From Methylotenera sp. (GTDB taxonomy: Bacteria; Pseudomonadota; Gammaproteobacteria; Burkholderiales; Methylophilaceae), in assembly GCF_029945705.1 (NCBI RefSeq), contig NZ_JAQSDC010000036.1, positions 62,001 to 126,000 of the forward strand: 64,000 nucleotides of DNA. The letters run 5' to 3'. The notes beneath the pieces were generated by a model that saw nothing but the letters and a program-made list of their open reading frames with translations, made no database searches and was not told the DNA's origin. Positions 1 through 64,000 of this stretch are shown here, in pieces. The translations under genes were made by a program, and so were the position numbers. Position 1 is the stretch's first letter, and each line of letters opens with the position of its first letter.

Positions 1-2402
1 CACTGCAACACCACTGAGACAATGTTTTTGCCAATATCGTGTACATCGCCCTTAACGGTGGCGATGACCATTTTGCCTTTAGGCTTGGCGACGATCCCTG
101 TGCGCTCTTCATCGGCCGCTTTTTCAGCCTCAATAAACGGTATTAAATGCGCTACCGCTTGCTTCATCACACGAGCGGATTTCACAACTTGCGGCAAGAA
201 CATTTTGCCTTGCCCAAATAAATCGCCCACCACGTTCATGCCCGACATGAGCGGACCTTCAATCACGTGAATAGGTCTGCCGCCACTGGCTTCAACCGCT
301 GCGCGCGCCTCTTCAGTATCTTCTACAATAAATTCAGTAATGCCGTGCACCATGGCGTGCGCTAACCTTTTTTCAACTGGCACTGGGTTTTCTGGCGTGC
401 CGCGCCACTCGAGCGTTGCGGCTTCTTTTTTACCGCCCGCCACCAATGATCCTGCTATTTCAATCAAGCGTTCTGTAGGCGCAAGTAGATTGTCAGGGTC
501 AGTGATGCGGTTAAGCACCACATCTTCTACGCGTTCTTTTAACTCTGGCGCAAGGTCATCATAAACACCCATCATGCCTGCATTGACAATGCCCATGGTC
601 ATGCCCGCTTTAATAGCGTGGTATAAAAACACGGTATGAATCGCCTCACGCGCAGGGTCGTTGCCGCGGAAGCTAAAGCTCACATTCGACACGCCGCCTG
701 AAATTTTGGCATGTGGCAGATTCTGCTTAATCCAACGCGTCGCTTCAATAAAATCTACCGCGTAATTGTTGTGTTCTTCAATACCCGTAGCAATGGCGAA
801 AATATTCGGGTCAAAAATAATATCTTCTGGCGGAAAGTTCATGCCTACTAATAAATCATAAGCACGCTTACAGATTTCAATTTTACGGGCGTAAGTATCG
901 GCTTGGCCTTTTTCATCAAACGCCATCACAATGACTGCGGCGCCGTAACGGCGACACAGTTTAGCTTGGCGCAAAAATTCCGCTTCGCCTTCTTTCATCG
1001 AGATTGAATTCACAATAGACTTGCCTTGCACGCACTTTAAACCTGCTTCAATCACAGACCATTTACTTGAGTCGATCATAATTGGCACACGTGCAATATC
1101 AGGCTCACTGGCGATTAAATTCAAGAAATGCGTCATGGCTTTAACGGCGTCCAGCATGCCTTCATCCATGTTGATGTCGATGACTTGCGCGCCATTTTCT
1201 ACTTGCTGACGTGCCACACTCAGCGCTTCTTCATATTGCTCATTGATAATCATGCGCGCAAAGGCTTTAGAACCAGTCACGTTGGTACGCTCACCAACGT
1301 TCACGAATAAAGAATTCTCATCTATTACAAATGGCTCTAACCCAGCCAAACGCGTATTAGGTACGATGCTTGGTATTTGGCGTGGCGGAATGTCTTTAAT
1401 GGCTTGATAAATTGCCGCAATATGCGGTGGCGTTGTGCCACAGCAACCACCCGCAATGTTTACAAAACCGCTGGTTGCGAATTCTTTGATAAGGCTTGAA
1501 GTCACGTCTGGCGTTTCATCAAAGCCCGTATCTGACATTGGATTCGGCAAGCCAGCATTTGGATAAATACAGACAAAAGTATCAGCAATCTTTGAAAGCT
1601 CTTCAGCATAAGGGCGCATTAAGGTTGCACCCAATGCACAATTTAAACCAATAGTGATTGGCTTGGCATGGCGTACTGAATTCCAAAAAGCAGTCACCGT
1701 TTGACCTGATAAAATACGACCTGATGCATCCGTGACGGTACCTGAAATCATAATCGGCCAAGTTTTACCTTGCTCTTCAAAAAACGAATCTATGGCAAAT
1801 AGCGCGGCTTTACAGTTAAGCGTGTCGAATATGGTTTCGACCATTAAGATATCTGAGCCGCCTTCGACCAAGGCTCGCGCTTGCTCTAAGTAAGCGTTTA
1901 CCAACTGGTCAAAACTCACATTACGTGCGGCAGGGTCATTTACATCTGGCGAAATGCTGGCAGTTTTAGGGGTTGGCCCCAGCGTACCCGCGACAAAGCG
2001 CGGTTTATCTGGCGTGCTGTATTTATCGCATGAAGCCTTGGCGAGCTTGGCCGCTTGCAAGTTCATTTCATACACAAGATGGGCCATGTGGTAATCATCT
2101 TGCGCAACGCTGGTCGCACCAAAGGTATTGGTTTCAATAATATCCGCACCTGCGGCTAGATATTTTTCGTGAATTTCTTGAATAACATGTGGTTGCGTTA
2201 AAGTAAGCAGCTCGTTATTACCCTTAACAAACAACTCACGCTCGCCTGCTGGCGCTTTGAAATCAGCGAAACGCTCACCGCGATAGTCAGCCTCAGTCAG
2301 CTTGTATTGCTGAATCATCGTACCCATCGCACCATCTAAAATTAAGATGCGTTGTTTAAGTAGGCTGCGCAGTTGTAGTTCAGTAGGGGATGTAGCTAGC
2401 AT
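1..2402 (-). CDS. metH: Cobalamin-dependent methionine synthase (5' part, cut by window edge)
   Basis: Transfers the methyl group of 5-methyltetrahydrofolate to homocysteine through cobalamin, in the cytoplasm. The minus-strand frame starts at ATG 2402 ([10 protein letters not shown]) and runs open to position 1, about 800 codons. Domains in order: the homocysteine-binding barrel (ILDGAMGTM; zinc cysteines in GLNCALG and GGCCGTTPP), the pterin-binding domain ([14 protein letters not shown], then [11 protein letters not shown]), the four-helix cobalamin cap, and the start of the B12 domain with the cobalamin-ligating histidine in DVHDIGKN, about 12 codons before the edge. The reactivation domain lies outside the window. 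Full-length enzymes of about 1,200 residues fit this layout. I see no frameshift. No cobalamin riboswitch is evident in the short upstream gap. Confidence 0.97.
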
Positions 2403-2448
2403 ATTGTTTGCAATTAGTAATATTGGTTATGTTGAGCGTATTTTACCA

Positions 2449-2480
2449 CGCTGACATCTTTTTAATCGCAGATGTCAGCG
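2449..2480. repeat. Perfect 10-bp inverted repeat between metH and the DUF3298-like gene
   Basis: The arms CGCTGACATC (2449-2458) and GATGTCAGCG (2471-2480) are exact reverse complements around a 12-nt AT-rich loop. It lies 47 bp upstream of the metH start and about 70 bp downstream of the previous gene's stop. No clear U-run follows on the minus strand, so it is either a weak terminator or an operator for metH. The sequence does not decide. Confidence 0.5.
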
Positions 2481-2548
2481 ATACCTATGTTGAATCAATC
2501 AGCTCTATTTACTTCAAGCTTTAAAATGTGAGAATTGACTAGCATTGA

Positions 2549-3829
2549 TTACTGAACGGCAGATTTATGTAGCATAATCTGCTCAATGTTTTCGTGCCCT
2601 TTTTGGTTGAGATAAGGCGCTAACGCTGCATACGGAATAAGACTGTTATAACTACCGCTGCCTGAGCCATAGTCAAGGTGTGTTCTCACGACCAGCCCCT
2701 TAGAACTTAACCCCAGAGACAGTCTATTAGGCTCATCAATCGAGTCACATGCATCATTCTCAGACTGGTCATTTTTAGTTAAGGGATTATTTTTCGCCTC
2801 CACACATGATGAATATGCAATATCATCATGACCATCGTCCGACTCAAATACTTTTTTACAAATAGTAAAGTTATCAAATTTACACGCCAGTTTTCTAAAC
2901 CTCTCACTTGGTTGATAGTCTTTCCAAATTTTACTGTCAATATTAGAGGTCTTTACTTTTACATTTTTAAACCAACCCCATAGCTCCTCCTCTTTGCCTG
3001 TTTGTATATTGTAAGTAGTAAAGTTTTGCCAAAAATTGGGGTGTGCTCCTCCGCTGTACTCATCGCCTTCTTGGCGTATCGTCAGCCAATTTTCATCCCA
3101 ATAGACAATGCTTTCTTTGATTGTTTCATCAGATGGATTTTGCCCATCCTTCAAATCCTGCCTGAAGTACAAGGTTGTTTCAATTTTTTTCTTTTGCTCC
3201 TGCTGATATTGTGCAGCGTTTTCGAACGTATCTGGTAATAAGGCCAGTTGGTATGAAATGGCTGTGTTGAGATCTTCAAATATCATCACTTGGTATGTTT
3301 TATCCATAACAAGCTTCTCTTGAATCTTTATTTTCTTGAGTAAGCTTGTAACGCGCGGCTGGTTAAAAGCATCATCGCAACCTTGATTTTCCAAATCATA
3401 TCCGTTTTTGTTGGTTGGTTTCTTTGGTTTAGTTTTCAGCCTGCTCAAATCAATACGTTCTTTTTTGTTGCCTACCAGCTTATAACCAGTAATTTTACTA
3501 TCCGTGATTTCATTAAGCTGCCAAATGACAGTTTTATCGTTTTGATAGTCTTCGAAATATTGACCCTTTTCGCTCAAGTGCAGGTATTTGCTAGCACCAG
3601 TTGTTAGTGGATAATAATAGCCAACAACATCTCCAGCCGTCCTTCCTGATTCAGGTTGTGCAAAACAAAACATTACGCTGGTATTGCCAATTTTACCGCG
3701 CAAAATAGGTTTTTCCTTTTGTTCTTGGCTCTGTGCAATTGAAGTTGCCAGCGCTAGTATAAACAATAAAACTAAAGTAAAGCGGGAGCGGTTCATAGGC
3801 AACATTTCATACACATCATTCACTTTCAT
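2549..3829 (-). CDS. Secreted DUF3298-like protein of unknown role
   Basis: A 426-residue protein with an N-terminal hydrophobic segment (TLVLLFILALATSIAQS), so probably exported. The second half holds SGGAHPNFW, which resembles the conserved Gly-Gly-Ala-His-Pro core of DUF3298/RsiV-type domains, followed by a hydrophobic C-terminal stretch (SLIPYAALAPYL) also seen there. No catalytic residues can be named. ATG 3829 lies 5 nt after the stop of the upstream channel gene and has AAGG upstream, suggesting translational coupling. ATG 3796 (MNRSRFTL) would give a more typical signal peptide and is a real alternative. The domain call is from motif memory only. Confidence 0.6.
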   Translation of the reverse strand: MKVNDVYEMLPMNRSRFTLVLLFILALATSIAQSQEQKEKPILRGKIGNTSVMFCFAQPESGRTAGDVVGYYYPLTTGASKYLHLSEKGQYFEDYQNDKTVIWQLNEITDSKITGYKLVGNKKERIDLSRLKTKPKKPTNKNGYDLENQGCDDAFNQPRVTSLLKKIKIQEKLVMDKTYQVMIFEDLNTAISYQLALLPDTFENAAQYQQEQKKKIETTLYFRQDLKDGQNPSDETIKESIVYWDENWLTIRQEGDEYSGGAHPNFWQNFTTYNIQTGKEEELWGWFKNVKVKTSNIDSKIWKDYQPSERFRKLACKFDNFTICKKVFESDDGHDDIAYSSCVEAKNNPLTKNDQSENDACDSIDEPNRLSLGLSSKGLVVRTHLDYGSGSGSYNSLIPYAALAPYLNQKGHENIEQIMLHKSAVQ

Positions 3830-3834
3830 CCCAA

Positions 3835-4503
3835 CTAACCTTTTCTTATCACAGAGGTCATTGACACCAATCTTGAAACTATCAATGCCATGTACATTAA
3901 ACCTACAAACATCTGAAAGGTGCCAATGACTTTTGCGATAGGATGTATTAATGAAATATCACCATAACCAGTACTAGATAATATGGAGAAACTCAGAAAT
4001 ATAAGCTCCACCCAAGTGCGCGGCTGATCTGGATTTAAGGTGCCTGTAATACTGCCTGGATAAAGCTGCTGGCAGACCGAATAAGCAAGCGCGAAACCCC
4101 AAGCTAACACGGTGAAAGTATTGGCTGCGGCAAACAACTCATCTCGCGTGAGTACATTGTCGTTAAACATATACATTACCAAGCCAACAGCTGTATAAAA
4201 GTAGACTGCACTTTCCATGCATTGTGCCCAAAGCAAATATTGTGCACTTCCGGTTGTGACATAGGCGATTGTTAACACTATGGCAGGCAATGCGAGTATC
4301 CACGCCATTCCATTAAACAATGGGCTACGATTCACCACCCAAACTGCTAAGGCTAATGCAGCCACGTTAAAACAGCTGAATATTGCTTGATGAAACTTTG
4401 TACCTTCCAACATCGGATGAATAGTCAAGCTGAGCACTTGCACTAATAGCAACCATGCGGATGGGTACTTTGCTAGCCTCTGTATTATGGTGTGTATATT
4501 CAA
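3835..4503 (-). CDS. Two-pore-helix type potassium channel protein
   Basis: A 222-residue membrane protein with about six hydrophobic segments. The C-terminal part has the K+ selectivity filter TGYGD (in SILSSTGYGDISLIHP) between two membrane helices, the hallmark of the ion-channel 2 family. There is no cytoplasmic RCK domain. The N-terminal helices are not a clear voltage sensor, as no regular arginine repeat is seen. The frame begins with TTG at 4503. The next ATG, around residue 31, would remove the first membrane helix, so TTG is preferred despite a weak ribosome site. It lies 11 bp downstream of comM on the same strand and is probably cotranscribed. Confidence 0.85.
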   Translation of the reverse strand: MNIHTIIQRLAKYPSAWLLLVQVLSLTIHPMLEGTKFHQAIFSCFNVAALALAVWVVNRSPLFNGMAWILALPAIVLTIAYVTTGSAQYLLWAQCMESAVYFYTAVGLVMYMFNDNVLTRDELFAAANTFTVLAWGFALAYSVCQQLYPGSITGTLNPDQPRTWVELIFLSFSILSSTGYGDISLIHPIAKVIGTFQMFVGLMYMALIVSRLVSMTSVIRKG

Positions 4504-4514
4504 GAGCTGTATCT

Positions 4515-6062
4515 TTAAACGGCTTTATCGTATTTTCGATACTGCACGGCTTCTGCAATATGAACAGGCTTAATCTCATCATCCCCAGCCAAGTCGGCAA
4601 TCGTACGGGCGACTTTTAATATGCGGTGATAAGCGCGTGCAGATAAACTTAATCGGCTTATTGCTTGTTTAAGCAACTGCATACCAGCTTCATCAGTCAC
4701 ACAATATTGTTCGATTTCTTTAGTGCCTAGTAAGTTATTTGGCTTTGCTTGCCTATCGAGCTGTTTCTCTCTAGCGCTTTCTACTCTTAATCTTATCGAT
4801 TGTGAGTGTTCACTTACACTGGCTTTTGTGAGTTCATCTTCGCTTAACGCGGGCACTTCAATATGAATGTCAATGCGGTCTAATAATGGCCCTGAAATTT
4901 TAGCTTTGTAGCGCGACACTTGGTCTGGAGTACAGCGACATTTATTATTGTGATGCCCTAAATAACCACAAGGGCACGGATTCATGGCCGCGATTAACTG
5001 AAAATTTGCAGGGAAATCTGCTTGCCTTGCGGCACGCGAAATGGTGATTCGACCACTTTCTAACGGCTCGCGTAATACTTCCAGTACTTTGCGATCAAAT
5101 TCGGGAAGTTCATCTAAAAACAATACGCCATGATGCGCTAAGCTAATCTCACCTGGTCGTGGAATTCCACCGCCGCCAACCAATGCTACTGCTGAAGCCG
5201 TGTGATGCGGCGCTCGATAAGGTCGGCGCTTCCAGTTTTCTAGTTTGTAATTGCCATTAAGCGATTGGATGGCTGCGGAATCTAAAGCCTCTGACTCTAT
5301 CATTTCAGGCAAAATGCCAACAAAGCGCGATGCCAACATGCTTTTACCTGTGCCTGGCGGGCCACTCATAATCACACTATGTCCACCAGCCGCGGCAATT
5401 TCTAAAGCGCGCTTAGCCATGCTTTGCGCTTTTACATCACTAAAGTCGGGGTAATTCACTTCATGTACAAAGTCAGCTGATTCCAATTGCGTTAACGCCG
5501 TATGCCCACTCAAATGTGCACAAACTTCCAATAGTGAGTTCGCTGGATAAATAATGGCTTCTTTGACGAGCGCAGCCTCTGCCGCACTATTTTGAGGCAA
5601 AATAAATGCGCGCTTTTGGGGCATGCCTCCATTTTGAACCTGGCTATTATTTTGAGGCACATTTGCATCACGCATCATGCTTGATGTCATCGCCAGTGCA
5701 CCACGAATCGGCCGCAATTCACCAGTTAACGCAAGTTCGCCAGCAAACTCATAACGGGACAATGGCTCAGTTGGAATTTGCCCACTTGCTGCCAATATGC
5801 CCAAAGCAATCGGCAAATCATAACGCCCACTCTCTTTGGGTAAGTCTGCGGGCGCTAAGTTTACAGTGATACGCCGCGCGGGAAACTCAAACTGAGCGGT
5901 CTGCAAAGCCGCACGCACACGATCTTTACTCTCTTTGACCTCAGCCTCGGGCAAACCAACAATCGTAAAGCTCGGCAAACCGTTCGCCAAATGTACCTCA
6001 ACAACCACCTCAGGCGCATCCATGCCATTTAAAGCACGGCTATATAAAACCGCTAAACTCAT
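4515..6062 (-). CDS. comM: YifB/ComM family AAA+ ATPase (Mg-chelatase-like)
   Basis: A 515-residue protein. ComM is a hexameric helicase that extends branch migration of incoming single-stranded DNA during natural transformation. The N-terminal ChlI-like domain (LAVLYSRALNGMDAPEV) is followed by an AAA+ core with Walker A GPPGTGKSML and Walker B GVLFLDELPEF. The family signature AMNPCPCGYLG with nearby CRCTP cysteines follows, and then the C-terminal helical domain (LSLSARAYHRILKVARTIADL). The length is normal. It overlaps ubiK by 4 nt (ATGA), so the two are translationally coupled. The assignment to this family is secure. Competence itself cannot be judged from this window. Confidence 0.95.
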   Translation of the reverse strand: MSLAVLYSRALNGMDAPEVVVEVHLANGLPSFTIVGLPEAEVKESKDRVRAALQTAQFEFPARRITVNLAPADLPKESGRYDLPIALGILAASGQIPTEPLSRYEFAGELALTGELRPIRGALAMTSSMMRDANVPQNNSQVQNGGMPQKRAFILPQNSAAEAALVKEAIIYPANSLLEVCAHLSGHTALTQLESADFVHEVNYPDFSDVKAQSMAKRALEIAAAGGHSVIMSGPPGTGKSMLASRFVGILPEMIESEALDSAAIQSLNGNYKLENWKRRPYRAPHHTASAVALVGGGGIPRPGEISLAHHGVLFLDELPEFDRKVLEVLREPLESGRITISRAARQADFPANFQLIAAMNPCPCGYLGHHNNKCRCTPDQVSRYKAKISGPLLDRIDIHIEVPALSEDELTKASVSEHSQSIRLRVESAREKQLDRQAKPNNLLGTKEIEQYCVTDEAGMQLLKQAISRLSLSARAYHRILKVARTIADLAGDDEIKPVHIAEAVQYRKYDKAV

Positions 6063-6304
6063 TGCTGATGCTTTTGTAGCGACTCCAACTCAGCCAACTT
6101 TGCCTCTAACTGATTGAGTTTTGCGCGCGTGTTGCGTAGTACTTCCGCTTGCACATCAAACTCCTCGCGAGAAACTAGCTCCATTTTGGTGAGCGCGCTC
6201 TTTAATAGTGCATGAATATTTTTTTCTGCATCACCTAGGGGCGAGTCGTTAACTATGCCTTTGATTTTACTTGATATTTCATTTAATTTTTCTGTGTTAA
6301 ACAT
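6059..6304 (-). CDS. ubiK: Ubiquinone biosynthesis accessory factor UbiK (BMFP/YqiC family)
   Basis: An 81-residue protein with the two-part layout of the family: an amphipathic N-terminal helix (KLNEISSKIKGIVND) and a C-terminal coiled coil (VLRNTRAKLNQLEAKLAELESLQ). In Escherichia coli UbiK works with UbiJ in aerobic ubiquinone synthesis and binds membranes and lipids. It is the first gene of the ubiK-comM block and overlaps comM by 4 nt, a pairing common in beta- and gammaproteobacteria. Start ATG 6304. The call rests on length, coiled coil and neighbour. Confidence 0.85.
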   Translation of the reverse strand: MFNTEKLNEISSKIKGIVNDSPLGDAEKNIHALLKSALTKMELVSREEFDVQAEVLRNTRAKLNQLEAKLAELESLQKHQQ

Positions 6305-6413
6305 AGTGATTCCTTATTTTCAAGCTCTAGTTTACAGGTTTTAACGGGTTAATACAAAAACAACAAATCATTAAAGCATTTGTATCAACTTGATTTTAAT
6401 AGGGATTTTTCTT

Positions 6414-6431
6414 TTGGCACGCGCTTTGCTT
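6414..6431 (+). promoter_or_regulatory. Sigma-54 promoter of torF-glnK-amt
   Basis: TTGGCACG (6414-6421) and TTGCTT (6426-6431) match the sigma-54 -24/-12 consensus. GG (6416-6417) and GC (6428-6429) are separated by exactly 10 nt. Transcription would begin near 6441, about 40 nt before the torF ATG. No convincing NtrC site was found in the short stretch back to ubiK. Confidence 0.88.
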
Positions 6432-6481
6432 ATGTTATCTCGAATATTATTTATTCTTTACATTATCAAGGGGAAAGCAAT

Positions 6482-7258
6482 ATGCGTAAATCATTATTAT
6501 CACTTGCAGTTTTAAGTGCATTATCTATTCCAGCATTATCATTTGCAGAAGATGCTGCACCAAGCGCTGAACCAGCATCACCACATACTTTTACTTACAA
6601 TGTAGGTTTATATAGCCAATATGTATTTCGTGGATTAACTCAAACGGGTGAAAAACCAGCAATCCAAGGTGGTGTTGATTACGCACACTCAAGTGGCTTT
6701 TATGCTGGTACATGGGCTTCTAATATTAGTTGGTTAGAAGACAATAATACATACAGCAGATCAAGCCTTGAGTTAGATCTTTATGGTGGCTTTGCTAATA
6801 CAATCGGTGACACTGGCGTTGGATACAATGTTGGTCTACTACAATATGTGTACCCAGGTGACAAAAAAGCTGGCTCCGTTCCGGCTGGCACTACAGAGAT
6901 ATACGGCAGTTTAAGTTACAAATGGCTAAGTGCTAAGGTATCAGTGATTGCTTCAGCAAATGGCTTTGGTGTCTCAAATGCAGATGGCACTTGGTATGCA
7001 GAGTTGAATGGAAACTATCCAATCGCTGAGACTGGAATTACTATTAACGGTCATATTGGCAGACAAGATTACTCTAGAACTGGTAATGAAATTTATAACT
7101 ACACAGACTGGAAGCTTGGTGCTACAAAGGCGTGGAGTAATGGTGTTAACCTAGGTGCATATTATACTGACACAAATGCTCAGGCTTCTTCATACACATT
7201 AGCAGGTGAGAACATTGCTGATAACCAATTTGTAGTTTTCGTGCAAAAAACATTTTAA
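6482..7258 (+). CDS. TorF-family putative outer membrane porin
   Basis: A 258-residue protein with a signal peptide (LAVLSALSIPALSFA) and many alternating beta-strand segments ending in a C-terminal Phe (VVFVQKTF), typical of outer membrane barrels. The motif YSQYVFRGLTQT near the mature N terminus is characteristic of the Gcw_chp/TorF family. ATG 6482 is chosen because it follows AAGGGG and carries the signal peptide. The longer open frame from 6380 is rejected because it would place the sigma-54 promoter inside the coding region. It lies upstream of glnK-amt and shares the nitrogen-regulated promoter, so a role in ammonium or small-solute entry is inferred, not shown. Confidence 0.85.
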   Translation: MRKSLLSLAVLSALSIPALSFAEDAAPSAEPASPHTFTYNVGLYSQYVFRGLTQTGEKPAIQGGVDYAHSSGFYAGTWASNISWLEDNNTYSRSSLELDLYGGFANTIGDTGVGYNVGLLQYVYPGDKKAGSVPAGTTEIYGSLSYKWLSAKVSVIASANGFGVSNADGTWYAELNGNYPIAETGITINGHIGRQDYSRTGNEIYNYTDWKLGATKAWSNGVNLGAYYTDTNAQASSYTLAGENIADNQFVVFVQKTF

Positions 7259-7270
7259 TGTTATAACCTT

Positions 7271-7301
7271 GCAGTAGAAAATAGAGCGTATTTTCTACTG
7301 C
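7271..7301 (+). terminator. 13-bp hairpin between torF and glnK
   Basis: The arms 7271-7283 and 7289-7301 are exact reverse complements (GCAGTAGAAAATA and its complement) around a 5-nt loop. There is only a short, mixed T-run afterwards. It may act as a partial terminator or mRNA stabiliser that sets torF output above glnK-amt. glnK starts 28 nt later and has no sigma-54 box of its own here. Confidence 0.6.
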
Positions 7302-7319
7302 ATTATTCTACTCAACTAG

Positions 7320-7667
<348 letters not shown>

Positions 7668-7677
7668 GGGGATCATG

Positions 7678-9186
7678 ATGAAAAAAATATTATCGATTTT
7701 TGCATTAGTCACAGCACTTGGATTAGGTTTTACATCTAATACATTTGCTGATGATATTGCCGTGCCAGCACCAGCAGCTGAAATGGCGGCTCCAGAAGCT
7801 GCGCCAGTGGCTGATACCGCAGCTGCGGCTCCAGTAGCAGCTGAAGCGGCACCTGCAGTTGCGGCAGCACCCGCACCTGTTCCAAATAAAGGTGACACAG
7901 CATGGATGTTACTAGCAACTATTTTAGTGACACTAATGGCAATCCCTGGTTTGGGCTTATTTTACGGTGGCTTAGTTCGCCAAAAAAATATGCTTTCAGT
8001 ACTAATGCAAACTTTCATGATTTTCTCTTTTATGGGCGTGCTTTGGGCTATATACGGCTACAGTGTTGCGTTCACGGGTGGCAATCCATTCTTTGGCGGA
8101 CTTGGTAAAGCATTCTTATTTGGCATTACGCCTGATTCAGTTGGCGCAACATTCAGCAAAGGGGTTGTGATTCCTGAGTTAGTATTCGTGGCTTTCCAAT
8201 TGACGTTTGCGGCTATTACTCCAGCATTGATTATCGGTGCTTTTGCTGAACGTATGAAGTTCTCTGCAATCTTGGCATTTATGGTGTTGTGGTTCACATT
8301 CTCATACCTACCAATGGCTCACATGGTTTGGTATTGGGACGGTCCTGATGCTATTACTGATGCTAAATCACTTGAAACTGTTGTTGCTAACGCAGGCTGG
8401 TTATGGGCTAAAGGTGCACTAGACTTTGCGGGCGGTACTGTTGTTCATATTAATGCAGGTGTGGCAGGTTTAGTTGGCGCAATCATGGTTGGTAAACGTA
8501 TCGGTTACGGTAAAGAATCTATGGCTCCTCATAGCTTGACCTTAACAATGGTAGGTGCTGCTTTACTATGGGTAGGTTGGTTCGGCTTCAACGCTGGCTC
8601 TAACTTAGAAGCTAACGGTTATGCAGCTTTAGCTTTAGTAAACACAATGATTGCAACTGGTGCGGCTACATTGTCATGGGCATTCTCTGAGTGGTTCATC
8701 AAAGGCAAACCTTCAATGCTAGGTGCAGCTTCTGGCGCGGTAGCTGGCTTGGTTGCAATTACACCAGCTTGCGGCTTCGTTGGTCCTATGGGTGCAATTG
8801 TTATCGGCCTACTTGTTTCACCAATTTGCTACTTCATGGTAGCTAAAGTGAAATACATGTTCGGTTATGATGATGCATTAGACGTATTTGGTGTACATGC
8901 TATTGGTGGTGTATTCGGTGCGTTAGCAACTGGTGTGCTTGTCAACCCAGCACTAGGCGGTATGGGTGTATATGACTACGTAGCAAACGCTGTAGGTACT
9001 TATGACTTTGCTGCTCAAATGACTGCACAAATTTACGCAGTGGTGACAGCAATCGTAGTTTCAGCAGTTGTATCATTCATTGCTTTCAAAATTGTGGATG
9101 TGTTAATCGGTCTACGTGTTTCTGAAGAATCTGAACGTGAAGGTTTAGATACTACTGAACATGGCGAACGTGCATATCATGCATAA
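7678..9186 (+). CDS. amt: Ammonium transporter with signal peptide and Ala-rich leader
   Basis: Ammonium/methylammonium channel of the inner membrane. A signal peptide (ILSIFALVTALGLGFTSNTFA) is followed by an Ala/Pro-rich linker of about 50 residues and then eleven membrane segments. The twin pore histidines are in GTVVHINAG and FGVHAIGG. Two adjacent ATGs occur (7675, 7678). AAGGGG at 7666-7671 is better spaced for 7678. It follows glnK by 10 nt. The periplasmic Ala-rich stretch is a low-complexity extension. In a methylotroph the channel could also carry methylammonium (inference). Confidence 0.96.
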   Translation: MKKILSIFALVTALGLGFTSNTFADDIAVPAPAAEMAAPEAAPVADTAAAAPVAAEAAPAVAAAPAPVPNKGDTAWMLLATILVTLMAIPGLGLFYGGLVRQKNMLSVLMQTFMIFSFMGVLWAIYGYSVAFTGGNPFFGGLGKAFLFGITPDSVGATFSKGVVIPELVFVAFQLTFAAITPALIIGAFAERMKFSAILAFMVLWFTFSYLPMAHMVWYWDGPDAITDAKSLETVVANAGWLWAKGALDFAGGTVVHINAGVAGLVGAIMVGKRIGYGKESMAPHSLTLTMVGAALLWVGWFGFNAGSNLEANGYAALALVNTMIATGAATLSWAFSEWFIKGKPSMLGAASGAVAGLVAITPACGFVGPMGAIVIGLLVSPICYFMVAKVKYMFGYDDALDVFGVHAIGGVFGALATGVLVNPALGGMGVYDYVANAVGTYDFAAQMTAQIYAVVTAIVVSAVVSFIAFKIVDVLIGLRVSEESEREGLDTTEHGERAYHA

Positions 9187-9216
9187 GCAATAGGTATAGT
9201 TAGTTTGTAGTAATTT

Positions 9217-9245
9217 AAAAACGGGCACCTAGGTGCCCGTTTTTA
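9217..9245 (+). terminator. Intrinsic terminator of torF-glnK-amt
   Basis: A perfect palindrome ACGGGCACCT/AGGTGCCCGT (9221-9240), flanked by A-runs and followed by TTTTT, 30 nt after the amt stop. Confidence 0.92.
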
Positions 9246-9297
9246 TTTATATCGCCTTAATAATTAACGCTAAATAAAAATACTTCAATAAAAGCAC

Positions 9298-9334
9298 TTG
9301 ACATATAAAACTAAATAACTAATTATGTAGTTAT
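9298..9334 (+). promoter_or_regulatory. Promoter with operator overlapping the arsR-type start codon
   Basis: TTGACA (9298-9303) is followed at 16-17 bp by a -10-like TAATTAT (9320-9326), which would place the transcription start at or next to ATG 9333. The arms ATAACTA (9315-9321) and TAGTTAT (9328-9334) form a perfect inverted repeat over the -10 and the start codon. No Shine-Dalgarno is present. This suggests a leaderless, autoregulated mRNA. Confidence 0.6.
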
Positions 9335-9638
9335 GAAGATAATCACAACGATTCCTGATGAATGGCAAAATATCGCGCACCTATTTATTGCACTTGGTGA
9401 CGCGCATAGACAGCGCATTTTATTGGCGTTTGAAAAAGAAGAACGACTCAATATTATGCAAATCGCAGCGGCTTCAACATTAAGTCGAACAGCGGTGACA
9501 CATCATCTTAAAATTCTGCATCAAAGCGGCGCACTGCAAAGTGAAAAAATTGGTAAAGAAGTCTATTTCTGGGTAAATAAAAGTCTAATGACTAGCGCTA
9601 TAAAAGGCGTATTGCATTATATTGAAACCGAAATATAA
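9333..9638 (+). CDS. ArsR-family winged-helix regulator
   Basis: A 101-residue HTH protein (ALGDAHRQRILLAF, then the recognition helix SRTAVTHHLKILHQSGAL, and the wing EKIGKEVYFWVN). It lacks the ELCVCDL metal-binding motif of ArsR/SmtB metal sensors and has no cysteine, so it probably senses something other than a thiophilic metal. It overlaps a perfect inverted repeat at its own start and lies 45 bp upstream of the aas-like gene on the same strand, suggesting it controls the envelope/lipid block that follows (inference). Confidence 0.88.
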   Translation: MKIITTIPDEWQNIAHLFIALGDAHRQRILLAFEKEERLNIMQIAAASTLSRTAVTHHLKILHQSGALQSEKIGKEVYFWVNKSLMTSAIKGVLHYIETEI

Positions 9639-9683
9639 ATAATAAAAACGATAACGTATTACAACTAAGCTGGGAGAGCTGAA

Positions 9684-11816
9684 ATGTTGGCCAAGATATT
9701 ACGATTTATTTGCAAAATTCTGTTTCGCGTTCAAGTACGCGGTTTGGAGAATGTACCTGCAGAAAACAGGCTACTCATTGTCGCCAATCATGAATCCTTT
9801 TTAGATGGCCTACTACTCGGTTTGTTTTTACCTAAAAGAGCCACTTTTGTCGTGCATACTTCAGTGCTAAAGAAATGGACATTTAGACAAGCTTTACGCT
9901 TAACTCCGCATTTGGCGGTAGACCCAAGCAGCCCACTCGCCATGAAAAAAGTAATTAAATTACTAGAAACTGGCGAAAACGTAGTAATTTTCCCAGAGGG
10001 TCGCATCACTTTAACTGGCAACTTAATGAAGGTTTATGACGGCCCAGGTTTTGTTGCTGCAAAAACTGGTGCCTCTATTCTGCCTGTGCGCATTGACGGC
10101 GCGGCGGAGTCTTACTTTGGACGATTAACCAGTCATCATCCAAGGAGATTACTGCCAAAAGTCACACTCACGGTGATGCCAACCACAAGCATCGTCATGC
10201 CTAAAGCGACTAATTACGGCTTCCCTACAGGCAAGCAACGCCGCCGCATTGCGGGTGAAGGTATGCGTAGCGTTATGCAAAAGATGTTATTTCAGGCTCA
10301 AAAAAGCCGCACGTTATTTGAATCTTTTTTAGATGCCATCGATAAGTTTGGTAGTAACTACAAACTCATTGAAGATATGAATGAGACGGAAGAAACCTAT
10401 CAAGACTTACTTAAAAAGAGTCTAGCGCTCGGCCGTATTGTGACTAAAGTGAGTAGCGCCAACGAAACCCTAGGCGTGCTGATGCCAAATATCACCAACA
10501 CGGTTGCACTTATCTTAGGCATGAGTGCATTTAATCGCGTACCTGCCATGATTAACTATACTTCAGGCACGTCTGGCATGCAAAACGCATGTATCGCGGC
10601 CAATATCAAAACCATCATTACTTCACATAAGTTTATTGAAACGGCCAAGTTAGAAAGCGTGATTGCAGAGCTTAAAAACCTTAAAGTGCTATATTTAGAA
10701 GATTTACGCGCAGATTTTGGTGTGGTAGATCGTGCTTGGTTGGTGGGCTACGCTCTTCATTACCCACGTGCAGCCATGGAGGTGAATAAACCAGATGAAC
10801 CTGCAGTGGTGCTATTTACATCAGGCTCGGAGGGCAAACCAAAAGGCGTTGTGCATTCGCATAAAAGCCTGCTGTCTAATATGTCGCAAATCATGGCTAT
10901 TTTGGATTTTAGCCCAACAGACAAATTCATGATGGTGTTACCAATATTCCATGCTTTTGGTTTTACTGGTTCATTACTACCCGTACTCAACGGCATTAAA
11001 CTTCATCTTTTCCCATCGCCGTTACAATATAAAGTGATTCCAGAAGTGATTTACGATCGTGGCTGTACCGTGTTCTTTGCCACCAGTACGTTCTTAGGTA
11101 ACTACGCAAAATTCGCGCACCCTTACGATTTTTATAAACTTAGAATCGTGGTGGCAGGTGCAGAAAAACTCAATGACGAAGTACGCAAAACTTATACTGA
11201 AAAATTCGGCATTCGCATTTTAGAAGGTTATGGCGCCACAGAATGTGCACCAGTGCTTTCTGCGAATACACCAATGGCTAACTTAAACGGCAGTGTTGGG
11301 CAATTCGTACCAGGCTTGGAGCACAAACTTGAATCGATACCAGGTATTGAAACAGGCGGCTTGCTGCATGTAAAAGGCGAAAACGTTATGAAGGGTTATT
11401 ATTTATTCGATAACCCAGGCGTACTGATTCCGCCTGAAGAGGGCTGGTACAACACGGGAGACATTGTAGAAGTTGACGCGCAAGGCTTTATACATATTAA
11501 AGGCCGTGTAAAACGTTTTGCCAAAGTGGCAGGGGAAATGGTATCACTTGAAGTGGTTGAGAAAATCGCATGCACAGCCGCACCAGAGCATCAACATGCA
11601 GCTAGTACGCAAAGCGATGTTCAGCGCGGTGAAAATATCATTCTATTTACTTCAGACCACGGATTAAAGCGCGAAGACTTACAAATAGTGGCTAAAAATC
11701 TAGGCAGCCCAGAAATTGCCATCGCCCGCAAAATAATTTATGTAGAAGAGTTACCCTTACTTGGCACAGGTAAAACAGATTACGTCACACTTAAAAAAAT
11801 GGCAGAAGCCGCTTAA
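9684..11816 (+). CDS. aas: Aas-like fusion: lysophospholipid acyltransferase plus acyl-ACP synthetase
   Basis: A 710-residue two-domain enzyme. Residues about 1-200 are a PlsC-type acyltransferase with the HX4D motif (NHESFLDG) and FPEGRIT. Residues about 215-705 are an AMP-forming ligase with the ATP loop LFTSGSEGKPKG, EGYGATECAP, YNTGDI and GTGKTDYV near the C-terminal lysine. In E. coli Aas re-acylates lysophosphatidylethanolamine using acyl-ACP made in place. SD GGGAG sits 7 nt before ATG 9684. An LplT-like carrier, the usual Aas partner, lies 7 kb downstream on the same strand instead of adjacent. The acyl substrate cannot be read from sequence. Confidence 0.9.
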   Translation: MLAKILRFICKILFRVQVRGLENVPAENRLLIVANHESFLDGLLLGLFLPKRATFVVHTSVLKKWTFRQALRLTPHLAVDPSSPLAMKKVIKLLETGENVVIFPEGRITLTGNLMKVYDGPGFVAAKTGASILPVRIDGAAESYFGRLTSHHPRRLLPKVTLTVMPTTSIVMPKATNYGFPTGKQRRRIAGEGMRSVMQKMLFQAQKSRTLFESFLDAIDKFGSNYKLIEDMNETEETYQDLLKKSLALGRIVTKVSSANETLGVLMPNITNTVALILGMSAFNRVPAMINYTSGTSGMQNACIAANIKTIITSHKFIETAKLESVIAELKNLKVLYLEDLRADFGVVDRAWLVGYALHYPRAAMEVNKPDEPAVVLFTSGSEGKPKGVVHSHKSLLSNMSQIMAILDFSPTDKFMMVLPIFHAFGFTGSLLPVLNGIKLHLFPSPLQYKVIPEVIYDRGCTVFFATSTFLGNYAKFAHPYDFYKLRIVVAGAEKLNDEVRKTYTEKFGIRILEGYGATECAPVLSANTPMANLNGSVGQFVPGLEHKLESIPGIETGGLLHVKGENVMKGYYLFDNPGVLIPPEEGWYNTGDIVEVDAQGFIHIKGRVKRFAKVAGEMVSLEVVEKIACTAAPEHQHAASTQSDVQRGENIILFTSDHGLKREDLQIVAKNLGSPEIAIARKIIYVEELPLLGTGKTDYVTLKKMAEAA

Positions 11817-11842
11817 ATAAGCACTCAATCGGGGACTTTCAA

Positions 11843-13471
11843 TTGAAATATAATAAAATAAAACTCATAAAAATTGCGACTCCTAACAAAAGACTTTTTC
11901 ATGTTGTAGGTCTATCGCTACTACTAGCTGCTCCTGCTTATGCTACCAATTCAATTGAAAATACAGCTAAACCAAAACCCACCAGCCTTATAAACCCCAA
12001 TACTCAAAACCAACACTTAAATAACACATCATATTTTGAGCAAGACGCCCTGCAAGTATTAACCCTCATTGATAAATCAAAAAAACTGCGAGAACAGTTG
12101 CCTCACTTTGTGGATGAATCAAATCAGGCAATTAAAAAACATCATGGCGCATTGCCTTCAGCTTACGCCTTGCGCATGGCGAAAGCGCTTTCTGAGGCGC
12201 ATGACTTACGCAATACCCTATTCAAACAAGCCTTATCACATCGAAGTGCGTTATATCGTGTAGATGACGAAATTGATGACAAAGCGCGTGTGGCTGAGAT
12301 CGTTATTGCCATGTCAGCCGCAGTGACTTTGTTTGAAAATAGCAAAGAAGTGCATAATGCCTTGGATAACAATCATTTATTACGCAGCAAACTCAATGAA
12401 GGTTATCCAGAATTCGGCATCCCAGAAGGCTTTTATGACTCTTCAACCATACGCTCTAACAACCCTGAATATCGTAAAACGTTTAACGATGCTGTGCGTT
12501 TTTTTGCAGATAATAAATCTGAAATTGAACTGCAAATAAACCAAAGTTCACCGTCTATTCAATCGCTATATCGCGAAGTTGCGCAAAGCCCAATGATTAA
12601 AGGCTTAAAGGGCGGCAATGTATTTAAAGAGATTTTTTCTTTACCAGTGAAAGCCGCTGGCGGCGCGGTTGATTTGTCAGAGCGCGGTTTAAATAAAATC
12701 AAATTTACCAGCTCAAAAGTCGTCGGCAACACCATGGGAATAGTGCGCTGGCGCGCTGGCAAACTTAAAGATGATACCGTGATGTTAAAAAATATGCTGG
12801 CGCAATTACAGCCTGGCGATATTTTGCTAGAAAAAACACCGTTCACACTTACCGACAAAAGCATCCCAGGGCATTTTGGACATGCAGCTATTTACATAGG
12901 CACTGCCGATCAGTTGCGTGAAATGAATGCGCTGGATTTACCTGTTGTACAAAAGAATCTTGCTAAGATCACTGAAGGCCGCGGCGTGGTAGAAGCACTA
13001 AGAAATGGCGTTCAGCTCAATAAGCTACAAGATTTTATGAATGTAGATGACGTGGCGATTTTGCGCCCCAAACATCTTACATTGGCGGATAGATTAGAGG
13101 CCGTCACACTTGCATTGGGCAATTTAGGCAAGAAGTACGACTTTAATTTTGACGTTAATACCACCGATACTATCGTATGTTCAGAGCTGGTCTATATCGC
13201 CTATCCGCAAGTGGATTTTGTCACTAAAAATGTACTCGGCAGCTTTGCCATTACGCCAGACGATATTGCCCTACGCGCTGGTGCGACTGAGACTGACCCA
13301 TTGCAACTGGTTTTATTTGGCCATGATGGCAAGCTAGTGTTTGACGATGGTAGCGACAGCAAGTTTGATGAGAATGGTTTAGCTTTATATGAAAAACTTG
13401 TAAAAGGTAAACCAATGCCTGACGAAGACCCTCGTCCCAGCGTGCGTGCGTCTTTTACTGGCTTTCTGTAA
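11843..13471 (+). CDS. Exported YiiX-like permuted NlpC/P60 hydrolase
   Basis: A 542-residue protein with a signal-like segment (VVGLSLLLAAPAYA). The first 300 residues are helical and unassigned. The last third matches the YiiX/YaeF-type permuted papain fold: LQPGDILLEK, the histidine in GHFGHAAIYIG, VVEALRNGVQLNKLQDF, and the nucleophile Cys in DTIVCSELVYIAY. This order (His before Cys) marks the circularly permuted group, whose members are linked to lipid or amide bond hydrolysis. The frame starts with TTG 11843, 7 nt after GGGGAC. No usable ATG precedes the signal peptide. It follows aas by 26 bp. Confidence 0.75.
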   Translation: MKYNKIKLIKIATPNKRLFHVVGLSLLLAAPAYATNSIENTAKPKPTSLINPNTQNQHLNNTSYFEQDALQVLTLIDKSKKLREQLPHFVDESNQAIKKHHGALPSAYALRMAKALSEAHDLRNTLFKQALSHRSALYRVDDEIDDKARVAEIVIAMSAAVTLFENSKEVHNALDNNHLLRSKLNEGYPEFGIPEGFYDSSTIRSNNPEYRKTFNDAVRFFADNKSEIELQINQSSPSIQSLYREVAQSPMIKGLKGGNVFKEIFSLPVKAAGGAVDLSERGLNKIKFTSSKVVGNTMGIVRWRAGKLKDDTVMLKNMLAQLQPGDILLEKTPFTLTDKSIPGHFGHAAIYIGTADQLREMNALDLPVVQKNLAKITEGRGVVEALRNGVQLNKLQDFMNVDDVAILRPKHLTLADRLEAVTLALGNLGKKYDFNFDVNTTDTIVCSELVYIAYPQVDFVTKNVLGSFAITPDDIALRAGATETDPLQLVLFGHDGKLVFDDGSDSKFDENGLALYEKLVKGKPMPDEDPRPSVRASFTGFL

Positions 13472-13496
13472 AGCTAGCCGTTTAATCTCAACACAC

Positions 13497-14729
13497 ATGA
13501 ATCGTAGACAGTTCTTACTTAGCACAGCGGCACTAGGCCTATCAGGCAGTGCTGTTGCGAGTATTAGACTCTGGCCTGAGTCTGGGTTCACAAACCCATG
13601 CTTATCTGGCTTACCAGACGAATTAAAAAATCACCCGCTAATGACAAAAATTTGGACAGACATAGATGCAAGCCAAGTATGGGATTGCCATGCGCATATC
13701 ATAGGCGCTGGGGATAGCGGCAGTGGCGCATGGTTTAACCCTAATATGGAAAGCTGGATGCACCCGATTTTGAAAGTGCAGAAAAACTTTTACATGAATG
13801 GTGGATGCATCGTTGAACATAATGAAGATGCTAGCTTTGTTACGCGGATGACCCAATTAGCAGGTGAAATGCCCAGCGGTTATAAAACCATGCTATTTGC
13901 TTTTGACTGGTTTCGCGATGAACAAGGTGTGGCTGATAGTAAAAGCTCTATATTTCATGTACCCAATGAATATGCAGCAAAAATCGCTAATCAATATCCA
14001 CAGTATTTTGAATGGGTCGCTTCGATTCACCCATATCGCCCAGATGCTATTGATGCGCTAGAAAAGGCTCACAGCGAAGGCGCTCGTGCCATAAAATGGC
14101 TGCCAACGGGCATGAATATTGACCCAGCTTCGTCCAAATGCGCTAAGTTTTACCAAAAACTACATGATTTAGACATGCCAATTATTAGCCACACTGGTCG
14201 CGAAAGTGCAGTGAAAGTGGGTAATCAAGCTTTTGGCAATCCGTTAAAAATGCGCAAAGCGCTAGATTCTGGCGTACGCGTAGTACTCGCGCACTGCGCT
14301 AGTGATGGCTATGACGAGGACTTAGACCATCAGAATGTAACGGTAAAAAGTTTTGATTTATTTACCCGCATGATGGATACACCTGCTTATCAAAATTTAG
14401 TTTTTGGCGAAATTTCTGCCATCACCTTATTCAACCATGCATGGGTCATTAAGCCGCTTTTAGCGCGCACAGACTGGCATAGCCGCTTACTCAACGGCAC
14501 TGATTATCCGTTACCCGCCATATTACCGCTCGTTTCTACCAAGCAGCTTTGCCGCGATGGCTTGCTGGAAGAGTCACATTTATTATTTCTGCAAACATTA
14601 CGCAACTACAATCCACTCATGTTTGATTTTGCAGTGAAACGTTTAATGCAATGGCAAGGCGTAGGATTTTCAAAAGAGATTTTTGAAACAAGAAGAGTGT
14701 TTGATAAAAAACATACTAAAAATACTTAA
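13497..14729 (+). CDS. Tat-exported amidohydrolase-family metal hydrolase
   Basis: A 410-residue protein with a Tat signal (NRRQFLLSTAALGLSGSAVA). The catalytic barrel has HxH in WDCHAHIIG, a histidine in ISHTGRES, another in LAHCAS, and the late aspartate in NGTDYPLP, matching amidohydrolase-2 type enzymes. The substrate is unknown. ATG 13497 is chosen because the twin-arginine motif begins there. The open frame extends upstream into the previous gene without signal features. It is 25 bp after the YiiX-like gene, so probably part of the same transcript. Tat export suggests the metal is loaded in the cytoplasm (inference). Confidence 0.8.
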   Translation: MNRRQFLLSTAALGLSGSAVASIRLWPESGFTNPCLSGLPDELKNHPLMTKIWTDIDASQVWDCHAHIIGAGDSGSGAWFNPNMESWMHPILKVQKNFYMNGGCIVEHNEDASFVTRMTQLAGEMPSGYKTMLFAFDWFRDEQGVADSKSSIFHVPNEYAAKIANQYPQYFEWVASIHPYRPDAIDALEKAHSEGARAIKWLPTGMNIDPASSKCAKFYQKLHDLDMPIISHTGRESAVKVGNQAFGNPLKMRKALDSGVRVVLAHCASDGYDEDLDHQNVTVKSFDLFTRMMDTPAYQNLVFGEISAITLFNHAWVIKPLLARTDWHSRLLNGTDYPLPAILPLVSTKQLCRDGLLEESHLLFLQTLRNYNPLMFDFAVKRLMQWQGVGFSKEIFETRRVFDKKHTKNT

Positions 14730-14759
14730 GCAAATTCTCAAGTAGATTAAGGGGGCATC

Positions 14760-17597
14760 ATGGAGTCATTGTTTTTAATGTTGGGATTATTAGGAATCGT
14801 TGTCGCAATCGGCGGCATAGCGGGATTTTTCTCACTATTCACCTCTAATAATAAAGACGCCAAGATTAGGGAGGTCGAGCTAGAAACCAGCAAGTTAAAT
14901 CTTGAAATCACTCGATTAAGCACTCGACTGGATGCCCTGAAAAAAATCGTGGAAAGCCAGCAGCAGAACATAACGCTGCCAGTTGCTGCGCTTAAAACTG
15001 AAGCCCCTAGCATGGTCATTCATCCAGTGGCGGAGTCTTTTACTGAAACAAGTGTCGCAAACGCACCTACAGCCCAACAAACTAACACATCCAGCTTCAT
15101 CACAAATCCTGATAGCGATATAACTGAGCAAGCTTTTGCTTCTGTAAACCCAAGCATTCAAGCAGCTAGTGTGCAAGAAACGCCTATTAAATCAGTTAGC
15201 ACTTCGACCACAAATTCTGCTGCCCCAAGAACCATCACACGACCACCAATTAAACCCTTAGAACCTAACTTTATCGAGAAAGGCATTACTGCGGCAAAAA
15301 ATTGGCTATTTGGCGGCAATACACTGGTGCGTTCTGGCATTGTCATTTTGTTCATCGGCATTAGCTTTTTACTAAAACTTGCGGTTGATAATGGCTTTAT
15401 ACCTATCGAGTTACGTTTAGCTGCTGTGGCTTTAAGCGGCATTGCTTTACTGGTTGTCGGCTGGCGCTTGCGTGATAAACGTACTGAGTATTCATGGGCT
15501 TTACAGGGTGGCGGCATTGGTATTTTATACCTCACGATTTTTGCCGCGTTAAAGCTGTATCAACTTATACCTGCAGGCGCGGCTTTTCCATTGCTAGTTG
15601 TAATCGCTTTCCTTTCAGCATTTATCGCTGTCAAACAATCAGCCATGCCACTCGCCGTACTGGGCTTTGCAGGTGGTTTCTTAGCGCCTGTATTGACATC
15701 AACAGGGCATGGTAGCCATGTGGGATTATTTAGCTATTACCTAGTGTTAAATCTGGCTATTGCCTATGTTGCATTACATAAAAGCTGGCGTCCGCTTAAT
15801 GTGCTGGGCTGGGCTTTCACGTTTATCATTGGCACATTATGGGGTGCAAAAAGTTATGTGCCAGATAACTTTTCCACCACCGAACCATTCCTGATTATTT
15901 TCTTTTTGTTGTTTACTGGTATTGCGGTGTTATTCGCTCATCGCCAAGCAACTAAAGCGAGTGATTATGTGGATGCCACCTTGGTATTTGGCACACCATT
16001 AGTGGCATTTAGTTTGCAATATGCTTTGCTGAGAGACTCGCATTTTGGCCTTGCTTATAGCGCGTTAGCACTTGGTCTGTTCTACATTGGCTTAGCTTGG
16101 TGGGTGTTCAAACGTAAACTCGAAACACTTAAATTTTTGGGTGAATGCTTTTTAGCGCTCGGCATAGGTTTTATTACGCTTACTCTACCACTTGCTTTAG
16201 ATGGGCGTTGGACGTCGGCCGCTTGGGCGGTTGAAGGTGTAGGCTTGCTGTGGGTGGGTTTACGTCAAAATCGCACTTTCCCAACATTATCAGGCTTGGC
16301 ATTACAAATACTCGCGGCACTGGCCTTTATTAAGGGTTGGGGGTTAACTGGTTACACAGGTGTGACCAACCAGAATATGTATTTAGGTGTCGCCTTTATC
16401 GCGCTTTCTGGCTGGGCTTGCGGTGCGTTGTGGAATAAGTTGCGTCCTGAAAAATTCTCATTGCTGACTACAATATTGGCCTTGTGGGGCTGGTTATGGT
16501 GGGTTTCATCTGGCTTAACCGCAGTGGATGAGCTGTTAGCTAGTAATTATTTCATGCACGCAAGCCTCGCATTTATCGCCATCACTAGCGTGTTACTACC
16601 ATTTGTTTCGCGCTTCTTTAGATGGGAAAAGCTTGCTAAATTAAGTCTGCTATTAATGCCAGCCATGACGATCTCGCTGCTTTGGGAGCTTTTCTTAGCT
16701 GCGTTTGATAGCAAACACCCATTTGCTTATTACGGTGCTTATAGTTGGCTGAGTAGTTTTGCCGCCTACATCTGGCTGATTAAGCGCGACCATATTCCAA
16801 ATGGCTCGTTTCTTCGCGCTCCATTGTTATGGATAGGCGCAATTATAGGTGTCATGGAGTGGCAGTATCAGCTTGGTCTATATGTGCAAGAATCTAACGT
16901 ATGGAAAGACATTGGTTGGGCAATTATTCCGATTACCATCGTATTAGGTATCACGCGCTGGCAGTTTGCTAAAAAAAGTACGCTCACAAGTGAGCAACTC
17001 CACAGCGCGCGAAATTGGGCTTGGATTGGCTGTGTGCCGATGGTTGCGTCACTTATCGCTTGGTTTATGTTCATGTCACTTAACTCCAGTGGCAACGCAG
17101 CGCCACTGCCTTATATACCGCTGATTAATCCGCTCGATATTACGTTGGCTACAGTCCTGCTATTGCTATTCATCTGGCATCGCGTTGTAAATACATACTT
17201 AGGCAAATTATCAAGCTTGATGCCTATAGTGCCAAGTGTGATGGGCTTTACCCTGCTCAACGGCATATTGTTGCGCACCTTGCATCATTGGGTAGGCACG
17301 CCATTTGAATGGGTGTCTATCTTTAATAACTCAACGGTACAAATGTCGTTCACCTTTTTGTGGGGCATTACTGCATTCGCACTCATGCTACTTGCGCATA
17401 AGCGTGGTCAACGCCAAATTTGGATTGTCGGCGCGGCCTTAATGGGCTTGGTAGTGGCTAAATTATTCCTGCTAGACTTATCGCAACACGGCTCGGTAGA
17501 ACGCATTGCTTCATTCATTGGCGCAGGTTTGATGCTGCTGGTGATGGGTTATTTTGCACCATTGCCACCAGTCAAAAAGGCAATCAATGCTGATTAA
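14760..17597 (+). CDS. DUF2339 polytopic membrane protein
   Basis: A 945-residue protein. An N-terminal membrane anchor is followed by a short coiled coil (KIREVELETSKLNLEITRLSTR), a Pro/Ser/Thr-rich linker to about residue 165, and then more than twenty hydrophobic segments. The onset GNTLVRSGIVILFIGISFLLK with LQGGGIGILYLTIFAALK is typical of DUF2339. GGGG precedes ATG 14760. The next gene encodes a DUF3999 protein, the standard partner, so a joint envelope function is likely. The biochemical role of the pair is not known to me. Confidence 0.85.
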   Translation: MESLFLMLGLLGIVVAIGGIAGFFSLFTSNNKDAKIREVELETSKLNLEITRLSTRLDALKKIVESQQQNITLPVAALKTEAPSMVIHPVAESFTETSVANAPTAQQTNTSSFITNPDSDITEQAFASVNPSIQAASVQETPIKSVSTSTTNSAAPRTITRPPIKPLEPNFIEKGITAAKNWLFGGNTLVRSGIVILFIGISFLLKLAVDNGFIPIELRLAAVALSGIALLVVGWRLRDKRTEYSWALQGGGIGILYLTIFAALKLYQLIPAGAAFPLLVVIAFLSAFIAVKQSAMPLAVLGFAGGFLAPVLTSTGHGSHVGLFSYYLVLNLAIAYVALHKSWRPLNVLGWAFTFIIGTLWGAKSYVPDNFSTTEPFLIIFFLLFTGIAVLFAHRQATKASDYVDATLVFGTPLVAFSLQYALLRDSHFGLAYSALALGLFYIGLAWWVFKRKLETLKFLGECFLALGIGFITLTLPLALDGRWTSAAWAVEGVGLLWVGLRQNRTFPTLSGLALQILAALAFIKGWGLTGYTGVTNQNMYLGVAFIALSGWACGALWNKLRPEKFSLLTTILALWGWLWWVSSGLTAVDELLASNYFMHASLAFIAITSVLLPFVSRFFRWEKLAKLSLLLMPAMTISLLWELFLAAFDSKHPFAYYGAYSWLSSFAAYIWLIKRDHIPNGSFLRAPLLWIGAIIGVMEWQYQLGLYVQESNVWKDIGWAIIPITIVLGITRWQFAKKSTLTSEQLHSARNWAWIGCVPMVASLIAWFMFMSLNSSGNAAPLPYIPLINPLDITLATVLLLLFIWHRVVNTYLGKLSSLMPIVPSVMGFTLLNGILLRTLHHWVGTPFEWVSIFNNSTVQMSFTFLWGITAFALMLLAHKRGQRQIWIVGAALMGLVVAKLFLLDLSQHGSVERIASFIGAGLMLLVMGYFAPLPPVKKAINAD

Positions 17598-17628
17598 AAG
17601 TAAAAATGTACTCAAAAAGGATACACCC

Positions 17629-19008
17629 ATGAAAAACAATAAACTGATGATTACATGTTTGCTCGTTATGCTGACGCCATCTGCAATGGCCGCCAGTTTT
17701 AAGCTAGAAGCCAATGGTAACGAGCCGTTTTACCAAAGCAATATTAGCAAAGAGGTTTATCAATACACGCATAGCAGCACGCTGCAAGACCTGACTATTC
17801 AAAACGCATCAGGCGAACAAGTGCCTTATGCGCTGATTCCTTATGAAGACTTGCATCCGCAAACTACAACGCAGCAAGATAGCAAACCGCTGATTATTTA
17901 TCCGATTAAAGAAAGTGCTCTAGACAACCCAAATGAATTGCGAATTCATCTACAGAAAAGCACGGGAAGCACTTCAATTGATATTGTTTCAAGCGATGAC
18001 ATAGCGAATGCTAGCAAAAATACCAACTCAATTTATCTGCTAGATGCTGGCAAAAAACATATGCCCTTAGAAACCATCTCGGTTGATTGGCAAGGCGTTG
18101 ACGGCAAATTACTCACCTTAGAAGTGCTCACAAGTGAAGATTTACAAACCTGGTCGCATGCAGGTAACGCAGTATTACTTAAAACTAGCAATGCAAACAG
18201 CAGCATCTTACAAAATACCATTTCGCTCGATAGCCCAAGCGAAGCACGTTATTTACAAATTCGCGCCACTGAACCAAACAGTGCTAGCTTTAAGCTGACA
18301 AAAGCAAGTGCGGAATATAGCAAAGTACAAAGCATCGCTCCTAAGTTGGTGCTGCAAACTATTCAATTGATAGAACGCAGCGAAGACACTAAAAATGGTT
18401 TAGTGAATATTGATTTTGAATCTGCTGGGCATTTTCCTGCCAGTTATTTGCAAATCAAACTGCCGCAAAATAACACGATTACCAATGCAACCATTCAGGT
18501 GCGTAACAATACTAACGAGCCTTGGGAATATCTCACTACCGCATCAGTGTATCGCTTGATGCAACAAGGCAAAGCTTTCACTAGCCCAGACGTAGTTTTA
18601 TCCCCAACTGTAGCGCGTTATTGGCGCTTGCAATTCAATCAGTCTAGCGGCGGCATCGGTTCAGAAAATCCGACATTATCTTTAGGTTGGTTGCCGTCAA
18701 CAGTCGTATGGAACGCCCGCGGACAGGCGCCATTCACACTGCATGTGGGCGAAAAACCAAGTATTGTTAACAACCTTTCTATCACTAGCTTAATTCCAGA
18801 TTACAAGATTGAAAAAGTTCAAGCGCTAGCTAATTCAAGCCTTACGATGGAAGTGAGTGCTAACAACGAAACAACTGAACAAGCCGCCAACACTTGGACT
18901 GCGCCTATCGATTACAAACGCTGGTTATTGTGGGGTGGTTTATTTTTAGGGGTATTGCTACTAGCTGGCATGGCATTCTCTTTACTTAAAACTGACACCA
19001 AAGAATAA
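17629..19008 (+). CDS. DUF3999 membrane-anchored periplasmic protein
   Basis: A 459-residue protein with a signal peptide (LMITCLLVMLTPSAMA), a long beta-rich periplasmic part (FKLEANGNEPFYQSNISKEV near the mature start; VARYWRLQF later) and a C-terminal membrane helix (LLWGGLFLGVLLLAGMAF). The layout matches DUF3999. ATG 17629 starts the signal peptide and is preferred over in-frame starts that overlap the DUF2339 gene. It is 31 bp downstream of that partner. No catalytic motif is visible. It may act as a periplasmic partner of the DUF2339 protein (inference). Confidence 0.8.
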   Translation: MKNNKLMITCLLVMLTPSAMAASFKLEANGNEPFYQSNISKEVYQYTHSSTLQDLTIQNASGEQVPYALIPYEDLHPQTTTQQDSKPLIIYPIKESALDNPNELRIHLQKSTGSTSIDIVSSDDIANASKNTNSIYLLDAGKKHMPLETISVDWQGVDGKLLTLEVLTSEDLQTWSHAGNAVLLKTSNANSSILQNTISLDSPSEARYLQIRATEPNSASFKLTKASAEYSKVQSIAPKLVLQTIQLIERSEDTKNGLVNIDFESAGHFPASYLQIKLPQNNTITNATIQVRNNTNEPWEYLTTASVYRLMQQGKAFTSPDVVLSPTVARYWRLQFNQSSGGIGSENPTLSLGWLPSTVVWNARGQAPFTLHVGEKPSIVNNLSITSLIPDYKIEKVQALANSSLTMEVSANNETTEQAANTWTAPIDYKRWLLWGGLFLGVLLLAGMAFSLLKTDTKE

Positions 19009-19014
19009 GCGCGT

Positions 19015-19044
19015 GCATATAAAAGCATATAAAAGCATATAAAA
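19015..19044 (+). repeat. Three perfect tandem copies of a 10-bp unit
   Basis: GCATATAAAA occurs three times in a row (19015-19024, 19025-19034, 19035-19044) in the gap between the DUF3999 and LplT-like genes, just upstream of the latter. Copy number could vary by slippage. Each unit holds a TATAAA-like element. Confidence 0.9.
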
Positions 19045-19066
19045 ACTAGAAAATAGGGATCTATCT

Positions 19067-20428
19067 ATGAGCAATCAATTTACATTAATGAGTGAGCAGC
19101 GTTTTCGCCCATTCTTTTTTACACAGTTTTTAGGTGCATTTAACGATAATGTATTTAAAACCGCGCTCATTACCTTGGTCGCTTTTCATGCATCAAGCTT
19201 AAGTAGTATTGATGGCGCAACGCTTGCTACTTTGTTGCCAGGGTTGTTTATATTGCCATTCTTTTTGTTCTCCGCCACCGCAGGGCAAATCGCCGACAAG
19301 TTTGAAAAATCGCAAATCATTCGCTATGTAAAAGTATTTGAAATAGGCATTATGACCTTTGCCAGCGCTGGATTCTTTTTGCATAATATCTGGCTGCTCG
19401 CTGCCGCGCTATTCATGATGGGCATGCACTCAACAATTTTCGGCCCAGTAAAATATTCCTACCTGCCACAACACCTAAAAGCAACTGAGCTCATTGGCGG
19501 CAATGGCATGGTAGAAATGGGCAGTTTTGTGGCGATTTTATTAGGTCAAGTGCTAGGTGCTTCACTTGCCACTGTTGCACATCACGAGTTATTCACCAGC
19601 ATCGCCATTATCACCATTGGCTTTTTAGGTTATTTTAGCAGCCGCGGTATACCCAACTCCCCTGCAGCAGATGCCAGTCTTAAAATCAATTGGAACCCCA
19701 TCACCGAAACGGTAAAAAACGTTAAATTCATTTGGGCAGACCAAACCGTATGGCTAGCGATAGTTGGCATTTCTTGGTTCTGGTTTTACGGCGCGACTTT
19801 ATTGGCGCAATTTCCCAACTTTGCCAAAGACATTTTGCTAGGCAATGAAAGTGTTTTTATTTTACTGCTCTCTGTTTTTTCAATCGGCATTGGCATTGGT
19901 TCACTGATGTGCGAAAAGCTATCTAAAGGCAAGTTAGAAGTAGGTTTAGTGGTATTCGGTGCCATTGGTCTCACACTATTTGGCATAGATTTATATTTGT
20001 CCAGCACCTACCTCCATGAAACCGTGAATCTTAAATCGATGTTCGATTACAAATCTTTCATCACTTACAGCCATGCCTACAACCCTGAGGTCTACAGCTT
20101 TAACCATGAGTCTTTAGCACGCTGGCGCTTGCTGGCGGATATTGCCTTAATAGGCTTCTTTGGCGGGCTTTATATCGTACCTCTTTACGCCTTAATTCAA
20201 ACACGCGCTAAGAAAAGTCATCAATCACGCGTAATTGCTGCTAACAATATTATGAATGCTTTATTTATGGTCGTTTCAGCAGGCTTTTCTATATTGTTAT
20301 TGGGAAAAGGTCTGAATATCCCGCAGTTATTTTTAGCCACCGCATTGCTTAATGTATTAGTGACTATCTACCTATGCATTCGCCAACCTGAATATTTCAA
20401 AACATTTATCGCATGGATTAAACGTTAA
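19067..20428 (+). CDS. LplT-like lysophospholipid carrier (MFS)
   Basis: A 453-residue carrier with about twelve membrane segments. The N terminus RPFFFTQFLGAFNDNVFKTA and GPVKYSYLPQHL with ELIGGNGMVEMG match the LplT/Aas-linked MFS branch, which flips lysophospholipids across the inner membrane for re-acylation by Aas. Here it lies 7 kb after the aas-like gene on the same strand, with the YiiX-like, amidohydrolase, DUF2339 and DUF3999 genes in between. In some bacteria the two parts are fused in one polypeptide; here they are separate. Substrate assignment is by family only. Confidence 0.8.
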   Translation: MSNQFTLMSEQRFRPFFFTQFLGAFNDNVFKTALITLVAFHASSLSSIDGATLATLLPGLFILPFFLFSATAGQIADKFEKSQIIRYVKVFEIGIMTFASAGFFLHNIWLLAAALFMMGMHSTIFGPVKYSYLPQHLKATELIGGNGMVEMGSFVAILLGQVLGASLATVAHHELFTSIAIITIGFLGYFSSRGIPNSPAADASLKINWNPITETVKNVKFIWADQTVWLAIVGISWFWFYGATLLAQFPNFAKDILLGNESVFILLLSVFSIGIGIGSLMCEKLSKGKLEVGLVVFGAIGLTLFGIDLYLSSTYLHETVNLKSMFDYKSFITYSHAYNPEVYSFNHESLARWRLLADIALIGFFGGLYIVPLYALIQTRAKKSHQSRVIAANNIMNALFMVVSAGFSILLLGKGLNIPQLFLATALLNVLVTIYLCIRQPEYFKTFIAWIKR

Positions 20429-20496
20429 CTAATACGGCGATGCAAAACAACACGCTCAAAACAATAGTCAGTTAATTAACCAAATTGCTTTCACGA

Positions 20497-22128
20497 ATGA
20501 ATAAAATTACATCTAAACTCATTGCCCCAACATTCTTGTTATTCAGCCTTAACACGCAAGCCAGCCCTACTCTAGCTATTGAAGATGGTTTACTCGGTCT
20601 TTACTCTGCCGAGAATATTGAAATCACCACTGGGCGATGCCAAGACTGCGCCACGATTCCACAAGCACGCTGGTATTTTAAAAAGGAACTTATCGCAGTA
20701 CCTAAAAAAGGCGTGCCTATCGCAGGGTTTTCAAAAACAGCATTTAGTTTGCAAGAAGCCATAAACGAGCAAAATAATAATGCTTTACCACCTTTGATCT
20801 GGCTAGGCTCGCAGCATGTGATTCCACATGCAAGACTGAATGATAGCGGAACGATGCTGACTGAAGCATCAGGTTTAACCAGTCCATTTTCCATTATTGA
20901 TAAAATTCCAAGTAATCTATCCTATTGGAATGACAGCACCTTACAGTTTTTTAAACAACGTGATGTCAGGTTGCGTGGCGAGTTAACCGACAAAGGTTTT
21001 ATCGCGCGCACAGTTTGGCCACTTGATTTCAAAATTGATGCCAATGCAAATCTTAATGCATTGAAAGCTGATGAATCACTAAAAAGCTTAGTTCAATATG
21101 AAAATGGTGGCGCCAAAAGCGCGTACGAGAGCAGATTGCTGTGGGAGAAAACACCTGGCGTAGCAAAAGAAGTGGCAGGAAAAGCCGTACTCGCATTTAT
21201 GCTGAACGGCGCACAAGGTGATGACGACGAAGCGCATGGCGGCCATTTTGCTGTTGTGACAGGCCGAATGGAAACTGATGGCAACTATTCGCGTTGGCTG
21301 GTAAATAACTATTACAACCTTGCCTCGAATAGCGAAAAAGGCATCATCGCAGGCGTTACGCCAATGGATAAATACTTGACCGACCTTAATAGCGGTCAAA
21401 ACTTTTATCGCCCTTCTTATATGCTGGTTGCTGTACTTAAAAACGACAATGTACCTGCACAATTTCAGGCTACAACCAACCGCATTTATAACCAATTCTA
21501 TCGTAACGATTTTGTTTATGACCACTCTCGCAACAACTGCGCAGGCGTCAGCATCGATACACTGAGAGCACTAGGGTGGAACATTCCAATGCGCGGAGTT
21601 GAAAGCCAACTTAAAGCCTCGGCAGCCTACTTTTATGTAGCGGCCACTGAGATGAGCTTAACAAAAGGTCGTGCGATTTATGATTATCTAAACACCGAAA
21701 CTACGCGTCTTTTTCCAGCGGTTACATTTGATGCAATTGGCGAAGATTTATTATTAGGTGCCAATCAGTGGTCAAGAAAGCTTTACACCGACCACAACCC
21801 AACTACGCCTTTCATGCGCCAGATTGGCGAAGATATTGAAGCGATTTATTTTGTACGGATTCCGCAAATTCCTTCTAGCCGCGCCTTTGGCTTAGCACCT
21901 GTGTATAGCTTTGACCAATACCTGCAGCAAGCACCTGCTGACCGTAGCCAATGGAAAATTGTACCAACAACGCCAAATCCACTACCTGAAAGACTTAAAG
22001 ATGGCGCGGCGTTAAAGCTACAATCACCATCATTGATCCCTCTACCAATAGCCGCTGTATTGATGTTTATTATGGGTGGATTGACTTGGCTAATCCGTAA
22101 ACTGCTAAAGCGCAGAGCGAGAAATTAA
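20497..22128 (+). CDS. Membrane-anchored protein with a papain-like His...Cys pattern (unrecognised family)
   Basis: A 543-residue protein with a signal peptide (LIAPTFLLFSLNTQAS) and a C-terminal helix followed by basic residues (FIMGGLTWLIRKLLKRRARN). I do not recognise the family. Around residues 245-260 it has GGHFAVVTGR and about 95 residues later NNCAGVSIDTLRALGW, the His-then-Cys order of permuted NlpC/P60-type hydrolases, like the YiiX-like protein upstream. DDDE precedes the histidine. ATG 20497 is chosen for the signal peptide. There is no strong ribosome site. It follows the LplT-like gene by 68 bp and probably closes the envelope block. Confidence 0.6.
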   Translation: MNKITSKLIAPTFLLFSLNTQASPTLAIEDGLLGLYSAENIEITTGRCQDCATIPQARWYFKKELIAVPKKGVPIAGFSKTAFSLQEAINEQNNNALPPLIWLGSQHVIPHARLNDSGTMLTEASGLTSPFSIIDKIPSNLSYWNDSTLQFFKQRDVRLRGELTDKGFIARTVWPLDFKIDANANLNALKADESLKSLVQYENGGAKSAYESRLLWEKTPGVAKEVAGKAVLAFMLNGAQGDDDEAHGGHFAVVTGRMETDGNYSRWLVNNYYNLASNSEKGIIAGVTPMDKYLTDLNSGQNFYRPSYMLVAVLKNDNVPAQFQATTNRIYNQFYRNDFVYDHSRNNCAGVSIDTLRALGWNIPMRGVESQLKASAAYFYVAATEMSLTKGRAIYDYLNTETTRLFPAVTFDAIGEDLLLGANQWSRKLYTDHNPTTPFMRQIGEDIEAIYFVRIPQIPSSRAFGLAPVYSFDQYLQQAPADRSQWKIVPTTPNPLPERLKDGAALKLQSPSLIPLPIAAVLMFIMGGLTWLIRKLLKRRARN

Positions 22129-22146
22129 CTGTCAGCTAATTTAAAT

Positions 22147-22163
22147 CTAATGAATTTCATTAG
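22147..22163. repeat. Palindrome after the envelope block
   Basis: CTAATGAA-T-TTCATTAG is a perfect 8-bp inverted repeat around a single base, 19 bp after the preceding stop and about 105 bp before pqqA. It could be an operator or part of a weak terminator. Confidence 0.4.
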
Positions 22164-22268
22164 CTGTCATTCATGACTCTAGTCATTCCATTAATTCTCT
22201 ACAGGCATATAGTAGCTAAACGTTAAGCAGCAATGCGATACGAAATTAATCTAAAAAGGAGAACTATT

Positions 22269-22340
22269 ATGTGGACTACACCAGCTGCTACTGAAATGCG
22301 TTTCGGTTTTGAAGTTACAATGTACGTAATGAATAAATAG
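22269..22340 (+). CDS. pqqA: Free-standing PQQ precursor peptide
   Basis: A 23-codon gene encoding the precursor of pyrroloquinoline quinone, the cofactor of methanol and other quinoprotein dehydrogenases. The peptide starts MWTTPAATEMRFGFEV and ends TMYVMNK. It keeps the Glu15-x-x-x-Tyr19 pair (EVTMY) that PqqE crosslinks, and the conserved EMRFGFE core. AAAAAGGAGAA lies just before ATG 22269, a strong ribosome site. No pqqB, C, D or E follows; instead a terminator closes the unit and mltA lies on the other strand. So this is a solitary copy whose maturation enzymes must be encoded elsewhere. Confidence 0.95.
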   Translation: MWTTPAATEMRFGFEVTMYVMNK

Positions 22341-22365
22341 TTTCAAAATAAGCTTAGGCTTATGC

Positions 22366-22396
22366 AAAAAGGGTGCTTTATGCACCCTTTTTTATT
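22366..22396 (+). terminator. Intrinsic terminator of pqqA
   Basis: AAAGGGTGC (22368-22376) pairs exactly with GCACCCTTT (22382-22390) around a 5-nt loop and is followed by a T-run. It makes pqqA a separate transcription unit of about 100-200 nt. Confidence 0.9.
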
Positions 22397-22431
22397 TTCT
22401 ACCGCTTGCGACTAATAAATCAAATTTACAC

Positions 22432-23766
22432 TTATTTAATCACAAACTCTTTCGGTAAAAATACCCAAATCTTTCCAGATTGCTTCATGGCACCAGCTTT
22501 AGCACCTGCTTCATTGCCATCACCCCAATAAAAGTCAGCGCGCACGCCGCCTTTAATGGCACCGCCTGTATCTTGCGCCATCATAAAACGCTTTAATGGC
22601 TTGGCGCTATTGGGCTCGGTTGTAGATAAAAATACTGGGGCACCTAAAGGCACATATTTGGGGTCTATCGCCACAACGCGTTCACCCAGAATAGGCACGC
22701 CAAGCGCACCGAGCGGGCCTGGCAAACCTGCGGGTAGCTCTCTAAAGAACACATAACTTGGGTTGCTATTGAGTAATTCGCGAAGTTTAGTTGGGTTGTT
22801 GCGTGCCCAATTTTTAATGCCATTCATGGAGGCGTTGGCCATTGTTAGCTCACCGCGTTCCACCAGCAAGCGGCCGATAGAGTTGTAAGTCATGCCGTTT
22901 TGATCTGCATAGCCAACATGCACTTGCTCACCACTTTCTAGCTGTACGAGCCCTGAGCCTTGAACTTGCAAATAAAAAACATCGATGATGTCATCTATGT
23001 AGATAAACTCACGACCTTTTAACGGCGCCGCTTCTGACTCAATGTCAGCACGATTGTAATAAGGCACTAATTTATTACCTACCAAGCGACCACGTACGCG
23101 CTTGTATTTCAGTTCTGGAAACAAGCTATCTAATTCAACCGTTACCAAATCGGTGGGGACTTGATACAGAGGGTTGGCATATTTGGCGGACTTGAAACGG
23201 CTACCTTTGAGTATTGGCTCGTAATAGCCTGTAATTAATCCGCTATCTGTACCATCAATATTGGTCGTTCTATAGACAGAGAAATTTTGTTTGAAATACG
23301 CAAGAATGGCCTCTGAACTCGGCTTATTGGCTGTTTGATTATTGAGTTGTGTGGCGGCATTACAAACTTTTTGCCACATAGGTTTATTAATGAGGGCGCT
23401 GCAACTTTGCATCCAAGCTGGCCAAGATAAACTCAAATCAGATAAATTTTGTTTTGTTTGACCCAAACCGTCAACGTCTTCCCATAGCGCAGGTTTTAAT
23501 AAACCGTAATCGGCAATTTTAGAATCAGCAGGCTTGATGTCTGAAGGTTTTGCGTCAATAGGCTTAGCTTCTATTACTGGCTTATCTGGTTCAATAATTT
23601 GCACAGGGCTGGTATCAGGCGCCTTAACAGGATTTTTATTTGGGCTACAGTCACATTTAGCGATTGGCTTTGTGGGCGGAGTTGCCTTTAAAGTTTTACT
23701 AGCGCAAGCAGTCAGCCCGCCGCTAATAAATGCGATCAAAATAAGTGTTGTAATTCTTTTTATCAA
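22432..23766 (-). CDS. mltA: Membrane-bound lytic murein transglycosylase A
   Basis: Cleaves peptidoglycan glycan strands with formation of 1,6-anhydromuramic acid; an outer membrane lipoprotein. A 444-residue protein with lipobox LTAC at the end of a short signal (FISGGLTACAS), a Lys/Pro-rich linker to about residue 85, the MltA domain (GLITGYYEP, LYQVPTDLV, FYLQVQGSG) and the 3D domain with the catalytic-region aspartates (MAQDTGGAIKGGVRADFYWG). The frame opens with TTG 23766; no ATG lies before the signal peptide and the ribosome site is poor. The cysteine-rich CDCSPN after the lipobox is unusual. It ends the thiS-thiG-apaG-mltA series. Confidence 0.93.
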   Translation of the reverse strand: MIKRITTLILIAFISGGLTACASKTLKATPPTKPIAKCDCSPNKNPVKAPDTSPVQIIEPDKPVIEAKPIDAKPSDIKPADSKIADYGLLKPALWEDVDGLGQTKQNLSDLSLSWPAWMQSCSALINKPMWQKVCNAATQLNNQTANKPSSEAILAYFKQNFSVYRTTNIDGTDSGLITGYYEPILKGSRFKSAKYANPLYQVPTDLVTVELDSLFPELKYKRVRGRLVGNKLVPYYNRADIESEAAPLKGREFIYIDDIIDVFYLQVQGSGLVQLESGEQVHVGYADQNGMTYNSIGRLLVERGELTMANASMNGIKNWARNNPTKLRELLNSNPSYVFFRELPAGLPGPLGALGVPILGERVVAIDPKYVPLGAPVFLSTTEPNSAKPLKRFMMAQDTGGAIKGGVRADFYWGDGNEAGAKAGAMKQSGKIWVFLPKEFVIK

Positions 23767-23806
23767 TTGATTATTATCACTTTAGAGGCTAAACGAGAAT
23801 TCAACA

Positions 23807-24190
23807 CTAATGCAAAACTCTAGGCATATTAAGTACAAATGGCTGAATCTCAGCATCAAACTGCGTACCGTCATCTGCCACCATTTGATAAGTACCATGC
23901 ATTTCACCCATGGGCGTACTTAACACAGTACCGCTGGTATATTCAAAATGCTCATTCGGATTCAATAAAGGCTGCGCGCCAACAACGCCTAAACCTTTGA
24001 CTTCCTGCTGCTCACCATTCGCTTCTTTAATCACCCAATGACGACTAATCAGCTGCGCAGCCACGTTGCCAGTGTTAGCAATTTTAACGTGATAAGCAAA
24101 AGCGTAACGATTCCGTGCTATATCTGATTGATCTGCAAGAAATTCCGTTTCGACCGACACGGTGCATTCGTAATGCTTATCCGTGGTCAT
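23807..24190 (-). CDS. apaG: ApaG domain protein
   Basis: A 127-residue single-domain beta-sandwich protein of the ApaG family, with the signature [24 protein letters not shown] split around GxGVVGxQP and the later MHGTYQMV. ApaG is linked genetically to Co2+/Mg2+ handling and diadenosine tetraphosphate metabolism, but its reaction is not settled. Start ATG 24190 overlaps the thiG stop by 4 nt (ATGA), so it is translationally coupled to thiamine synthesis here. Confidence 0.95.
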
Positions 24191-24972
24191 TTTGTCATCA
24201 AGCCTTCAGATGGAGAGCTTGGGCTTGCTGAATATAATTTTTTAGGCATACGCCCAGCCAAATACGCCTCACGTCCAGCTTGCACCGCTTTTTTCATGGC
24301 GGATGCCATCAAAACTGGATCACGCGCTGCGGCAATCGCTGTATTCATCAATACTCCTTGGCAACCAAGCTCCATAGCAATGGCTGCATCAGAAGCCGTA
24401 CCCACGCCAGCATCCACCAGTACTGGAATTTGCGCATTAGCAATGATAATTTGTAGATTCCATGGATTTAAAATGCCCATGCCTGAACCAATCAAAGACG
24501 CTAATGGCATCACAGCGCAACAACCAATTTCTTCTAACTGTTTGGCAATGATAGGATCATCCGAACAATACACCATCACGTCAAAGCCATCTTTTACCAG
24601 TGTTTTAGCTGCAGCGAGTGTTTCTATCATATTCGGGTATAGCGTATTAGGATCGCCCAATACTTCTAGCTTCACCAATTTGTGACCATCTAGCAACTCT
24701 CTTGCTAGGCGCAATGTGCGCACAGCGTCATCAGCAGAATAGCAACCTGCGGTATTAGGTAGATAAGTGAATTCCTCTGGTGGCAAGAAATCCAGCAAAG
24801 AAGGCTCGCCAGCATTTTGGCCAATATTAGTACGGCGTATCGCCACCGTGATAATTTCTGCGCCACTCACATCAATCGCCGCGCGTGTTTGTGCAAAGTC
24901 TGCGTATTTACCAGTGCCCACTAACAAACGAGATTGATAGCTTTTACCTGCTATTTTTAATAGATCTAACAA
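24187..24972 (-). CDS. thiG: Thiazole synthase
   Basis: Forms the thiazole phosphate moiety of thiamine from deoxyxylulose phosphate, dehydroglycine and ThiS-thiocarboxylate. A 261-residue TIM barrel. The Schiff-base lysine is K101 in LVKLEVLGD. The phosphate-binding region [19 protein letters not shown] and the C-terminal [17 protein letters not shown] are intact. The start is TTG 24972, supported by AGAGGA with 7-nt spacing. It lies 78 bp after thiS. thiE and thiC are not in the window. Confidence 0.96.
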
Positions 24973-25050
24973 TTTAGTATCCTCTTTAACATGATAGTTA
25001 GTGGTTAACGCAGTGTTCTGGCTGAAATTCTAGCGACTATTTTGTCAGCG

Positions 25051-25266
25051 CTAGCCGCCACCTACCGCACCAACTATTTCCAACTTATCTCCATCGGTTA
25101 ACTGCTTATCCGCAAACTGACTACGCGGCACTATTTCACCATTACATTCAATAGCAAGGCGTTTGCCTTCTAAATTAAGCTGGGCTACCAATTGCGCTAC
25201 TGTGAAATTTTCCGCATCAAAACTGCGAGGCTTACCATTAATAATGAGTTGCATTGTGACTGACAT
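25051..25266 (-). CDS. thiS: Sulfur carrier protein ThiS
   Basis: A 71-residue ubiquitin-like protein ending in Gly-Gly (GAVGGG), the tail that is adenylated and thiocarboxylated as sulfur donor for ThiG. ATG 25266 gives four extra residues. The internal ATG at 25254 (MQLIINGKPR) gives the usual 66-67-residue length and may be the true start; neither has a clear ribosome site. No TPP riboswitch signature (CUGAGA) was found upstream. Confidence 0.93.
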   Translation of the reverse strand: MSVTMQLIINGKPRSFDAENFTVAQLVAQLNLEGKRLAIECNGEIVPRSQFADKQLTDGDKLEIVGAVGGG

Positions 25267-25633
25267 CGCGTGAACTTTAGCAAGAAGTAATTATTGATGC
25301 GCCGCATAAATAATTACAATATAAAACATCATTTTACGAAATTAGTAGCTTATATAGCAAACCTTATCTCGACTATTTTCAGTAGCACTTTAATTTTCAT
25401 AGTACTTTGAAAGTATTCAAGAATCCAAAATATATGGACTATGTATTAAAAAATAGTTCACAGCACAGCATCTCAAATACGATGCGGCCCCTATTAAGCA
25501 GTCGTGATGTCATTTTATTAATTTGCATGCCTCTCAAATTGCCATGTTATTCAACATCATCCTTACCTTAATGAATTTCATCGTTGTACAATAGCAAAAT
25601 TATTTTTTTACACGATCATTTAGAAGGTAAGCA
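25267..25633. other. Divergent intergenic region thiS / dienelactone hydrolase
   Basis: 367 bp of AT-rich DNA between divergent genes. It must carry promoters for both sides, but I could not fix a clear -35/-10 pair. No TPP riboswitch, hairpin with U-run, or coding frame is evident. Confidence 0.5.
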
Positions 25634-26383
25634 ATGAAAGTTCAAAGCCAAATCGCAGACATCAATACCCCAACAGGTGTGATGCGCACGTATATTCATC
25701 GCCCTGTCGGCGGCAAACCTAGTGCTGGTGGCAAATTTCCTACCATTTTATTTTATTCAGAAATTTTTCAGCAAACTGGTCCGATTGAAAGCGCAGCTAA
25801 AATCATCGCTAGTCATGGTTATGTAGTGCTGGTACCAGAAGTATTTCATGAGTTAAATCCTATTGGCACTGTTCTGGCATATGACGATGCTGGTCGCGAT
25901 AAAGGCAATGCAGACAAAGCTGCCAAAGATGTGCAAGGTTATGACACAGATAACCAAGCAATGATTGCCTATATCAAACAACAAGATTGGTATGACGGCA
26001 ACATTGGCGCAATGGGCTTTTGTATCGGTGGTCACTTAGCTTTCCGCGCTGCCTTACAACCAGAAATCAAAAGTACCGCTTGTTTCTATGCAACCGATTT
26101 ACACTCAATGACTATTCCAAATAAACCAGGTCAGCACAGCATGGAACGCCTGAGCGACATTACTGGCGAGCTGTTGATGATTTGGGGCAAGCAAGATACG
26201 CACATTCCAACTGCTGGACGTACGCAGGTCTACAACAAGTTAACTGAAGCTAACCTCACATTTACTTGGCATGAGTTCAATGCACAACATGCCTTTATGC
26301 GTGATGGCGATGAGCGCTACGATGCGCAGACTGCCATACTATGCTATCAATTAGCGCTGAATCTATTCAGCAGAACAATGTAA
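25634..26383 (+). CDS. Dienelactone hydrolase family protein
   Basis: A 249-residue alpha/beta hydrolase with the nucleophile elbow GFCIGG (Cys in place of Ser, as in dienelactone hydrolases), an acid-region aspartate near WGKQDTHIP and the catalytic histidine in NAQHAFMRDG. The true substrate is unlikely to be chloroaromatic dienelactone; in this family many members are general esterases. GAAGG precedes ATG 25634. It is convergent with nhaR, with only 7 bp between stops. Confidence 0.85.
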   Translation: MKVQSQIADINTPTGVMRTYIHRPVGGKPSAGGKFPTILFYSEIFQQTGPIESAAKIIASHGYVVLVPEVFHELNPIGTVLAYDDAGRDKGNADKAAKDVQGYDTDNQAMIAYIKQQDWYDGNIGAMGFCIGGHLAFRAALQPEIKSTACFYATDLHSMTIPNKPGQHSMERLSDITGELLMIWGKQDTHIPTAGRTQVYNKLTEANLTFTWHEFNAQHAFMRDGDERYDAQTAILCYQLALNLFSRTM

Positions 26384-26390
26384 TCAAACT

Positions 26391-27287
26391 TTAACTTTTA
26401 AAAAGCGTTTGTTTCGCCGTATCGCGGATTGCCGCGACGGCTGGATGATCAAAACGCCGCTCAACTGAGATGGCGTAGTAATAATCTTGCACCTCTTCAG
26501 TTTTGCCAAGTTCAACCACCCCATACTGCCGCTCAATTTCCGATGCAATGACTGAAGGCGCCATAAAAATACCGATACCTGCCTGACCAAAAGCCTTCAT
26601 CAACGCACTGTCGTCAAATTCCCCAACAATTTGTGGGCGTATGCGCTTCGTATCAAACCAGCGCATTAACCTGCCTCGCATCATCGTATCTAAACTAGGC
26701 ACTAATAAGGGCGCATGACTCAAACTGGCAGGGAAGCCTTCTCTGTACTTTGCCGCCAATGTGGGTGTCGCAAAAAAACTGATGCCACATTCACCGAGTT
26801 TATGATTATCAGCTTTGATATCCAATTGCTCAGGCATAGGTCTATCTGACAGCACTAAATCTAAACGATGTATGGCTAAATCGCCCAGCAACTTATCTAA
26901 CTTATCTTCTCTGCAGATAATTTTTATCGGCTCATTCAGCGTCATCGCTGGCGCAAGTAAACGGTAAACGATTGATTTAGGCATCACATCGGCAATACCC
27001 ACTCTAAAAGTGGCCACTTGTTTCACGGTACCGCCACTTAGCGCTTGCTCCATCTCCGCACCTATTTCAAAAATCTCATCCGCGTAAGATAAAGCTAAAC
27101 GACCTGTTTCTGTCAGTTCTAGCCCACGGCCAACACGCTTAAACAATGTCGCTTCCAACGAAGTTTCCAACAATCCAATTTGACCGCTAAGCGTTTGTGG
27201 GGTGAGGTCAAGCTGCTCACTAGCACGGGCGATGCTGCCAGCGCGCGCCACTTGCCAAAAATAATTCAATTGTTTGTAGTTCAACAT
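26391..27287 (-). CDS. nhaR: LysR-type regulator, NhaR-like
   Basis: A 298-residue regulator with an N-terminal winged HTH (LNYKQLNYFWQVARAGSIARASEQLDLTPQTLSGQI) that is the NhaR signature within LysR regulators, and a C-terminal substrate-binding domain. NhaR in enterobacteria activates the Na+/H+ antiporter nhaA in response to Na+. No nhaA is nearby; the neighbours are a dienelactone hydrolase and a ribosome hibernation factor. Its target is therefore probably elsewhere or different. Confidence 0.85.
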   Translation of the reverse strand: MLNYKQLNYFWQVARAGSIARASEQLDLTPQTLSGQIGLLETSLEATLFKRVGRGLELTETGRLALSYADEIFEIGAEMEQALSGGTVKQVATFRVGIADVMPKSIVYRLLAPAMTLNEPIKIICREDKLDKLLGDLAIHRLDLVLSDRPMPEQLDIKADNHKLGECGISFFATPTLAAKYREGFPASLSHAPLLVPSLDTMMRGRLMRWFDTKRIRPQIVGEFDDSALMKAFGQAGIGIFMAPSVIASEIERQYGVVELGKTEEVQDYYYAISVERRFDHPAVAAIRDTAKQTLFKS

Positions 27288-27399
27288 AATAGGTCAACCA
27301 TCAGTTTTTTACGAGTTATCTATCAGTATAATCTTTATTTTTACGATGTGTTAATTCCCCTAGTATATACAAACGTTAATGCTTACTTAGGAGATTAAG

Positions 27400-27747
27400 A
27401 TGCAACTTGATATTCAAACAAATGGTTTTTCATTAACCGATGGAATTCGCGATTACGCCACACGTCGCATGCAGTTTGCGCTCGATAGAAATGATGGGCA
27501 TGTGATGCACGCTCGTATTAGCTTAGCCGACATCAATGGGCCGCGCGGTGGAATAGATAAAAGATGCCAAATTAATTTGGTATTGGCGGGACACAGTAAC
27601 ATTGTCATAGAAGACACTGAAGCTGATTTATATGTGGCTATTGATCGCGCGAGCGACCGCTGCGCTCGCACACTGACTAGACGACTGGAAAAACACCGTG
27701 AACATTCTTACGACTCTGCACCTATACCATTAGCCACAGATGACTAA
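27400..27747 (+). CDS. HPF/RaiA-family ribosome-associated protein
   Basis: A 115-residue protein with the S30AE beta-alpha-beta-beta-beta-alpha layout (LDIQTNGFSLTDGIRDYATRR at the start; a second helix LYVAIDRASDRCARTLTRRLEKHRE). Such factors bind the 30S decoding centre and inactivate or dimerise ribosomes in slow growth. It lacks the C-terminal dimerisation domain of long HPF, so it is a short form. TTAGGAGATTAAG gives a strong ribosome site before ATG 27400. Confidence 0.85.
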   Translation: MQLDIQTNGFSLTDGIRDYATRRMQFALDRNDGHVMHARISLADINGPRGGIDKRCQINLVLAGHSNIVIEDTEADLYVAIDRASDRCARTLTRRLEKHREHSYDSAPIPLATDD

Positions 27748-27850
27748 ACAAACTTAATGTTTTATAAATATTTTAGTTTTACCAGTACTTTAGCTTGAGC
27801 AAACTAAAGATGACATTAACCGCTCAATATTTGATGTTTTGGAGTTCGCA

Positions 27851-28729
27851 ATGAAACGTATTATTTATTTTTTAGCCACCAACCTTGCCATTATGTTGGT
27901 ACTGTCTCTGACCATGCGCATCCTTGGCGTGGAACCTTACCTCAATGCTAACGGATTAGATTTAGGCAACTTACTGGCATTTGCCGCCATTATGGGGTTT
28001 GGTGGTGCGTTTATCTCACTGGCAATGTCTAAGTGGTCTGCCAAACGCATGTCTGGCGCGGTAGTCATTGCAGAAGCACGTACGCCTACTGAAACTTGGC
28101 TGATTAAAACGGTGCGTGCTCAGGCAGATATGGTCGGCATCAAAATGCCAGAAGTGGCGGTATTTGACTCCCCTGAAGTGAATGCCTTTGCAACAGGGAT
28201 GACTAAAAATAGTTCCTTAGTCGCAGTATCGACTGGCTTACTCAATAAAATGAGCAAAGATGAAGCCGAAGCCGTGCTGGCGCACGAAGTTTCACACATT
28301 GCGAATGGCGACATGGTTACGCTCACCTTAATTCAAGGCGTGGTGAATACTTTTGTGATGTTTCTGTCACGCGTCATTGGTTATGCAGTAGATAAGATTA
28401 TCTTCAAAACTGAAAAAGGCACTGGCCCTGCATTCTTTGTCACAATGATTATCGCAGAACTATTATTGGGCGTATTGGCTTCCATAATCGTGATGTGGTT
28501 CTCGCGTCAGCGTGAGTTTCGTGCTGATGCTGGTGCGGCTAAATTATCCAGTGCCAAAAAGATGATTGCTGCTTTAGAGCGTTTGCAAGCAGAACACGAA
28601 CCATCTGCCTTACCAAAACAAATGGCTGCTTCAGGCATTTCTGGTGGCGGATCCAGCGGATTCAAACGCTTGTTTTCAAGCCACCCAGACCTATCTGAAC
28701 GCATTGCTGCGTTGCGTAATAATGCATAA
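27851..28729 (+). CDS. htpX: HtpX membrane zinc metalloprotease
   Basis: A 292-residue inner membrane protease for quality control of membrane proteins. The zinc motif HEVSH places His145, Glu146 and His149 in the active site ([11 protein letters not shown]), with the third-ligand region [12 protein letters not shown]. Four membrane helices frame it: two N-terminal and two after the motif. ATG 27851 has GGAG 7 nt upstream and is preferred to the TTG at 27839. It starts a plus-strand series of membrane genes up to terC. Confidence 0.96.
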
Positions 28730-28755
28730 ATAGCTTATAAAAAACGAGACTTAAA

Positions 28756-29295
28756 ATGAAAATGAAACGTATTGAATTGTTCTTAGAGCATTTTATGTTT
28801 GGAAGTCGTTGGCTGTTAGTACCTTTTTACATAGGTTTAATTGCAGGCATTGCCTTGTTATTAGTTAAGTTTGCCAAGGCATTCTTCGTCCTCATCCCCA
28901 CAGTGTTTAGTGGGGATGGTGGCGAAGCATTATTGGGGATTTTGACCTTAGTTGATATTACCTTGGTCGCAAACTTGCTGCTTATTATCATTTTTGCTGG
29001 CTATGAAAACTTTGTCTCTAAAATTGATACTGGCGATAATGAAGACCGCCCAGAGTGGATGGGACATGTTGGATTTTCTGATTTAAAATTAAAGCTGATT
29101 GGCTCTATCGTGGCGATTTCTGGGATTGAGCTACTTAAATACTTTATCAACGTAAAAGAAGTGTTGGCTGAGCCTAATGGAAATTATCAACTTGCTTGGT
29201 TAGTGGGTATTCACTTAACGCTAGTATTTTCTGGTGTGATGTTTGCGCTGATGGACAGAATTGCTGGTGGCAGCCATGGTACTAAAAGTAAGTAA
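28756..29295 (+). CDS. UPF0114 (YqhA) family membrane protein
   Basis: A 179-residue protein with three to four membrane helices. The N terminus ELFLEHFMFGSRWLLVPFYIGL and FENFVSKID-like NFVSKIDTG are typical of YqhA/UPF0114. In E. coli the family is uncharacterised. It is 26 bp after htpX and 11 bp before the AI-2E-type gene, so all three are probably cotranscribed. No catalytic residues can be named. Confidence 0.85.
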   Translation: MKMKRIELFLEHFMFGSRWLLVPFYIGLIAGIALLLVKFAKAFFVLIPTVFSGDGGEALLGILTLVDITLVANLLLIIIFAGYENFVSKIDTGDNEDRPEWMGHVGFSDLKLKLIGSIVAISGIELLKYFINVKEVLAEPNGNYQLAWLVGIHLTLVFSGVMFALMDRIAGGSHGTKSK

Positions 29296-29306
29296 GGTTT
29301 GAGTTA

Positions 29307-30371
29307 GTGCTAAATGCTAAAACTAAATTTAGTCGTCGCCTTGTGCCATGGCTCGCATTAGGCGGCTTAGTTGCACTCGCGTCTATGGTTGTTGCACCGT
29401 TTCTTGCACCTATCGCTTGGGCAAGTGTTTTGGCTTATGCATCATGGCCAGTGGCTGAAAGAATTAGGCGCGGATGTAACAATAAAGATACCTTGGCCGC
29501 TTTTTTAGCTACTGCATTGTTAGCACTGACAATATTCTTACCACTAGTTTGGTTAATCTGGCTAGCTCAACAGGAAATTGGTCATTTGTTTCCTGCGCTT
29601 CAGGCATTTTTGGCTAACCCTCCGCCAGTGCCAGAAGCATTACGCAGCATGCCTTGGATAGGTGAATGGTTAATGCAACAGCAGGCTCACTTTACTGCCA
29701 ATCCAAATGGCGCCTCACTAGTCATTAAAACTTGGCTTGCGGCGCACACAGCAGACCTGAGCACACTAGCAGGTGGCTTAGGCAAAAACTTGGCCAAAAT
29801 GATACTCGTTGTGGTTATTTTATTTTTCTTTTTTCGTGACGGCACAAGGATTGTGCGCGAATTACGTCACGTTTTAGAGCGCTTTATAGGCGCCCAAGTG
29901 CATGATTATTTACATGCTGCAGGCACTACTACTCGCGCTGTTGTGTACGGAATTTTACTCACTGCTTTAGTACAAGGTGTTGTGGCTGGGCTTGGTTATT
30001 GGGTCGCAGGCTTAACTTCACCAGTAATGTTTGGCTTACTGACGATGATATTAGCGCTTATTCCATTCGGAACACCTTTAGCTTGGGGCGCAGCAGGGCT
30101 GTTGTTATTGTTGCAAGGTGAAACTGCTGCGGCTATTGGCGTATGGATTTGGGGAGCCGCTATCGTTAGCCAACTTGATAATGTGCTAAGGCCATTATTC
30201 ATTAGTAGTATTAGCCCCATACCCTTTCTATTAGTGCTGTTTGGTGTGCTAGGTGGGCTGCTAGCATTTGGCTTGGTTGGCCTATTTATCGGACCAATTG
30301 TGCTATCAGTTGTATGGGCGGTTTGGCGTGAGTGGACCGCACATTTGGATGAAGTAGCAACAGTGAATTAA
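29307..30371 (+). CDS. AI-2E transporter (UPF0118/PerM) family permease
   Basis: A 354-residue polytopic protein with about eight membrane segments. The pattern (FLAPIAWASVLAYASWPVAERI near the N terminus; ALIPFGTPLAWGAAGLLLLLQG; LGVLGG-like GVLGGLLAFGLVGLFIGP near the end) fits UPF0118. Members carry autoinducer-2, act as Na+/H+ antiporters, or are uncharacterised, so the substrate is left open. The start is GTG 29307, with a weak ribosome site, 11 bp after the previous stop. Confidence 0.85.
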   Translation: MLNAKTKFSRRLVPWLALGGLVALASMVVAPFLAPIAWASVLAYASWPVAERIRRGCNNKDTLAAFLATALLALTIFLPLVWLIWLAQQEIGHLFPALQAFLANPPPVPEALRSMPWIGEWLMQQQAHFTANPNGASLVIKTWLAAHTADLSTLAGGLGKNLAKMILVVVILFFFFRDGTRIVRELRHVLERFIGAQVHDYLHAAGTTTRAVVYGILLTALVQGVVAGLGYWVAGLTSPVMFGLLTMILALIPFGTPLAWGAAGLLLLLQGETAAAIGVWIWGAAIVSQLDNVLRPLFISSISPIPFLLVLFGVLGGLLAFGLVGLFIGPIVLSVVWAVWREWTAHLDEVATVN

Positions 30372-30422
30372 TCAATAGCAAATATACAAACTTAGCACTA
30401 AGAACTAAAAAGGAAAAATAAA

Positions 30423-31388
30423 ATGGGTGAAATGCAATCAATTGGAACATGGTGGATGTGGTCGGGTTTTGGCCTATTTGTGGTGGCTATGCTATCTATA
30501 GACATGTTCGCATTAGGCCGCAAAGGCGCGCACAAAGTCAGCGCTAAAGAGGCGCTTGTTTGGTCATTCATTTGGTTTTCACTAGCACTATTGTTTGGTG
30601 GCGCATTGTGGTCTTGGTTAGACCACACATCAGGGCGTGCGATAGCCGATGCCAAAACGATGGAATATCTCACCGGTTACTTGCTAGAAAAAACCTTAGC
30701 GATGGACAATATTTTTGTTTTCGTCATGCTGTTTTCTTACTTTGCCGTGCCCATTGAATATCAAAAGCGCGTGCTAGTTTATGGCGTACTAGGCGCAATT
30801 GTATTGCGAGCATTGATGATACTGCTTGGTGCATGGCTAATTGCCGAGTTTCATTGGGTACTTTATGTGTTTGGCGCATTTTTGCTAATTACTGGCATCA
30901 AGATGTTTGTTTTCGCAGACCAAGAGACAAATTTAGCACAAAATCCATTGCTCAGTTGGCTGCGCCGCCACATGCGCATTACCGATAGTTATCACGGTGA
31001 CAAATTCTGGATTACTAAAAATGGTGTTCGCTGGTTCACGCCGATGTTTTTAGTATTAGTTTTGGTCGAATTCTCAGACGTAATTTTTGCAATGGACAGT
31101 ATTCCAGCAATTTTTGCCATTACTAGTGACCCATTTATCGTATTCACTTCCAATATTTTTGCGATTCTAGGCTTACGCGCACTGTATTTTTTATTGGCAG
31201 ACATGGCCGACAGATTTCACTTACTCAAATATGGCTTAGCCGTTGTACTCATGTTTGTAGGCACAAAAATGCTCATTGTAGAATGGTTTAAAATACCAGT
31301 TGCAGTTTCACTAGCGGTGGTCATTGCGGTGCTAGGCATTAGCATATTACTCAGCCTAAAAAGCACACGTCCTAAGCCTTCACACTAG
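30423..31388 (+). CDS. TerC-family membrane protein (Alx-like)
   Basis: A 321-residue protein with about nine membrane helices. The TerC hallmarks are present: acidic residues in membrane helices (EKTLAMDNIFVF; LVLVEFSDVIFAMDSIPAIFAI) and the insert TDSYHGDKFW between them. TerC/Alx proteins are associated with tellurite resistance and Mn2+ export. No manganese (yybP-ykoY) riboswitch fits in the 51-bp gap before it. AAAAAGGAAAA precedes ATG 30423. It is followed by a strong structured element. Confidence 0.9.
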   Translation: MGEMQSIGTWWMWSGFGLFVVAMLSIDMFALGRKGAHKVSAKEALVWSFIWFSLALLFGGALWSWLDHTSGRAIADAKTMEYLTGYLLEKTLAMDNIFVFVMLFSYFAVPIEYQKRVLVYGVLGAIVLRALMILLGAWLIAEFHWVLYVFGAFLLITGIKMFVFADQETNLAQNPLLSWLRRHMRITDSYHGDKFWITKNGVRWFTPMFLVLVLVEFSDVIFAMDSIPAIFAITSDPFIVFTSNIFAILGLRALYFLLADMADRFHLLKYGLAVVLMFVGTKMLIVEWFKIPVAVSLAVVIAVLGISILLSLKSTRPKPSH

Positions 31389-31398
31389 TAAAGCCTTT

Positions 31399-31510
31399 AA
31401 AAGGCACTGCCCTGCAAGCCAATATCCATGCGGCTTTCGCATTCGACTTAGTGCTTCAGCACTTAGCAAAAATGGTGATGCCAAGAACCGGTTCAGGGCA
31501 GTGCCTTTTT
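31399..31510 (+). terminator. Long branched palindrome after terC (terminator or structured RNA)
   Basis: A perfect 16-bp stem (31399-31414 with 31494-31509) closes a 79-nt insert and ends in a T-run, so it can act as a terC terminator. The insert holds a 5-bp hairpin (31428-31442), a stem around 31447-31466 with one mismatch, and the palindrome GAACCGGTTC near 31486. A plain terminator does not need this insert. Possibilities are a structured RNA or a palindromic mobile repeat. Confidence 0.65.
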
Positions 31511-31523
31511 GTTTGCAGCTAAG

Positions 31524-31600
31524 TAGGGCGTCATAGCGTAGTGTATTGCGCCGAATGACAGAAGCCTCTAAAGCGAGGGGTAAAGAGCTATTCCGCCCTA
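31524..31600. repeat. REP-like inverted repeat element
   Basis: TAGGGCG (31524-31530) and CGCCCTA (31594-31600) bracket a GC-alternating stretch (GCGTAGTGTATTGCGCC). This resembles common proteobacterial intergenic palindromes of the TAGGGCG type. It sits between terC and the small ORF at 31613. Copies elsewhere in the genome would be needed for proof. Confidence 0.4.
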
Positions 31601-31612
31601 TATGTTGAAATT

Positions 31613-31804
31613 ATGATTAACCAAGCCTATACTACATTTATGCTTAAAAATTCTTTATTGTCTCAAAACCCATATCTTGCTAATGCAAAAGTATTTGAGC
31701 AGGCTTTGCGTGTTAATGTGCTTTCATCTATGGCCATTGAAGGTGTTAAAAAGCCTGCTGAAAAAGCACTTGCGACACCTAGCCTTAAAATAGCAAAGCG
31801 CTAA
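31613..31804 (+). CDS. Putative Fic antitoxin (small protein with SxxxEG motif)
   Basis: A 63-residue protein reading LSSMAIEGVKKPAEKAL near its middle. Ser39-x-x-x-Glu43-Gly44 fits the (S/T)xxxE(G/N) helix that inhibits Fic enzymes by displacing the ATP gamma-phosphate. The following V-x-x-P also resembles the YhfG-type antitoxin of E. coli Fic. The gene is convergent with fic and their ends overlap by 4 nt (31801-31804), unlike the usual antitoxin-first operon. ATG 31613 and ATG 31640 are both possible and neither has a clear ribosome site. Coding status is inferred from motif and position. Confidence 0.55.
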   Translation: MINQAYTTFMLKNSLLSQNPYLANAKVFEQALRVNVLSSMAIEGVKKPAEKALATPSLKIAKR

Positions 31805-32442
31805 CGCTCTCGCTCGCTTCGTGCGACTACTTTTTTGAAAACATTTTTCATCGGTTCGTAATCTCTACTCATGCTTAATTGCACCGCTTGAAAATAAGCT
31901 TGTTTTTCTTTACCTGTAATCCCCGAAAAATCCAGCAACGGCAAACCTGCTTGCAAGGCCATTAAAGTAGCCAGTAAGCGAGATGTACGTCCGTTACCTT
32001 CTCTAAAAGGGTGAATGAGTACCAGCTCACAATGCGTCACCGCTAATGCTTCGATAATTTCATCACGGCTATTAAAATTACAGGGGGTATATTTTGCTAA
32101 TACATCACGTTCAAATTCCGCCATTAAGCGCGTGACTTGTGCTGCCATCGCAAAATTAAAATTACCCTTGCTAATATTCACCTGCCTATGCTGGCCTGCC
32201 CATGCGTAAATTGTGCCTAGCCAATGTTGATGAAGGTCGTTTATATCTTGCGCTGTAAATCTAAGCTCGGCAGAATAATTTTGAATCGCCCACATAGTGA
32301 CTTTAAAAAGATTGGTTGCTTCAAGCGCATCCATTTCACGTTTACGCTTAATATTAGCTAAGTTTTTAAGCACTCGCCCATGTGAGCCAGCTTGAAACTG
32401 CGTTTCAATTAAACCATCCGTGCTGTAACGTGTGCTATTCAT
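31801..32442 (-). CDS. Fic/DOC family AMPylase-type protein
   Basis: A 213-residue protein with the full Fic motif HPFREGNGRTSR, catalytic His144, so likely able to transfer AMP or a related group to a target protein. The N terminus (YSTDGLIETQFQAGSHGRVLKNL) matches a common stand-alone Fic group. No (S/T)xxxE(G/N) motif occurs in the protein itself, so inhibition would have to come from another protein, and the overlapping convergent ORF is a candidate. It begins 22 bp after the type IIG restriction gene on the same strand and is probably cotranscribed with it. Confidence 0.92.
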   Translation of the reverse strand: MNSTRYSTDGLIETQFQAGSHGRVLKNLANIKRKREMDALEATNLFKVTMWAIQNYSAELRFTAQDINDLHQHWLGTIYAWAGQHRQVNISKGNFNFAMAAQVTRLMAEFERDVLAKYTPCNFNSRDEIIEALAVTHCELVLIHPFREGNGRTSRLLATLMALQAGLPLLDFSGITGKEKQAYFQAVQLSMSRDYEPMKNVFKKVVARSERER

Positions 32443-32464
32443 ATTTTGTAATATCCGTTACCAG

Positions 32465-35400
32465 TCACGAGCCCTCAATCAGCTTAATTTCATCGTCACT
32501 CATGCCATAAAGCGCATACACCATGGCGTCTAGCTCAGCTTCAAGCACGCTGGTGTCTTGGTTATTTTGTCTAGCTAAAATAATTGAATCTATTTTATCA
32601 ACAAAAGGCTTCTGGTTTTCTGCCTCTTTTATTGGTAACCTAGCAAGATTTTCTTTTTTCACCTCAGCCAAAGCCTCACCTTTCTCAGGGTTTAGCAAAC
32701 TGTGATAGTAATCAATTAGTTTGGAGTTAAGTAATGCCAACAAATACCTTAACTCTAATTTACTACTGCCAGCCGTGATTACATGCAAGTTATTCATACA
32801 AACAAATTGCTCTTTATCTAAAGCAGCAATGATTGTATCGCCAGTCTGCCTAACAACTACTTTTTCGTTAGCTTCAAAATTAGCACTATATCTAGGTTCT
32901 GCTAGCCACTCTCCAAACTTTATCCAACGAGAACCATCCCAGCGAGTTTCGTAACGCGTTATATCTGAACCTCTTAAAAGTTTTTTATACGTATCATCAA
33001 TCTGAAAAGTCGCATCAAAAACTCTTTTCTCAACGGTCTCTGCCGTTTGCTTCGGCTTACCTTTACCTTTTTGATATGGCTTAAGGCCTACAACAACATT
33101 AAATAAATCACCAAGTAATATATTATTTTCTTCAATTTTAGACTTTAGTTCTAAAGTTGGTAATGCCATAAAAATATTTATCGCATCTCCATTCAAATCA
33201 GCCCATTTTGATTGAGATGCGGCAATTAGCCGAGACAAATCATCACTAGATGCATAATCTTTTATAGGGATAGAGTTGTTTTTTTCAGTCGTTTTTTTAA
33301 GAAAAACTGACACTGTATCAACTACAGCTTCATCAAATACGGATTTTTGATAGCTTGCGATTTCGTGTATGTATGTTTGAGAAATAATGAATTCTCTAAT
33401 TTTCCTCAACTTGAGGTTTGTTAGCCAAGTATTAGGGATTATGTAGCTTAAAAAAGCATTTTGCTTTAATAACTCAACACTTCTCTCTATAAATAGCAAA
33501 TATGTATCTAATTGATAATCTTGATGTTTGTAATAGTTTAGATAAAAAGCCTTATCGTTTTCACCTAAGTGCGCACCGTAAGGCGGATTACCAATCACCA
33601 CATCAAAACCCACAAAGTCACCTTGTTCATTGAGCACTTCAGGGAACTCAAAGCGCCATTCAAAGGCGTTTTGGTAAATAGCGCCGCTTTCAATTTCTTG
33701 CTTTTTAATGAGTGCTGTTTTTACTTCTTTTAGCTTGGCATCTTGGCTTTTTTCATTGGTGGCTATGGCAAACATTTCGGCTTGTTTGCCTCTTAAGCCG
33801 AGGTCTATAAACGCCATCATTTCTAACTCTTTGCTTAAGCCATCAAAGCTAAATTGCTTTACGTATTCTGTTAGCTTGATATTGAGTGCTTTAGTGACGG
33901 CGTGCCCACTTTTAAGCTTTTCTTGAAACTTGGCTTTCATGGCATCAATGCTTTGTAACACATCGTGCTTGCTGCCAATATTTTCTTTATATTGTGTTAC
34001 TTTTTGTTTGTAATCTTGAATCTCGGCTTTGATGGTTTTGCTGTCTAAGTCATCTGTTAAACCAAAGCGGCTAATTAAGCTGTTGCCACATTTAATATTA
34101 ATGTCGATATTTGGCAAGGTGTCTAGCTGGCCATCATCTTTATAGTAGGCATTTTTGAGTAGTTCTATCCAAAGCCTTAGCCTGCAAATATTGACTGAGT
34201 TTGGGTTAATGTCCACACCAAACAGGCAGTTTTCAATGAGTAGTTGTTTTTCTTTAAACAGGGTTTTTTGAATACGGGTTTTTTCGGTGTGGTTCTTTTT
34301 ATATTCAAATAGCTCGCCTTCTGGGCTTTTGATAATTAACTCGTCGTTTTCTATGCTTAAGCTGTAGTCTTTAATACGCTTGCCGTCTTCGCTCACCAGC
34401 ACGCCAAGCTCGCTTTTAATACGCAGCATTTCATTGAGTGCAGAAACTAAAAAGTGACCGCTACCCACGGCTGGGTCACAAATTTTAATGCTGTTAATCA
34501 GCGTATTGGCTTCTGTTATCTCTAAGTCTTTATTATGTAAATCGGTGAGCGTTTTACATTGCCAGCCTTTTGCCGCATTGAATTTATCAATAATGGTTTT
34601 GGTAATGGTTTCGCGCGCCATGTACATGGTAATAAAGCTTGGCGTGTAAAAGCTACCGTCTTTATAGCCGTTAATTTTTTCAAATATTAAACCGAGTACC
34701 GAGGCGCTAATGAGCGATTTTGATTGGCTCACCAGCTCTTCATCGCTGTCATTGGCAAAATCAAAAGCATCTAAAAAAGCCAATAAGTAAGGCAGCGTGC
34801 TCACTTTGCCTGTTTTGCGTTGGTTGTTGCTGTCTTTCACTACGGTTTTGGCGTAATAATCTATGGTGACGTTATCGACTAAGTTAGAAACCTTAATGCC
34901 GCTGTTTTCATCTGGGTGCACTTCAAAAAGCGAGCTGTTAAGGTAAGGGATATGGTCAAACTCACGCACGTAGCGTTTATCTATGGGCTTGGCGAGCACT
35001 TCAAAAAATAGGGTTTCGAGCGCATCGTATTGGTCTAGCGTGTTGGGGTTTAAAAACTTGTGGTCTTTATTGCCTGTCCATTTCACAATTTGTGATTCAA
35101 GCAATTTTAAAAATAGAATACGATTTACCCAAATAATAATGAGCTTAATCACTGCCTCAAAGTCATTTGGTTTGTTGTATTGCGCAAGTTTGTGGCTAAT
35201 GTTTTCATACAGCGTGCCATTTTGCGGGTTTTTGGCGCGGCCGATGATTTTCTTACCGCCATCTTTGCTTTCTTCTAGCCCTAAAATATAAAGCAATTCG
35301 GTATAAAAATCGCGGTTTAAGCTGTTGGCATCGTTTGGGTTAAATTCTTTGAGTAAGCAATCAGCGCTTAATAGTTTGTAAATGGCGGTGAGTTCTTTTT

Positions 35401-36046
35401 CATTGGCTGGCAGCTGAACATTAAAGTGCGCACATTCTATTTCTTCAGGGTCTAGTAAGTCTTTTTTAAGCTTGGGTAGTTCGCGCTCAAGTGCTTGGTA
35501 AAACTCTGCTGTGGTGTCGCCTAATAACGATTTGCTGGTGTGCGCATCGTATAACTTTTTTACGGTGGAGTTACGCCAAAATAATCGGTCAAAATCTTTA
35601 GCGTCAAATACAAACCAGTTATTAAAGTCGGTCACAATAATATGAAAAAGTGCTTTATTGTCTTTTGCGCGCTCATTCATAAAATACATAATAGCTTGCT
35701 GAAATGACTTTCTGTTTAAGTCTTGTTCCACAATCATGTCGGTACTATTAGGCATTTTTGCTTCAATAATTACCGAAGGTTTTAGGTTTTGCATCACCGC
35801 TAAGTCAATGCTGATTTGCCCCTTTTGACTATATGGTTCACTTTTGTAGCCAAAACTATCTAAAAATGGCTTGAGTGCGCTAGCAACAATGTTAGGCTCG
35901 GTTTGATTGGTGCTTATTTGGTCGGCAAGAGATTTTTTATAGTGCTCTAATGCCTGTTTAAAAGCGTTAAACTTGTCAGCATCTAACGCTTTGCGAGATA
36001 GAAGTGGGTTGATGAAGTTTCTAGGCTTTTGTTTATTTAACTTCAT
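32465..36046 (-). CDS. Type IIG restriction-modification enzyme (Eco57I-like methylase fusion)
   Basis: A 1,193-residue single polypeptide that should both cut and methylate DNA. Residues about 75-100 have a PD-(D/E)xK-like nuclease core (ISIDLAV, then VIIEAK). A helical middle is followed by an N6-adenine methylase with the SAM motif CDPAVGSGHF near residue 525 and catalytic NPPY (VIGNPPYGAH) near 818. The last 300 residues look like a target recognition domain (LLRGSDITRY, WIKFGEWL). Start ATG 36046. Recognition sequence unknown. It sits next to fic, forming a small defence locus between housekeeping genes. Confidence 0.9.
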   Translation of the reverse strand: MKLNKQKPRNFINPLLSRKALDADKFNAFKQALEHYKKSLADQISTNQTEPNIVASALKPFLDSFGYKSEPYSQKGQISIDLAVMQNLKPSVIIEAKMPNSTDMIVEQDLNRKSFQQAIMYFMNERAKDNKALFHIIVTDFNNWFVFDAKDFDRLFWRNSTVKKLYDAHTSKSLLGDTTAEFYQALERELPKLKKDLLDPEEIECAHFNVQLPANEKELTAIYKLLSADCLLKEFNPNDANSLNRDFYTELLYILGLEESKDGGKKIIGRAKNPQNGTLYENISHKLAQYNKPNDFEAVIKLIIIWVNRILFLKLLESQIVKWTGNKDHKFLNPNTLDQYDALETLFFEVLAKPIDKRYVREFDHIPYLNSSLFEVHPDENSGIKVSNLVDNVTIDYYAKTVVKDSNNQRKTGKVSTLPYLLAFLDAFDFANDSDEELVSQSKSLISASVLGLIFEKINGYKDGSFYTPSFITMYMARETITKTIIDKFNAAKGWQCKTLTDLHNKDLEITEANTLINSIKICDPAVGSGHFLVSALNEMLRIKSELGVLVSEDGKRIKDYSLSIENDELIIKSPEGELFEYKKNHTEKTRIQKTLFKEKQLLIENCLFGVDINPNSVNICRLRLWIELLKNAYYKDDGQLDTLPNIDINIKCGNSLISRFGLTDDLDSKTIKAEIQDYKQKVTQYKENIGSKHDVLQSIDAMKAKFQEKLKSGHAVTKALNIKLTEYVKQFSFDGLSKELEMMAFIDLGLRGKQAEMFAIATNEKSQDAKLKEVKTALIKKQEIESGAIYQNAFEWRFEFPEVLNEQGDFVGFDVVIGNPPYGAHLGENDKAFYLNYYKHQDYQLDTYLLFIERSVELLKQNAFLSYIIPNTWLTNLKLRKIREFIISQTYIHEIASYQKSVFDEAVVDTVSVFLKKTTEKNNSIPIKDYASSDDLSRLIAASQSKWADLNGDAINIFMALPTLELKSKIEENNILLGDLFNVVVGLKPYQKGKGKPKQTAETVEKRVFDATFQIDDTYKKLLRGSDITRYETRWDGSRWIKFGEWLAEPRYSANFEANEKVVVRQTGDTIIAALDKEQFVCMNNLHVITAGSSKLELRYLLALLNSKLIDYYHSLLNPEKGEALAEVKKENLARLPIKEAENQKPFVDKIDSIILARQNNQDTSVLEAELDAMVYALYGMSDDEIKLIEGS

Positions 36047-36132
36047 TGAATGTTTAATTTAATTGATGTTATTCGAATAATTGATTATCTACACAAGAAG
36101 CTGATTAGGCAAGATAACAGTTGCAACTACAA

Positions 36133-36166
36133 AATTAAAAAGCCCGCTTTCGCGGGCTTTTTAATT
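36133..36166. terminator. Bidirectional intrinsic terminator after gnd
   Basis: A 15-bp perfect stem (36133-36147 with 36152-36166, core AAAAAGCCCGC) with a TTTC loop and A/T-runs on both sides. It ends gnd transcription on the minus strand 22 bp past the stop. Confidence 0.93.
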
Positions 36167-36187
36167 TCAAATCTTAGCTTCTAACTA

Positions 36188-37699
36188 TTAGATTTCTAAT
36201 TGTGGACGACCTGCTTCTGGCCAATCCAAGTGGAAGAACTCACCACGTGGTTTGTCAGTACGCTCATAAGTATGCGCACCGAAGTAGTCACGTTGACCTT
36301 GTAGCAAGTTAGCTGGCAACACGGCACTGCGGTAACCATCATAATATGCCATAGCCGCTGCAAAACCTTGCGCTGGAATACCGTTTGTGACTGCCAAGGC
36401 AATCACTTTACGCCAACCTTCTTGACCATCGTTCATGGCTTGCGTGAAGTATGGATCTAGCATCAAGTTTTTCAAGCGTGAGTTCAATGCGTAAGCATCA
36501 GTGATTTTTTGCAAGAAACGTGCGCGGATAATACAACCACCGCGCCAGATTTGAGCGATTTCACCGAAGTTCAATTTCCAGTTGTAAGCTACTTGTGCTT
36601 TATCAATCAATTGGAAACCTTGCGCGTAAGCACAGATTTTTGAGCAATATAAAGCGTTTTTAATCGCTTCGATAATGGCTTTTTTGTCGCCTTCAACTTT
36701 AATTTCTGGGCCTTTTAAGATTTTGCTAGCTTCAACACGCTCTTCTTTTAAGCTTGAAAGTGCGCGTGCATAAACTGCCGCAGCAATCGCGTTAGCTGGT
36801 GCGCCTAATTCAAGCGCGTTCGCTGCAGTCCATTGACCTGTACCTTTTTGACCAGCAGTATCTAGAATCTTGTCTACCAAGAAGCCAGGACCCATTGGGT
36901 CTTTTTGTTGCAGAATATCAGCGGTAATTTCAATCAAGAAGCTTGATAACTCGCCTTTGTTCCACTCTTCAAATACTTTACCGATTTCATTTGCTGGCAT
37001 GCCAAGCAAGTTTTTCATCAACCAGTAAGCTTCGCAAATCAATTGCATGTCGATATATTCAATACCGTTGTGCACCATTTTTACATAATGACCAGCACCA
37101 TCTGGGCCAATGTATTCAGCACAAGCAAAACCGCCAACCACTGGCTTACCTGGTGTTCCACCTTCCATAGGCTCGCCTGTTTTAGCGTCTACTTTAGCAG
37201 CGATGTCGCGCCAAATTGGCTCTAAACTCGCCCATGCTTTACGTGTACCTGATGGCATTAATGAAGGGCCGAAACGTGCGCCAGTTTCACCACCTGAAAC
37301 GCCAGAACCGATGAAGTCGATGCCTTTAACAGCTAATTCTTTTTCACGGCGGATAGTATCTGTCCACAATGAGTTACCACCGTCAATAATGATGTCGCCT
37401 TGCTCTAAGAAAGGTAATAAAGCATTAATCGTAACGTCTGTTGCGCTTCCAGCTTTAACTAACAAAATGATTTTACGTGGGCGTTTGATGCTTAAAACAA
37501 ATGAAGCTAAATCAGCATGACCTACAACACGTTCGTGTGATGGCTCATTCTTTTTACATTCTTCAATGAAGTTCACCATTTTTTTAGAATCACGGTTATA
37601 AACCGCAATGGTATAGCCATGATCGGCAATATTCAGAGCCAAGTTTTGGCCCATAACAGCTAGGCCAACTAGGCCAATATCAGCATTTTGTGTAGACAT
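36188..37699 (-). CDS. gnd: 6-phosphogluconate dehydrogenase, decarboxylating
   Basis: Oxidises 6-phosphogluconate to ribulose 5-phosphate and CO2. In ribulose monophosphate methylotrophs this closes the dissimilatory formaldehyde oxidation cycle. A 503-residue protein with the N-terminal dinucleotide fold ([22 protein letters not shown]; the usual GxGxxG is GLAVMG), the substrate-binding signature IIDGGNSLW, the catalytic region [15 protein letters not shown] with lysine in [12 protein letters not shown], and the C-terminal helical domain. Length matches the long (about 470-500 residue) form. A palindrome lies about 70 bp upstream of ATG 37699. Confidence 0.97.
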
Positions 37700-37765
37700 T
37701 TATCTTCTCTTTTGGAGTTGTTTAATGGAAAGGGTGTTTTTGTACGCGAGATTATAAAACTTTTA

Positions 37766-37790
37766 GCGAATTAAATCGTTATAAATTCGC
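37766..37790. promoter_or_regulatory. Inverted repeat upstream of gnd
   Basis: GCGAATT (37766-37772) and AATTCGC (37784-37790) are exact complements with an 11-bp centre, 67 bp upstream of the gnd start. The AT-rich setting and position suggest an operator. The regulator is unknown. Confidence 0.4.
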
Positions 37791-37881
37791 ATAATTAGTG
37801 CTTTATTTTGCTTTTTTCGAGCGTTTATTGGAAAAATATTTGAGTTGCCTTTGACGCTAGACAATAGTGGTGAATTTACAC

Positions 37882-38100
37882 CTAGAAATCACTACTTCGT
37901 CCTGAAGAGTAGCCTTGTGGCACATCGTTTTGTAGCTCTCCGCATTGCGCGCAACGATGATCATGCATGGTTGGACTTAATATCAAGTCTGCACTGCCGC
38001 AGAACTTGCAGTGTTTAGCCGTTTCTACTGGCGCCTTATGATGTGTTTCATGGTGTTCGGTAGCCACTTTAGTGCTACCCAAACCGTACTTATTATCCAT
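37882..38100 (-). CDS. Small zinc-ribbon protein
   Basis: A 72-residue protein with two CxxC pairs (HCKFCGSADL and HRCAQCGEL) spaced for one zinc ribbon, and a His-rich N-terminal part (TEHHETHHKAP). ATG 38100 is chosen because GGAGG lies 7 nt upstream. The longer frame from 38145 would bury that ribosome site in coding sequence. I do not recognise a named family. The His-rich stretch may bind metal. It lies alone between gnd and the lipoprotein gene. Confidence 0.75.
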   Translation of the reverse strand: MDNKYGLGSTKVATEHHETHHKAPVETAKHCKFCGSADLILSPTMHDHRCAQCGELQNDVPQGYSSGRSSDF

Positions 38101-38207
38101 GGTGAAACCTCCATAGTTAATACCGCAGTTAATACAAGAGTTCAATGTTGAACCGTTAAATTACGCCCTTTTACTGCTATAGGCAAGGGCTAAATAGTAT
38201 CGCCAAC

Positions 38208-38567
38208 TTACTTTTTGACTGGTGGCTTGCAGCCAGTATAAGCGATTTTCTCACCATCATTTAAGGTCGTTGTATCACCGTTAATCAACAGCGTAATATT
38301 GCCGCTAGTAAAGCGATTACTATTGTCCGTAGATTTAGCTAAATTCACTTCATGATCAGGGTAAATCAACCAAGCATCATTACCGTTATTTAGCATACGC
38401 ACATAAAATTGCTTACCTTCTTCACATTGATAGGCGATTGCATTTTGTGGCGTGCGTGATTGCACCTGCACACTAGTACTAAACGGATTAAGGTTAAAAG
38501 AACTACATGACGGCTGCATTGCTATTAAACTTGCCAAGATAATCCATTGATTTAATTTTTTTGTCAT
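38208..38567 (-). CDS. MliC-like lysozyme inhibitor lipoprotein
   Basis: A 119-residue protein with a hydrophobic signal and Cys21 in a poor lipobox (MQPSC). The remaining part has the MliC layout: YQCEEGKQFYVRM near the start of the domain, VNLAKS in the middle, and an ending TTLNDGEKIAYTGCK with the second cysteine of the disulfide. MliC proteins protect periplasmic peptidoglycan from C-type lysozyme. The residues that block the lysozyme active site cannot be checked without alignment. Confidence 0.6.
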   Translation of the reverse strand: MTKKLNQWIILASLIAMQPSCSSFNLNPFSTSVQVQSRTPQNAIAYQCEEGKQFYVRMLNNGNDAWLIYPDHEVNLAKSTDNSNRFTSGNITLLINGDTTTLNDGEKIAYTGCKPPVKK

Positions 38568-38658
38568 ACTTTGAATCCTTAAATTTATAACGCTTGATGC
38601 AAACCTAAATCATACATGCGCTTGCCATGTATGCATAAGCTAACTATTTTTATTAAAC

Positions 38659-39651
38659 TCATATCTCTTTATTAAAGCCAGCGCGGCTTAATCTATCCAA
38701 CACCGCCGCCCAAGACGGACTATCTGGCGGCAGTTCAACTAACAATCTATCCACTTTTAAGGCATCAAGTTGATGTAAAGCGCCATATAACTTCTCGGCC
38801 ACTTCTGCTGGTTGATTAGATAACTGAGCAGTATGACAGCGAGGCTTATTGCCATCGCCCATTAACAAGGCAGCACAAGTTTTGCCTGTGTTTATTAATT
38901 GCTCAGAGGTCTCAAGTAAAGCGGCCCTATCTTTAAATAGTAATAATGGTGTGCGTGGGGAGTAGTGCAATGCATGCTGACCTGGGGCTTTCGGAGTTAA
39001 AGTTTTCGCATTTGCCTTATTCATAGCGTATTCACTTACCGTTTTCCGCTGCGGCTTGCCTACTACTTTAGCAATATCGGCCTCGCTAATCATTCCAGGG
39101 CGTAGTAGTTGCCACTCCCCATCAGTTGCGACACTCACTATAGTTGACTCAATGCCCACTTGGCAGGCACCGCCATCTAACACTGGAATACTCGCACCTA
39201 ATCCCGCTTCAACGTGAGCCGCCGTAGTTGGGCTAAGTTGGGTAAATAAATTAGCCGATGGCGCGGCAACGCTTAACTTGCTTAATCTTAGCAGTTCTAA
39301 AGCTACAGGATGATTTGGTACACGTAAGGCAATAGTTGGCTCGCCGCCACGCACCACACGTGAAACATGATTTTTCGCTGGCAGTATTAAGGTAAGGGCA
39401 CCAGGCCAAAAGGCTCTGGCTAGTTTAACTGCAACTTCTGGGAATTCTGCAGCCCACTCGTTAACTTGACTTATATCGGCAATATGTACGATTAGCGGAT
39501 GGTCAGCAGGGCGCTGCTTTGTTGTAAAGATTTTCTGCAACGCAATATCATTTGTCGCGTCTGCCGCTAAGCCGTAAACCGTTTCGGTAGGAATCGCCAC
39601 AACTTCGCCATTTTGAAGCCTTGCTGCGGCTTCTTGTAAACTAATGCGCAT
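38659..39651 (-). CDS. L-threonylcarbamoyladenylate synthase (Sua5 type)
   Basis: Makes threonylcarbamoyl-AMP from threonine, bicarbonate and ATP for the t6A modification of ANN-decoding tRNAs. A 330-residue protein with the YrdC domain in residues 1-200 (AIPTETVYGLAADA, KQRPADHPLIVHI, SVAAPSANLF) and the C-terminal Sua5 domain. The linker around APGQHALHYSPRTPL is the one that closes over the active site. The length shows the long Sua5 type rather than short TsaC. ATG 39651. Confidence 0.95.
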   Translation of the reverse strand: MRISLQEAAARLQNGEVVAIPTETVYGLAADATNDIALQKIFTTKQRPADHPLIVHIADISQVNEWAAEFPEVAVKLARAFWPGALTLILPAKNHVSRVVRGGEPTIALRVPNHPVALELLRLSKLSVAAPSANLFTQLSPTTAAHVEAGLGASIPVLDGGACQVGIESTIVSVATDGEWQLLRPGMISEADIAKVVGKPQRKTVSEYAMNKANAKTLTPKAPGQHALHYSPRTPLLLFKDRAALLETSEQLINTGKTCAALLMGDGNKPRCHTAQLSNQPAEVAEKLYGALHQLDALKVDRLLVELPPDSPSWAAVLDRLSRAGFNKEI

Positions 39652-39763
39652 ATAAAAATAATTGCTGATACAAAACGACTATTTTACTACTTATGTCACT
39701 TAACAATCATCATTTGCCTGCGATACGTTAAAATAGCGCATCTCTATTCATTAAGAACCCATC

Positions 39764-40105
39764 ATGAAACAAACGCCAGTAAAAGAAATCACCGTTGAAC
39801 ATAATCCAGCACAATCAAAACTTGATACGCTTAACGTGAGTAAATGGCCAACATGGCAAAAAGAGGTTTCTACTTTTCCATGGGCATTCCCAGAGCAAGA
39901 AATTGCTTATATTTTAGAAGGTGAGTGCGTTGTGACGACTTGCTGCGGCACCACTGTTACGTTTGGTAAGGGTGATTTGGTGACTTTTCCAGCTGGCATG
40001 AAAATCACTTGGGAAGTAAAACAAGCACTGCATAAACATTATCAATTAGATGGCAACATTGTTACCCAAACATTTAAACGCATTAAAGCGGCGTTAAAAC
40101 TATAA
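39764..40105 (+). CDS. Small cupin protein (DUF861/EutQ-like)
   Basis: A 113-residue single cupin with the pattern IAYILEGECVVTT...FGKGDLVTFPAGMKITWEV, which matches the (S)-ureidoglycine/EutQ-like cupin group. The metal-ligand histidines of many cupins are largely replaced here, so it may not be a metalloenzyme. The function is unknown. It is convergent with alkB, with one base between the stop codons. Confidence 0.8.
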   Translation: MKQTPVKEITVEHNPAQSKLDTLNVSKWPTWQKEVSTFPWAFPEQEIAYILEGECVVTTCCGTTVTFGKGDLVTFPAGMKITWEVKQALHKHYQLDGNIVTQTFKRIKAALKL

Positions 40106-40106
40106 C

Positions 40107-40745
40107 TTAACCTGCTTTTCGAAAAGTAAGGTTATACCGATACGCACCCAAAATAGGGTGCGTATTCATTTTCAGTGGTGCTATAGCGTGAAAATTAAGG
40201 CGTGATTCACCGCCCCACACAATAACATCACCATGCACTAAGGGGATTCTGAGAGTTTTATCCGTTCGAGCTAAGCCGCCAAATTTAAATACCGCGGGTA
40301 TTCCCAATGAAACGCTCACGATAGGCTGATTAAAATCCAACTCATTTTTATCCTGATGCAAACCCATGCTGGCACCAACTTGATACTGATTGATTAAACA
40401 TGCATCGGGTTGAAAATTATCAAATCCAGCTTCAGCCGCTGCCAAAACCGCAAGTTGCTGAAAACTAACTGGCATCAATGGCCAAGGCTTATTATTGGCT
40501 GGGTCTTTCATATCATAGCGGTAACCTTGGCGGTCACTCACCCAGCCTAGCGCGCCACAATTGGTCATAGCCGCAGACATTGCAAAACCCATTTTTGTCA
40601 TCATGAAACGTAACGGCGCTTGGCTGACAAGCTCTGCCAAATCCATCAATAGCGACTGTTCGTTCGCTAATGCGTAACTTTTTAGCAAATAAGCATCTTT
40701 AACTATTTCCAGCTTGTTTGGCTGTATATTCGCAAATAAATCCAT
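40107..40745 (-). CDS. alkB: AlkB DNA/RNA alkylation repair dioxygenase
   Basis: An Fe(II)/2-oxoglutarate dioxygenase that removes methyl groups from 1-methyladenine and 3-methylcytosine. A 212-residue protein with the iron ligands HxD in GLHQDKNEL and the later His in LNFHAIAPL, and the 2-oxoglutarate arginine in YRYNLTFR. The substrate loop WVSDRQGYRYD is also present. A methylotroph faces methylating by-products, which fits (inference). No ada lies nearby. Confidence 0.95.
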   Translation of the reverse strand: MDLFANIQPNKLEIVKDAYLLKSYALANEQSLLMDLAELVSQAPLRFMMTKMGFAMSAAMTNCGALGWVSDRQGYRYDMKDPANNKPWPLMPVSFQQLAVLAAAEAGFDNFQPDACLINQYQVGASMGLHQDKNELDFNQPIVSVSLGIPAVFKFGGLARTDKTLRIPLVHGDVIVWGGESRLNFHAIAPLKMNTHPILGAYRYNLTFRKAG

Positions 40746-41128
40746 TCAAACTTCCTTTACTTAGGCATTGAGCGCATTTACAGAGCCGCTTTTATCTAAG
40801 TCAACTTATTGAGTATATTAAGATGTTAGCGAGAAAGTTAAGGGCAAGTTGACTAGCGCTTGATTGACTCACCCTAAATTAATTCGCAAAACTGCCGAAA
40901 TAATGCTATACATACATAAAATTTAAACCATTATTTGAAATTGTTTAAATTAAATCACCGCCATTATCCCTACCGCCAAGCCATTTCCTCTAATGTTGGG
41001 AGTGGAATAGAGCATATTAATAGTAATAAACGCGATAAATGATATAGGCACTAACAGCAGAAGTTAGTAAAAATTTAAACTACAGATTTAAACCACACTA
41101 GTGATGACTTTGTTTTTGGAATTTAATC
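40746..41128. other. Divergent intergenic region alkB / diguanylate cyclase
   Basis: 383 bp without a gene. It holds one perfect 8-bp inverted repeat, ATTTAAAC (40921-40928) and GTTTAAAT (40943-40950), and a small stem ACTAAC/GTTAGT close to the diguanylate cyclase start. No strong promoter or riboswitch was identified. Confidence 0.45.
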
Positions 41129-42550
41129 ATGTCAATATTACTTAATACAAGCAATTTGCTGCCACATGGTTACTGCATTAACTGGTCGCCTACTCTTTTA
41201 TGGCTGTATGTGGCGTCTGATGCCGCGATTGTGTTAGCTTACTACTCAATACCTTTAACTTTAACGTACTTTGTTTGGCAAAGAAAAGACTTACAATTTC
41301 GTGGGATTTTTTTGCTATTTAGCACATTTATTCTTTCTTGCGGCACTACTCACTTACTCGACATTATCATTTTTTGGAATCCCATTTACTGGCTAGACGC
41401 GGGCATGAAAGCCTTCACAGCCACGATTTCAGTGATTACAGCGATAGCCCTAGTCTATATTACGCCTCAGGCATTAAAGTTACCCTCTCCTTCTCAATAC
41501 GATAAAGAGGTCTATGACCGTTTACAAGCGTATGAGGCACTAAAAGAGGCTCAAGCATCACTGATTGAAGTCGATGAATATAAAAAATCTGAAGTTGCGT
41601 TGCATGCGAGTGAGCAAAGACTGCAATTAGTATTAAAAGCCAGCCAACTTGGATTTTGGGATTGGGACATCAAGAATAATATTGTGACTAGAAATGAGCG
41701 TTGGGCAGAGATGCTAGGCTATCAATTGAGTGATATTGAATTTTCAGTCAAGCAATGGGAGGATTTTATTCACCCTGACGATAGGAAAATAGCATGGCAA
41801 TCAATCCAAGACAATATTGAAGGCCGTTCAGCAACACATGCGCTTGAATACCGTATGCGCACAAAAAATGGTGAATACAAGTGGATACTTGATCAAGCGC
41901 AAGTGGTATCAAGGGATGTTAATAACAAAGCGACTCGCATGTGCGGAACGCATACAGACATTACCGAACGTAAAAACATGGAAGAGCAAGTGCGCAACTT
42001 TGCTTTTTATGACGCGCTTACCCAATTGCCTAACCGACGCCTCTTAGGCGACAGGTTAACCAAAGCCATCTCTACCAGCAAGCGAAGTGGATATTATGGT
42101 GCACTGATGTTTCTCGATCTAGATAACTTTAAGCCAATTAATGACGCGCATGGACATCATGCTGGCGATTTACTATTAATTGAAGCGGCCAGTCGCTTAA
42201 CAGGCTGTATTAGAGAGGTTGATACGGTTGCACGCCTTGGTGGCGATGAGTTCGTATTGATATTGAATGAGTTAAGCCTAGATAAAGCAGAATCCATTTC
42301 AGAGACTAAGTTGGTCGCTGAAAAAATACTAGACGTATTATCTAAGCCATACTTGCTAATAGAAACGCATGTTGGGCAAAAGGATAAGGTCATCGAGCAT
42401 CACTGCACTGCCAGCATTGGCGCTGTTGTATTCATTAAGGATCAAGCCAGCGAGGCTGACCTCATGAGCTGGGCAGATGCTGCCATGTATACAGCCAAGG
42501 ACGAAGGTCGGAATTTAATTCGATTCCATGGTGACTCTGCAATCCTTTAA
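41129..42550 (+). CDS. Diguanylate cyclase with ethylene-receptor-like (ETR1-type) membrane sensor and PAS domain
   Basis: A 473-residue signalling protein. Residues about 22-115 form three membrane helices matching the ethylene/copper-binding domain of plant ETR1. Asp31, Tyr38, Ile41, Pro42, Cys71 and His75 all align with ETR1 Asp25, Tyr32, Ile35, Pro36, Cys65 and His69 at a constant offset of six. A short coiled coil follows, then a PAS/PAC domain (about 165-285), then GGDEF (about 290-465) with intact active site RLGGDEF and the RxxD inhibitory site (REVD) five residues before it. It should therefore make cyclic di-GMP. The ligand could be ethylene, another small alkene, or copper itself. 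No EAL domain. Confidence 0.88.
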   Translation: MSILLNTSNLLPHGYCINWSPTLLWLYVASDAAIVLAYYSIPLTLTYFVWQRKDLQFRGIFLLFSTFILSCGTTHLLDIIIFWNPIYWLDAGMKAFTATISVITAIALVYITPQALKLPSPSQYDKEVYDRLQAYEALKEAQASLIEVDEYKKSEVALHASEQRLQLVLKASQLGFWDWDIKNNIVTRNERWAEMLGYQLSDIEFSVKQWEDFIHPDDRKIAWQSIQDNIEGRSATHALEYRMRTKNGEYKWILDQAQVVSRDVNNKATRMCGTHTDITERKNMEEQVRNFAFYDALTQLPNRRLLGDRLTKAISTSKRSGYYGALMFLDLDNFKPINDAHGHHAGDLLLIEAASRLTGCIREVDTVARLGGDEFVLILNELSLDKAESISETKLVAEKILDVLSKPYLLIETHVGQKDKVIEHHCTASIGAVVFIKDQASEADLMSWADAAMYTAKDEGRNLIRFHGDSAIL

Positions 42551-42617
42551 TACATTTACTCTCTAAAATTTGCTTAGAATTAATGCACTTAAACTGCGCT
42601 GAAATAGACTAAGCTAT

Positions 42618-43646
42618 TTATTTTTCGCTTTTTTCTACCGTATTCAGTTGCTCAAGTGTATTCTCATCTAGTGCGCTCAGCATACCACTCCAGTCTTTCA
42701 GTTCAGCCAATGCGCCTTGTTCTTTGGCAATTTTAGCAAGTGCTAAAACGCTAGAAGTATGGTGTGGATTTAGTACTAAAACTCGTTTAAATTCCGCTTT
42801 AGCTTGCTCTACTGCGCCTAGATTATATTGCGCGAGTGCATCATAATAAATCGCTTCAGGCTCAGTTGGCTCATGCTGTTGCCATTCGTTAGCAACCACC
42901 AGCAAATCTTGCCATTTACCTGCTTGCATCGGCAGCACTACTTGCATCCAATATGGGCGTTTTTCAAGCGGTGCATCCCAAAAGGCTGGCTCTGTTTGAA
43001 TCACTTTATCGGTCTCAGGTAATGCCATGGCAGCTTTAATCCATTTAGCAGGCACATTGTAGTAATAGGCATTTGCACCGGGACTTTTAACGGTATTTAA
43101 GCCAATTAACTTGCCTTGGTCATTAAACAGCGGACTACCACTTGCCCCCATTTGGAACGAGGCTGATGTACGAATTACATAACTATCGTCCATGGCGTAT
43201 AAGGCTTTAATCTTACCCACGGTGGTGAGTGGCTTGGCTGCACCACCTGGGAAACCAACTGAAAAGGTTGAAGCTTCATAAACGAGCGGGTTATCATCAG
43301 CAAAAGTCGCTGGTTTTAGGGGTAGAAATTGAAAACGAAGTATACATACATCGTGCTTCCAATCGGCTCTAACTGCTTCAGGGATATATGTCTCACCCAT
43401 GGCAGTCACATTGCTACCCAAAGAATCGGCTAAAACATGGCAATTGGTTGCCACTAAATTTTCCGCCACCACCACACCCGAGCCACTGCCTTGCCTGCCT
43501 GTTTTAGTGACGGTATGCACCTTAACAATCGTACCCTTGAGATTGTAGACCAACTCTGGAGATGGCTCTGCCGATGCGACTTGAATCACGATGAGCTGAC
43601 TCATCATCATGGGAAGTAATAATTTACTTAAGAATTGAAATCTCAT
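42618..43646 (-). CDS. Exported trypsin-like serine protease with C-terminal TPR-like region
   Basis: A 342-residue protein with a signal peptide (LLLPMMMSQLIVIQVASA). The chymotrypsin-like fold shows the catalytic triad: His in ATNCHVLAD, Asp in HDVCILRF and Ser in GASGSPLFN. After about residue 225 a helical part follows with one or two TPR-like repeats (EAIYYDALAQYNLGAVEQAKAEFKRVL). There is no PDZ domain, so it is not a DegP-type enzyme. Substrate unknown. It ends about 100 bp from the nitrate reductase stop. Confidence 0.85.
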   Translation of the reverse strand: MRFQFLSKLLLPMMMSQLIVIQVASAEPSPELVYNLKGTIVKVHTVTKTGRQGSGSGVVVAENLVATNCHVLADSLGSNVTAMGETYIPEAVRADWKHDVCILRFQFLPLKPATFADDNPLVYEASTFSVGFPGGAAKPLTTVGKIKALYAMDDSYVIRTSASFQMGASGSPLFNDQGKLIGLNTVKSPGANAYYYNVPAKWIKAAMALPETDKVIQTEPAFWDAPLEKRPYWMQVVLPMQAGKWQDLLVVANEWQQHEPTEPEAIYYDALAQYNLGAVEQAKAEFKRVLVLNPHHTSSVLALAKIAKEQGALAELKDWSGMLSALDENTLEQLNTVEKSEK

Positions 43647-43745
43647 CTTTTAGCCTTGTTATTGGATTAACAAGAATAATGGATTGTAAAACTGAGAGTT
43701 GGTTCCAGTATTTATTGTCAGGCTTACTCAGCAGTTTTTAAGAGA

Positions 43746-46463
43746 CTATGAATGCTTACTGTGAAGTGTGACCAAGCGTTTAAGCTCAGGTACGCAAGAG
43801 CCGCACTCTGTACCGCATTTCAGTTTATTTTGTAGAGTAATTAAATCTGCACCCAGTTGGATAGTTTCGATAATATCGTTTTCTGCGACATCTAAACAAT
43901 TGCAGATAATCTTGCCGCGGCTGCGTTGTCCTGCTGGTGGAGTGCTGAGTGGCGCTAGCGCCCAGCGACGAAGTTCTGCGGTGAACTCACCAGCAGTCAT
44001 CACCTCTTTCAACCAATCGGTAGCTAGCGTTTCACCTACTAAACGCACGCCTGTGACTTCTGGCTTACCGCTATCACTATTGACTAAAATACGTTTACTG
44101 ATGCCACGTTTTGCATCTTGATAGTTGAGTAATGGCATATCATCTGTCATCGCTAGTATTTGGTCAATTTGTGCTATCAATGCATTATCTGGCGCTTGTG
44201 TGTGGGCTGCACGTAAAATCAGCATGCCAACATGACGTTCAGTTTTGCGGCCAAATAAGCCACAAGTAGCGTAATCAAAATGTACTAATAAACCACGTAC
44301 TTTTTCTAACATCTCTAAGTTTTGAATGGTGCGCATCACAGTCATTCGCCATGGTAACTCTAGCTTTTCAATTTTGATGGCCGTGTGCTTCAGCTCTGGC
44401 TGTTTTGAGGTTTTATCAAAAGTCGGCGGCATTAAAGCATTCACGCCCAAGCCGTGCATAAACTGACTGCCCCAATGCATCGCTATAAAAGTTTGTGACG
44501 CTTGCACTTCATCAGACAACTGCGCAGCCAACACTAAACTGCCACGCTTATTGCTGACTTTGACGATGTCGCCATTTTTGATTGAGCGGCGCATCATGTC
44601 ATCTGCGCTCATCTGAATTACTGGCTCTTCGGCATGGTTAAATAATTGTGCCACTGTACCCGTGCGGCTCATACCGTGCCATTGGTCACGCAAACGGCCT
44701 GTGAGTAAATGCAGCGGATTGCGCGCATCTGTTTTATCTGCGGTGCCTTTGTAGATAGTATTCATAAATTGCGCTTTACCGTCTGGTTTCTGAAACACGC
44801 CATCGGTGTATAAACGTGCTGCGCCAGTTGTATCACCCGTTTTAAACGGCCATTGTTGTGGGCCTTGCTCGTTAAGCAAACTGTAGCTTAAACCAGTAAT
44901 ATCCAAATCTCGACCACGTGTGGTTTCACGGTGTTCGTTAAAGATTTCTTCTGTCGTTGTATATGGAAATAAGTTGGAGTTTTTAGCTAAACGCTTTTCT
45001 AAACGTTGCGCAAAATCTACGATAATCGCCCAATCATGGCGCGCTTCAGCAGGCGTTGAAACAGCCGGATTCACGCGGGTAATACGTCGTTCAGTGTTGG
45101 TGACTGAGCCTTCTTTTTCACCCCATGTGCTGGCAGGCAGTAATACATCTGCATATTGGTTGGTGTCGATGTTGTTGTAAGCATCTTGCACCACCACCAA
45201 CTCAGCATTTTGTAAGGCTGCAATCACGTTATTCACATCTGGCATAGAGTGCGCTGGATTAGTACAGGCAATCCAGATGGCTTTAATGCTGCCCTCTTTC
45301 ACAGCATCAAACATCTCGACTGCCGTTTTACCTGGTGTTGCAGGTACGCTATCTACACCCCAGAGTGTAGCAACTTCTGCGCGGTGTTCTGGGTTAGCTA
45401 AATCGCGATGCGCAGATAATAAATTCGCCATGCCGCCGACTTCACGGCCGCCCATAGCATTTGGCTGACCTGTCAGTGAAAACGGTCCAGCGCCTAATTT
45501 ACCGATTTGCCCAGTGGCTAAATGCAAGTTAATTAAGGCGGCGTTTTTATCTGTCCCGTGGATGCTTTGATTCAAGCCCATACAGTACATAGAAAGGCTT
45601 GGACCTTTGCCAAACCACTTTGCCGCCGTGATAATGTCAGCTTCTTTAATGCCGCAAATATCTGCCACCATTTTTGGCGTGTATTCACGCACGGTATCTT
45701 TTAACGCATCAAAACCGTTGGTGTGCGCTTGGATATAAGCCATATCCAGCAAGCCTTCCCATAGCAATACATGCAGCATGCCGTTATACAAGGCAACGTC
45801 TGTGCCTGGCAAAATGGCGAGATGTAAATCTGCCGCTTGCGCAGTATCGGTGCGACGCGGATCGACCACGACAATTTTTAGATTTGGATTATTTTTCTTA
45901 GCATCTTCAATGCGGCGGAAAATAATAGGGTGCGCAAACGCGGTATTTGAACCCGTGATAAATAAGCACTCGGCAGAGTCAATATCTTCGTAACAAGCTG
46001 GTGGGGCATCCGAACCCAGCGTAGCTTTGTAGCCCGTTACTGCAGAACTCATGCAAAGGCGTGAATTCGTATCGACGTTATTGGTACCAATCAAACCCTT
46101 AGCGAGCTTGTTGAACACATAATAATCTTCAGTTAACAACTGGCCTGATATATAAAAAGCCACGGAGTCTGGGCCGTGCTTCTCTATAGTTTGCGCAAAT
46201 TGTTCGGTTAAATAATCAAGCGACTCGTCCCAAGAAACACGTTTGCGCGTGGCTTCACGCGTTAAACGCATTTCAGGGTACAGCAAGCGGTTATCAAGCT
46301 TGGCAGTAAGATGGAGCGTAGAACCTTTAGTACATAAACGCCCAAAGTTGGCAGGGTGATCAGGGTCACCTTTAATGCCAATAATCTTGTCATTTTGGCT
46401 AGAGATAATGACACCGCAGCCAACGCCGCAGTAACAACAAGTTGATTTGGTTTCTTTAATCAC
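43746..46463 (-). CDS. nasA: Assimilatory nitrate reductase, molybdopterin catalytic subunit
   Basis: Reduces nitrate to nitrite in the cytoplasm with a Mo-bis-MGD cofactor. A 905-residue protein with an N-terminal [4Fe-4S] motif (CCYCGVGCGV and later GRLCTKG), molybdopterin-binding regions (DTNSRLCMSSAV, TGQIGKLGAGPFSLTGQPNAMGGRE) and a C-terminal BFD-like [2Fe-2S] domain (ICNCLDVAE, KCGTECGSCVPEL). That last domain marks the NasA form, which receives electrons through a partner flavoprotein or ferredoxin; no nasB-like partner is seen. The start is GTG 46463. Last gene of the nitrate locus. Confidence 0.95.
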   Translation of the reverse strand: MIKETKSTCCYCGVGCGVIISSQNDKIIGIKGDPDHPANFGRLCTKGSTLHLTAKLDNRLLYPEMRLTREATRKRVSWDESLDYLTEQFAQTIEKHGPDSVAFYISGQLLTEDYYVFNKLAKGLIGTNNVDTNSRLCMSSAVTGYKATLGSDAPPACYEDIDSAECLFITGSNTAFAHPIIFRRIEDAKKNNPNLKIVVVDPRRTDTAQAADLHLAILPGTDVALYNGMLHVLLWEGLLDMAYIQAHTNGFDALKDTVREYTPKMVADICGIKEADIITAAKWFGKGPSLSMYCMGLNQSIHGTDKNAALINLHLATGQIGKLGAGPFSLTGQPNAMGGREVGGMANLLSAHRDLANPEHRAEVATLWGVDSVPATPGKTAVEMFDAVKEGSIKAIWIACTNPAHSMPDVNNVIAALQNAELVVVQDAYNNIDTNQYADVLLPASTWGEKEGSVTNTERRITRVNPAVSTPAEARHDWAIIVDFAQRLEKRLAKNSNLFPYTTTEEIFNEHRETTRGRDLDITGLSYSLLNEQGPQQWPFKTGDTTGAARLYTDGVFQKPDGKAQFMNTIYKGTADKTDARNPLHLLTGRLRDQWHGMSRTGTVAQLFNHAEEPVIQMSADDMMRRSIKNGDIVKVSNKRGSLVLAAQLSDEVQASQTFIAMHWGSQFMHGLGVNALMPPTFDKTSKQPELKHTAIKIEKLELPWRMTVMRTIQNLEMLEKVRGLLVHFDYATCGLFGRKTERHVGMLILRAAHTQAPDNALIAQIDQILAMTDDMPLLNYQDAKRGISKRILVNSDSGKPEVTGVRLVGETLATDWLKEVMTAGEFTAELRRWALAPLSTPPAGQRSRGKIICNCLDVAENDIIETIQLGADLITLQNKLKCGTECGSCVPELKRLVTLHSKHS

Positions 46464-46513
46464 TTTTAGCTGAACTTTAGTTTGGTTCTTTTAGAATTTG
46501 GTACTTGATTAGA

Positions 46514-46843
46514 CTAGCTTTTTAATTTTAGGTACACGACGCCATCTTCAACTTTGGTTTTAAAACAGGCGGTTTCACCCACATCTGGCTCATCTGCTTT
46601 GCCGTCAACTAAACTGATTTTCCAGCTATGCAGTGGACAAGCAATTTTATCGCCATAAACGATACCTTCTGACAACGGCCCGCCTTTGTGTGGGCAACTG
46701 TTATTTACGGCCAATATGCGGTCATCTTCTAAACGGAATACACCAATGTCGATGCTGACATTGTCTTTATTGGTGGTGCGCACGACGCGTGCGCCTAATT
46801 TTGGAATATCTTCAAATGGTGCTACTTTTACCCAGTTACTCAT
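46514..46843 (-). CDS. nirD: Nitrite reductase (NADH) small subunit
   Basis: A 109-residue Rieske-type protein with both cluster motifs (CPHKGG and CPLHSW), the partner of NirB in assimilatory reduction of nitrite to ammonium. It is separated from nirB by the transporter and kinase genes, an unusual order. It is 23 bp after the kinase gene and 50 bp before nasA. AGG lies upstream of ATG 46843. Confidence 0.95.
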   Translation of the reverse strand: MSNWVKVAPFEDIPKLGARVVRTTNKDNVSIDIGVFRLEDDRILAVNNSCPHKGGPLSEGIVYGDKIACPLHSWKISLVDGKADEPDVGETACFKTKVEDGVVYLKLKS

Positions 46844-46866
46844 GATTTTTTAACCTTAATTCAAGC

Positions 46867-48561
46867 TTACGAAACAACTAATAAATAAATTAACAATAAA
46901 TTTACAACAAATGAAAGAATAGCAATCCACTGCCATTTAACTAATCTAGCACGTGCGATTAGTGGGGTACGTGCTGGCGCTAAAATCGGCTTTAACTCAC
47001 CATGTTCAAGCGCTAATAACATTTCTTCTGCTGTTTCAAAGCGCACTTTTAAATCACGCGCGATGGCTTTAAGAATAATATTTTCTAACCAATACGGTAT
47101 ATCTGGCCTATATCTTGTCGGTGAAATGGGCTCACCAAATTTTGGGCGTTGAAATGGCTCAATTTCCCCATGCGGATACTTACGTGTGAGCAAGTAATAG
47201 AGTGTGACCCCTGCTGCGTAAATATCACTTTGTACTGTGGCTGGCGTGCCATCAAACAACTCTGGCGCCATAAAGCTTGGCGTGCCAGGATTCTGTGTCA
47301 TTTCCGTGGCAACAATCATGCTACTTAAGGCTACACCTAAATCCAAAATACGCAATCGTTGATCTGTCGCTTGGTGAATGTTATCTGGCTTAATATCTCT
47401 ATGTACGATATTGAGCCGATGCAATGCCGCTATACCGCGTAACAAATCAAGCCCGACTTTAGCCACGCCTGCTACCGTGAAGTGATGCCCGCTATCTAAG
47501 CGCTGCTGAAGCGTTGAACCTTCATGCCAACTCATCACATAATAAAGTTTGCTACGTTTCTCTGCGGCCACCGGAAATACTTGCGGCACGTATTGAGAAA
47601 CGACACGCTTTGCCAGCCACTCCTCGTTCAACAAACCATTGCAGCTATCTACATCATTGGCTAATAGCGGCTGCAAGGTTTTTAATACAAAAAGCTGTCG
47701 ACTATTAAGGTGGCGTACTTTGTATAGCAAACTTGCACGAGATTCATATAAAACCTCGACCACCTCAAAATCATCAATGGTTTCGCCTACCTGCAATTTA
47801 TTTGGCACAACCAGATGCTTACCATCCGCTAACAACTCTGAAAGAGTCTCTTCGCCAAGTTGCGTAATTCTAGCGGCAACCGCTGTGCTGTTATCGGTAC
47901 TGCCTTTTTCAATCGCTAACTTAGTCAGTTCGTCGCAAATCATTTGCGGGCTGTCATAAAGCGCCATCGTTTTATGAATATTTTGCTCGCCTAATACATC
48001 CCAAACACCATCACTCATCAAAGCAAATACGTCACCAACTTGAAGCGTGCCATCGGCATAATCCACTTCTAAATGCCTATCTAATCCAACCGCACGCTTT
48101 AAAACGTGGCGCATCTCAGGTCTATCCCATACATGGTCGGTAGTGAGCTGTTTTAGCTTGCCATCTCGAAGCAAATAAATACGCGTATCACCTACGTGTG
48201 CCGAATAATAATGCTGCCCACGCAATACCAATAATGAAAGCGTGGTCGCCATACCCACCATATCGCGGTTTGCATTTGCTTGCGCAATTAACCAACGATT
48301 AGCCGCTGTCAGCACTTTATCTAGTGCCACTAGCGGTTCCCAAGTATCTGGCGTGGCATAGTAATCTGACGTCACCGTGCGCATGGTCATTTCAGAGGCT
48401 TCACCGCCACCTGCATTACCGCTAACGCCATCCGCCACCGCTAACATTGCGCCTTTAATGCTAAGTTGCGCACTTGCTGGAGTAACCACACCCACGTAAT
48501 CTTCATTACGTGTGCGCGGACCCGTTAGGCTGGATTGGCCTATTTCGAATTTTAATGACAT
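46867..48561 (-). CDS. Fused PP2C phosphatase / Ser-Thr kinase, membrane anchored
   Basis: A 564-residue protein with two opposite signalling activities. Residues about 1-240 are a PP2C phosphatase with metal-binding aspartates (VADGVSGNAGGGE; LMSDGVWDVLG). Residues about 260-520 are a eukaryotic-like kinase with the ATP lysine in LFVLKTLQP, HRDIKPDNI, DLG in place of DFG (ILDLGVALS), and the activation end MAPELFDG. A C-terminal helix (WIAILSFVVNLLLIYLLVV) anchors it in the inner membrane. It lies inside the nitrate operon between the transporter and nirD, so it probably tunes nitrate uptake or reduction (inference). Confidence 0.93.
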   Translation of the reverse strand: MSLKFEIGQSSLTGPRTRNEDYVGVVTPASAQLSIKGAMLAVADGVSGNAGGGEASEMTMRTVTSDYYATPDTWEPLVALDKVLTAANRWLIAQANANRDMVGMATTLSLLVLRGQHYYSAHVGDTRIYLLRDGKLKQLTTDHVWDRPEMRHVLKRAVGLDRHLEVDYADGTLQVGDVFALMSDGVWDVLGEQNIHKTMALYDSPQMICDELTKLAIEKGSTDNSTAVAARITQLGEETLSELLADGKHLVVPNKLQVGETIDDFEVVEVLYESRASLLYKVRHLNSRQLFVLKTLQPLLANDVDSCNGLLNEEWLAKRVVSQYVPQVFPVAAEKRSKLYYVMSWHEGSTLQQRLDSGHHFTVAGVAKVGLDLLRGIAALHRLNIVHRDIKPDNIHQATDQRLRILDLGVALSSMIVATEMTQNPGTPSFMAPELFDGTPATVQSDIYAAGVTLYYLLTRKYPHGEIEPFQRPKFGEPISPTRYRPDIPYWLENIILKAIARDLKVRFETAEEMLLALEHGELKPILAPARTPLIARARLVKWQWIAILSFVVNLLLIYLLVVS

Positions 48562-48593
48562 GGGGTAATTTTACAGCGCTGTAACCACTAAGT

Positions 48594-49799
48594 TTAAACT
48601 TTAGCGGTAGTGACACTGCCCCAAGTCGTTCTCCATCTAGTTTTCACGCCAGCTAAACCGATCATGGCTAACACAGCTAAGCCTGCAAATATCAACAAAC
48701 CAATTTGGTAATTGCCATGCGTTTGTTTAAAGTAACCTAAACTTGCCGCAAGGTAGAAACCACCTACACCGCCAGCCATACCCACCAAGCCAGTCATCAC
48801 GCCGATTTCTTTGCGGAAGCGTTGTGGTACCAATTGGAATACGGCGCCATTACCCATGCCTAAAATCGCCATGACAGGAATAATAATCGCAAGTGCTAGT
48901 TGATAAGTTGGTTGACCAAAACTCATGATGACTAGCAATACGGCAGCAATGCTATACATAGCTAATAAGGTGCGAACGCCACCGATACGATCAGCCACCA
49001 TGCCGCCAATTGGGCGAACTAGCGAGCCAGCAAACACACAGGCAGCTGTACAGTAACCTGCTTTAACAGCACCTAAGCTATAAAGATCATTAAAGTAAAT
49101 AGTGAGTGATGAAGCTAAACCCACAAAGCCGCCAAAAGTCACACTGTAGAAGAACATAAACCACCAAGCGTCTTTGTCTTTCAGAATAGCCACGTATTGG
49201 CTTAGTGACTTAGCTGGCGGTGCATCTGGGCTGTCTTTTGCAAAAACGAGGTAAACAAACATCGCAATGCCTAGCGGAATTAAAGCTAAGCCAAATACAT
49301 TATTCCAGCCATAAGCCACCGCTAGTGTTGGTGCAAATAATGCAGCAAACACCGTGCCTGAGTTACCTGCACCAGCAATACCTAGTGCAGTACCTTGATG
49401 CTCTGGCGGATACCAGCGGCTTGCCAGCGGCAAAGCAACGGCAAACGCAGCACCAGCAAAACCCAAACCAATGCCCAGCATTAAAGCTTGCTGAAAGTTT
49501 TGTATGCCGTGCAGCCAAGCCACGAGCAAACTCAATATCACAATAATTTGACCAATTAGACCTGCCATTTTTGGTTTGATTTGATCAACCAACACGCCCA
49601 TCACAATACGCAAGAGTGCGCCAGCCAATACTGGGGTTGCCACCATCAAGCCTTTTTGTGCAGGTGATAAATGTAAATCAGCAGCGATTTGTACCGCTAA
49701 TGGCCCGAGCAGTACCCACACCATAAAGCTTAAATCAAAGTATAGAAACGCTGAGAACAACGTTGGTTTATGTCCTACTTGCCAAAAACTTTTTTGCAT
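48594..49799 (-). CDS. MFS nitrate/nitrite transporter (NarK/NrtP type)
   Basis: A 401-residue carrier with twelve membrane helices. The nitrate signature region GNGAVFQLVPQRF and the first one (GIAGAGNSGTVFAALFAP) are both present, with basic residues for anion binding. It belongs to the short NarK1/NrtP group. GGAAG precedes ATG 49799. It coexists in the same locus with an ABC nitrate importer, giving two uptake routes. Gap to nirB 48 bp. Confidence 0.93.
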   Translation of the reverse strand: MQKSFWQVGHKPTLFSAFLYFDLSFMVWVLLGPLAVQIAADLHLSPAQKGLMVATPVLAGALLRIVMGVLVDQIKPKMAGLIGQIIVILSLLVAWLHGIQNFQQALMLGIGLGFAGAAFAVALPLASRWYPPEHQGTALGIAGAGNSGTVFAALFAPTLAVAYGWNNVFGLALIPLGIAMFVYLVFAKDSPDAPPAKSLSQYVAILKDKDAWWFMFFYSVTFGGFVGLASSLTIYFNDLYSLGAVKAGYCTAACVFAGSLVRPIGGMVADRIGGVRTLLAMYSIAAVLLVIMSFGQPTYQLALAIIIPVMAILGMGNGAVFQLVPQRFRKEIGVMTGLVGMAGGVGGFYLAASLGYFKQTHGNYQIGLLIFAGLAVLAMIGLAGVKTRWRTTWGSVTTAKV

Positions 49800-49847
49800 A
49801 TAACTTCCTTATAGACTTTTAATTAAGTTGATTTAAATTAAGTAAAC

Positions 49848-52277
49848 TTAAACCTCAATAATTTCAAACTCTTTATGTTTATTACGATTATTCACACGCT
49901 CTGCCCAAGGATCTACCGAACCTTGTAAGCTATATAACAAGCGCTCATAAGCCGCTTTACGGCCTTCAGCATCCTCTAGCATACGTTGCTTAACGTATTC
50001 CAAACCTACGCGCTCTAGCCAGTGCACGGTACGATCCAAATAGCGGGCTTCTTCACGGTAAACCTGAATGAAAGCACCTGAATATTCCAGTACTTCATCA
50101 GAGGTTTTTACTTTGCATAAAAACTGTGCTGCTTCAGTTTTAATCCCACCGTTACCACCTACATAAATTTCCCAGCCTGAATCTACCGCGATAATGCCAA
50201 CGTCTTTAATACCAGATTCTGCACAGTTGCGTGGGCAACCTGAAACAGCGAATTTAACTTTATGTGGTGCCCACATATGGTCAAAGGCTTTTTCAATATC
50301 AATCCCCATTTGGGTGGAATTTTGCGTACCGAAACGGCAGAACTCGCTACCCACACAGGTTTTAACCGTACGAATGCTTTTGCCGTAAGCGTAGCCAGAA
50401 GGCATGTCTAAATCTGCCCACATATCGACCAAGTCTTCTTTTTTCACGCCCAGCAAGTCAATTCGCTGACCGCCTGTGACTTTCACCATAGGCACCGCAT
50501 ATTTATCTGCAACATCTGCGATTTTGCGTAATTGGTCTGGCGTAGTGACGCCACCATACATGCGTGGAATCACTGAGTAAGTACCATCTTTTTGGATATT
50601 GGCGTGTACACGTTCGTTAATAAAACGTGATTGCGGGTCATCTTGTGCTTCATGTGGCCATGTAGAAAGCAGATAGTAATTCAGCGCAGGACGACAAGTA
50701 GCACAGCCGTTCGGCGTGCTCCAGCCCATGCCTCTCATAGCATCTGGAATATTTAAATATTTATGCGTACGGATTTCTGCTCGGACTTCTTCATGATTTC
50801 TATCGGTACAACCGCAAACCGCCTTGCTCGTTGACGGTGGCGCATAACCGCCACCTAAGGTTGAGGCTAAAATTTGCTCAACCAAGCCAACGCACGAACC
50901 GCAACTTGAACCTGCTTTTGTTTGCTTTTTCACATCATCAAGCGTGAATAAACCTTGGTCTTGAATCGCTTTAACGATGGTACCTTTGCACACGCCATTA
51001 CAGCCACATACTTCCATTTCATTGGTCATTAAGGATGCTTGGTTTTGACCTTGATGGCCTGTGTCACCAATTGCAGATGGGCCAAACAATAAATGATCAC
51101 GAATCTCATGAATAGGCTTGCCATCTCTAAGCATTTGAAAATACCACGAACCATCCGTGGTATCCCCATAAAGCACGCCACCAACGATTTTGTCGTTTTT
51201 GATGATGAGTTTTTTGTATACCCCACCAACTGCATCGTGCAAAACAATCTCTTCTGTTTCTTCGTCACCTGTGAAGTCGCCAGCACTGAATAAATCAATC
51301 CCTGTGACTTTTAATTTCGTAGAGGTCACAGAACCTTTGTATAAACCAATACCAAAATTGGCTAAATGTGTTGCGCAGACTTTTGCCATTTCAAACAACG
51401 GCGCCACTAAGCCATATGAAATACCACGGTGCGCAACGCATTCACCCACCGCATAGACGCGTGGATCGAAAGTTTGCATGGTGTCATTCACCACCACACC
51501 TTTGTCACAGTGGATACCAGCAGATTCAGCTAGTGCGAAATTAGGGCGAATACCTACAGCCAACACTAACAAATCAGCAGGTAATTCAAAACCTTCTTTA
51601 AAACGAACCGCTTTAACGCGACCGTTTTCATCACCAATAATCGTTTCTGTGTTGGTAGAGAGATGGAATTTAAGGCCTTTAGCTTCTAAAGATTTCTGCA
51701 GCATGATGCCCGCAGTTTTATCTAATTGCTTTTCTAACAACCATTCGTTTCTATGGATAACAGTCACATCCATACCTTGAATACTTAAGCCATTAGCCGC
51801 TTCTAAACCCAGCAAGCCGCCACCAACCACCACCGCGTGCTTATATTTTTTTGCAGCAGCAATCATATCGTTAGTGTCTTTAATATCACGATAGCCTAAA
51901 ACGCCTTCAAGATCGTTACCTGGAATAGGCGGCATAAATGGTTTTGAACCCGTGGCCAGTAGTAGTCGGTCATATTCCGCACTCGTGCCATCTTCAGCAT
52001 AAACCACACGGTTTTTACGATCAATTTTGTTGATGCGCGCATTGGTATGCAAGGTAATGTTGTGCTCGGCATACCATTCACGGGTATTTAGAATGATGTC
52101 GTCAATCGTCTGCTCATTCGCCAATACTGGCGATAGCATAATGCGGTTGTAGTTAGGATAAGGCTCATCACCAAACACGGTAATGTCGTAAATATCAGGC
52201 GCGATTTTAAGCAGTTCTTCTACAGTACGCATGCCTGCCATGCCGTTACCAACTACTACTAATTTCATTTTTTGCAT
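49848..52277 (-). CDS. nirB: Nitrite reductase (NADH) large subunit
   Basis: Reduces nitrite to ammonium with NADH. An 809-residue protein in the order: FAD/NAD domain (LVVVGNGMAGMRTVEELL; VVVGGGLLGLEAANGL), BFD-like [2Fe-2S] region (CGCNGVCKG, GSSCGSCVGLVEQ, with a second CGC-type segment), then the sulfite/nitrite reductase part with siroheme/[4Fe-4S] cysteines (CVGSEFCRFGTQNS and SGCPRNCAESG). All cofactor motifs are intact. A 247-bp gap separates it from the upstream porin, so it may have its own promoter. nirD is three genes downstream. Confidence 0.97.
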   Translation of the reverse strand: MQKMKLVVVGNGMAGMRTVEELLKIAPDIYDITVFGDEPYPNYNRIMLSPVLANEQTIDDIILNTREWYAEHNITLHTNARINKIDRKNRVVYAEDGTSAEYDRLLLATGSKPFMPPIPGNDLEGVLGYRDIKDTNDMIAAAKKYKHAVVVGGGLLGLEAANGLSIQGMDVTVIHRNEWLLEKQLDKTAGIMLQKSLEAKGLKFHLSTNTETIIGDENGRVKAVRFKEGFELPADLLVLAVGIRPNFALAESAGIHCDKGVVVNDTMQTFDPRVYAVGECVAHRGISYGLVAPLFEMAKVCATHLANFGIGLYKGSVTSTKLKVTGIDLFSAGDFTGDEETEEIVLHDAVGGVYKKLIIKNDKIVGGVLYGDTTDGSWYFQMLRDGKPIHEIRDHLLFGPSAIGDTGHQGQNQASLMTNEMEVCGCNGVCKGTIVKAIQDQGLFTLDDVKKQTKAGSSCGSCVGLVEQILASTLGGGYAPPSTSKAVCGCTDRNHEEVRAEIRTHKYLNIPDAMRGMGWSTPNGCATCRPALNYYLLSTWPHEAQDDPQSRFINERVHANIQKDGTYSVIPRMYGGVTTPDQLRKIADVADKYAVPMVKVTGGQRIDLLGVKKEDLVDMWADLDMPSGYAYGKSIRTVKTCVGSEFCRFGTQNSTQMGIDIEKAFDHMWAPHKVKFAVSGCPRNCAESGIKDVGIIAVDSGWEIYVGGNGGIKTEAAQFLCKVKTSDEVLEYSGAFIQVYREEARYLDRTVHWLERVGLEYVKQRMLEDAEGRKAAYERLLYSLQGSVDPWAERVNNRNKHKEFEIIEV

Positions 52278-52444
52278 AATTCAATCATCTTTTCAGTTAG
52301 ATTTTTTGGTGCATTAATTCAAAGTTATAGACCCAAAAAAGCAATATCTATACCAATAAACTAGTCAATTTAAATCATGTTTAAATACAGCTGCTTATGT
52401 TTATATACTCAATAAATTATCTTTGAATCCAGCCCAAAAATGTA

Positions 52445-52482
52445 CTTACGCACCAAAATGGGAATCCATCTTGGTGCGTAAG
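52445..52482 (-). terminator. Strong hairpin after the porin gene
   Basis: CTTACGCACCAA (52445-52456) and TTGGTGCGTAAG (52471-52482) pair exactly, with a further ATGG/CCAT inside. It lies about 40 nt after the porin stop and 170 nt before nirB. The following T-run is weak, so it may attenuate read-through into nirB or protect the 3' end of the porin mRNA. A second inverted repeat, ACTTAACG (52485-52492) and CGTTAAGT (52513-52520), lies next to it. Confidence 0.6.
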
Positions 52483-52524
52483 CAACTTAACGTCATTGTT
52501 TTTAAACCGATGCGTTAAGTCGTA

Positions 52525-53901
52525 TTAGAACGTATACATTGCAGTTAACCAAAGTTTATCAGTGTCACGAATGCGGCCAGCATTATATTGGTCACTTTCT
52601 GTAAACTTACCATATTCAAGCTTAGTCATAATGTTACTATTTACGTTATATGTGACAGCAGCATTCCATTCCTTACCGTACTTATCACCAGTACCCCCGC
52701 CTACTTTAGCGAAGTCCACATCAGAGTTAATTACATGATAATCAGCGAAGAATAAGAAATCATCTAAACGATAAGTTGCAGTAACAAACGTATCTTTAAT
52801 ACCTTGGCGTGGTGTCGCTAAAAACTTATCTACCCAGCCTTGAAACAAGTGGTTAGTACCAAATGGTGTTTGGAAGGCAAACTTACCATCATTGCTAGAG
52901 AGCGTTTCTTGGTCGATACGAATATTAAATGCATCAAAACCAACACCACCGCCTAGTTTCATATAGTGCGCATCAATGCGAGCGTCACCGCCTGAATAAT
53001 CCGTTTGTTTGGCATACTCAGCCGTGTAAGCCGCTCTAAAGTTTGGACTGAATGGATGAGTGCCATCCAAACGTAAACCTAATGTTTTATTAGATTGATT
53101 CGCGGTAGGATTACCTGCACCAAACCAAGCATTGCCGAAACCTAAATCATCAAACTTTGAAAAGTAACCATAGCCCGTTACACCCTCAGTCGCAGAAATG
53201 CTGTATTTTGCATTCAAAATATCTAAGGCTCCAGCAGTACGATATCTAGTATTGATTTGGTTTACAGATTCAAAGTGTGCTGCATATACACTAGTATCAG
53301 GAATAGATTTATTAGTAACTGAAATACCATCAAATACTTGCATCACTTGTCTAAAACCAATGTCACCAATAAAGCGTACATTGTCTAAATTAGTTTGTTG
53401 ACGACCTAAACGAAACTTGGTGTTTTTAATGCCAGTCCAGTCAATATAAGCTTGATTGATGTTGGTTTGGTCAGGATCAACTACTTTTGCATAGCCCGAT
53501 GTGTCAGGCTGATTTGATGCACCATTGATTGGCGTGAAGCTTGTTCCATCATTGTAGTTATCATTTAACTTAGTCACGTTAATGATTTGTGCGGCAAAGC
53601 TAAAGTTGTGAAACGGCGAAGTTTGCCAGCCAATTAAACTACGCAAAGTAAAAGCATTTGCATCTTCTAATGGTTTAGTAGCAAATGGCGTGCCAGCAGG
53701 GCCATTGCCGTCTTGCTGCACATTTTCATAACGCAATCTGAAGCTGGTCATTGGCTTACCTTCCTTGACTGAATCCAAGAACGTGTATTCTGGCTCGGCA
53801 GTTGCGACCTCTTCAGCATAAGCATTTTGCGCCATACTTGTAAGCGCTAAAGTTGTACAAGCCATGATTAAATTAAGTTTAAATGTAGAATTGATTTTCA
53901 T
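52525..53901 (-). CDS. Outer membrane porin of the alginate-export type
   Basis: A 458-residue protein with a signal peptide (LNLIMACTTLALTSMAQNAYA) and a beta-barrel of about eighteen strands ending in LWLTAMYTF. FRLRYENVQQDG and FRLGRQQTNLDNVRF are typical of the Alginate_exp family. ATG 53901 is preferred because AAAGGG precedes it and the signal peptide starts there. It is placed between the ABC importer and nirB, so it is probably an outer membrane route for nitrate or nitrite (inference). Confidence 0.85.
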   Translation of the reverse strand: MKINSTFKLNLIMACTTLALTSMAQNAYAEEVATAEPEYTFLDSVKEGKPMTSFRLRYENVQQDGNGPAGTPFATKPLEDANAFTLRSLIGWQTSPFHNFSFAAQIINVTKLNDNYNDGTSFTPINGASNQPDTSGYAKVVDPDQTNINQAYIDWTGIKNTKFRLGRQQTNLDNVRFIGDIGFRQVMQVFDGISVTNKSIPDTSVYAAHFESVNQINTRYRTAGALDILNAKYSISATEGVTGYGYFSKFDDLGFGNAWFGAGNPTANQSNKTLGLRLDGTHPFSPNFRAAYTAEYAKQTDYSGGDARIDAHYMKLGGGVGFDAFNIRIDQETLSSNDGKFAFQTPFGTNHLFQGWVDKFLATPRQGIKDTFVTATYRLDDFLFFADYHVINSDVDFAKVGGGTGDKYGKEWNAAVTYNVNSNIMTKLEYGKFTESDQYNAGRIRDTDKLWLTAMYTF

Positions 53902-53947
53902 GTTATTCCCTTTAGTAATATATTGATTTTGTATATTTATTATGTGG

Positions 53948-54799
53948 TTATGCTGCTTTTTTAGCATGGCGCTCATATAAAAAGCGCAATACTTCGCTAC
54001 GTAAATGGTTGTAATCTTTATCTTCAGCTAAATCTAAACGCGCTCTTGGGCGAGCTAATTTCACTTCTAAAATCTCACCTATGCCTGCGGATGGTCCATT
54101 GGTCATCATCACTACACGGTCAGACAGTAAAATAGCTTCATCAACATCGTGCGTCACCATTACCGCTGTACAGCCAGACTTAGCCATAATCTTCATGAGT
54201 TCATCTTGCAAATTGGCGCGAGTTAAAGCGTCTAATGCACCAAATGGCTCATCTAATAACAACACTTTTGGCTCCATGGCTAAGGCACGGGCAATGCCTA
54301 CACGTTGCTTCATACCACCTGAAATTTCATTCGGGCGTTTGTCGTTTGCGTGAGTTAAACCTACTAACTCTAAAGCCGCATCAGCGCGCGCTTTAAGTTT
54401 CGCTTTGCTTTCAGGTTTTTCTGCACTTGCGCCAAATACGCGCTCTACCGCTAAATACACATTTTCATAGCAAGTTAGCCAAGGTAATAATGAGTGGTTT
54501 TGAAAAACTACCGCGCGCTCTGGGCCTGGGCCTGCAATTTCGCGGCCCGCGCAGAAAAGCAAACCTTCAGTTGGCTGTGTTAAGCCAGCAATTAGGTTTA
54601 ACACTGTTGATTTACCACAACCTGAGTGACCAATAATGGAGATGAACTCACCTTCTTTAATGCTCAGGTTGATATTTTTTAGTGCGTTAAAGTCACCTTT
54701 TTTGGTCGAGAATGTCATATCAACATTCTCTAATTGCACGTATCTGTCAGCATTTGCTTTATCTAGATTTATTTTTTCTTGGCTCAGTATTTTTTCCAT
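53948..54799 (-). CDS. nrtD: Nitrate ABC transporter ATP-binding protein
   Basis: A 283-residue ATPase with Walker A GHSGCGKST, the ABC signature ISGGMKQRVGIARAL, Walker B VLLLDEPFGALD and the H-loop VTHDVDEA. The nitrate/taurine subfamily fits (ENVDMTFSTKKGDFNALKNI). Of two ATGs, 54799 is better placed behind AGGA than 54805. It is 47 bp downstream of nrtB. It lacks the NrtA-like C-terminal extension of NrtC, so it is the short form. Confidence 0.92.
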   Translation of the reverse strand: MEKILSQEKINLDKANADRYVQLENVDMTFSTKKGDFNALKNINLSIKEGEFISIIGHSGCGKSTVLNLIAGLTQPTEGLLFCAGREIAGPGPERAVVFQNHSLLPWLTCYENVYLAVERVFGASAEKPESKAKLKARADAALELVGLTHANDKRPNEISGGMKQRVGIARALAMEPKVLLLDEPFGALDALTRANLQDELMKIMAKSGCTAVMVTHDVDEAILLSDRVVMMTNGPSAGIGEILEVKLARPRARLDLAEDKDYNHLRSEVLRFLYERHAKKAA

Positions 54800-54846
54800 G
54801 ATCATTCCTAAAGTAATGTCTAAAATTTAATTAATTAGCAAACAAA

Positions 54847-55812
54847 TTACTCATAGCTGAATTTTTTAGCGATTTGTGTCAGTGCGTACTCTAAAAGCAA
54901 GCCAACAATCCCCACTACAAAAATCGCGATGATGATGTGCTCTACATTCAGGTTGTTCCACTCATCCCACACCCAGAAACCAATACCCACGCCACCTGTT
55001 AACATTTCCGCAGCCACAATCACTAACCATGCCACGCCGATAGAAAGACGTACACCTGTCATCATGTAAGGTAAAACGAAAGGGAAAAGAATTTTAGTCA
55101 CAATTTTCCACTCGCTTAAATTAAGCACCTTAGCCACGTTCATATAGTCTTGCGGCACTTTACTTACGCCTACTGAGGTATTGATAATCATCGGCCAAAT
55201 TGCTGAGATAAAAATCACCCAAATTGCCGCTGGATTAGCCGCTTTGAAAACTAGCAAGCCAATTGGCAACCAAGCTAACGGTGAAACAGGGCGCAACAAG
55301 CTGATGATTGGCGAGGTCATACGTGACATAAACTCAAAGCGACCAATAATGAAGCCAAGCGGAATACCCACTAGCGCGGCCAAGCCAAAACCCAAAGCCA
55401 CACGTTGTAACGAAGCTAGAATATTCCAACCTACTCCTTGGTCATTTGGACCATGGTTGTAAAATGGGTCACTAAATAACTCCACTGCTGAATGCCAAGT
55501 TTTGAGTGGGCCTGGCAAACTGGGTGTTTGATGAGAAATTAATGTCCAAACTGCGAGCAACAACAAAATACCAAATACGGGCGGTAAAACCACATTCAAA
55601 ACACTGTAGATTTGTGCTTTGCGTTTGCTTGGTTTATTGCTCAACAATGCACTAGTCTTTTTGGTCATCTTTTTTGCCGCTGCGGGGTTTGCAACAGTTG
55701 CAATCTCAACTTTCTCTGTATCAGCCATAGCAGCTCCTTTGCTTACAACGGTTTCTTTACTTTGCATAATGGCTTTTAAGCTTTCTTTACTTATACTAGT
55801 TGCGCTCATCAT
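54847..55812 (-). CDS. nrtB: Nitrate ABC transporter permease
   Basis: A 321-residue permease with six membrane helices and the EAA-like loop (NVAKVLNLSEWKIVTKILFPFVLPYMMTG). An N-terminal cytoplasmic extension of about 70 residues (rich in Lys, Ala and Ser) precedes the first helix. Two consecutive ATGs (55812, 55809) follow AGGAGC; either may be used. It is 55 bp after nrtA in the order A-B-D. Confidence 0.92.
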   Translation of the reverse strand: MMSATSISKESLKAIMQSKETVVSKGAAMADTEKVEIATVANPAAAKKMTKKTSALLSNKPSKRKAQIYSVLNVVLPPVFGILLLLAVWTLISHQTPSLPGPLKTWHSAVELFSDPFYNHGPNDQGVGWNILASLQRVALGFGLAALVGIPLGFIIGRFEFMSRMTSPIISLLRPVSPLAWLPIGLLVFKAANPAAIWVIFISAIWPMIINTSVGVSKVPQDYMNVAKVLNLSEWKIVTKILFPFVLPYMMTGVRLSIGVAWLVIVAAEMLTGGVGIGFWVWDEWNNLNVEHIIIAIFVVGIVGLLLEYALTQIAKKFSYE

Positions 55813-55867
55813 TAGCTCCTGAGTGTCTTTAACTTAAGTGTTGTTAACTTAAGTGCTTTTAAAAGCT

Positions 55868-57157
55868 TTAGGCTTTTATCTTGAATGAAGCAGCATAAGC
55901 AGCAGGATTTTTACCATCCCAAACCACGCCATCCATCAACTTACTAGAACGCATCGCATCTTTTGGTACGCTAATACCTAATTGCGTTGCTGCTTCGGTG
56001 TAGAGCTGTACTTGATTGATTTTCTTAGCAACCGCTAAGTAATCTGGATCTGATTTCAACAAACCCCAGCGCTTGTGTTGCGTTAAGAACCACATACCAT
56101 CTGACAAGTATGGGAAATTCACTTTGCCATCTTCAAAGAACTTCATGAAGTTAGGATCTTTCCATTTTCTACCAATACCATTGTCGTAATCACCCACAAA
56201 GCGGCCCGCAATCACTTCTTCAGGCGCATTTACATACGCTTTACCTGAAATTAATTTAGCGACTTTTGCACGGTTTTCTGTTGCTTCGATATAACGACAA
56301 GCATCTAAAATGGCCATAATCATGGCGCGTGAAGTGTTAGGATTTTTAGCCACAAATTCAGCTGTCGTACCCAATACTTTTTCAGGATGGTCTACCCAAA
56401 TATCTTGAGAGGTAGCAACGGTGTAACCCACTTTGTCGTAAATTGCACGAGCATTCCATGGTTCACCTACGCAGTAACCATCCATATTGCCGATACGCAT
56501 ATTAGCCACCATTTGTGGTGGAGGCACTACAATGGTTTTAACATCTTTAATTGGGTTGATACCGTTTGCCGCAAGCCAGTAGTTAAGCCACATTGCATGC
56601 GTGCCCGTTGGGAAAGTTTGCGCAAATGTGTAATCGCGGTTTTCATTATCAAGCAAGCGTTTTAGGCTATGGCCATCTTTAACGCCTTTATCTTTTAACT
56701 GGTTAGCTAGCGTGATACCTTGACCGTTATGGTTCAATGTCATCAACACCGCCATGTCTTTTTGTTGGCCGCCAATACCTAGTTGCACGCCATACACCAA
56801 GCCATACAACACGTGAGCTGCATGCAACTCACCATTCACTGTTTTATCGCGAATCGCTGCCCAAGAGGCTTCTTTTGATGGCGTGATTTTGATACCGTAT
56901 TTTTTATCAAAGCCCATTTCTGCAGCCACAACAATCGGTGCGCAGTCAGTCAGAGGAATAAAACCAATTTTCACTTCAGTGATTTCCGGTGCATCTGAAC
57001 CTGCTGCATAAGCGTTAGTGCTGATACCTTTTGGCACAATACCCATCACTGCAGCAGCACCAAAAGCGCCGGCCATTGTTGTGCGAAAGAAGTCGCGACG
57101 GCTAGCATCTACCGTTGGCTTAACATCCAGATTAAGTGCTGTATCGTTAGTATTCAT
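55868..57157 (-). CDS. nrtA: Nitrate ABC transporter substrate-binding protein (Tat)
   Basis: A 429-residue binding protein with a Tat signal (SRRDFFRTTMAGAFGAAAVMG). The nitrate-binding domain shows VKIGFIPLTDCAPIVVAAEMG and YCVGEPWNARAI, the NrtA/NasS/CmpA signature. GGAG precedes ATG 57157. It is the first structural gene after the NasT-type leader, whose terminator lies 105 nt upstream. The Tat signal indicates periplasmic location, so it is the transporter subunit rather than the cytoplasmic sensor NasS. Confidence 0.94.
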   Translation of the reverse strand: MNTNDTALNLDVKPTVDASRRDFFRTTMAGAFGAAAVMGIVPKGISTNAYAAGSDAPEITEVKIGFIPLTDCAPIVVAAEMGFDKKYGIKITPSKEASWAAIRDKTVNGELHAAHVLYGLVYGVQLGIGGQQKDMAVLMTLNHNGQGITLANQLKDKGVKDGHSLKRLLDNENRDYTFAQTFPTGTHAMWLNYWLAANGINPIKDVKTIVVPPPQMVANMRIGNMDGYCVGEPWNARAIYDKVGYTVATSQDIWVDHPEKVLGTTAEFVAKNPNTSRAMIMAILDACRYIEATENRAKVAKLISGKAYVNAPEEVIAGRFVGDYDNGIGRKWKDPNFMKFFEDGKVNFPYLSDGMWFLTQHKRWGLLKSDPDYLAVAKKINQVQLYTEAATQLGISVPKDAMRSSKLMDGVVWDGKNPAAYAASFKIKA

Positions 57158-57262
57158 TTTTTTAATCTCCTGAATTAATCAAACTGTCTAAACTTAAAAC
57201 TATCTAAAACTTACATTTTTAAAAATCGTTACTTAAAACTTTTAGCGCTATTTCTAGGCAAC

Positions 57263-57418
57263 AAAAAAGGCGTCTGATAAGCAATCAACTCTCCTACAGA
57301 GAATCAATCGATTACCAAGACGCCTTTGCCTTGAATTACATTTAATTTGAGCCAACTTTGGCTCTAAATTTATTACTTTTGTTAACGTTCACATTCGCCA
57401 TTGAATATAAACGTTAAC
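57263..57418 (-). promoter_or_regulatory. ANTAR-type antiterminator leader of the nitrate operon
   Basis: On the minus-strand RNA, hairpin 1 (57418-57381) has a 16-bp stem with two G-U pairs and hexaloop AAUGGC (57402-57397). Hairpin 2 (57364-57349) has stem GAGCC/GGCUC and hexaloop AAAGUU. Both loops have A at position 1 and G at position 4, the pattern bound by ANTAR proteins. A terminator follows: GGCGTCT arms at 57324-57318 and 57275-57269 and then six U. The nasT stop is only 19 nt before hairpin 1. Confidence 0.88.
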
Positions 57419-57437
57419 CTATTTTTCTATCGTCTAA

Positions 57438-58013
57438 CTAAAGCAGCAACTCTGCTGCATCTATAATTTGCTTTGATAATGTAGCAATACGCATATTTTT
57501 CTGCATCGCCATGGAGCGCAATAAGTTATACGCTTCATCTTCATCAATCTTACGTTGCTTCATAATCAAGCCTTTTGCACGCTCAACTAACTTTCTTTCA
57601 CTTAACTTGGTGTTAGCTTCAGTTAAAGCCACACGTAAATTCTTAAATTCTTCAAAACGCGCAATTGCCGCATCTATTACTGGCTGCAAACGTTCATTTG
57701 GTATGCTACCCACTACATAAGCGCACACACCTGCTTGCGTTGCTAACTTAATTTGTTCTTTATCACCATCATGCGTAAACATCATAATCGGTCGCGGGTC
57801 GTTCATGGTCATCACACAAATGTTCTCTAACGTATCGCGGCTTGGTGAGTCAGTATCAATAATCACAATGTCTGGTTGCAACTCACAACAAGCATCATCC
57901 AGATTAACCGTATCTTTAAGGTGCGCGATAACATCGTAACCAGTATCTAGCAATGATTGCTTGAGTGGTTTGGTACGCTCCAAATCGTTATCAACAATCA
58001 TTACTTTCAACAT
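57438..58013 (-). CDS. nasT: NasT-type ANTAR antiterminator response regulator
   Basis: A 191-residue regulator. Residues about 1-120 are a receiver-like domain (VMIVDNDLERTKPLKQSL; VIIDTDSPSRD). Residues about 130-188 are the ANTAR RNA-binding helices (KLVERAKGLIMKQRKIDEDEAYNLLRSMAMQ). NasT binds paired hexaloop hairpins and prevents termination when nitrate releases it from NasS. Its target leader lies directly downstream. No nasS is adjacent: the next gene upstream is hflX. Transcription is predicted from a sigma-54 promoter 35 bp upstream. Confidence 0.95.
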   Translation of the reverse strand: MLKVMIVDNDLERTKPLKQSLLDTGYDVIAHLKDTVNLDDACCELQPDIVIIDTDSPSRDTLENICVMTMNDPRPIMMFTHDGDKEQIKLATQAGVCAYVVGSIPNERLQPVIDAAIARFEEFKNLRVALTEANTKLSERKLVERAKGLIMKQRKIDEDEAYNLLRSMAMQKNMRIATLSKQIIDAAELLL

Positions 58014-58047
58014 AGCAACTTATCTTTCATCAGTTAATAGTTTAAAA

Positions 58048-58063
58048 GCAATTAGCGTGCCAA
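58048..58063 (-). promoter_or_regulatory. Sigma-54 promoter of nasT and the nitrate operon
   Basis: Read on the minus strand, TTGGCACG-CTAA-TTGC matches the -24/-12 consensus with GG and GC separated by exactly 10 nt. Transcription would start near 58037, about 24 nt before the nasT ATG. Confidence 0.88.
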
Positions 58064-58149
58064 TATGGTTATTTTCACTTATCACACTGATTTAATTACA
58101 CTATTTTTAAAAAGTAGGGGGCTTTAAAACGGGTAAGTTATCTGCTTAC

Positions 58150-58189
58150 GCACGCTGACGGTGCAACTTCATCTCACTACTTTGGTGCA
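58150..58189. promoter_or_regulatory. Two NtrC-like enhancer sites upstream of nasT
   Basis: GCAC-N7-GTGC (58150-58164) fits the NtrC consensus exactly in its conserved bases. A second site on the minus strand, TGCACCAAAGTAGTGA (58189-58174), fits with one mismatch in the right half. The centres are about 24 bp apart and about 110-130 bp upstream of the sigma-54 promoter, a typical enhancer distance. Confidence 0.65.
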
Positions 58190-58271
58190 TAGTGCATTTT
58201 TTATCAATTTATAGCGCTACTTTTGTTGAGTTTTAGATAACTAACCGATTAATGGTTAATTATCTAAATAG

Positions 58272-59639
58272 TTAATCTAAGGCACCACCTTGAATTTGCT
58301 CACGCAGCCTGTTAATAGCCTCTGCTTCGCCGCGAACCTTTAGAAAAGCCCCATCGTTATCTGAGCGCTCTTCCAGCACTTGGCAGCTAGCATAGATTTT
58401 CCCGCGCCATTGCTGCGCTGACCAAGGCAGGAAAAGCTCAGCCTCAAGCAAATCTTGCTGAAAAAATGCAACAATAGTCTGATGCAACTTAGTCACATCG
58501 TCAGGATTACGTGCGCTCATGACGATGCAATCAGGGTACTTTGCGCGCAGAGCAGCTTCGCATTCAACTTGCGCAGCTTCATCACCCACATAATCAATCT
58601 TGTTAAAAATGCGCAGACGCGGCACAACATTGGCACCAATTTCTTCCAGCACTTCATTCGTCACTTCAAGCTGACGCACAAAACCAGGGTCGCTTGCATC
58701 AATTACGTGCAGCAGCAATGAGGCATCTAGCGCTTCATCAAGGGTTGATTTAAACGATGCAACTAAACCATGAGGCAAGTTTTTAATAAAACCCACGGTA
58801 TCGCTCACGAGTATGCGCGGCACGCTTTCAGGGTAAAGAGAACGCACGGTCGTATCAAGCGTGGCAAACAGCTTATTGGCGACCAATACATCGCTACCCG
58901 TCAATGCACGCATCAAGGTCGATTTACCTGCATTGGTATAACCTACCAGCGCGATGCCTGCAATGCCTTGGCGCTCTTGACGCCTAGCACGCTGCGTTTT
59001 GCGTTCCGCATCCATCGCGACAATTTCAAGTTGCAGCTCAGCAATGCGGTCACGAATTTTACGTCTATCCAATTCAGTTTGCGATTCACCCGCGCCGCGA
59101 CCACCTTCACCGCTACGTTGCCGCCCTTGCGAGCCAGCTAACTTTGCCGCCTCACGCATGCGTGGCGCCATGTAGCCGAGGCGTGCAATCTCAACTTGCG
59201 CACGCGCCGCACGCGAGCGCGCATTACGGTGAAAAATCTCCAGAATCACCATAGTGCGATCCATCACTACGCAACCCACTTCAAGCTCAAGATTACGTGC
59301 TTGCGAGGGTGATATTTCATGGTCAACCAACAGCGTGTTGATTTCTATATCACCCAAATTAAGGCCTGAAAAGTTAACAGCAACTTCTTCGACATCAGTG
59401 ATTTCGTATTCATTATTCACATAATCGCGAATTTCTTGCCGCTTACCTGCGCCTAGATAAGCCGTCACATCATAGCCTGCGCGCTTCTGCACAAAGGTTT
59501 TAACTACCGTAAAGCCCAATGTTTTTGCCAGTTCGCGCAACTCGTTTAACGAGGCCTCGAACTCAATATCTGTGACACTTGGAATTTGAACCGCAGCCAC
59601 GATGGCGTAATTAGGTTTTTCTTTAACTTCTTTTTGCAT
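58272..59639 (-). CDS. hflX: HflX family ribosome-splitting GTPase
   Basis: A 455-residue GTPase that binds the 50S subunit and splits stalled ribosomes under heat stress. An N-terminal HflX domain (about 1-190; YLGAGKRQEIRDYV) has a Gly/Ser/Arg-rich linker (RQRSGEGGRGAGESQTELD). The G domain has G1 GYTNAGKST, G2 LDTTVR, G3 DTVGF, and G4 NKID. All are intact. hfq, its usual upstream neighbour, is not here. Start ATG 59639. Confidence 0.96.
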   Translation of the reverse strand: MQKEVKEKPNYAIVAAVQIPSVTDIEFEASLNELRELAKTLGFTVVKTFVQKRAGYDVTAYLGAGKRQEIRDYVNNEYEITDVEEVAVNFSGLNLGDIEINTLLVDHEISPSQARNLELEVGCVVMDRTMVILEIFHRNARSRAARAQVEIARLGYMAPRMREAAKLAGSQGRQRSGEGGRGAGESQTELDRRKIRDRIAELQLEIVAMDAERKTQRARRQERQGIAGIALVGYTNAGKSTLMRALTGSDVLVANKLFATLDTTVRSLYPESVPRILVSDTVGFIKNLPHGLVASFKSTLDEALDASLLLHVIDASDPGFVRQLEVTNEVLEEIGANVVPRLRIFNKIDYVGDEAAQVECEAALRAKYPDCIVMSARNPDDVTKLHQTIVAFFQQDLLEAELFLPWSAQQWRGKIYASCQVLEERSDNDGAFLKVRGEAEAINRLREQIQGGALD

Positions 59640-60244
59640 GTGGAAATAATATTGATTAATTAAGCGAAGGCAGATAGTACCTTAAAAGCACTAAATTACC
59701 TGCATTATCAATGCCTAAGCGAATGCGCCTTTGAGTTTTTGTAGATACCGTCATTTTGAGCATAGCGAAGAATCTAGGTTTTAAGATGCGCCTAAACTGC
59801 TAGATTCTTCGCTTCACTCAGAATGCCGGGGGTTGAGAGTTTTGTAGGTTAAACAAGCATCAGTGAAAATCTAAAGATTTTGAACTTAATTCCCCTACTG
59901 CCGCGCCTGAGATTGCGCTGATTTTGGGAGGTTTTCGGTAGGCGGCTGTTTGAGCCAAATGATTTTATTGGCGAGTTTCCGATTGCCGTCACAAAATCAG
60001 CGCAATCTCAGGAAACAAGCGGTAGGGGGTAGCCTTTTCTTTGGTTTCTTTCTTTTGGCTAAGCAAAAGAAAGAAACTCGCTAGTCGCGCGAAAGCGACC
60101 ACTTACATACGGCGCATTGCCTTTTAGTTAAATGTTGAGCTTCTCTATCACTCATAATTAGCCTAGCATTTGACTAAGGGGCGCGCTTTAGGGCGTGCTG
60201 CTTGGTGGATGTGGTAAGGTGCATTTCGGTGAACAATGTTTGAT
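59640..60244. repeat. Intergenic palindrome cluster between hflX and an unknown gene
   Basis: 605 bp without a gene but with three repeat-like palindromes. (1) 59752-59777 with 59800-59825: 26-bp arms with four mismatches, core AGCGAAGAATCTAG, of the widespread CATTCTGAG...GAAGAATC type. (2) 59892-60029: outer CCCCTAC/GTAGGGG and a perfect 21-bp inner inverted repeat (59906-59926 with 59992-60012), with GCCAA/TTGGC inside. (3) 60044-60077: a perfect 14-bp hairpin of T/C-rich and A/G-rich arms, followed by GTCGC/GCGAC (60084-60099). The remainder shows nothing I recognise. Confidence 0.8.
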
Positions 60245-60727
60245 TCATTTAGACACAACAGCCGCGATGTTGATGCCAGCACTTTTCAGCCTATTTGAAT
60301 CAAGGCTTGAACGGTTTATTTTGTTAAGGTGACTTGTTTCAGCGACAGTAAGAAGTGCTAGCTGAAAATTTGCTTTAACAAAAAGTATAAATTCATCATC
60401 ACTCATGCCAGCATCAATTTGCTCGATTGCTAATCTGGTAAGTGCGCGGTGTGGGGCGACATGTTCAATTAGGACTTTTTCACCGGCGCGATGTGCAGTT
60501 AATGCTTTTTCTGAAAATGGCGCGTTAGGATGATTACGTAAGTTATTAATGTGAGTTAATTCTGGATAGCATAGCAATGGCCCTAGAATATGTAAAATTC
60601 TTTCTGCGCTATGAATGGCGCCGCCATTGTCTGTAAATCCAGCTTTTAGCATTTCGTTACGAAGTGCGGCGGCTAGGCGAAACATTTTAGTAAGCTTAAT
60701 AGGTTCGTACTTTCTAACTTTTTGCAT
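60245..60727 (-). CDS. Hypothetical protein
   Basis: A 160-residue protein I do not recognise. It is mostly helical and soluble, with EHVAPHRALTRLAIEQID and FILFVKANFQLALLT in the second half, and SLDSNRLKSAGI at the end. ATG 60727 is preferred: AAGAAGAG lies just upstream, while the longer frame starts with a poor GTG at 60760. It has no signal peptide or membrane segment. It is isolated, beside a repeat-rich gap, which suggests accessory DNA (inference). Confidence 0.6.
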   Translation of the reverse strand: MQKVRKYEPIKLTKMFRLAAALRNEMLKAGFTDNGGAIHSAERILHILGPLLCYPELTHINNLRNHPNAPFSEKALTAHRAGEKVLIEHVAPHRALTRLAIEQIDAGMSDDEFILFVKANFQLALLTVAETSHLNKINRSSLDSNRLKSAGINIAAVVSK

Positions 60728-60935
60728 ACTCTTCTTTGTCAGCAGCCCAACGTAAAACACCCATCCTAAACGACGCTTTACATCCCGTCAAACAGCATAT
60801 AGCAACATTAACGAATACTAAGCTGGCTACAATTCTCACAATATTGAATTGGGCTCAAGCAAGTAAATAAAATTACGTAGATAATAGTCACTTGCTTGTT
60901 CATCTATATGCTTGATTCAGCACAAGAATAAACGA

Positions 60936-61556
60936 ATGCTTACAAAACTACTCCATTCTCAACAAGCCTCCGACTTTCTCACTAGCTTAGATGCAGATTG
61001 GGCACAACTAATCGCAACTGTTGGTGAGTGTCAATTTGAGCCTAAGCCTGCGCGCGAACCTTACGAGGCCTTAATTCGCGCAGTGGCTTATCAGCAGCTG
61101 CACGCCAAAGCTGGTGATGCCATTATCAAGCGATTATTAAATATTTATGGTGATGCGTTTCCGTCGCCATCACAATTATTAGCAACAGAGTTTGATAGCT
61201 TGAGAGCTTGTGGGTTTTCTGCACGTAAAATTGAAACGATACTAGGCATTGCAGATGGCGCTATTTCTGGACTTGTTCCCACTCGAATGAATGCAGAGTC
61301 CATGAACGATGAAGATTTAATTCAGCGCCTAGTGATACTTAAAGGCATAGGCCGCTGGACAGTCGAAATGTTATTGATGTTCACCATGGCACGCATGGAC
61401 ATACTGCCTGCCGATGACTTTGGTATTGTGCAAGGTTATAAGCGACTGAAAAAACTAGATGTTGCACCTACGCGCAAAGAAATTACCGAAATTGGCAAGG
61501 CTTTTAGCCCTTATCGCACGATTGCTAGCTGGTATTTGTGGCGTGTGCCAAAATAG
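60936..61556 (+). CDS. DNA-3-methyladenine glycosylase II (AlkA-like)
   Basis: A base excision repair glycosylase that removes alkylated purines. A 206-residue protein with the helix-hairpin-helix motif LKGIGRWTVEMLLMF and the catalytic aspartate in PADDFGIVQGYKRL. It is shorter than E. coli AlkA and lacks its N-terminal domain, so it is the short yeast MAG1-like type. ATG 60936 is preferred to the in-frame TTG 60912. Together with alkB at 40 kb it gives two alkylation repair enzymes in the window. Confidence 0.9.
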   Translation: MLTKLLHSQQASDFLTSLDADWAQLIATVGECQFEPKPAREPYEALIRAVAYQQLHAKAGDAIIKRLLNIYGDAFPSPSQLLATEFDSLRACGFSARKIETILGIADGAISGLVPTRMNAESMNDEDLIQRLVILKGIGRWTVEMLLMFTMARMDILPADDFGIVQGYKRLKKLDVAPTRKEITEIGKAFSPYRTIASWYLWRVPK

Positions 61557-61753
61557 CGTTAATCATAAATTAGTTACATAAATAGTTAGTGCGCCTAATC
61601 TATATCGGCAGAGTCACACTAGGTCAATGACGACTCATCGGACTATTTGCATAGTCTTACTGCCTTATTCACAGCACTGCTAGCTATTTTAGCATTGACC
61701 GTTATTTTGCACATTTTTAATCTCACCATTGATTTAATGTTATAAGTTTATTC

Positions 61754-62983
61754 ATGCATATTTTTACTCGTCATCATCACGCTTTTCTCAAATTGTTATC
61801 TTTCCGCGTTCTCATGGTATTGGCTTATCAAATCATGGCGGTGGCCGTTGGCTGGCATATTTATGAAATTACCCACGACACATTAGCGCTTGGATTAATT
61901 GGTTTAGCTGAAGTGGTTCCATATTTTACTTGCGCCTTGTTTGCAGGGCATGCGGTTGATCACTATTGCTCACGTCGATTTTTTGGCACCTTAGCGGCTT
62001 TGGCATTAGGGGTTAATGCACTCACCCTCACCGCATTAACGATGGGACTAATAGGCGATAGCGCAACGGCTAGCTACTGGATTTACGGCTCCATTATGCT
62101 GACGGGTATAGAGCGTGCATTTATTGCCCCTAGCTACAGCACTTTGTTTGCCATCATTTTGCCGCGTGAGGAATACGCCAAAGCCTCAGCCATTGGCAGT
62201 TCAGTATTTCAAGCTGGGTTAATTATGGGGCCCGCAATTGGCGGTTTGCTGGTTGGTTTTGCCAGCAAAACCTTTGCTTACGCAATGGCAACTGCTTTAT
62301 GTATAGCGGCTGCGATTGCCATGCGATCAATTAAAATTGATGAGCCACCTGCAGTAACAGACAGCCCGCCTGTTTTCAAGAGCATTGCCGAAGGTTTGCG
62401 CTTTGTGTTTAACAACCAAATTATCTGGGGAGCGCTGGCACTGGACATGTTCGCCGTGCTCTTTGGCGGCGCAGTTGCCATGTTGCCCGCTTTCATTCAT
62501 GACATTTACCATTACGGCCCAGAAGCGTTAGGTATATTAAGGTCTGCGCCAGCAATAGGTTCGATCATGACAGGCATCTGGTTATCGCGAAACCCAATTA
62601 ATCTGCATGCTGGGCGCTGGTTATTGGCTTCAGTGGCAGGATTTGGTTTATGCATCATTGGCTTTGGCTTAAGCACCTACATTTGGGTAGCTTGTGCAAT
62701 GCTAGTGCTTTCTGGTGTTTTTGACGGCGTTTCAGTGGTGATGCGCACCACGATTTTACAGCTGGCTACGCCCGACGCCATGCGTGGTCGAGTGTCTGCC
62801 ATCAATGGGATTTTTATTGGCTCTTCTAACGAACTAGGCGCTTTTGAATCTGGCCTAGCGGCGCGTTTATTAGGTTTAGTGCCATCCGTAATTTTTGGCG
62901 GCATGATGACTTTGGGCATAGTCGCCGTCACGGCTAAAGTTGCACCACAACTTAGAAAATTAGAGTTGCATCAATTGCATTAA
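61754..62983 (+). CDS. MFS exporter (EntS-like)
   Basis: A 409-residue carrier with about twelve membrane helices, of the MFS_3 group (VGWHIYEITHDTLALGLIGLAEVVP; LATPDAMRGRVSAINGIFIGSSNELGAFESG). The group includes the enterobactin exporter EntS and various drug exporters. There are no siderophore genes nearby, so the substrate is open. It is a single-gene unit with about 200 bp upstream. Confidence 0.85.
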   Translation: MHIFTRHHHAFLKLLSFRVLMVLAYQIMAVAVGWHIYEITHDTLALGLIGLAEVVPYFTCALFAGHAVDHYCSRRFFGTLAALALGVNALTLTALTMGLIGDSATASYWIYGSIMLTGIERAFIAPSYSTLFAIILPREEYAKASAIGSSVFQAGLIMGPAIGGLLVGFASKTFAYAMATALCIAAAIAMRSIKIDEPPAVTDSPPVFKSIAEGLRFVFNNQIIWGALALDMFAVLFGGAVAMLPAFIHDIYHYGPEALGILRSAPAIGSIMTGIWLSRNPINLHAGRWLLASVAGFGLCIIGFGLSTYIWVACAMLVLSGVFDGVSVVMRTTILQLATPDAMRGRVSAINGIFIGSSNELGAFESGLAARLLGLVPSVIFGGMMTLGIVAVTAKVAPQLRKLELHQLH

Positions 62984-63103
62984 GCAGCAATAGTTCACCA
63001 GTTTTTAACTACCTAGTTTTGAATGGCTAAATTAACAACTTCGGTCAATTCTGCCAGAGTGGCACCACATGTCACATCACCCTTCCGATCATGAACAAAT
63101 AAT

Positions 63104-63180
63104 ATTTGTACCAATAGGTATAAATACATTTGACAAACAACGCCATCTATCTTATTATTTATTTACCAATCAGTACAAAT
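63104..63180 (+). promoter_or_regulatory. Promoter of the SDR gene with two matching operator-like sites
   Basis: TTGACA (63130-63135), a 17-bp spacer and TATTAT (63153-63158) form a strong sigma-70 promoter. Two related 17-bp sites flank it: TACCAATAGGTATAAAT (63109-63125) just upstream of -35 and TACCAATCAGTACAAAT (63164-63180) at the transcription start. They are identical at 14 of 17 positions and 55 bp apart. The first extends to a near-perfect 10-bp inverted repeat (63104-63125). Confidence 0.65.
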
Positions 63181-63216
63181 ATTAACTAACTCATATTAAA
63201 TAATAGGATCAACAAA

Positions 63217-63951
63217 ATGGAATCAACTAAAGTAGCATTTATCACTGGTGCTAATCGCGGCATAGGTTTTGAAACAGCCAAAGGTTTAGGTGAACTCGGC
63301 ATTACCCTAGTACTTGGCGTACGTGACTTGGCAAAAGGCGCGGTAGCAGTGACAGAGTTGCAAGCACTCGGCTACCAAGCGACAGCCATTCATTACGATG
63401 CAAGCCAAACTAAATCAGCCGACGACGCTTTTGAGTATTTAAATAAACACCACGGAAAATTAGATATTTTGGTGAACAACGCAGGCATACTGCAAGAGTC
63501 ATTGATGGGCAGCAACAGTAGCTCCGTGAGCATGCAGGTATTACAAGAAACCTTTCAAACCAATCTTTTTGCTGTAATTGACCTGACACAAAAACTATTA
63601 CCACTCATCAAAAAAGCACCTACAGGACGCATTGTAAATCTGTCTAGCATCCTGGCATCACTTACTTTGCATAGCATGCCAAATTCACCAATAGACCCAG
63701 CAAAAGCCTTTGCTTACAACGCATCGAAAACCGCACTAAACGCTTACACCGTGCATTTGGCGCATGAATTGCGTGATACCAATATCAAAGTCAACTCTGC
63801 TCATCCTGGCTGGGTAAAAACTGAACTCGGCGGCAGCAATGCGCCGATGGAATTAGCCGATGGCGGGAAAACCAGCGTGCTGTTAGCAACGCTCGCAAGC
63901 GACGGTGCAAACGGTAGCTTTTCACATTTAGGTGAAAACTTACCTTGGTAA
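63217..63951 (+). CDS. Short-chain dehydrogenase/reductase
   Basis: A 244-residue Rossmann-fold oxidoreductase with the cofactor motif TGANRGIGFE, NNAG at about residue 88, the catalytic Ser in VNLSSILASL and YNASK for Tyr and Lys. The first basic residue after the second strand (GVRDLAKG) suggests NADPH preference. Carbonyl reductase-like in overall pattern. ATG 63217 follows ATAGGATCAAC. Behind a strong promoter with two operator-like sites, it is probably inducible, perhaps by a reactive carbonyl (inference). Confidence 0.9.
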   Translation: MESTKVAFITGANRGIGFETAKGLGELGITLVLGVRDLAKGAVAVTELQALGYQATAIHYDASQTKSADDAFEYLNKHHGKLDILVNNAGILQESLMGSNSSSVSMQVLQETFQTNLFAVIDLTQKLLPLIKKAPTGRIVNLSSILASLTLHSMPNSPIDPAKAFAYNASKTALNAYTVHLAHELRDTNIKVNSAHPGWVKTELGGSNAPMELADGGKTSVLLATLASDGANGSFSHLGENLPW

Positions 63952-63958
63952 GTTAACT

Positions 63959-63991
63959 GAAGCAGGCTAAACCAAAATTTTAGCCTGCTTC
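63959..63991 (+). terminator. Intrinsic terminator of the SDR gene
   Basis: GAAGCAGGCTAAA (63959-63971) pairs exactly with 63979-63991 (13 bp) around a 7-nt loop, 8 bp after the stop. The A/T-rich tail runs to the window end. Confidence 0.85.
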
Positions 63992-64000
63992 AATAAAAAA

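Follow-up and report, generated by a model that had tools for sequence, protein, structure and literature searches.

Features of the locus

The window, by which we mean the whole 64,000-nucleotide stretch of Methylotenera DNA analysed here, contains an open reading frame encoding a 473 aa protein in which an N-terminal ethylene-binding domain (EBD) precedes a PAS domain and a GGDEF diguanylate cyclase domain (Table 1). With both adjoining genes lying on the opposite strand, this gene is probably its own transcription unit. A promoter scan returned one site, on the opposite strand, which is fewer than in shuffled sequences, and no Rfam match reached the gathering score between positions 38000 and 46800.

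Table 1. Coordinates, in the window, of the EBD-PAS-GGDEF gene, its parts and genes nearby
Feature	Position	Strand	Evidence
EBD-PAS-GGDEF protein, 473 aa	41129..42550	+	Open reading frame without internal stop; Pfam
EBD plus N-terminal segment, residues 1-125	41129..41503	+	Pfam ETR1_N, AzoEtr1 alignment, conservation
Helix 1, residues 21-51 (D31, Y38, I41, P42)	41189..41281	+	AlphaFold models
Helix 2, residues 58-83 (I68; proposed Cu(I) ligands C71, H75)	41300..41377	+	AlphaFold models; ligand role from ETR1 (PMC13012798, in excerpt)
Helix 3, residues 87-116 (K94, proposed D31 partner)	41387..41476	+	AlphaFold models; covariation, limited by tree
Signalling helices, residues 121-149 and 154-171	41489..41641	+	AlphaFold model (low confidence at 149-153)
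PAS domain, residues 163-280 (PAS_3 core 186-275)	41615..41968	+	Pfam
GGDEF diguanylate cyclase domain, residues 292-462	42002..42514	+	Pfam, genome GGDEF search, fold matches
RxxD product-inhibition (I) site, REVD, residues 362-365	42212..42223	+	Motif reading
GGDEF active-site motif, residues 371-375	42239..42253	+	Motif reading
Trypsin-like gene	42618-43646		
Eco57I-type restriction-modification protein	32465-36046	-	Counterparts of flanking genes adjacent in L075 and L077
Protein phosphatase 2C fused to Ser/Thr kinase	46867-48561	-	Kept in nitrate-assimilation-like neighbourhood

An earlier note on this DNA, made from the letters alone, had proposed an ethylene receptor-like sensor fused to PAS and a cyclic di-GMP (c-di-GMP) synthase, and had looked to a profile search for the sensor. 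Pfam recovered all three parts in the one frame: ETR1_N at residues 23-118 with 125 bits against a cut-off of 27 (129 bits in the genome search), PAS_3 with 83.3 bits and GGDEF with 143.9 bits. NCBIfam likewise finds the GGDEF and PAS parts, with no equivalog cut-off reached among the best 25 of 28 matches. Pfam found no kinase domain in the protein, and two NCBIfam kinase models, among the matches listed, match at the PAS region alone; hence neither collection gave it the histidine kinase-type output of the ethylene receptor kinases. The cyclase domain has, besides the GGDEF motif, the sequence FLDLDNFKPINDAHGHHAGD at residues 328-347, which fits the metal/GTP signature, together with the other GGDEF signature motifs and an RxxD site five residues before the GGDEF motif, so that the intact domain with feedback site read earlier stands. 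These matches confirm that the protein carries an ethylene receptor-type sensor joined to a PAS domain and an intact GGDEF domain.

The binding site compared with ETR1 and AzoEtr1

The note had also placed D31, Y38, I41, P42, C71 and H75 in register with Arabidopsis ETR1 at a constant offset of six with no gaps. All six residues lie where they were read, and the offset holds through helices 1 and 2; it does not extend to the helix 3 lysine, as there are three fewer residues between helices 2 and 3 and ETR1 K91 corresponds to K94, an offset of three. The alignment, against the N-terminal sequence of ETR1, has a local score of 149, whereas 200 shuffled ETR1 sequences averaged 31.8 and reached 53 at most. 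The seven residues required for ethylene binding in ETR1 include I62, which is I68 here and was absent from the earlier list; all seven are kept (D31, Y38, I41, P42, I68, C71 and H75).

The closest experimentally characterised comparison is with AzoEtr1 of Azospirillum brasilense Sp7, which was read in the public record as a 529-codon frame from the ATG giving the published 525 aa, and which has D35, C75, H79 and K98 where the publication puts them (PMC11819568, in excerpt). Over 123 aa it aligns with the window's sensor at 46% identity without gaps, and each of the nine residues compared, among them C16 and K94, lies at the same offset of 4. AzoEtr1 is described as having all seven residues needed for ethylene binding; its residues 1-130, in yeast, showed saturable binding of 14C-ethylene, and either disruption of the gene or added ethylene led to less biofilm (PMC11819568, in excerpt). 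Because the sensor is this similar to an EBD with measured ethylene binding, a gas or copper input to c-di-GMP would be the best-supported mechanism for the 473 aa protein. A plasmid search with the sensor alone returned 19 records, seven of which are from Azospirillum.

Residue conservation was counted over 242 distinct EBDs from 319 records, the order-survey loci being left out. D31 is kept in 220, Y38 in 228, I41 in 216, P42 in 212, I68 in 226, C71 in 235, H75 in 237, K94 in 213 and the single N-terminal cysteine, C16, in 228. All seven required residues are identical in each of the 13 EBDs on uncut GGDEF-only frames (the window's and 12 others, one of which, L016, is a truncated gene lacking the GGDEF motif), in 44 of 65 EBDs on GGDEF-EAL proteins and in 99 of 146 on kinases. 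Of 67 loci having an EBD frame, 34 went into alignment A1 after removal of degenerate copies and near-duplicates.

D31 and K94 rank seventh of 4371 pairs for covariation: where position 31 is non-acidic (10 of 238 EBDs), position 94 is basic in none, as against 222 of the 228 otherwise. This pattern fits the aspartate-lysine salt bridge proposed for ETR1 (PMC13012798, in excerpt), and the putative contact has too few independent changes behind it for a test, about four on the tree with two on well-supported independent paths; covariation was accordingly rejected as proof of contact. Seven EBDs on GGDEF-EAL proteins (L146, L270, L282, L184, L273, L293 and L307) have N or H in place of D31 and have also lost K94. 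These are candidates for natural low-affinity or altered-ligand sensors, because an Asp-to-Asn change reportedly lowers the affinity of the receptor about 100-fold (PMC13012798, in excerpt). In the Methylotenera family, the EBD at L088:5956-8538 has Tyr at the C71, Cys at the Y38 and Ser at the C16 position, making its copper site doubtful; a second EBD gene is broken by a stop within the EBD (L090, genome G105), and a third is truncated to a 348 aa frame with no GGDEF motif (L086, genome G066).

Predicted structure

An AlphaFold model of the 134 aa sensor by itself (71 sequences; mean pLDDT 86.6, pTM 0.71) has three helices, at residues 21-51, 58-83 and 87-117, with a mean pLDDT of at least 88 in 11 of 14 ten-residue blocks. 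Structure prediction, which the earlier note had proposed for the sensor, thus gives three helices in the order of an EBD, and hydropathy windows likewise predict them to be transmembrane. The full-length model (mean pLDDT 85.1, pTM 0.55) ends the third helix at residue 116 and continues with helices 121-149 and 154-171, a PAS fold, a helix at 279-293 and a GGDEF fold. Its best fold matches in the PDB are PAS-GGDEF enzymes and sensor-activated cyclases, a light-activated one among them; the multi-domain superpositions have large rmsd, the close ones being those of the GGDEF part. A fold search with the EBD model gave no match at an E value of 0.001 or better, and PDB sequence searches found no solved EBD structure. 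Spin-label distances in ETR1 reportedly fit the AlphaFold helix arrangement poorly (PMC13012798 section 6, in excerpt), therefore helix packing is not to be taken from such models.

Orthologues, selection and gene neighbourhood

Three orthologues, at 87, 87 and 81% identity, were found in the same genus (genomes G027, G090 and G096), all keeping the binding residues. Each is flanked on one side by gnd, a TsaC-like gene, a cupin gene and AlkB, and on the other by nitrate-assimilation-like genes, of which NirD reaches its cut-off; a molybdopterin oxidoreductase is below cut-off among the matches listed. Across the six pairs, dN/dS lies between 0.03 and 0.09 over the whole gene and, by domain, at 0.02-0.125 (EBD), 0.04-0.115 (PAS) and 0.05-0.07 (GGDEF); these ratios are rough, given that synonymous divergence is about 1 or more, near saturation, in several pairs. 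Hence the orthologues are under purifying selection, the EBD included.

Two further genomes (G127 and G1041) keep AlkB, cupin and the TsaC-like gene with a different other flank, and no EBD gene lies within 1.5 kb of AlkB in either; the family genome survey found no EBD in G127. The trypsin-like gene has no counterpart at the same place in the three orthologous loci. We rejected the idea of an operon partner revealing the input, as the scanned neighbours are AlkB, cupin, trypsin-like and nitrate-assimilation-like genes, none of them pointing to ethylene. Elsewhere in the window, the Eco57I-type protein looks like a lineage-specific insertion, and the phosphatase-kinase fusion has a C-terminal hydrophobic segment.

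The 2.9 Mb window genome (G000) contains five genes for PQQ alcohol dehydrogenases that score above the family cut-off, which bears out the methylotroph host named earlier. The same genome has 32 GGDEF and two PilZ matches, because of which any effect of the EBD-PAS-GGDEF protein on c-di-GMP may be local; with so many GGDEF proteins, its specific effect is not given by the genome.

Distribution of EBDs and their outputs

ETR1_N matches over cut-off occur in 28 of 150 genomes sampled from the family, 25 of 349 from the order, 12 of 369 from the class and 28 of 398 from the phylum, the window's genome being included in each count. They occur in 52 of 121 genomes of a methanotroph order, Methylococcales (NCBI), which is the order of the Methylomonas methanica genome holding L106, itself counted; "methanotroph" serves here as a label for the order as a whole. 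EBDs are hence far commoner there than in the class sample, in a comparison that ignores kinship and sets side by side samples drawn differently. An EBD is present in ten members of the genus and absent from at least 14, and four have the EBD-PAS-GGDEF form.

Outputs were assigned with HMMs seeded on Pfam-scanned proteins, not by a Pfam scan of each, and some frames stop short where the locus ends. The 29 family genes comprise 21 GGDEF-EAL (one frame-broken), five GGDEF (one truncated) and three kinase. In the methanotroph order, 110 genes divide into 61 kinase, 37 GGDEF-EAL, four GGDEF, two GGDEF cut at the locus end and three other, with three lacking an assignment. The class sample adds 13 genes beside the window's (seven kinase, four other, two GGDEF-EAL), and 27 of the 28 phylum-only genes, one having no assignment, are 23 kinase and four other. 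Among 80 named loci, a non-random set picked by similarity to the window's sensor, there are 58 kinase, 12 GGDEF-EAL, six GGDEF, one HD-GYP and three other. Counting by eye gave 14 kinase, ten c-di-GMP and two other for 26 order-sample genes; seven of those ten are EBD-GGDEF proteins of about 540-610 aa from another family, f271 (L353, L354, L358, L360, L363, L365 and L368), and the sole member scanned, L353, has a GAF domain between EBD and GGDEF.

Altogether 80 of 239 distinct EBDs have a c-di-GMP-type output, and the fusion is thus no singular case. A fusion unique to the window genome was rejected on the similar ones in the family and the methanotroph order, as was a rule tying c-di-GMP output to C1 oxidisers on the 61 kinase genes in that order.

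Exchange of outputs within the sensor family

Three of the 242 distinct EBDs were dropped for gaps to give a quick tree of 239 sensors, on which the kinase/c-di-GMP label changes at least 21 times, with at least nine changes of the kinase label forced by well-supported branches. In a careful tree of 70 sensors, the window and its three orthologues fall in an eight-row clade (99/88) with L080 (an HWE kinase of the same genus), L094 and L095 (histidine kinases, L095 from Sulfuritalea) and L093 (HD-GYP). This clade is nested in one of 22 rows (99/90) containing methanotroph GGDEF-EAL proteins and some kinases. EBD outputs have thus been exchanged repeatedly, and the closest relatives beyond the orthologues drive histidine kinases or HD-GYP. 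Since outputs are mixed in the sensor clade, one type of sensor sits on enzymes expected to make or break c-di-GMP as well as on phosphorelay outputs, and from the same mixing we infer that EBDs were probably transferred between lineages.

The L093 gene (L093:4992-6128, from an uncultured proteobacterium) has its EBD joined directly to a domain of HD-GYP type (139 bits to HD_5) and a sensor 70% identical to that of the window. L079, an EBD-PAS-PAS-GGDEF-EAL protein of the Methylophilaceae, shares about 59-62% identity, along most of its length, with the methanotroph proteins L098, L100, L106 and L108, making its gene a candidate for transfer.

Mechanism and alternatives

The reading we consider probable is that of a one-protein ethylene receptor with c-di-GMP synthesis as its output. 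In this reading three membrane helices, probably in a dimer, would bind Cu(I) by C71 and H75 of helix 2, with D31 of helix 1 and K94 of helix 3 tuning affinity and coupling. Ethylene binding would alter the copper site, and the change would pass via helix 3 and helices 121-171 to the PAS domain, a possible site of a second input, and thence through helix 279-293 to a pair of GGDEF domains, where a shift in alignment would change c-di-GMP synthesis, itself subject to product feedback at the RxxD site. EXAFS on ETR1, as reviewed, supports Cu(I) ligands equivalent to C71 and H75 (PMC13012798 section 6, in excerpt). Binding of Cu(I) and ethylene and the dimer would be expected from the tested relatives, and we can only infer that ethylene might control the cyclase, and with what sign. 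Against this reading are its narrow base, the form being found in four members of the genus, and an EBD dN/dS above that of GGDEF in three of the six orthologue pairs.

An alternative is that the EBD reports copper, with Cu(I) loading of C71 and H75, not ethylene, setting cyclase activity. EBDs are common in the methanotroph order, and the particulate methane monooxygenase of methanotrophs needs copper; a search of the window genome for the membrane methane/ammonia monooxygenase family gave no match, but the control genomes gave none either, so that the result says nothing against its presence. Because the same two residues bind Cu(I) in ETR1 (PMC13012798 section 6, in excerpt), metal loading alone could switch the protein. 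However, besides the metal ligands the protein keeps the other residues that ethylene binding requires (D31, Y38, I41, P42 and I68), and no copper gene lies among the scanned neighbours, and we regard a copper sensor as unlikely.

No likelier is a division of labour in which the PAS domain carries the physiological signal and the EBD is mostly a membrane anchor, or a binder of some other small molecule such as an alkene, acetylene or CO. The PAS_3 domain between EBD and GGDEF suits such a scheme, as does a PAS number that ranges from 0 to 5 among EBD relatives; yet strong retention of the binding residues over very different outputs, and purifying selection on the EBD, argue against a mere anchor, both being compatible with another small ligand. 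A largely constitutive, feedback-inhibited cyclase with a vestigial sensor seems very improbable: presence in the genus is patchy, relatives include degenerate or broken EBD genes (L088, L090) and in two of the six pairs the EBD changes at up to about double the rate of GGDEF, but the window protein and its three orthologues keep every binding residue, with an EBD dN/dS of 0.125 or below.

Ecological context

The earlier note had suggested that a gas or copper input to c-di-GMP could guide attachment near plants or other ethylene sources. Guidance near plants finds no support in the nearest relatives, which are Methylotenera, Sulfuritalea and uncultured proteobacterial bins, followed by methanotrophs. 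Plants are one source of ethylene, and sediment ethylene is as plausible, as waterlogged soils and sediments are described as ethylene sources (PMC11507031, in excerpt). The same source reports that ethylene inhibits methane oxidation, and the word "receptor" is absent from its main text. This inhibition, together with the frequency of EBD genes in the methanotroph order, suggests as a hypothesis that EBDs have a role in the methane cycle, on a prevalence comparison that ignores kinship. In Komagataeibacter xylinus, ethylene raises the production of cellulose, a c-di-GMP-activated process, with no receptor reported at the time (PMC4686702, in excerpt), a precedent for ethylene acting on such a process.

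A broader proposal, which we put forward tentatively as a possibility, is that ethylene controls c-di-GMP across the aerobic methane food web. Sensors common to methanotrophs, which are harmed by co-oxidising ethylene, and to methanol-using partners such as Methylotenera would be wired directly to diguanylate cyclases and phosphodiesterases; ethylene from sediment or partners would set attachment or motility, and the sensor would have spread between lineages with its outputs exchanged many times.

The bacterial receptors for which ethylene binding has been demonstrated have kinase outputs (PMC11819568 and PMC6682694, in excerpt), and among the titles and abstract openings listed from the open-licence literature we found no description of an ethylene receptor or EBD fused to GGDEF. 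What is new to us is the direct wiring to c-di-GMP, how often it occurs among methylotrophs and methanotrophs, and that outputs were exchanged inside a single sensor clade. Section 6 of PMC13012798 (in excerpt) poses as an open question how signals from the membrane domain reach the cytoplasmic part of the receptor. With receptor and enzyme in the same chain no partner is required, and a single protein allows ethylene binding, copper and output to be measured; signalling from membrane to cytoplasm can therefore be assayed directly as c-di-GMP production. A further outcome of the survey is an ecological idea that can be tested, resting on the excess of EBDs in the methanotroph order and the inhibition of methane oxidation by ethylene (PMC11507031, in excerpt).

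Comparison with known systems

PAS-GGDEF cyclases (PDB 5xgb and 8c05) and DgcB (6ttr) share the PAS-helix-GGDEF layout and the GGDEF fold with the window protein and rank among its best fold matches, but have no ethylene-binding membrane domain. The EBD-PAS-PAS-GGDEF-EAL proteins of methanotrophs and Methylophilaceae (L079, L098, L106 and L119) belong to the same EBD clade and have a c-di-GMP-type output, differing in an added EAL and a second PAS domain. ETR1 shares the seven binding residues, the three helices and the helix 3 lysine; it differs in a stretch between helices 2 and 3 that is longer by three residues, in having two N-terminal cysteines where the window protein has one (C16), and in its GAF, kinase and receiver output.

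SynEtr1 (Slr1212) of Synechocystis also has a bacterial EBD, which binds ethylene (PMC6682694, in excerpt); it differs in being an EBD-cyanobacteriochrome-histidine kinase, with a light-sensing domain and a kinase output. In Geitlerinema, a separate gene with a diguanylate cyclase domain lies beside GeiEtr2 (PMC6682694, in excerpt). AzoEtr1, an EBD-PAS-histidine kinase, has the seven residues and K98, and a PAS domain follows its EBD; its gene lies on a 1.75-Mb plasmid of a plant-associated bacterium, and it reportedly affects biofilm and root colonisation (PMC11819568, in excerpt). Its output is a histidine kinase with an adjoining response regulator gene, whereas that of the window protein is GGDEF. 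On its domain content, the window protein is hence best described as a putative variant of the known bacterial ethylene receptors in which a c-di-GMP synthase replaces the usual kinase.
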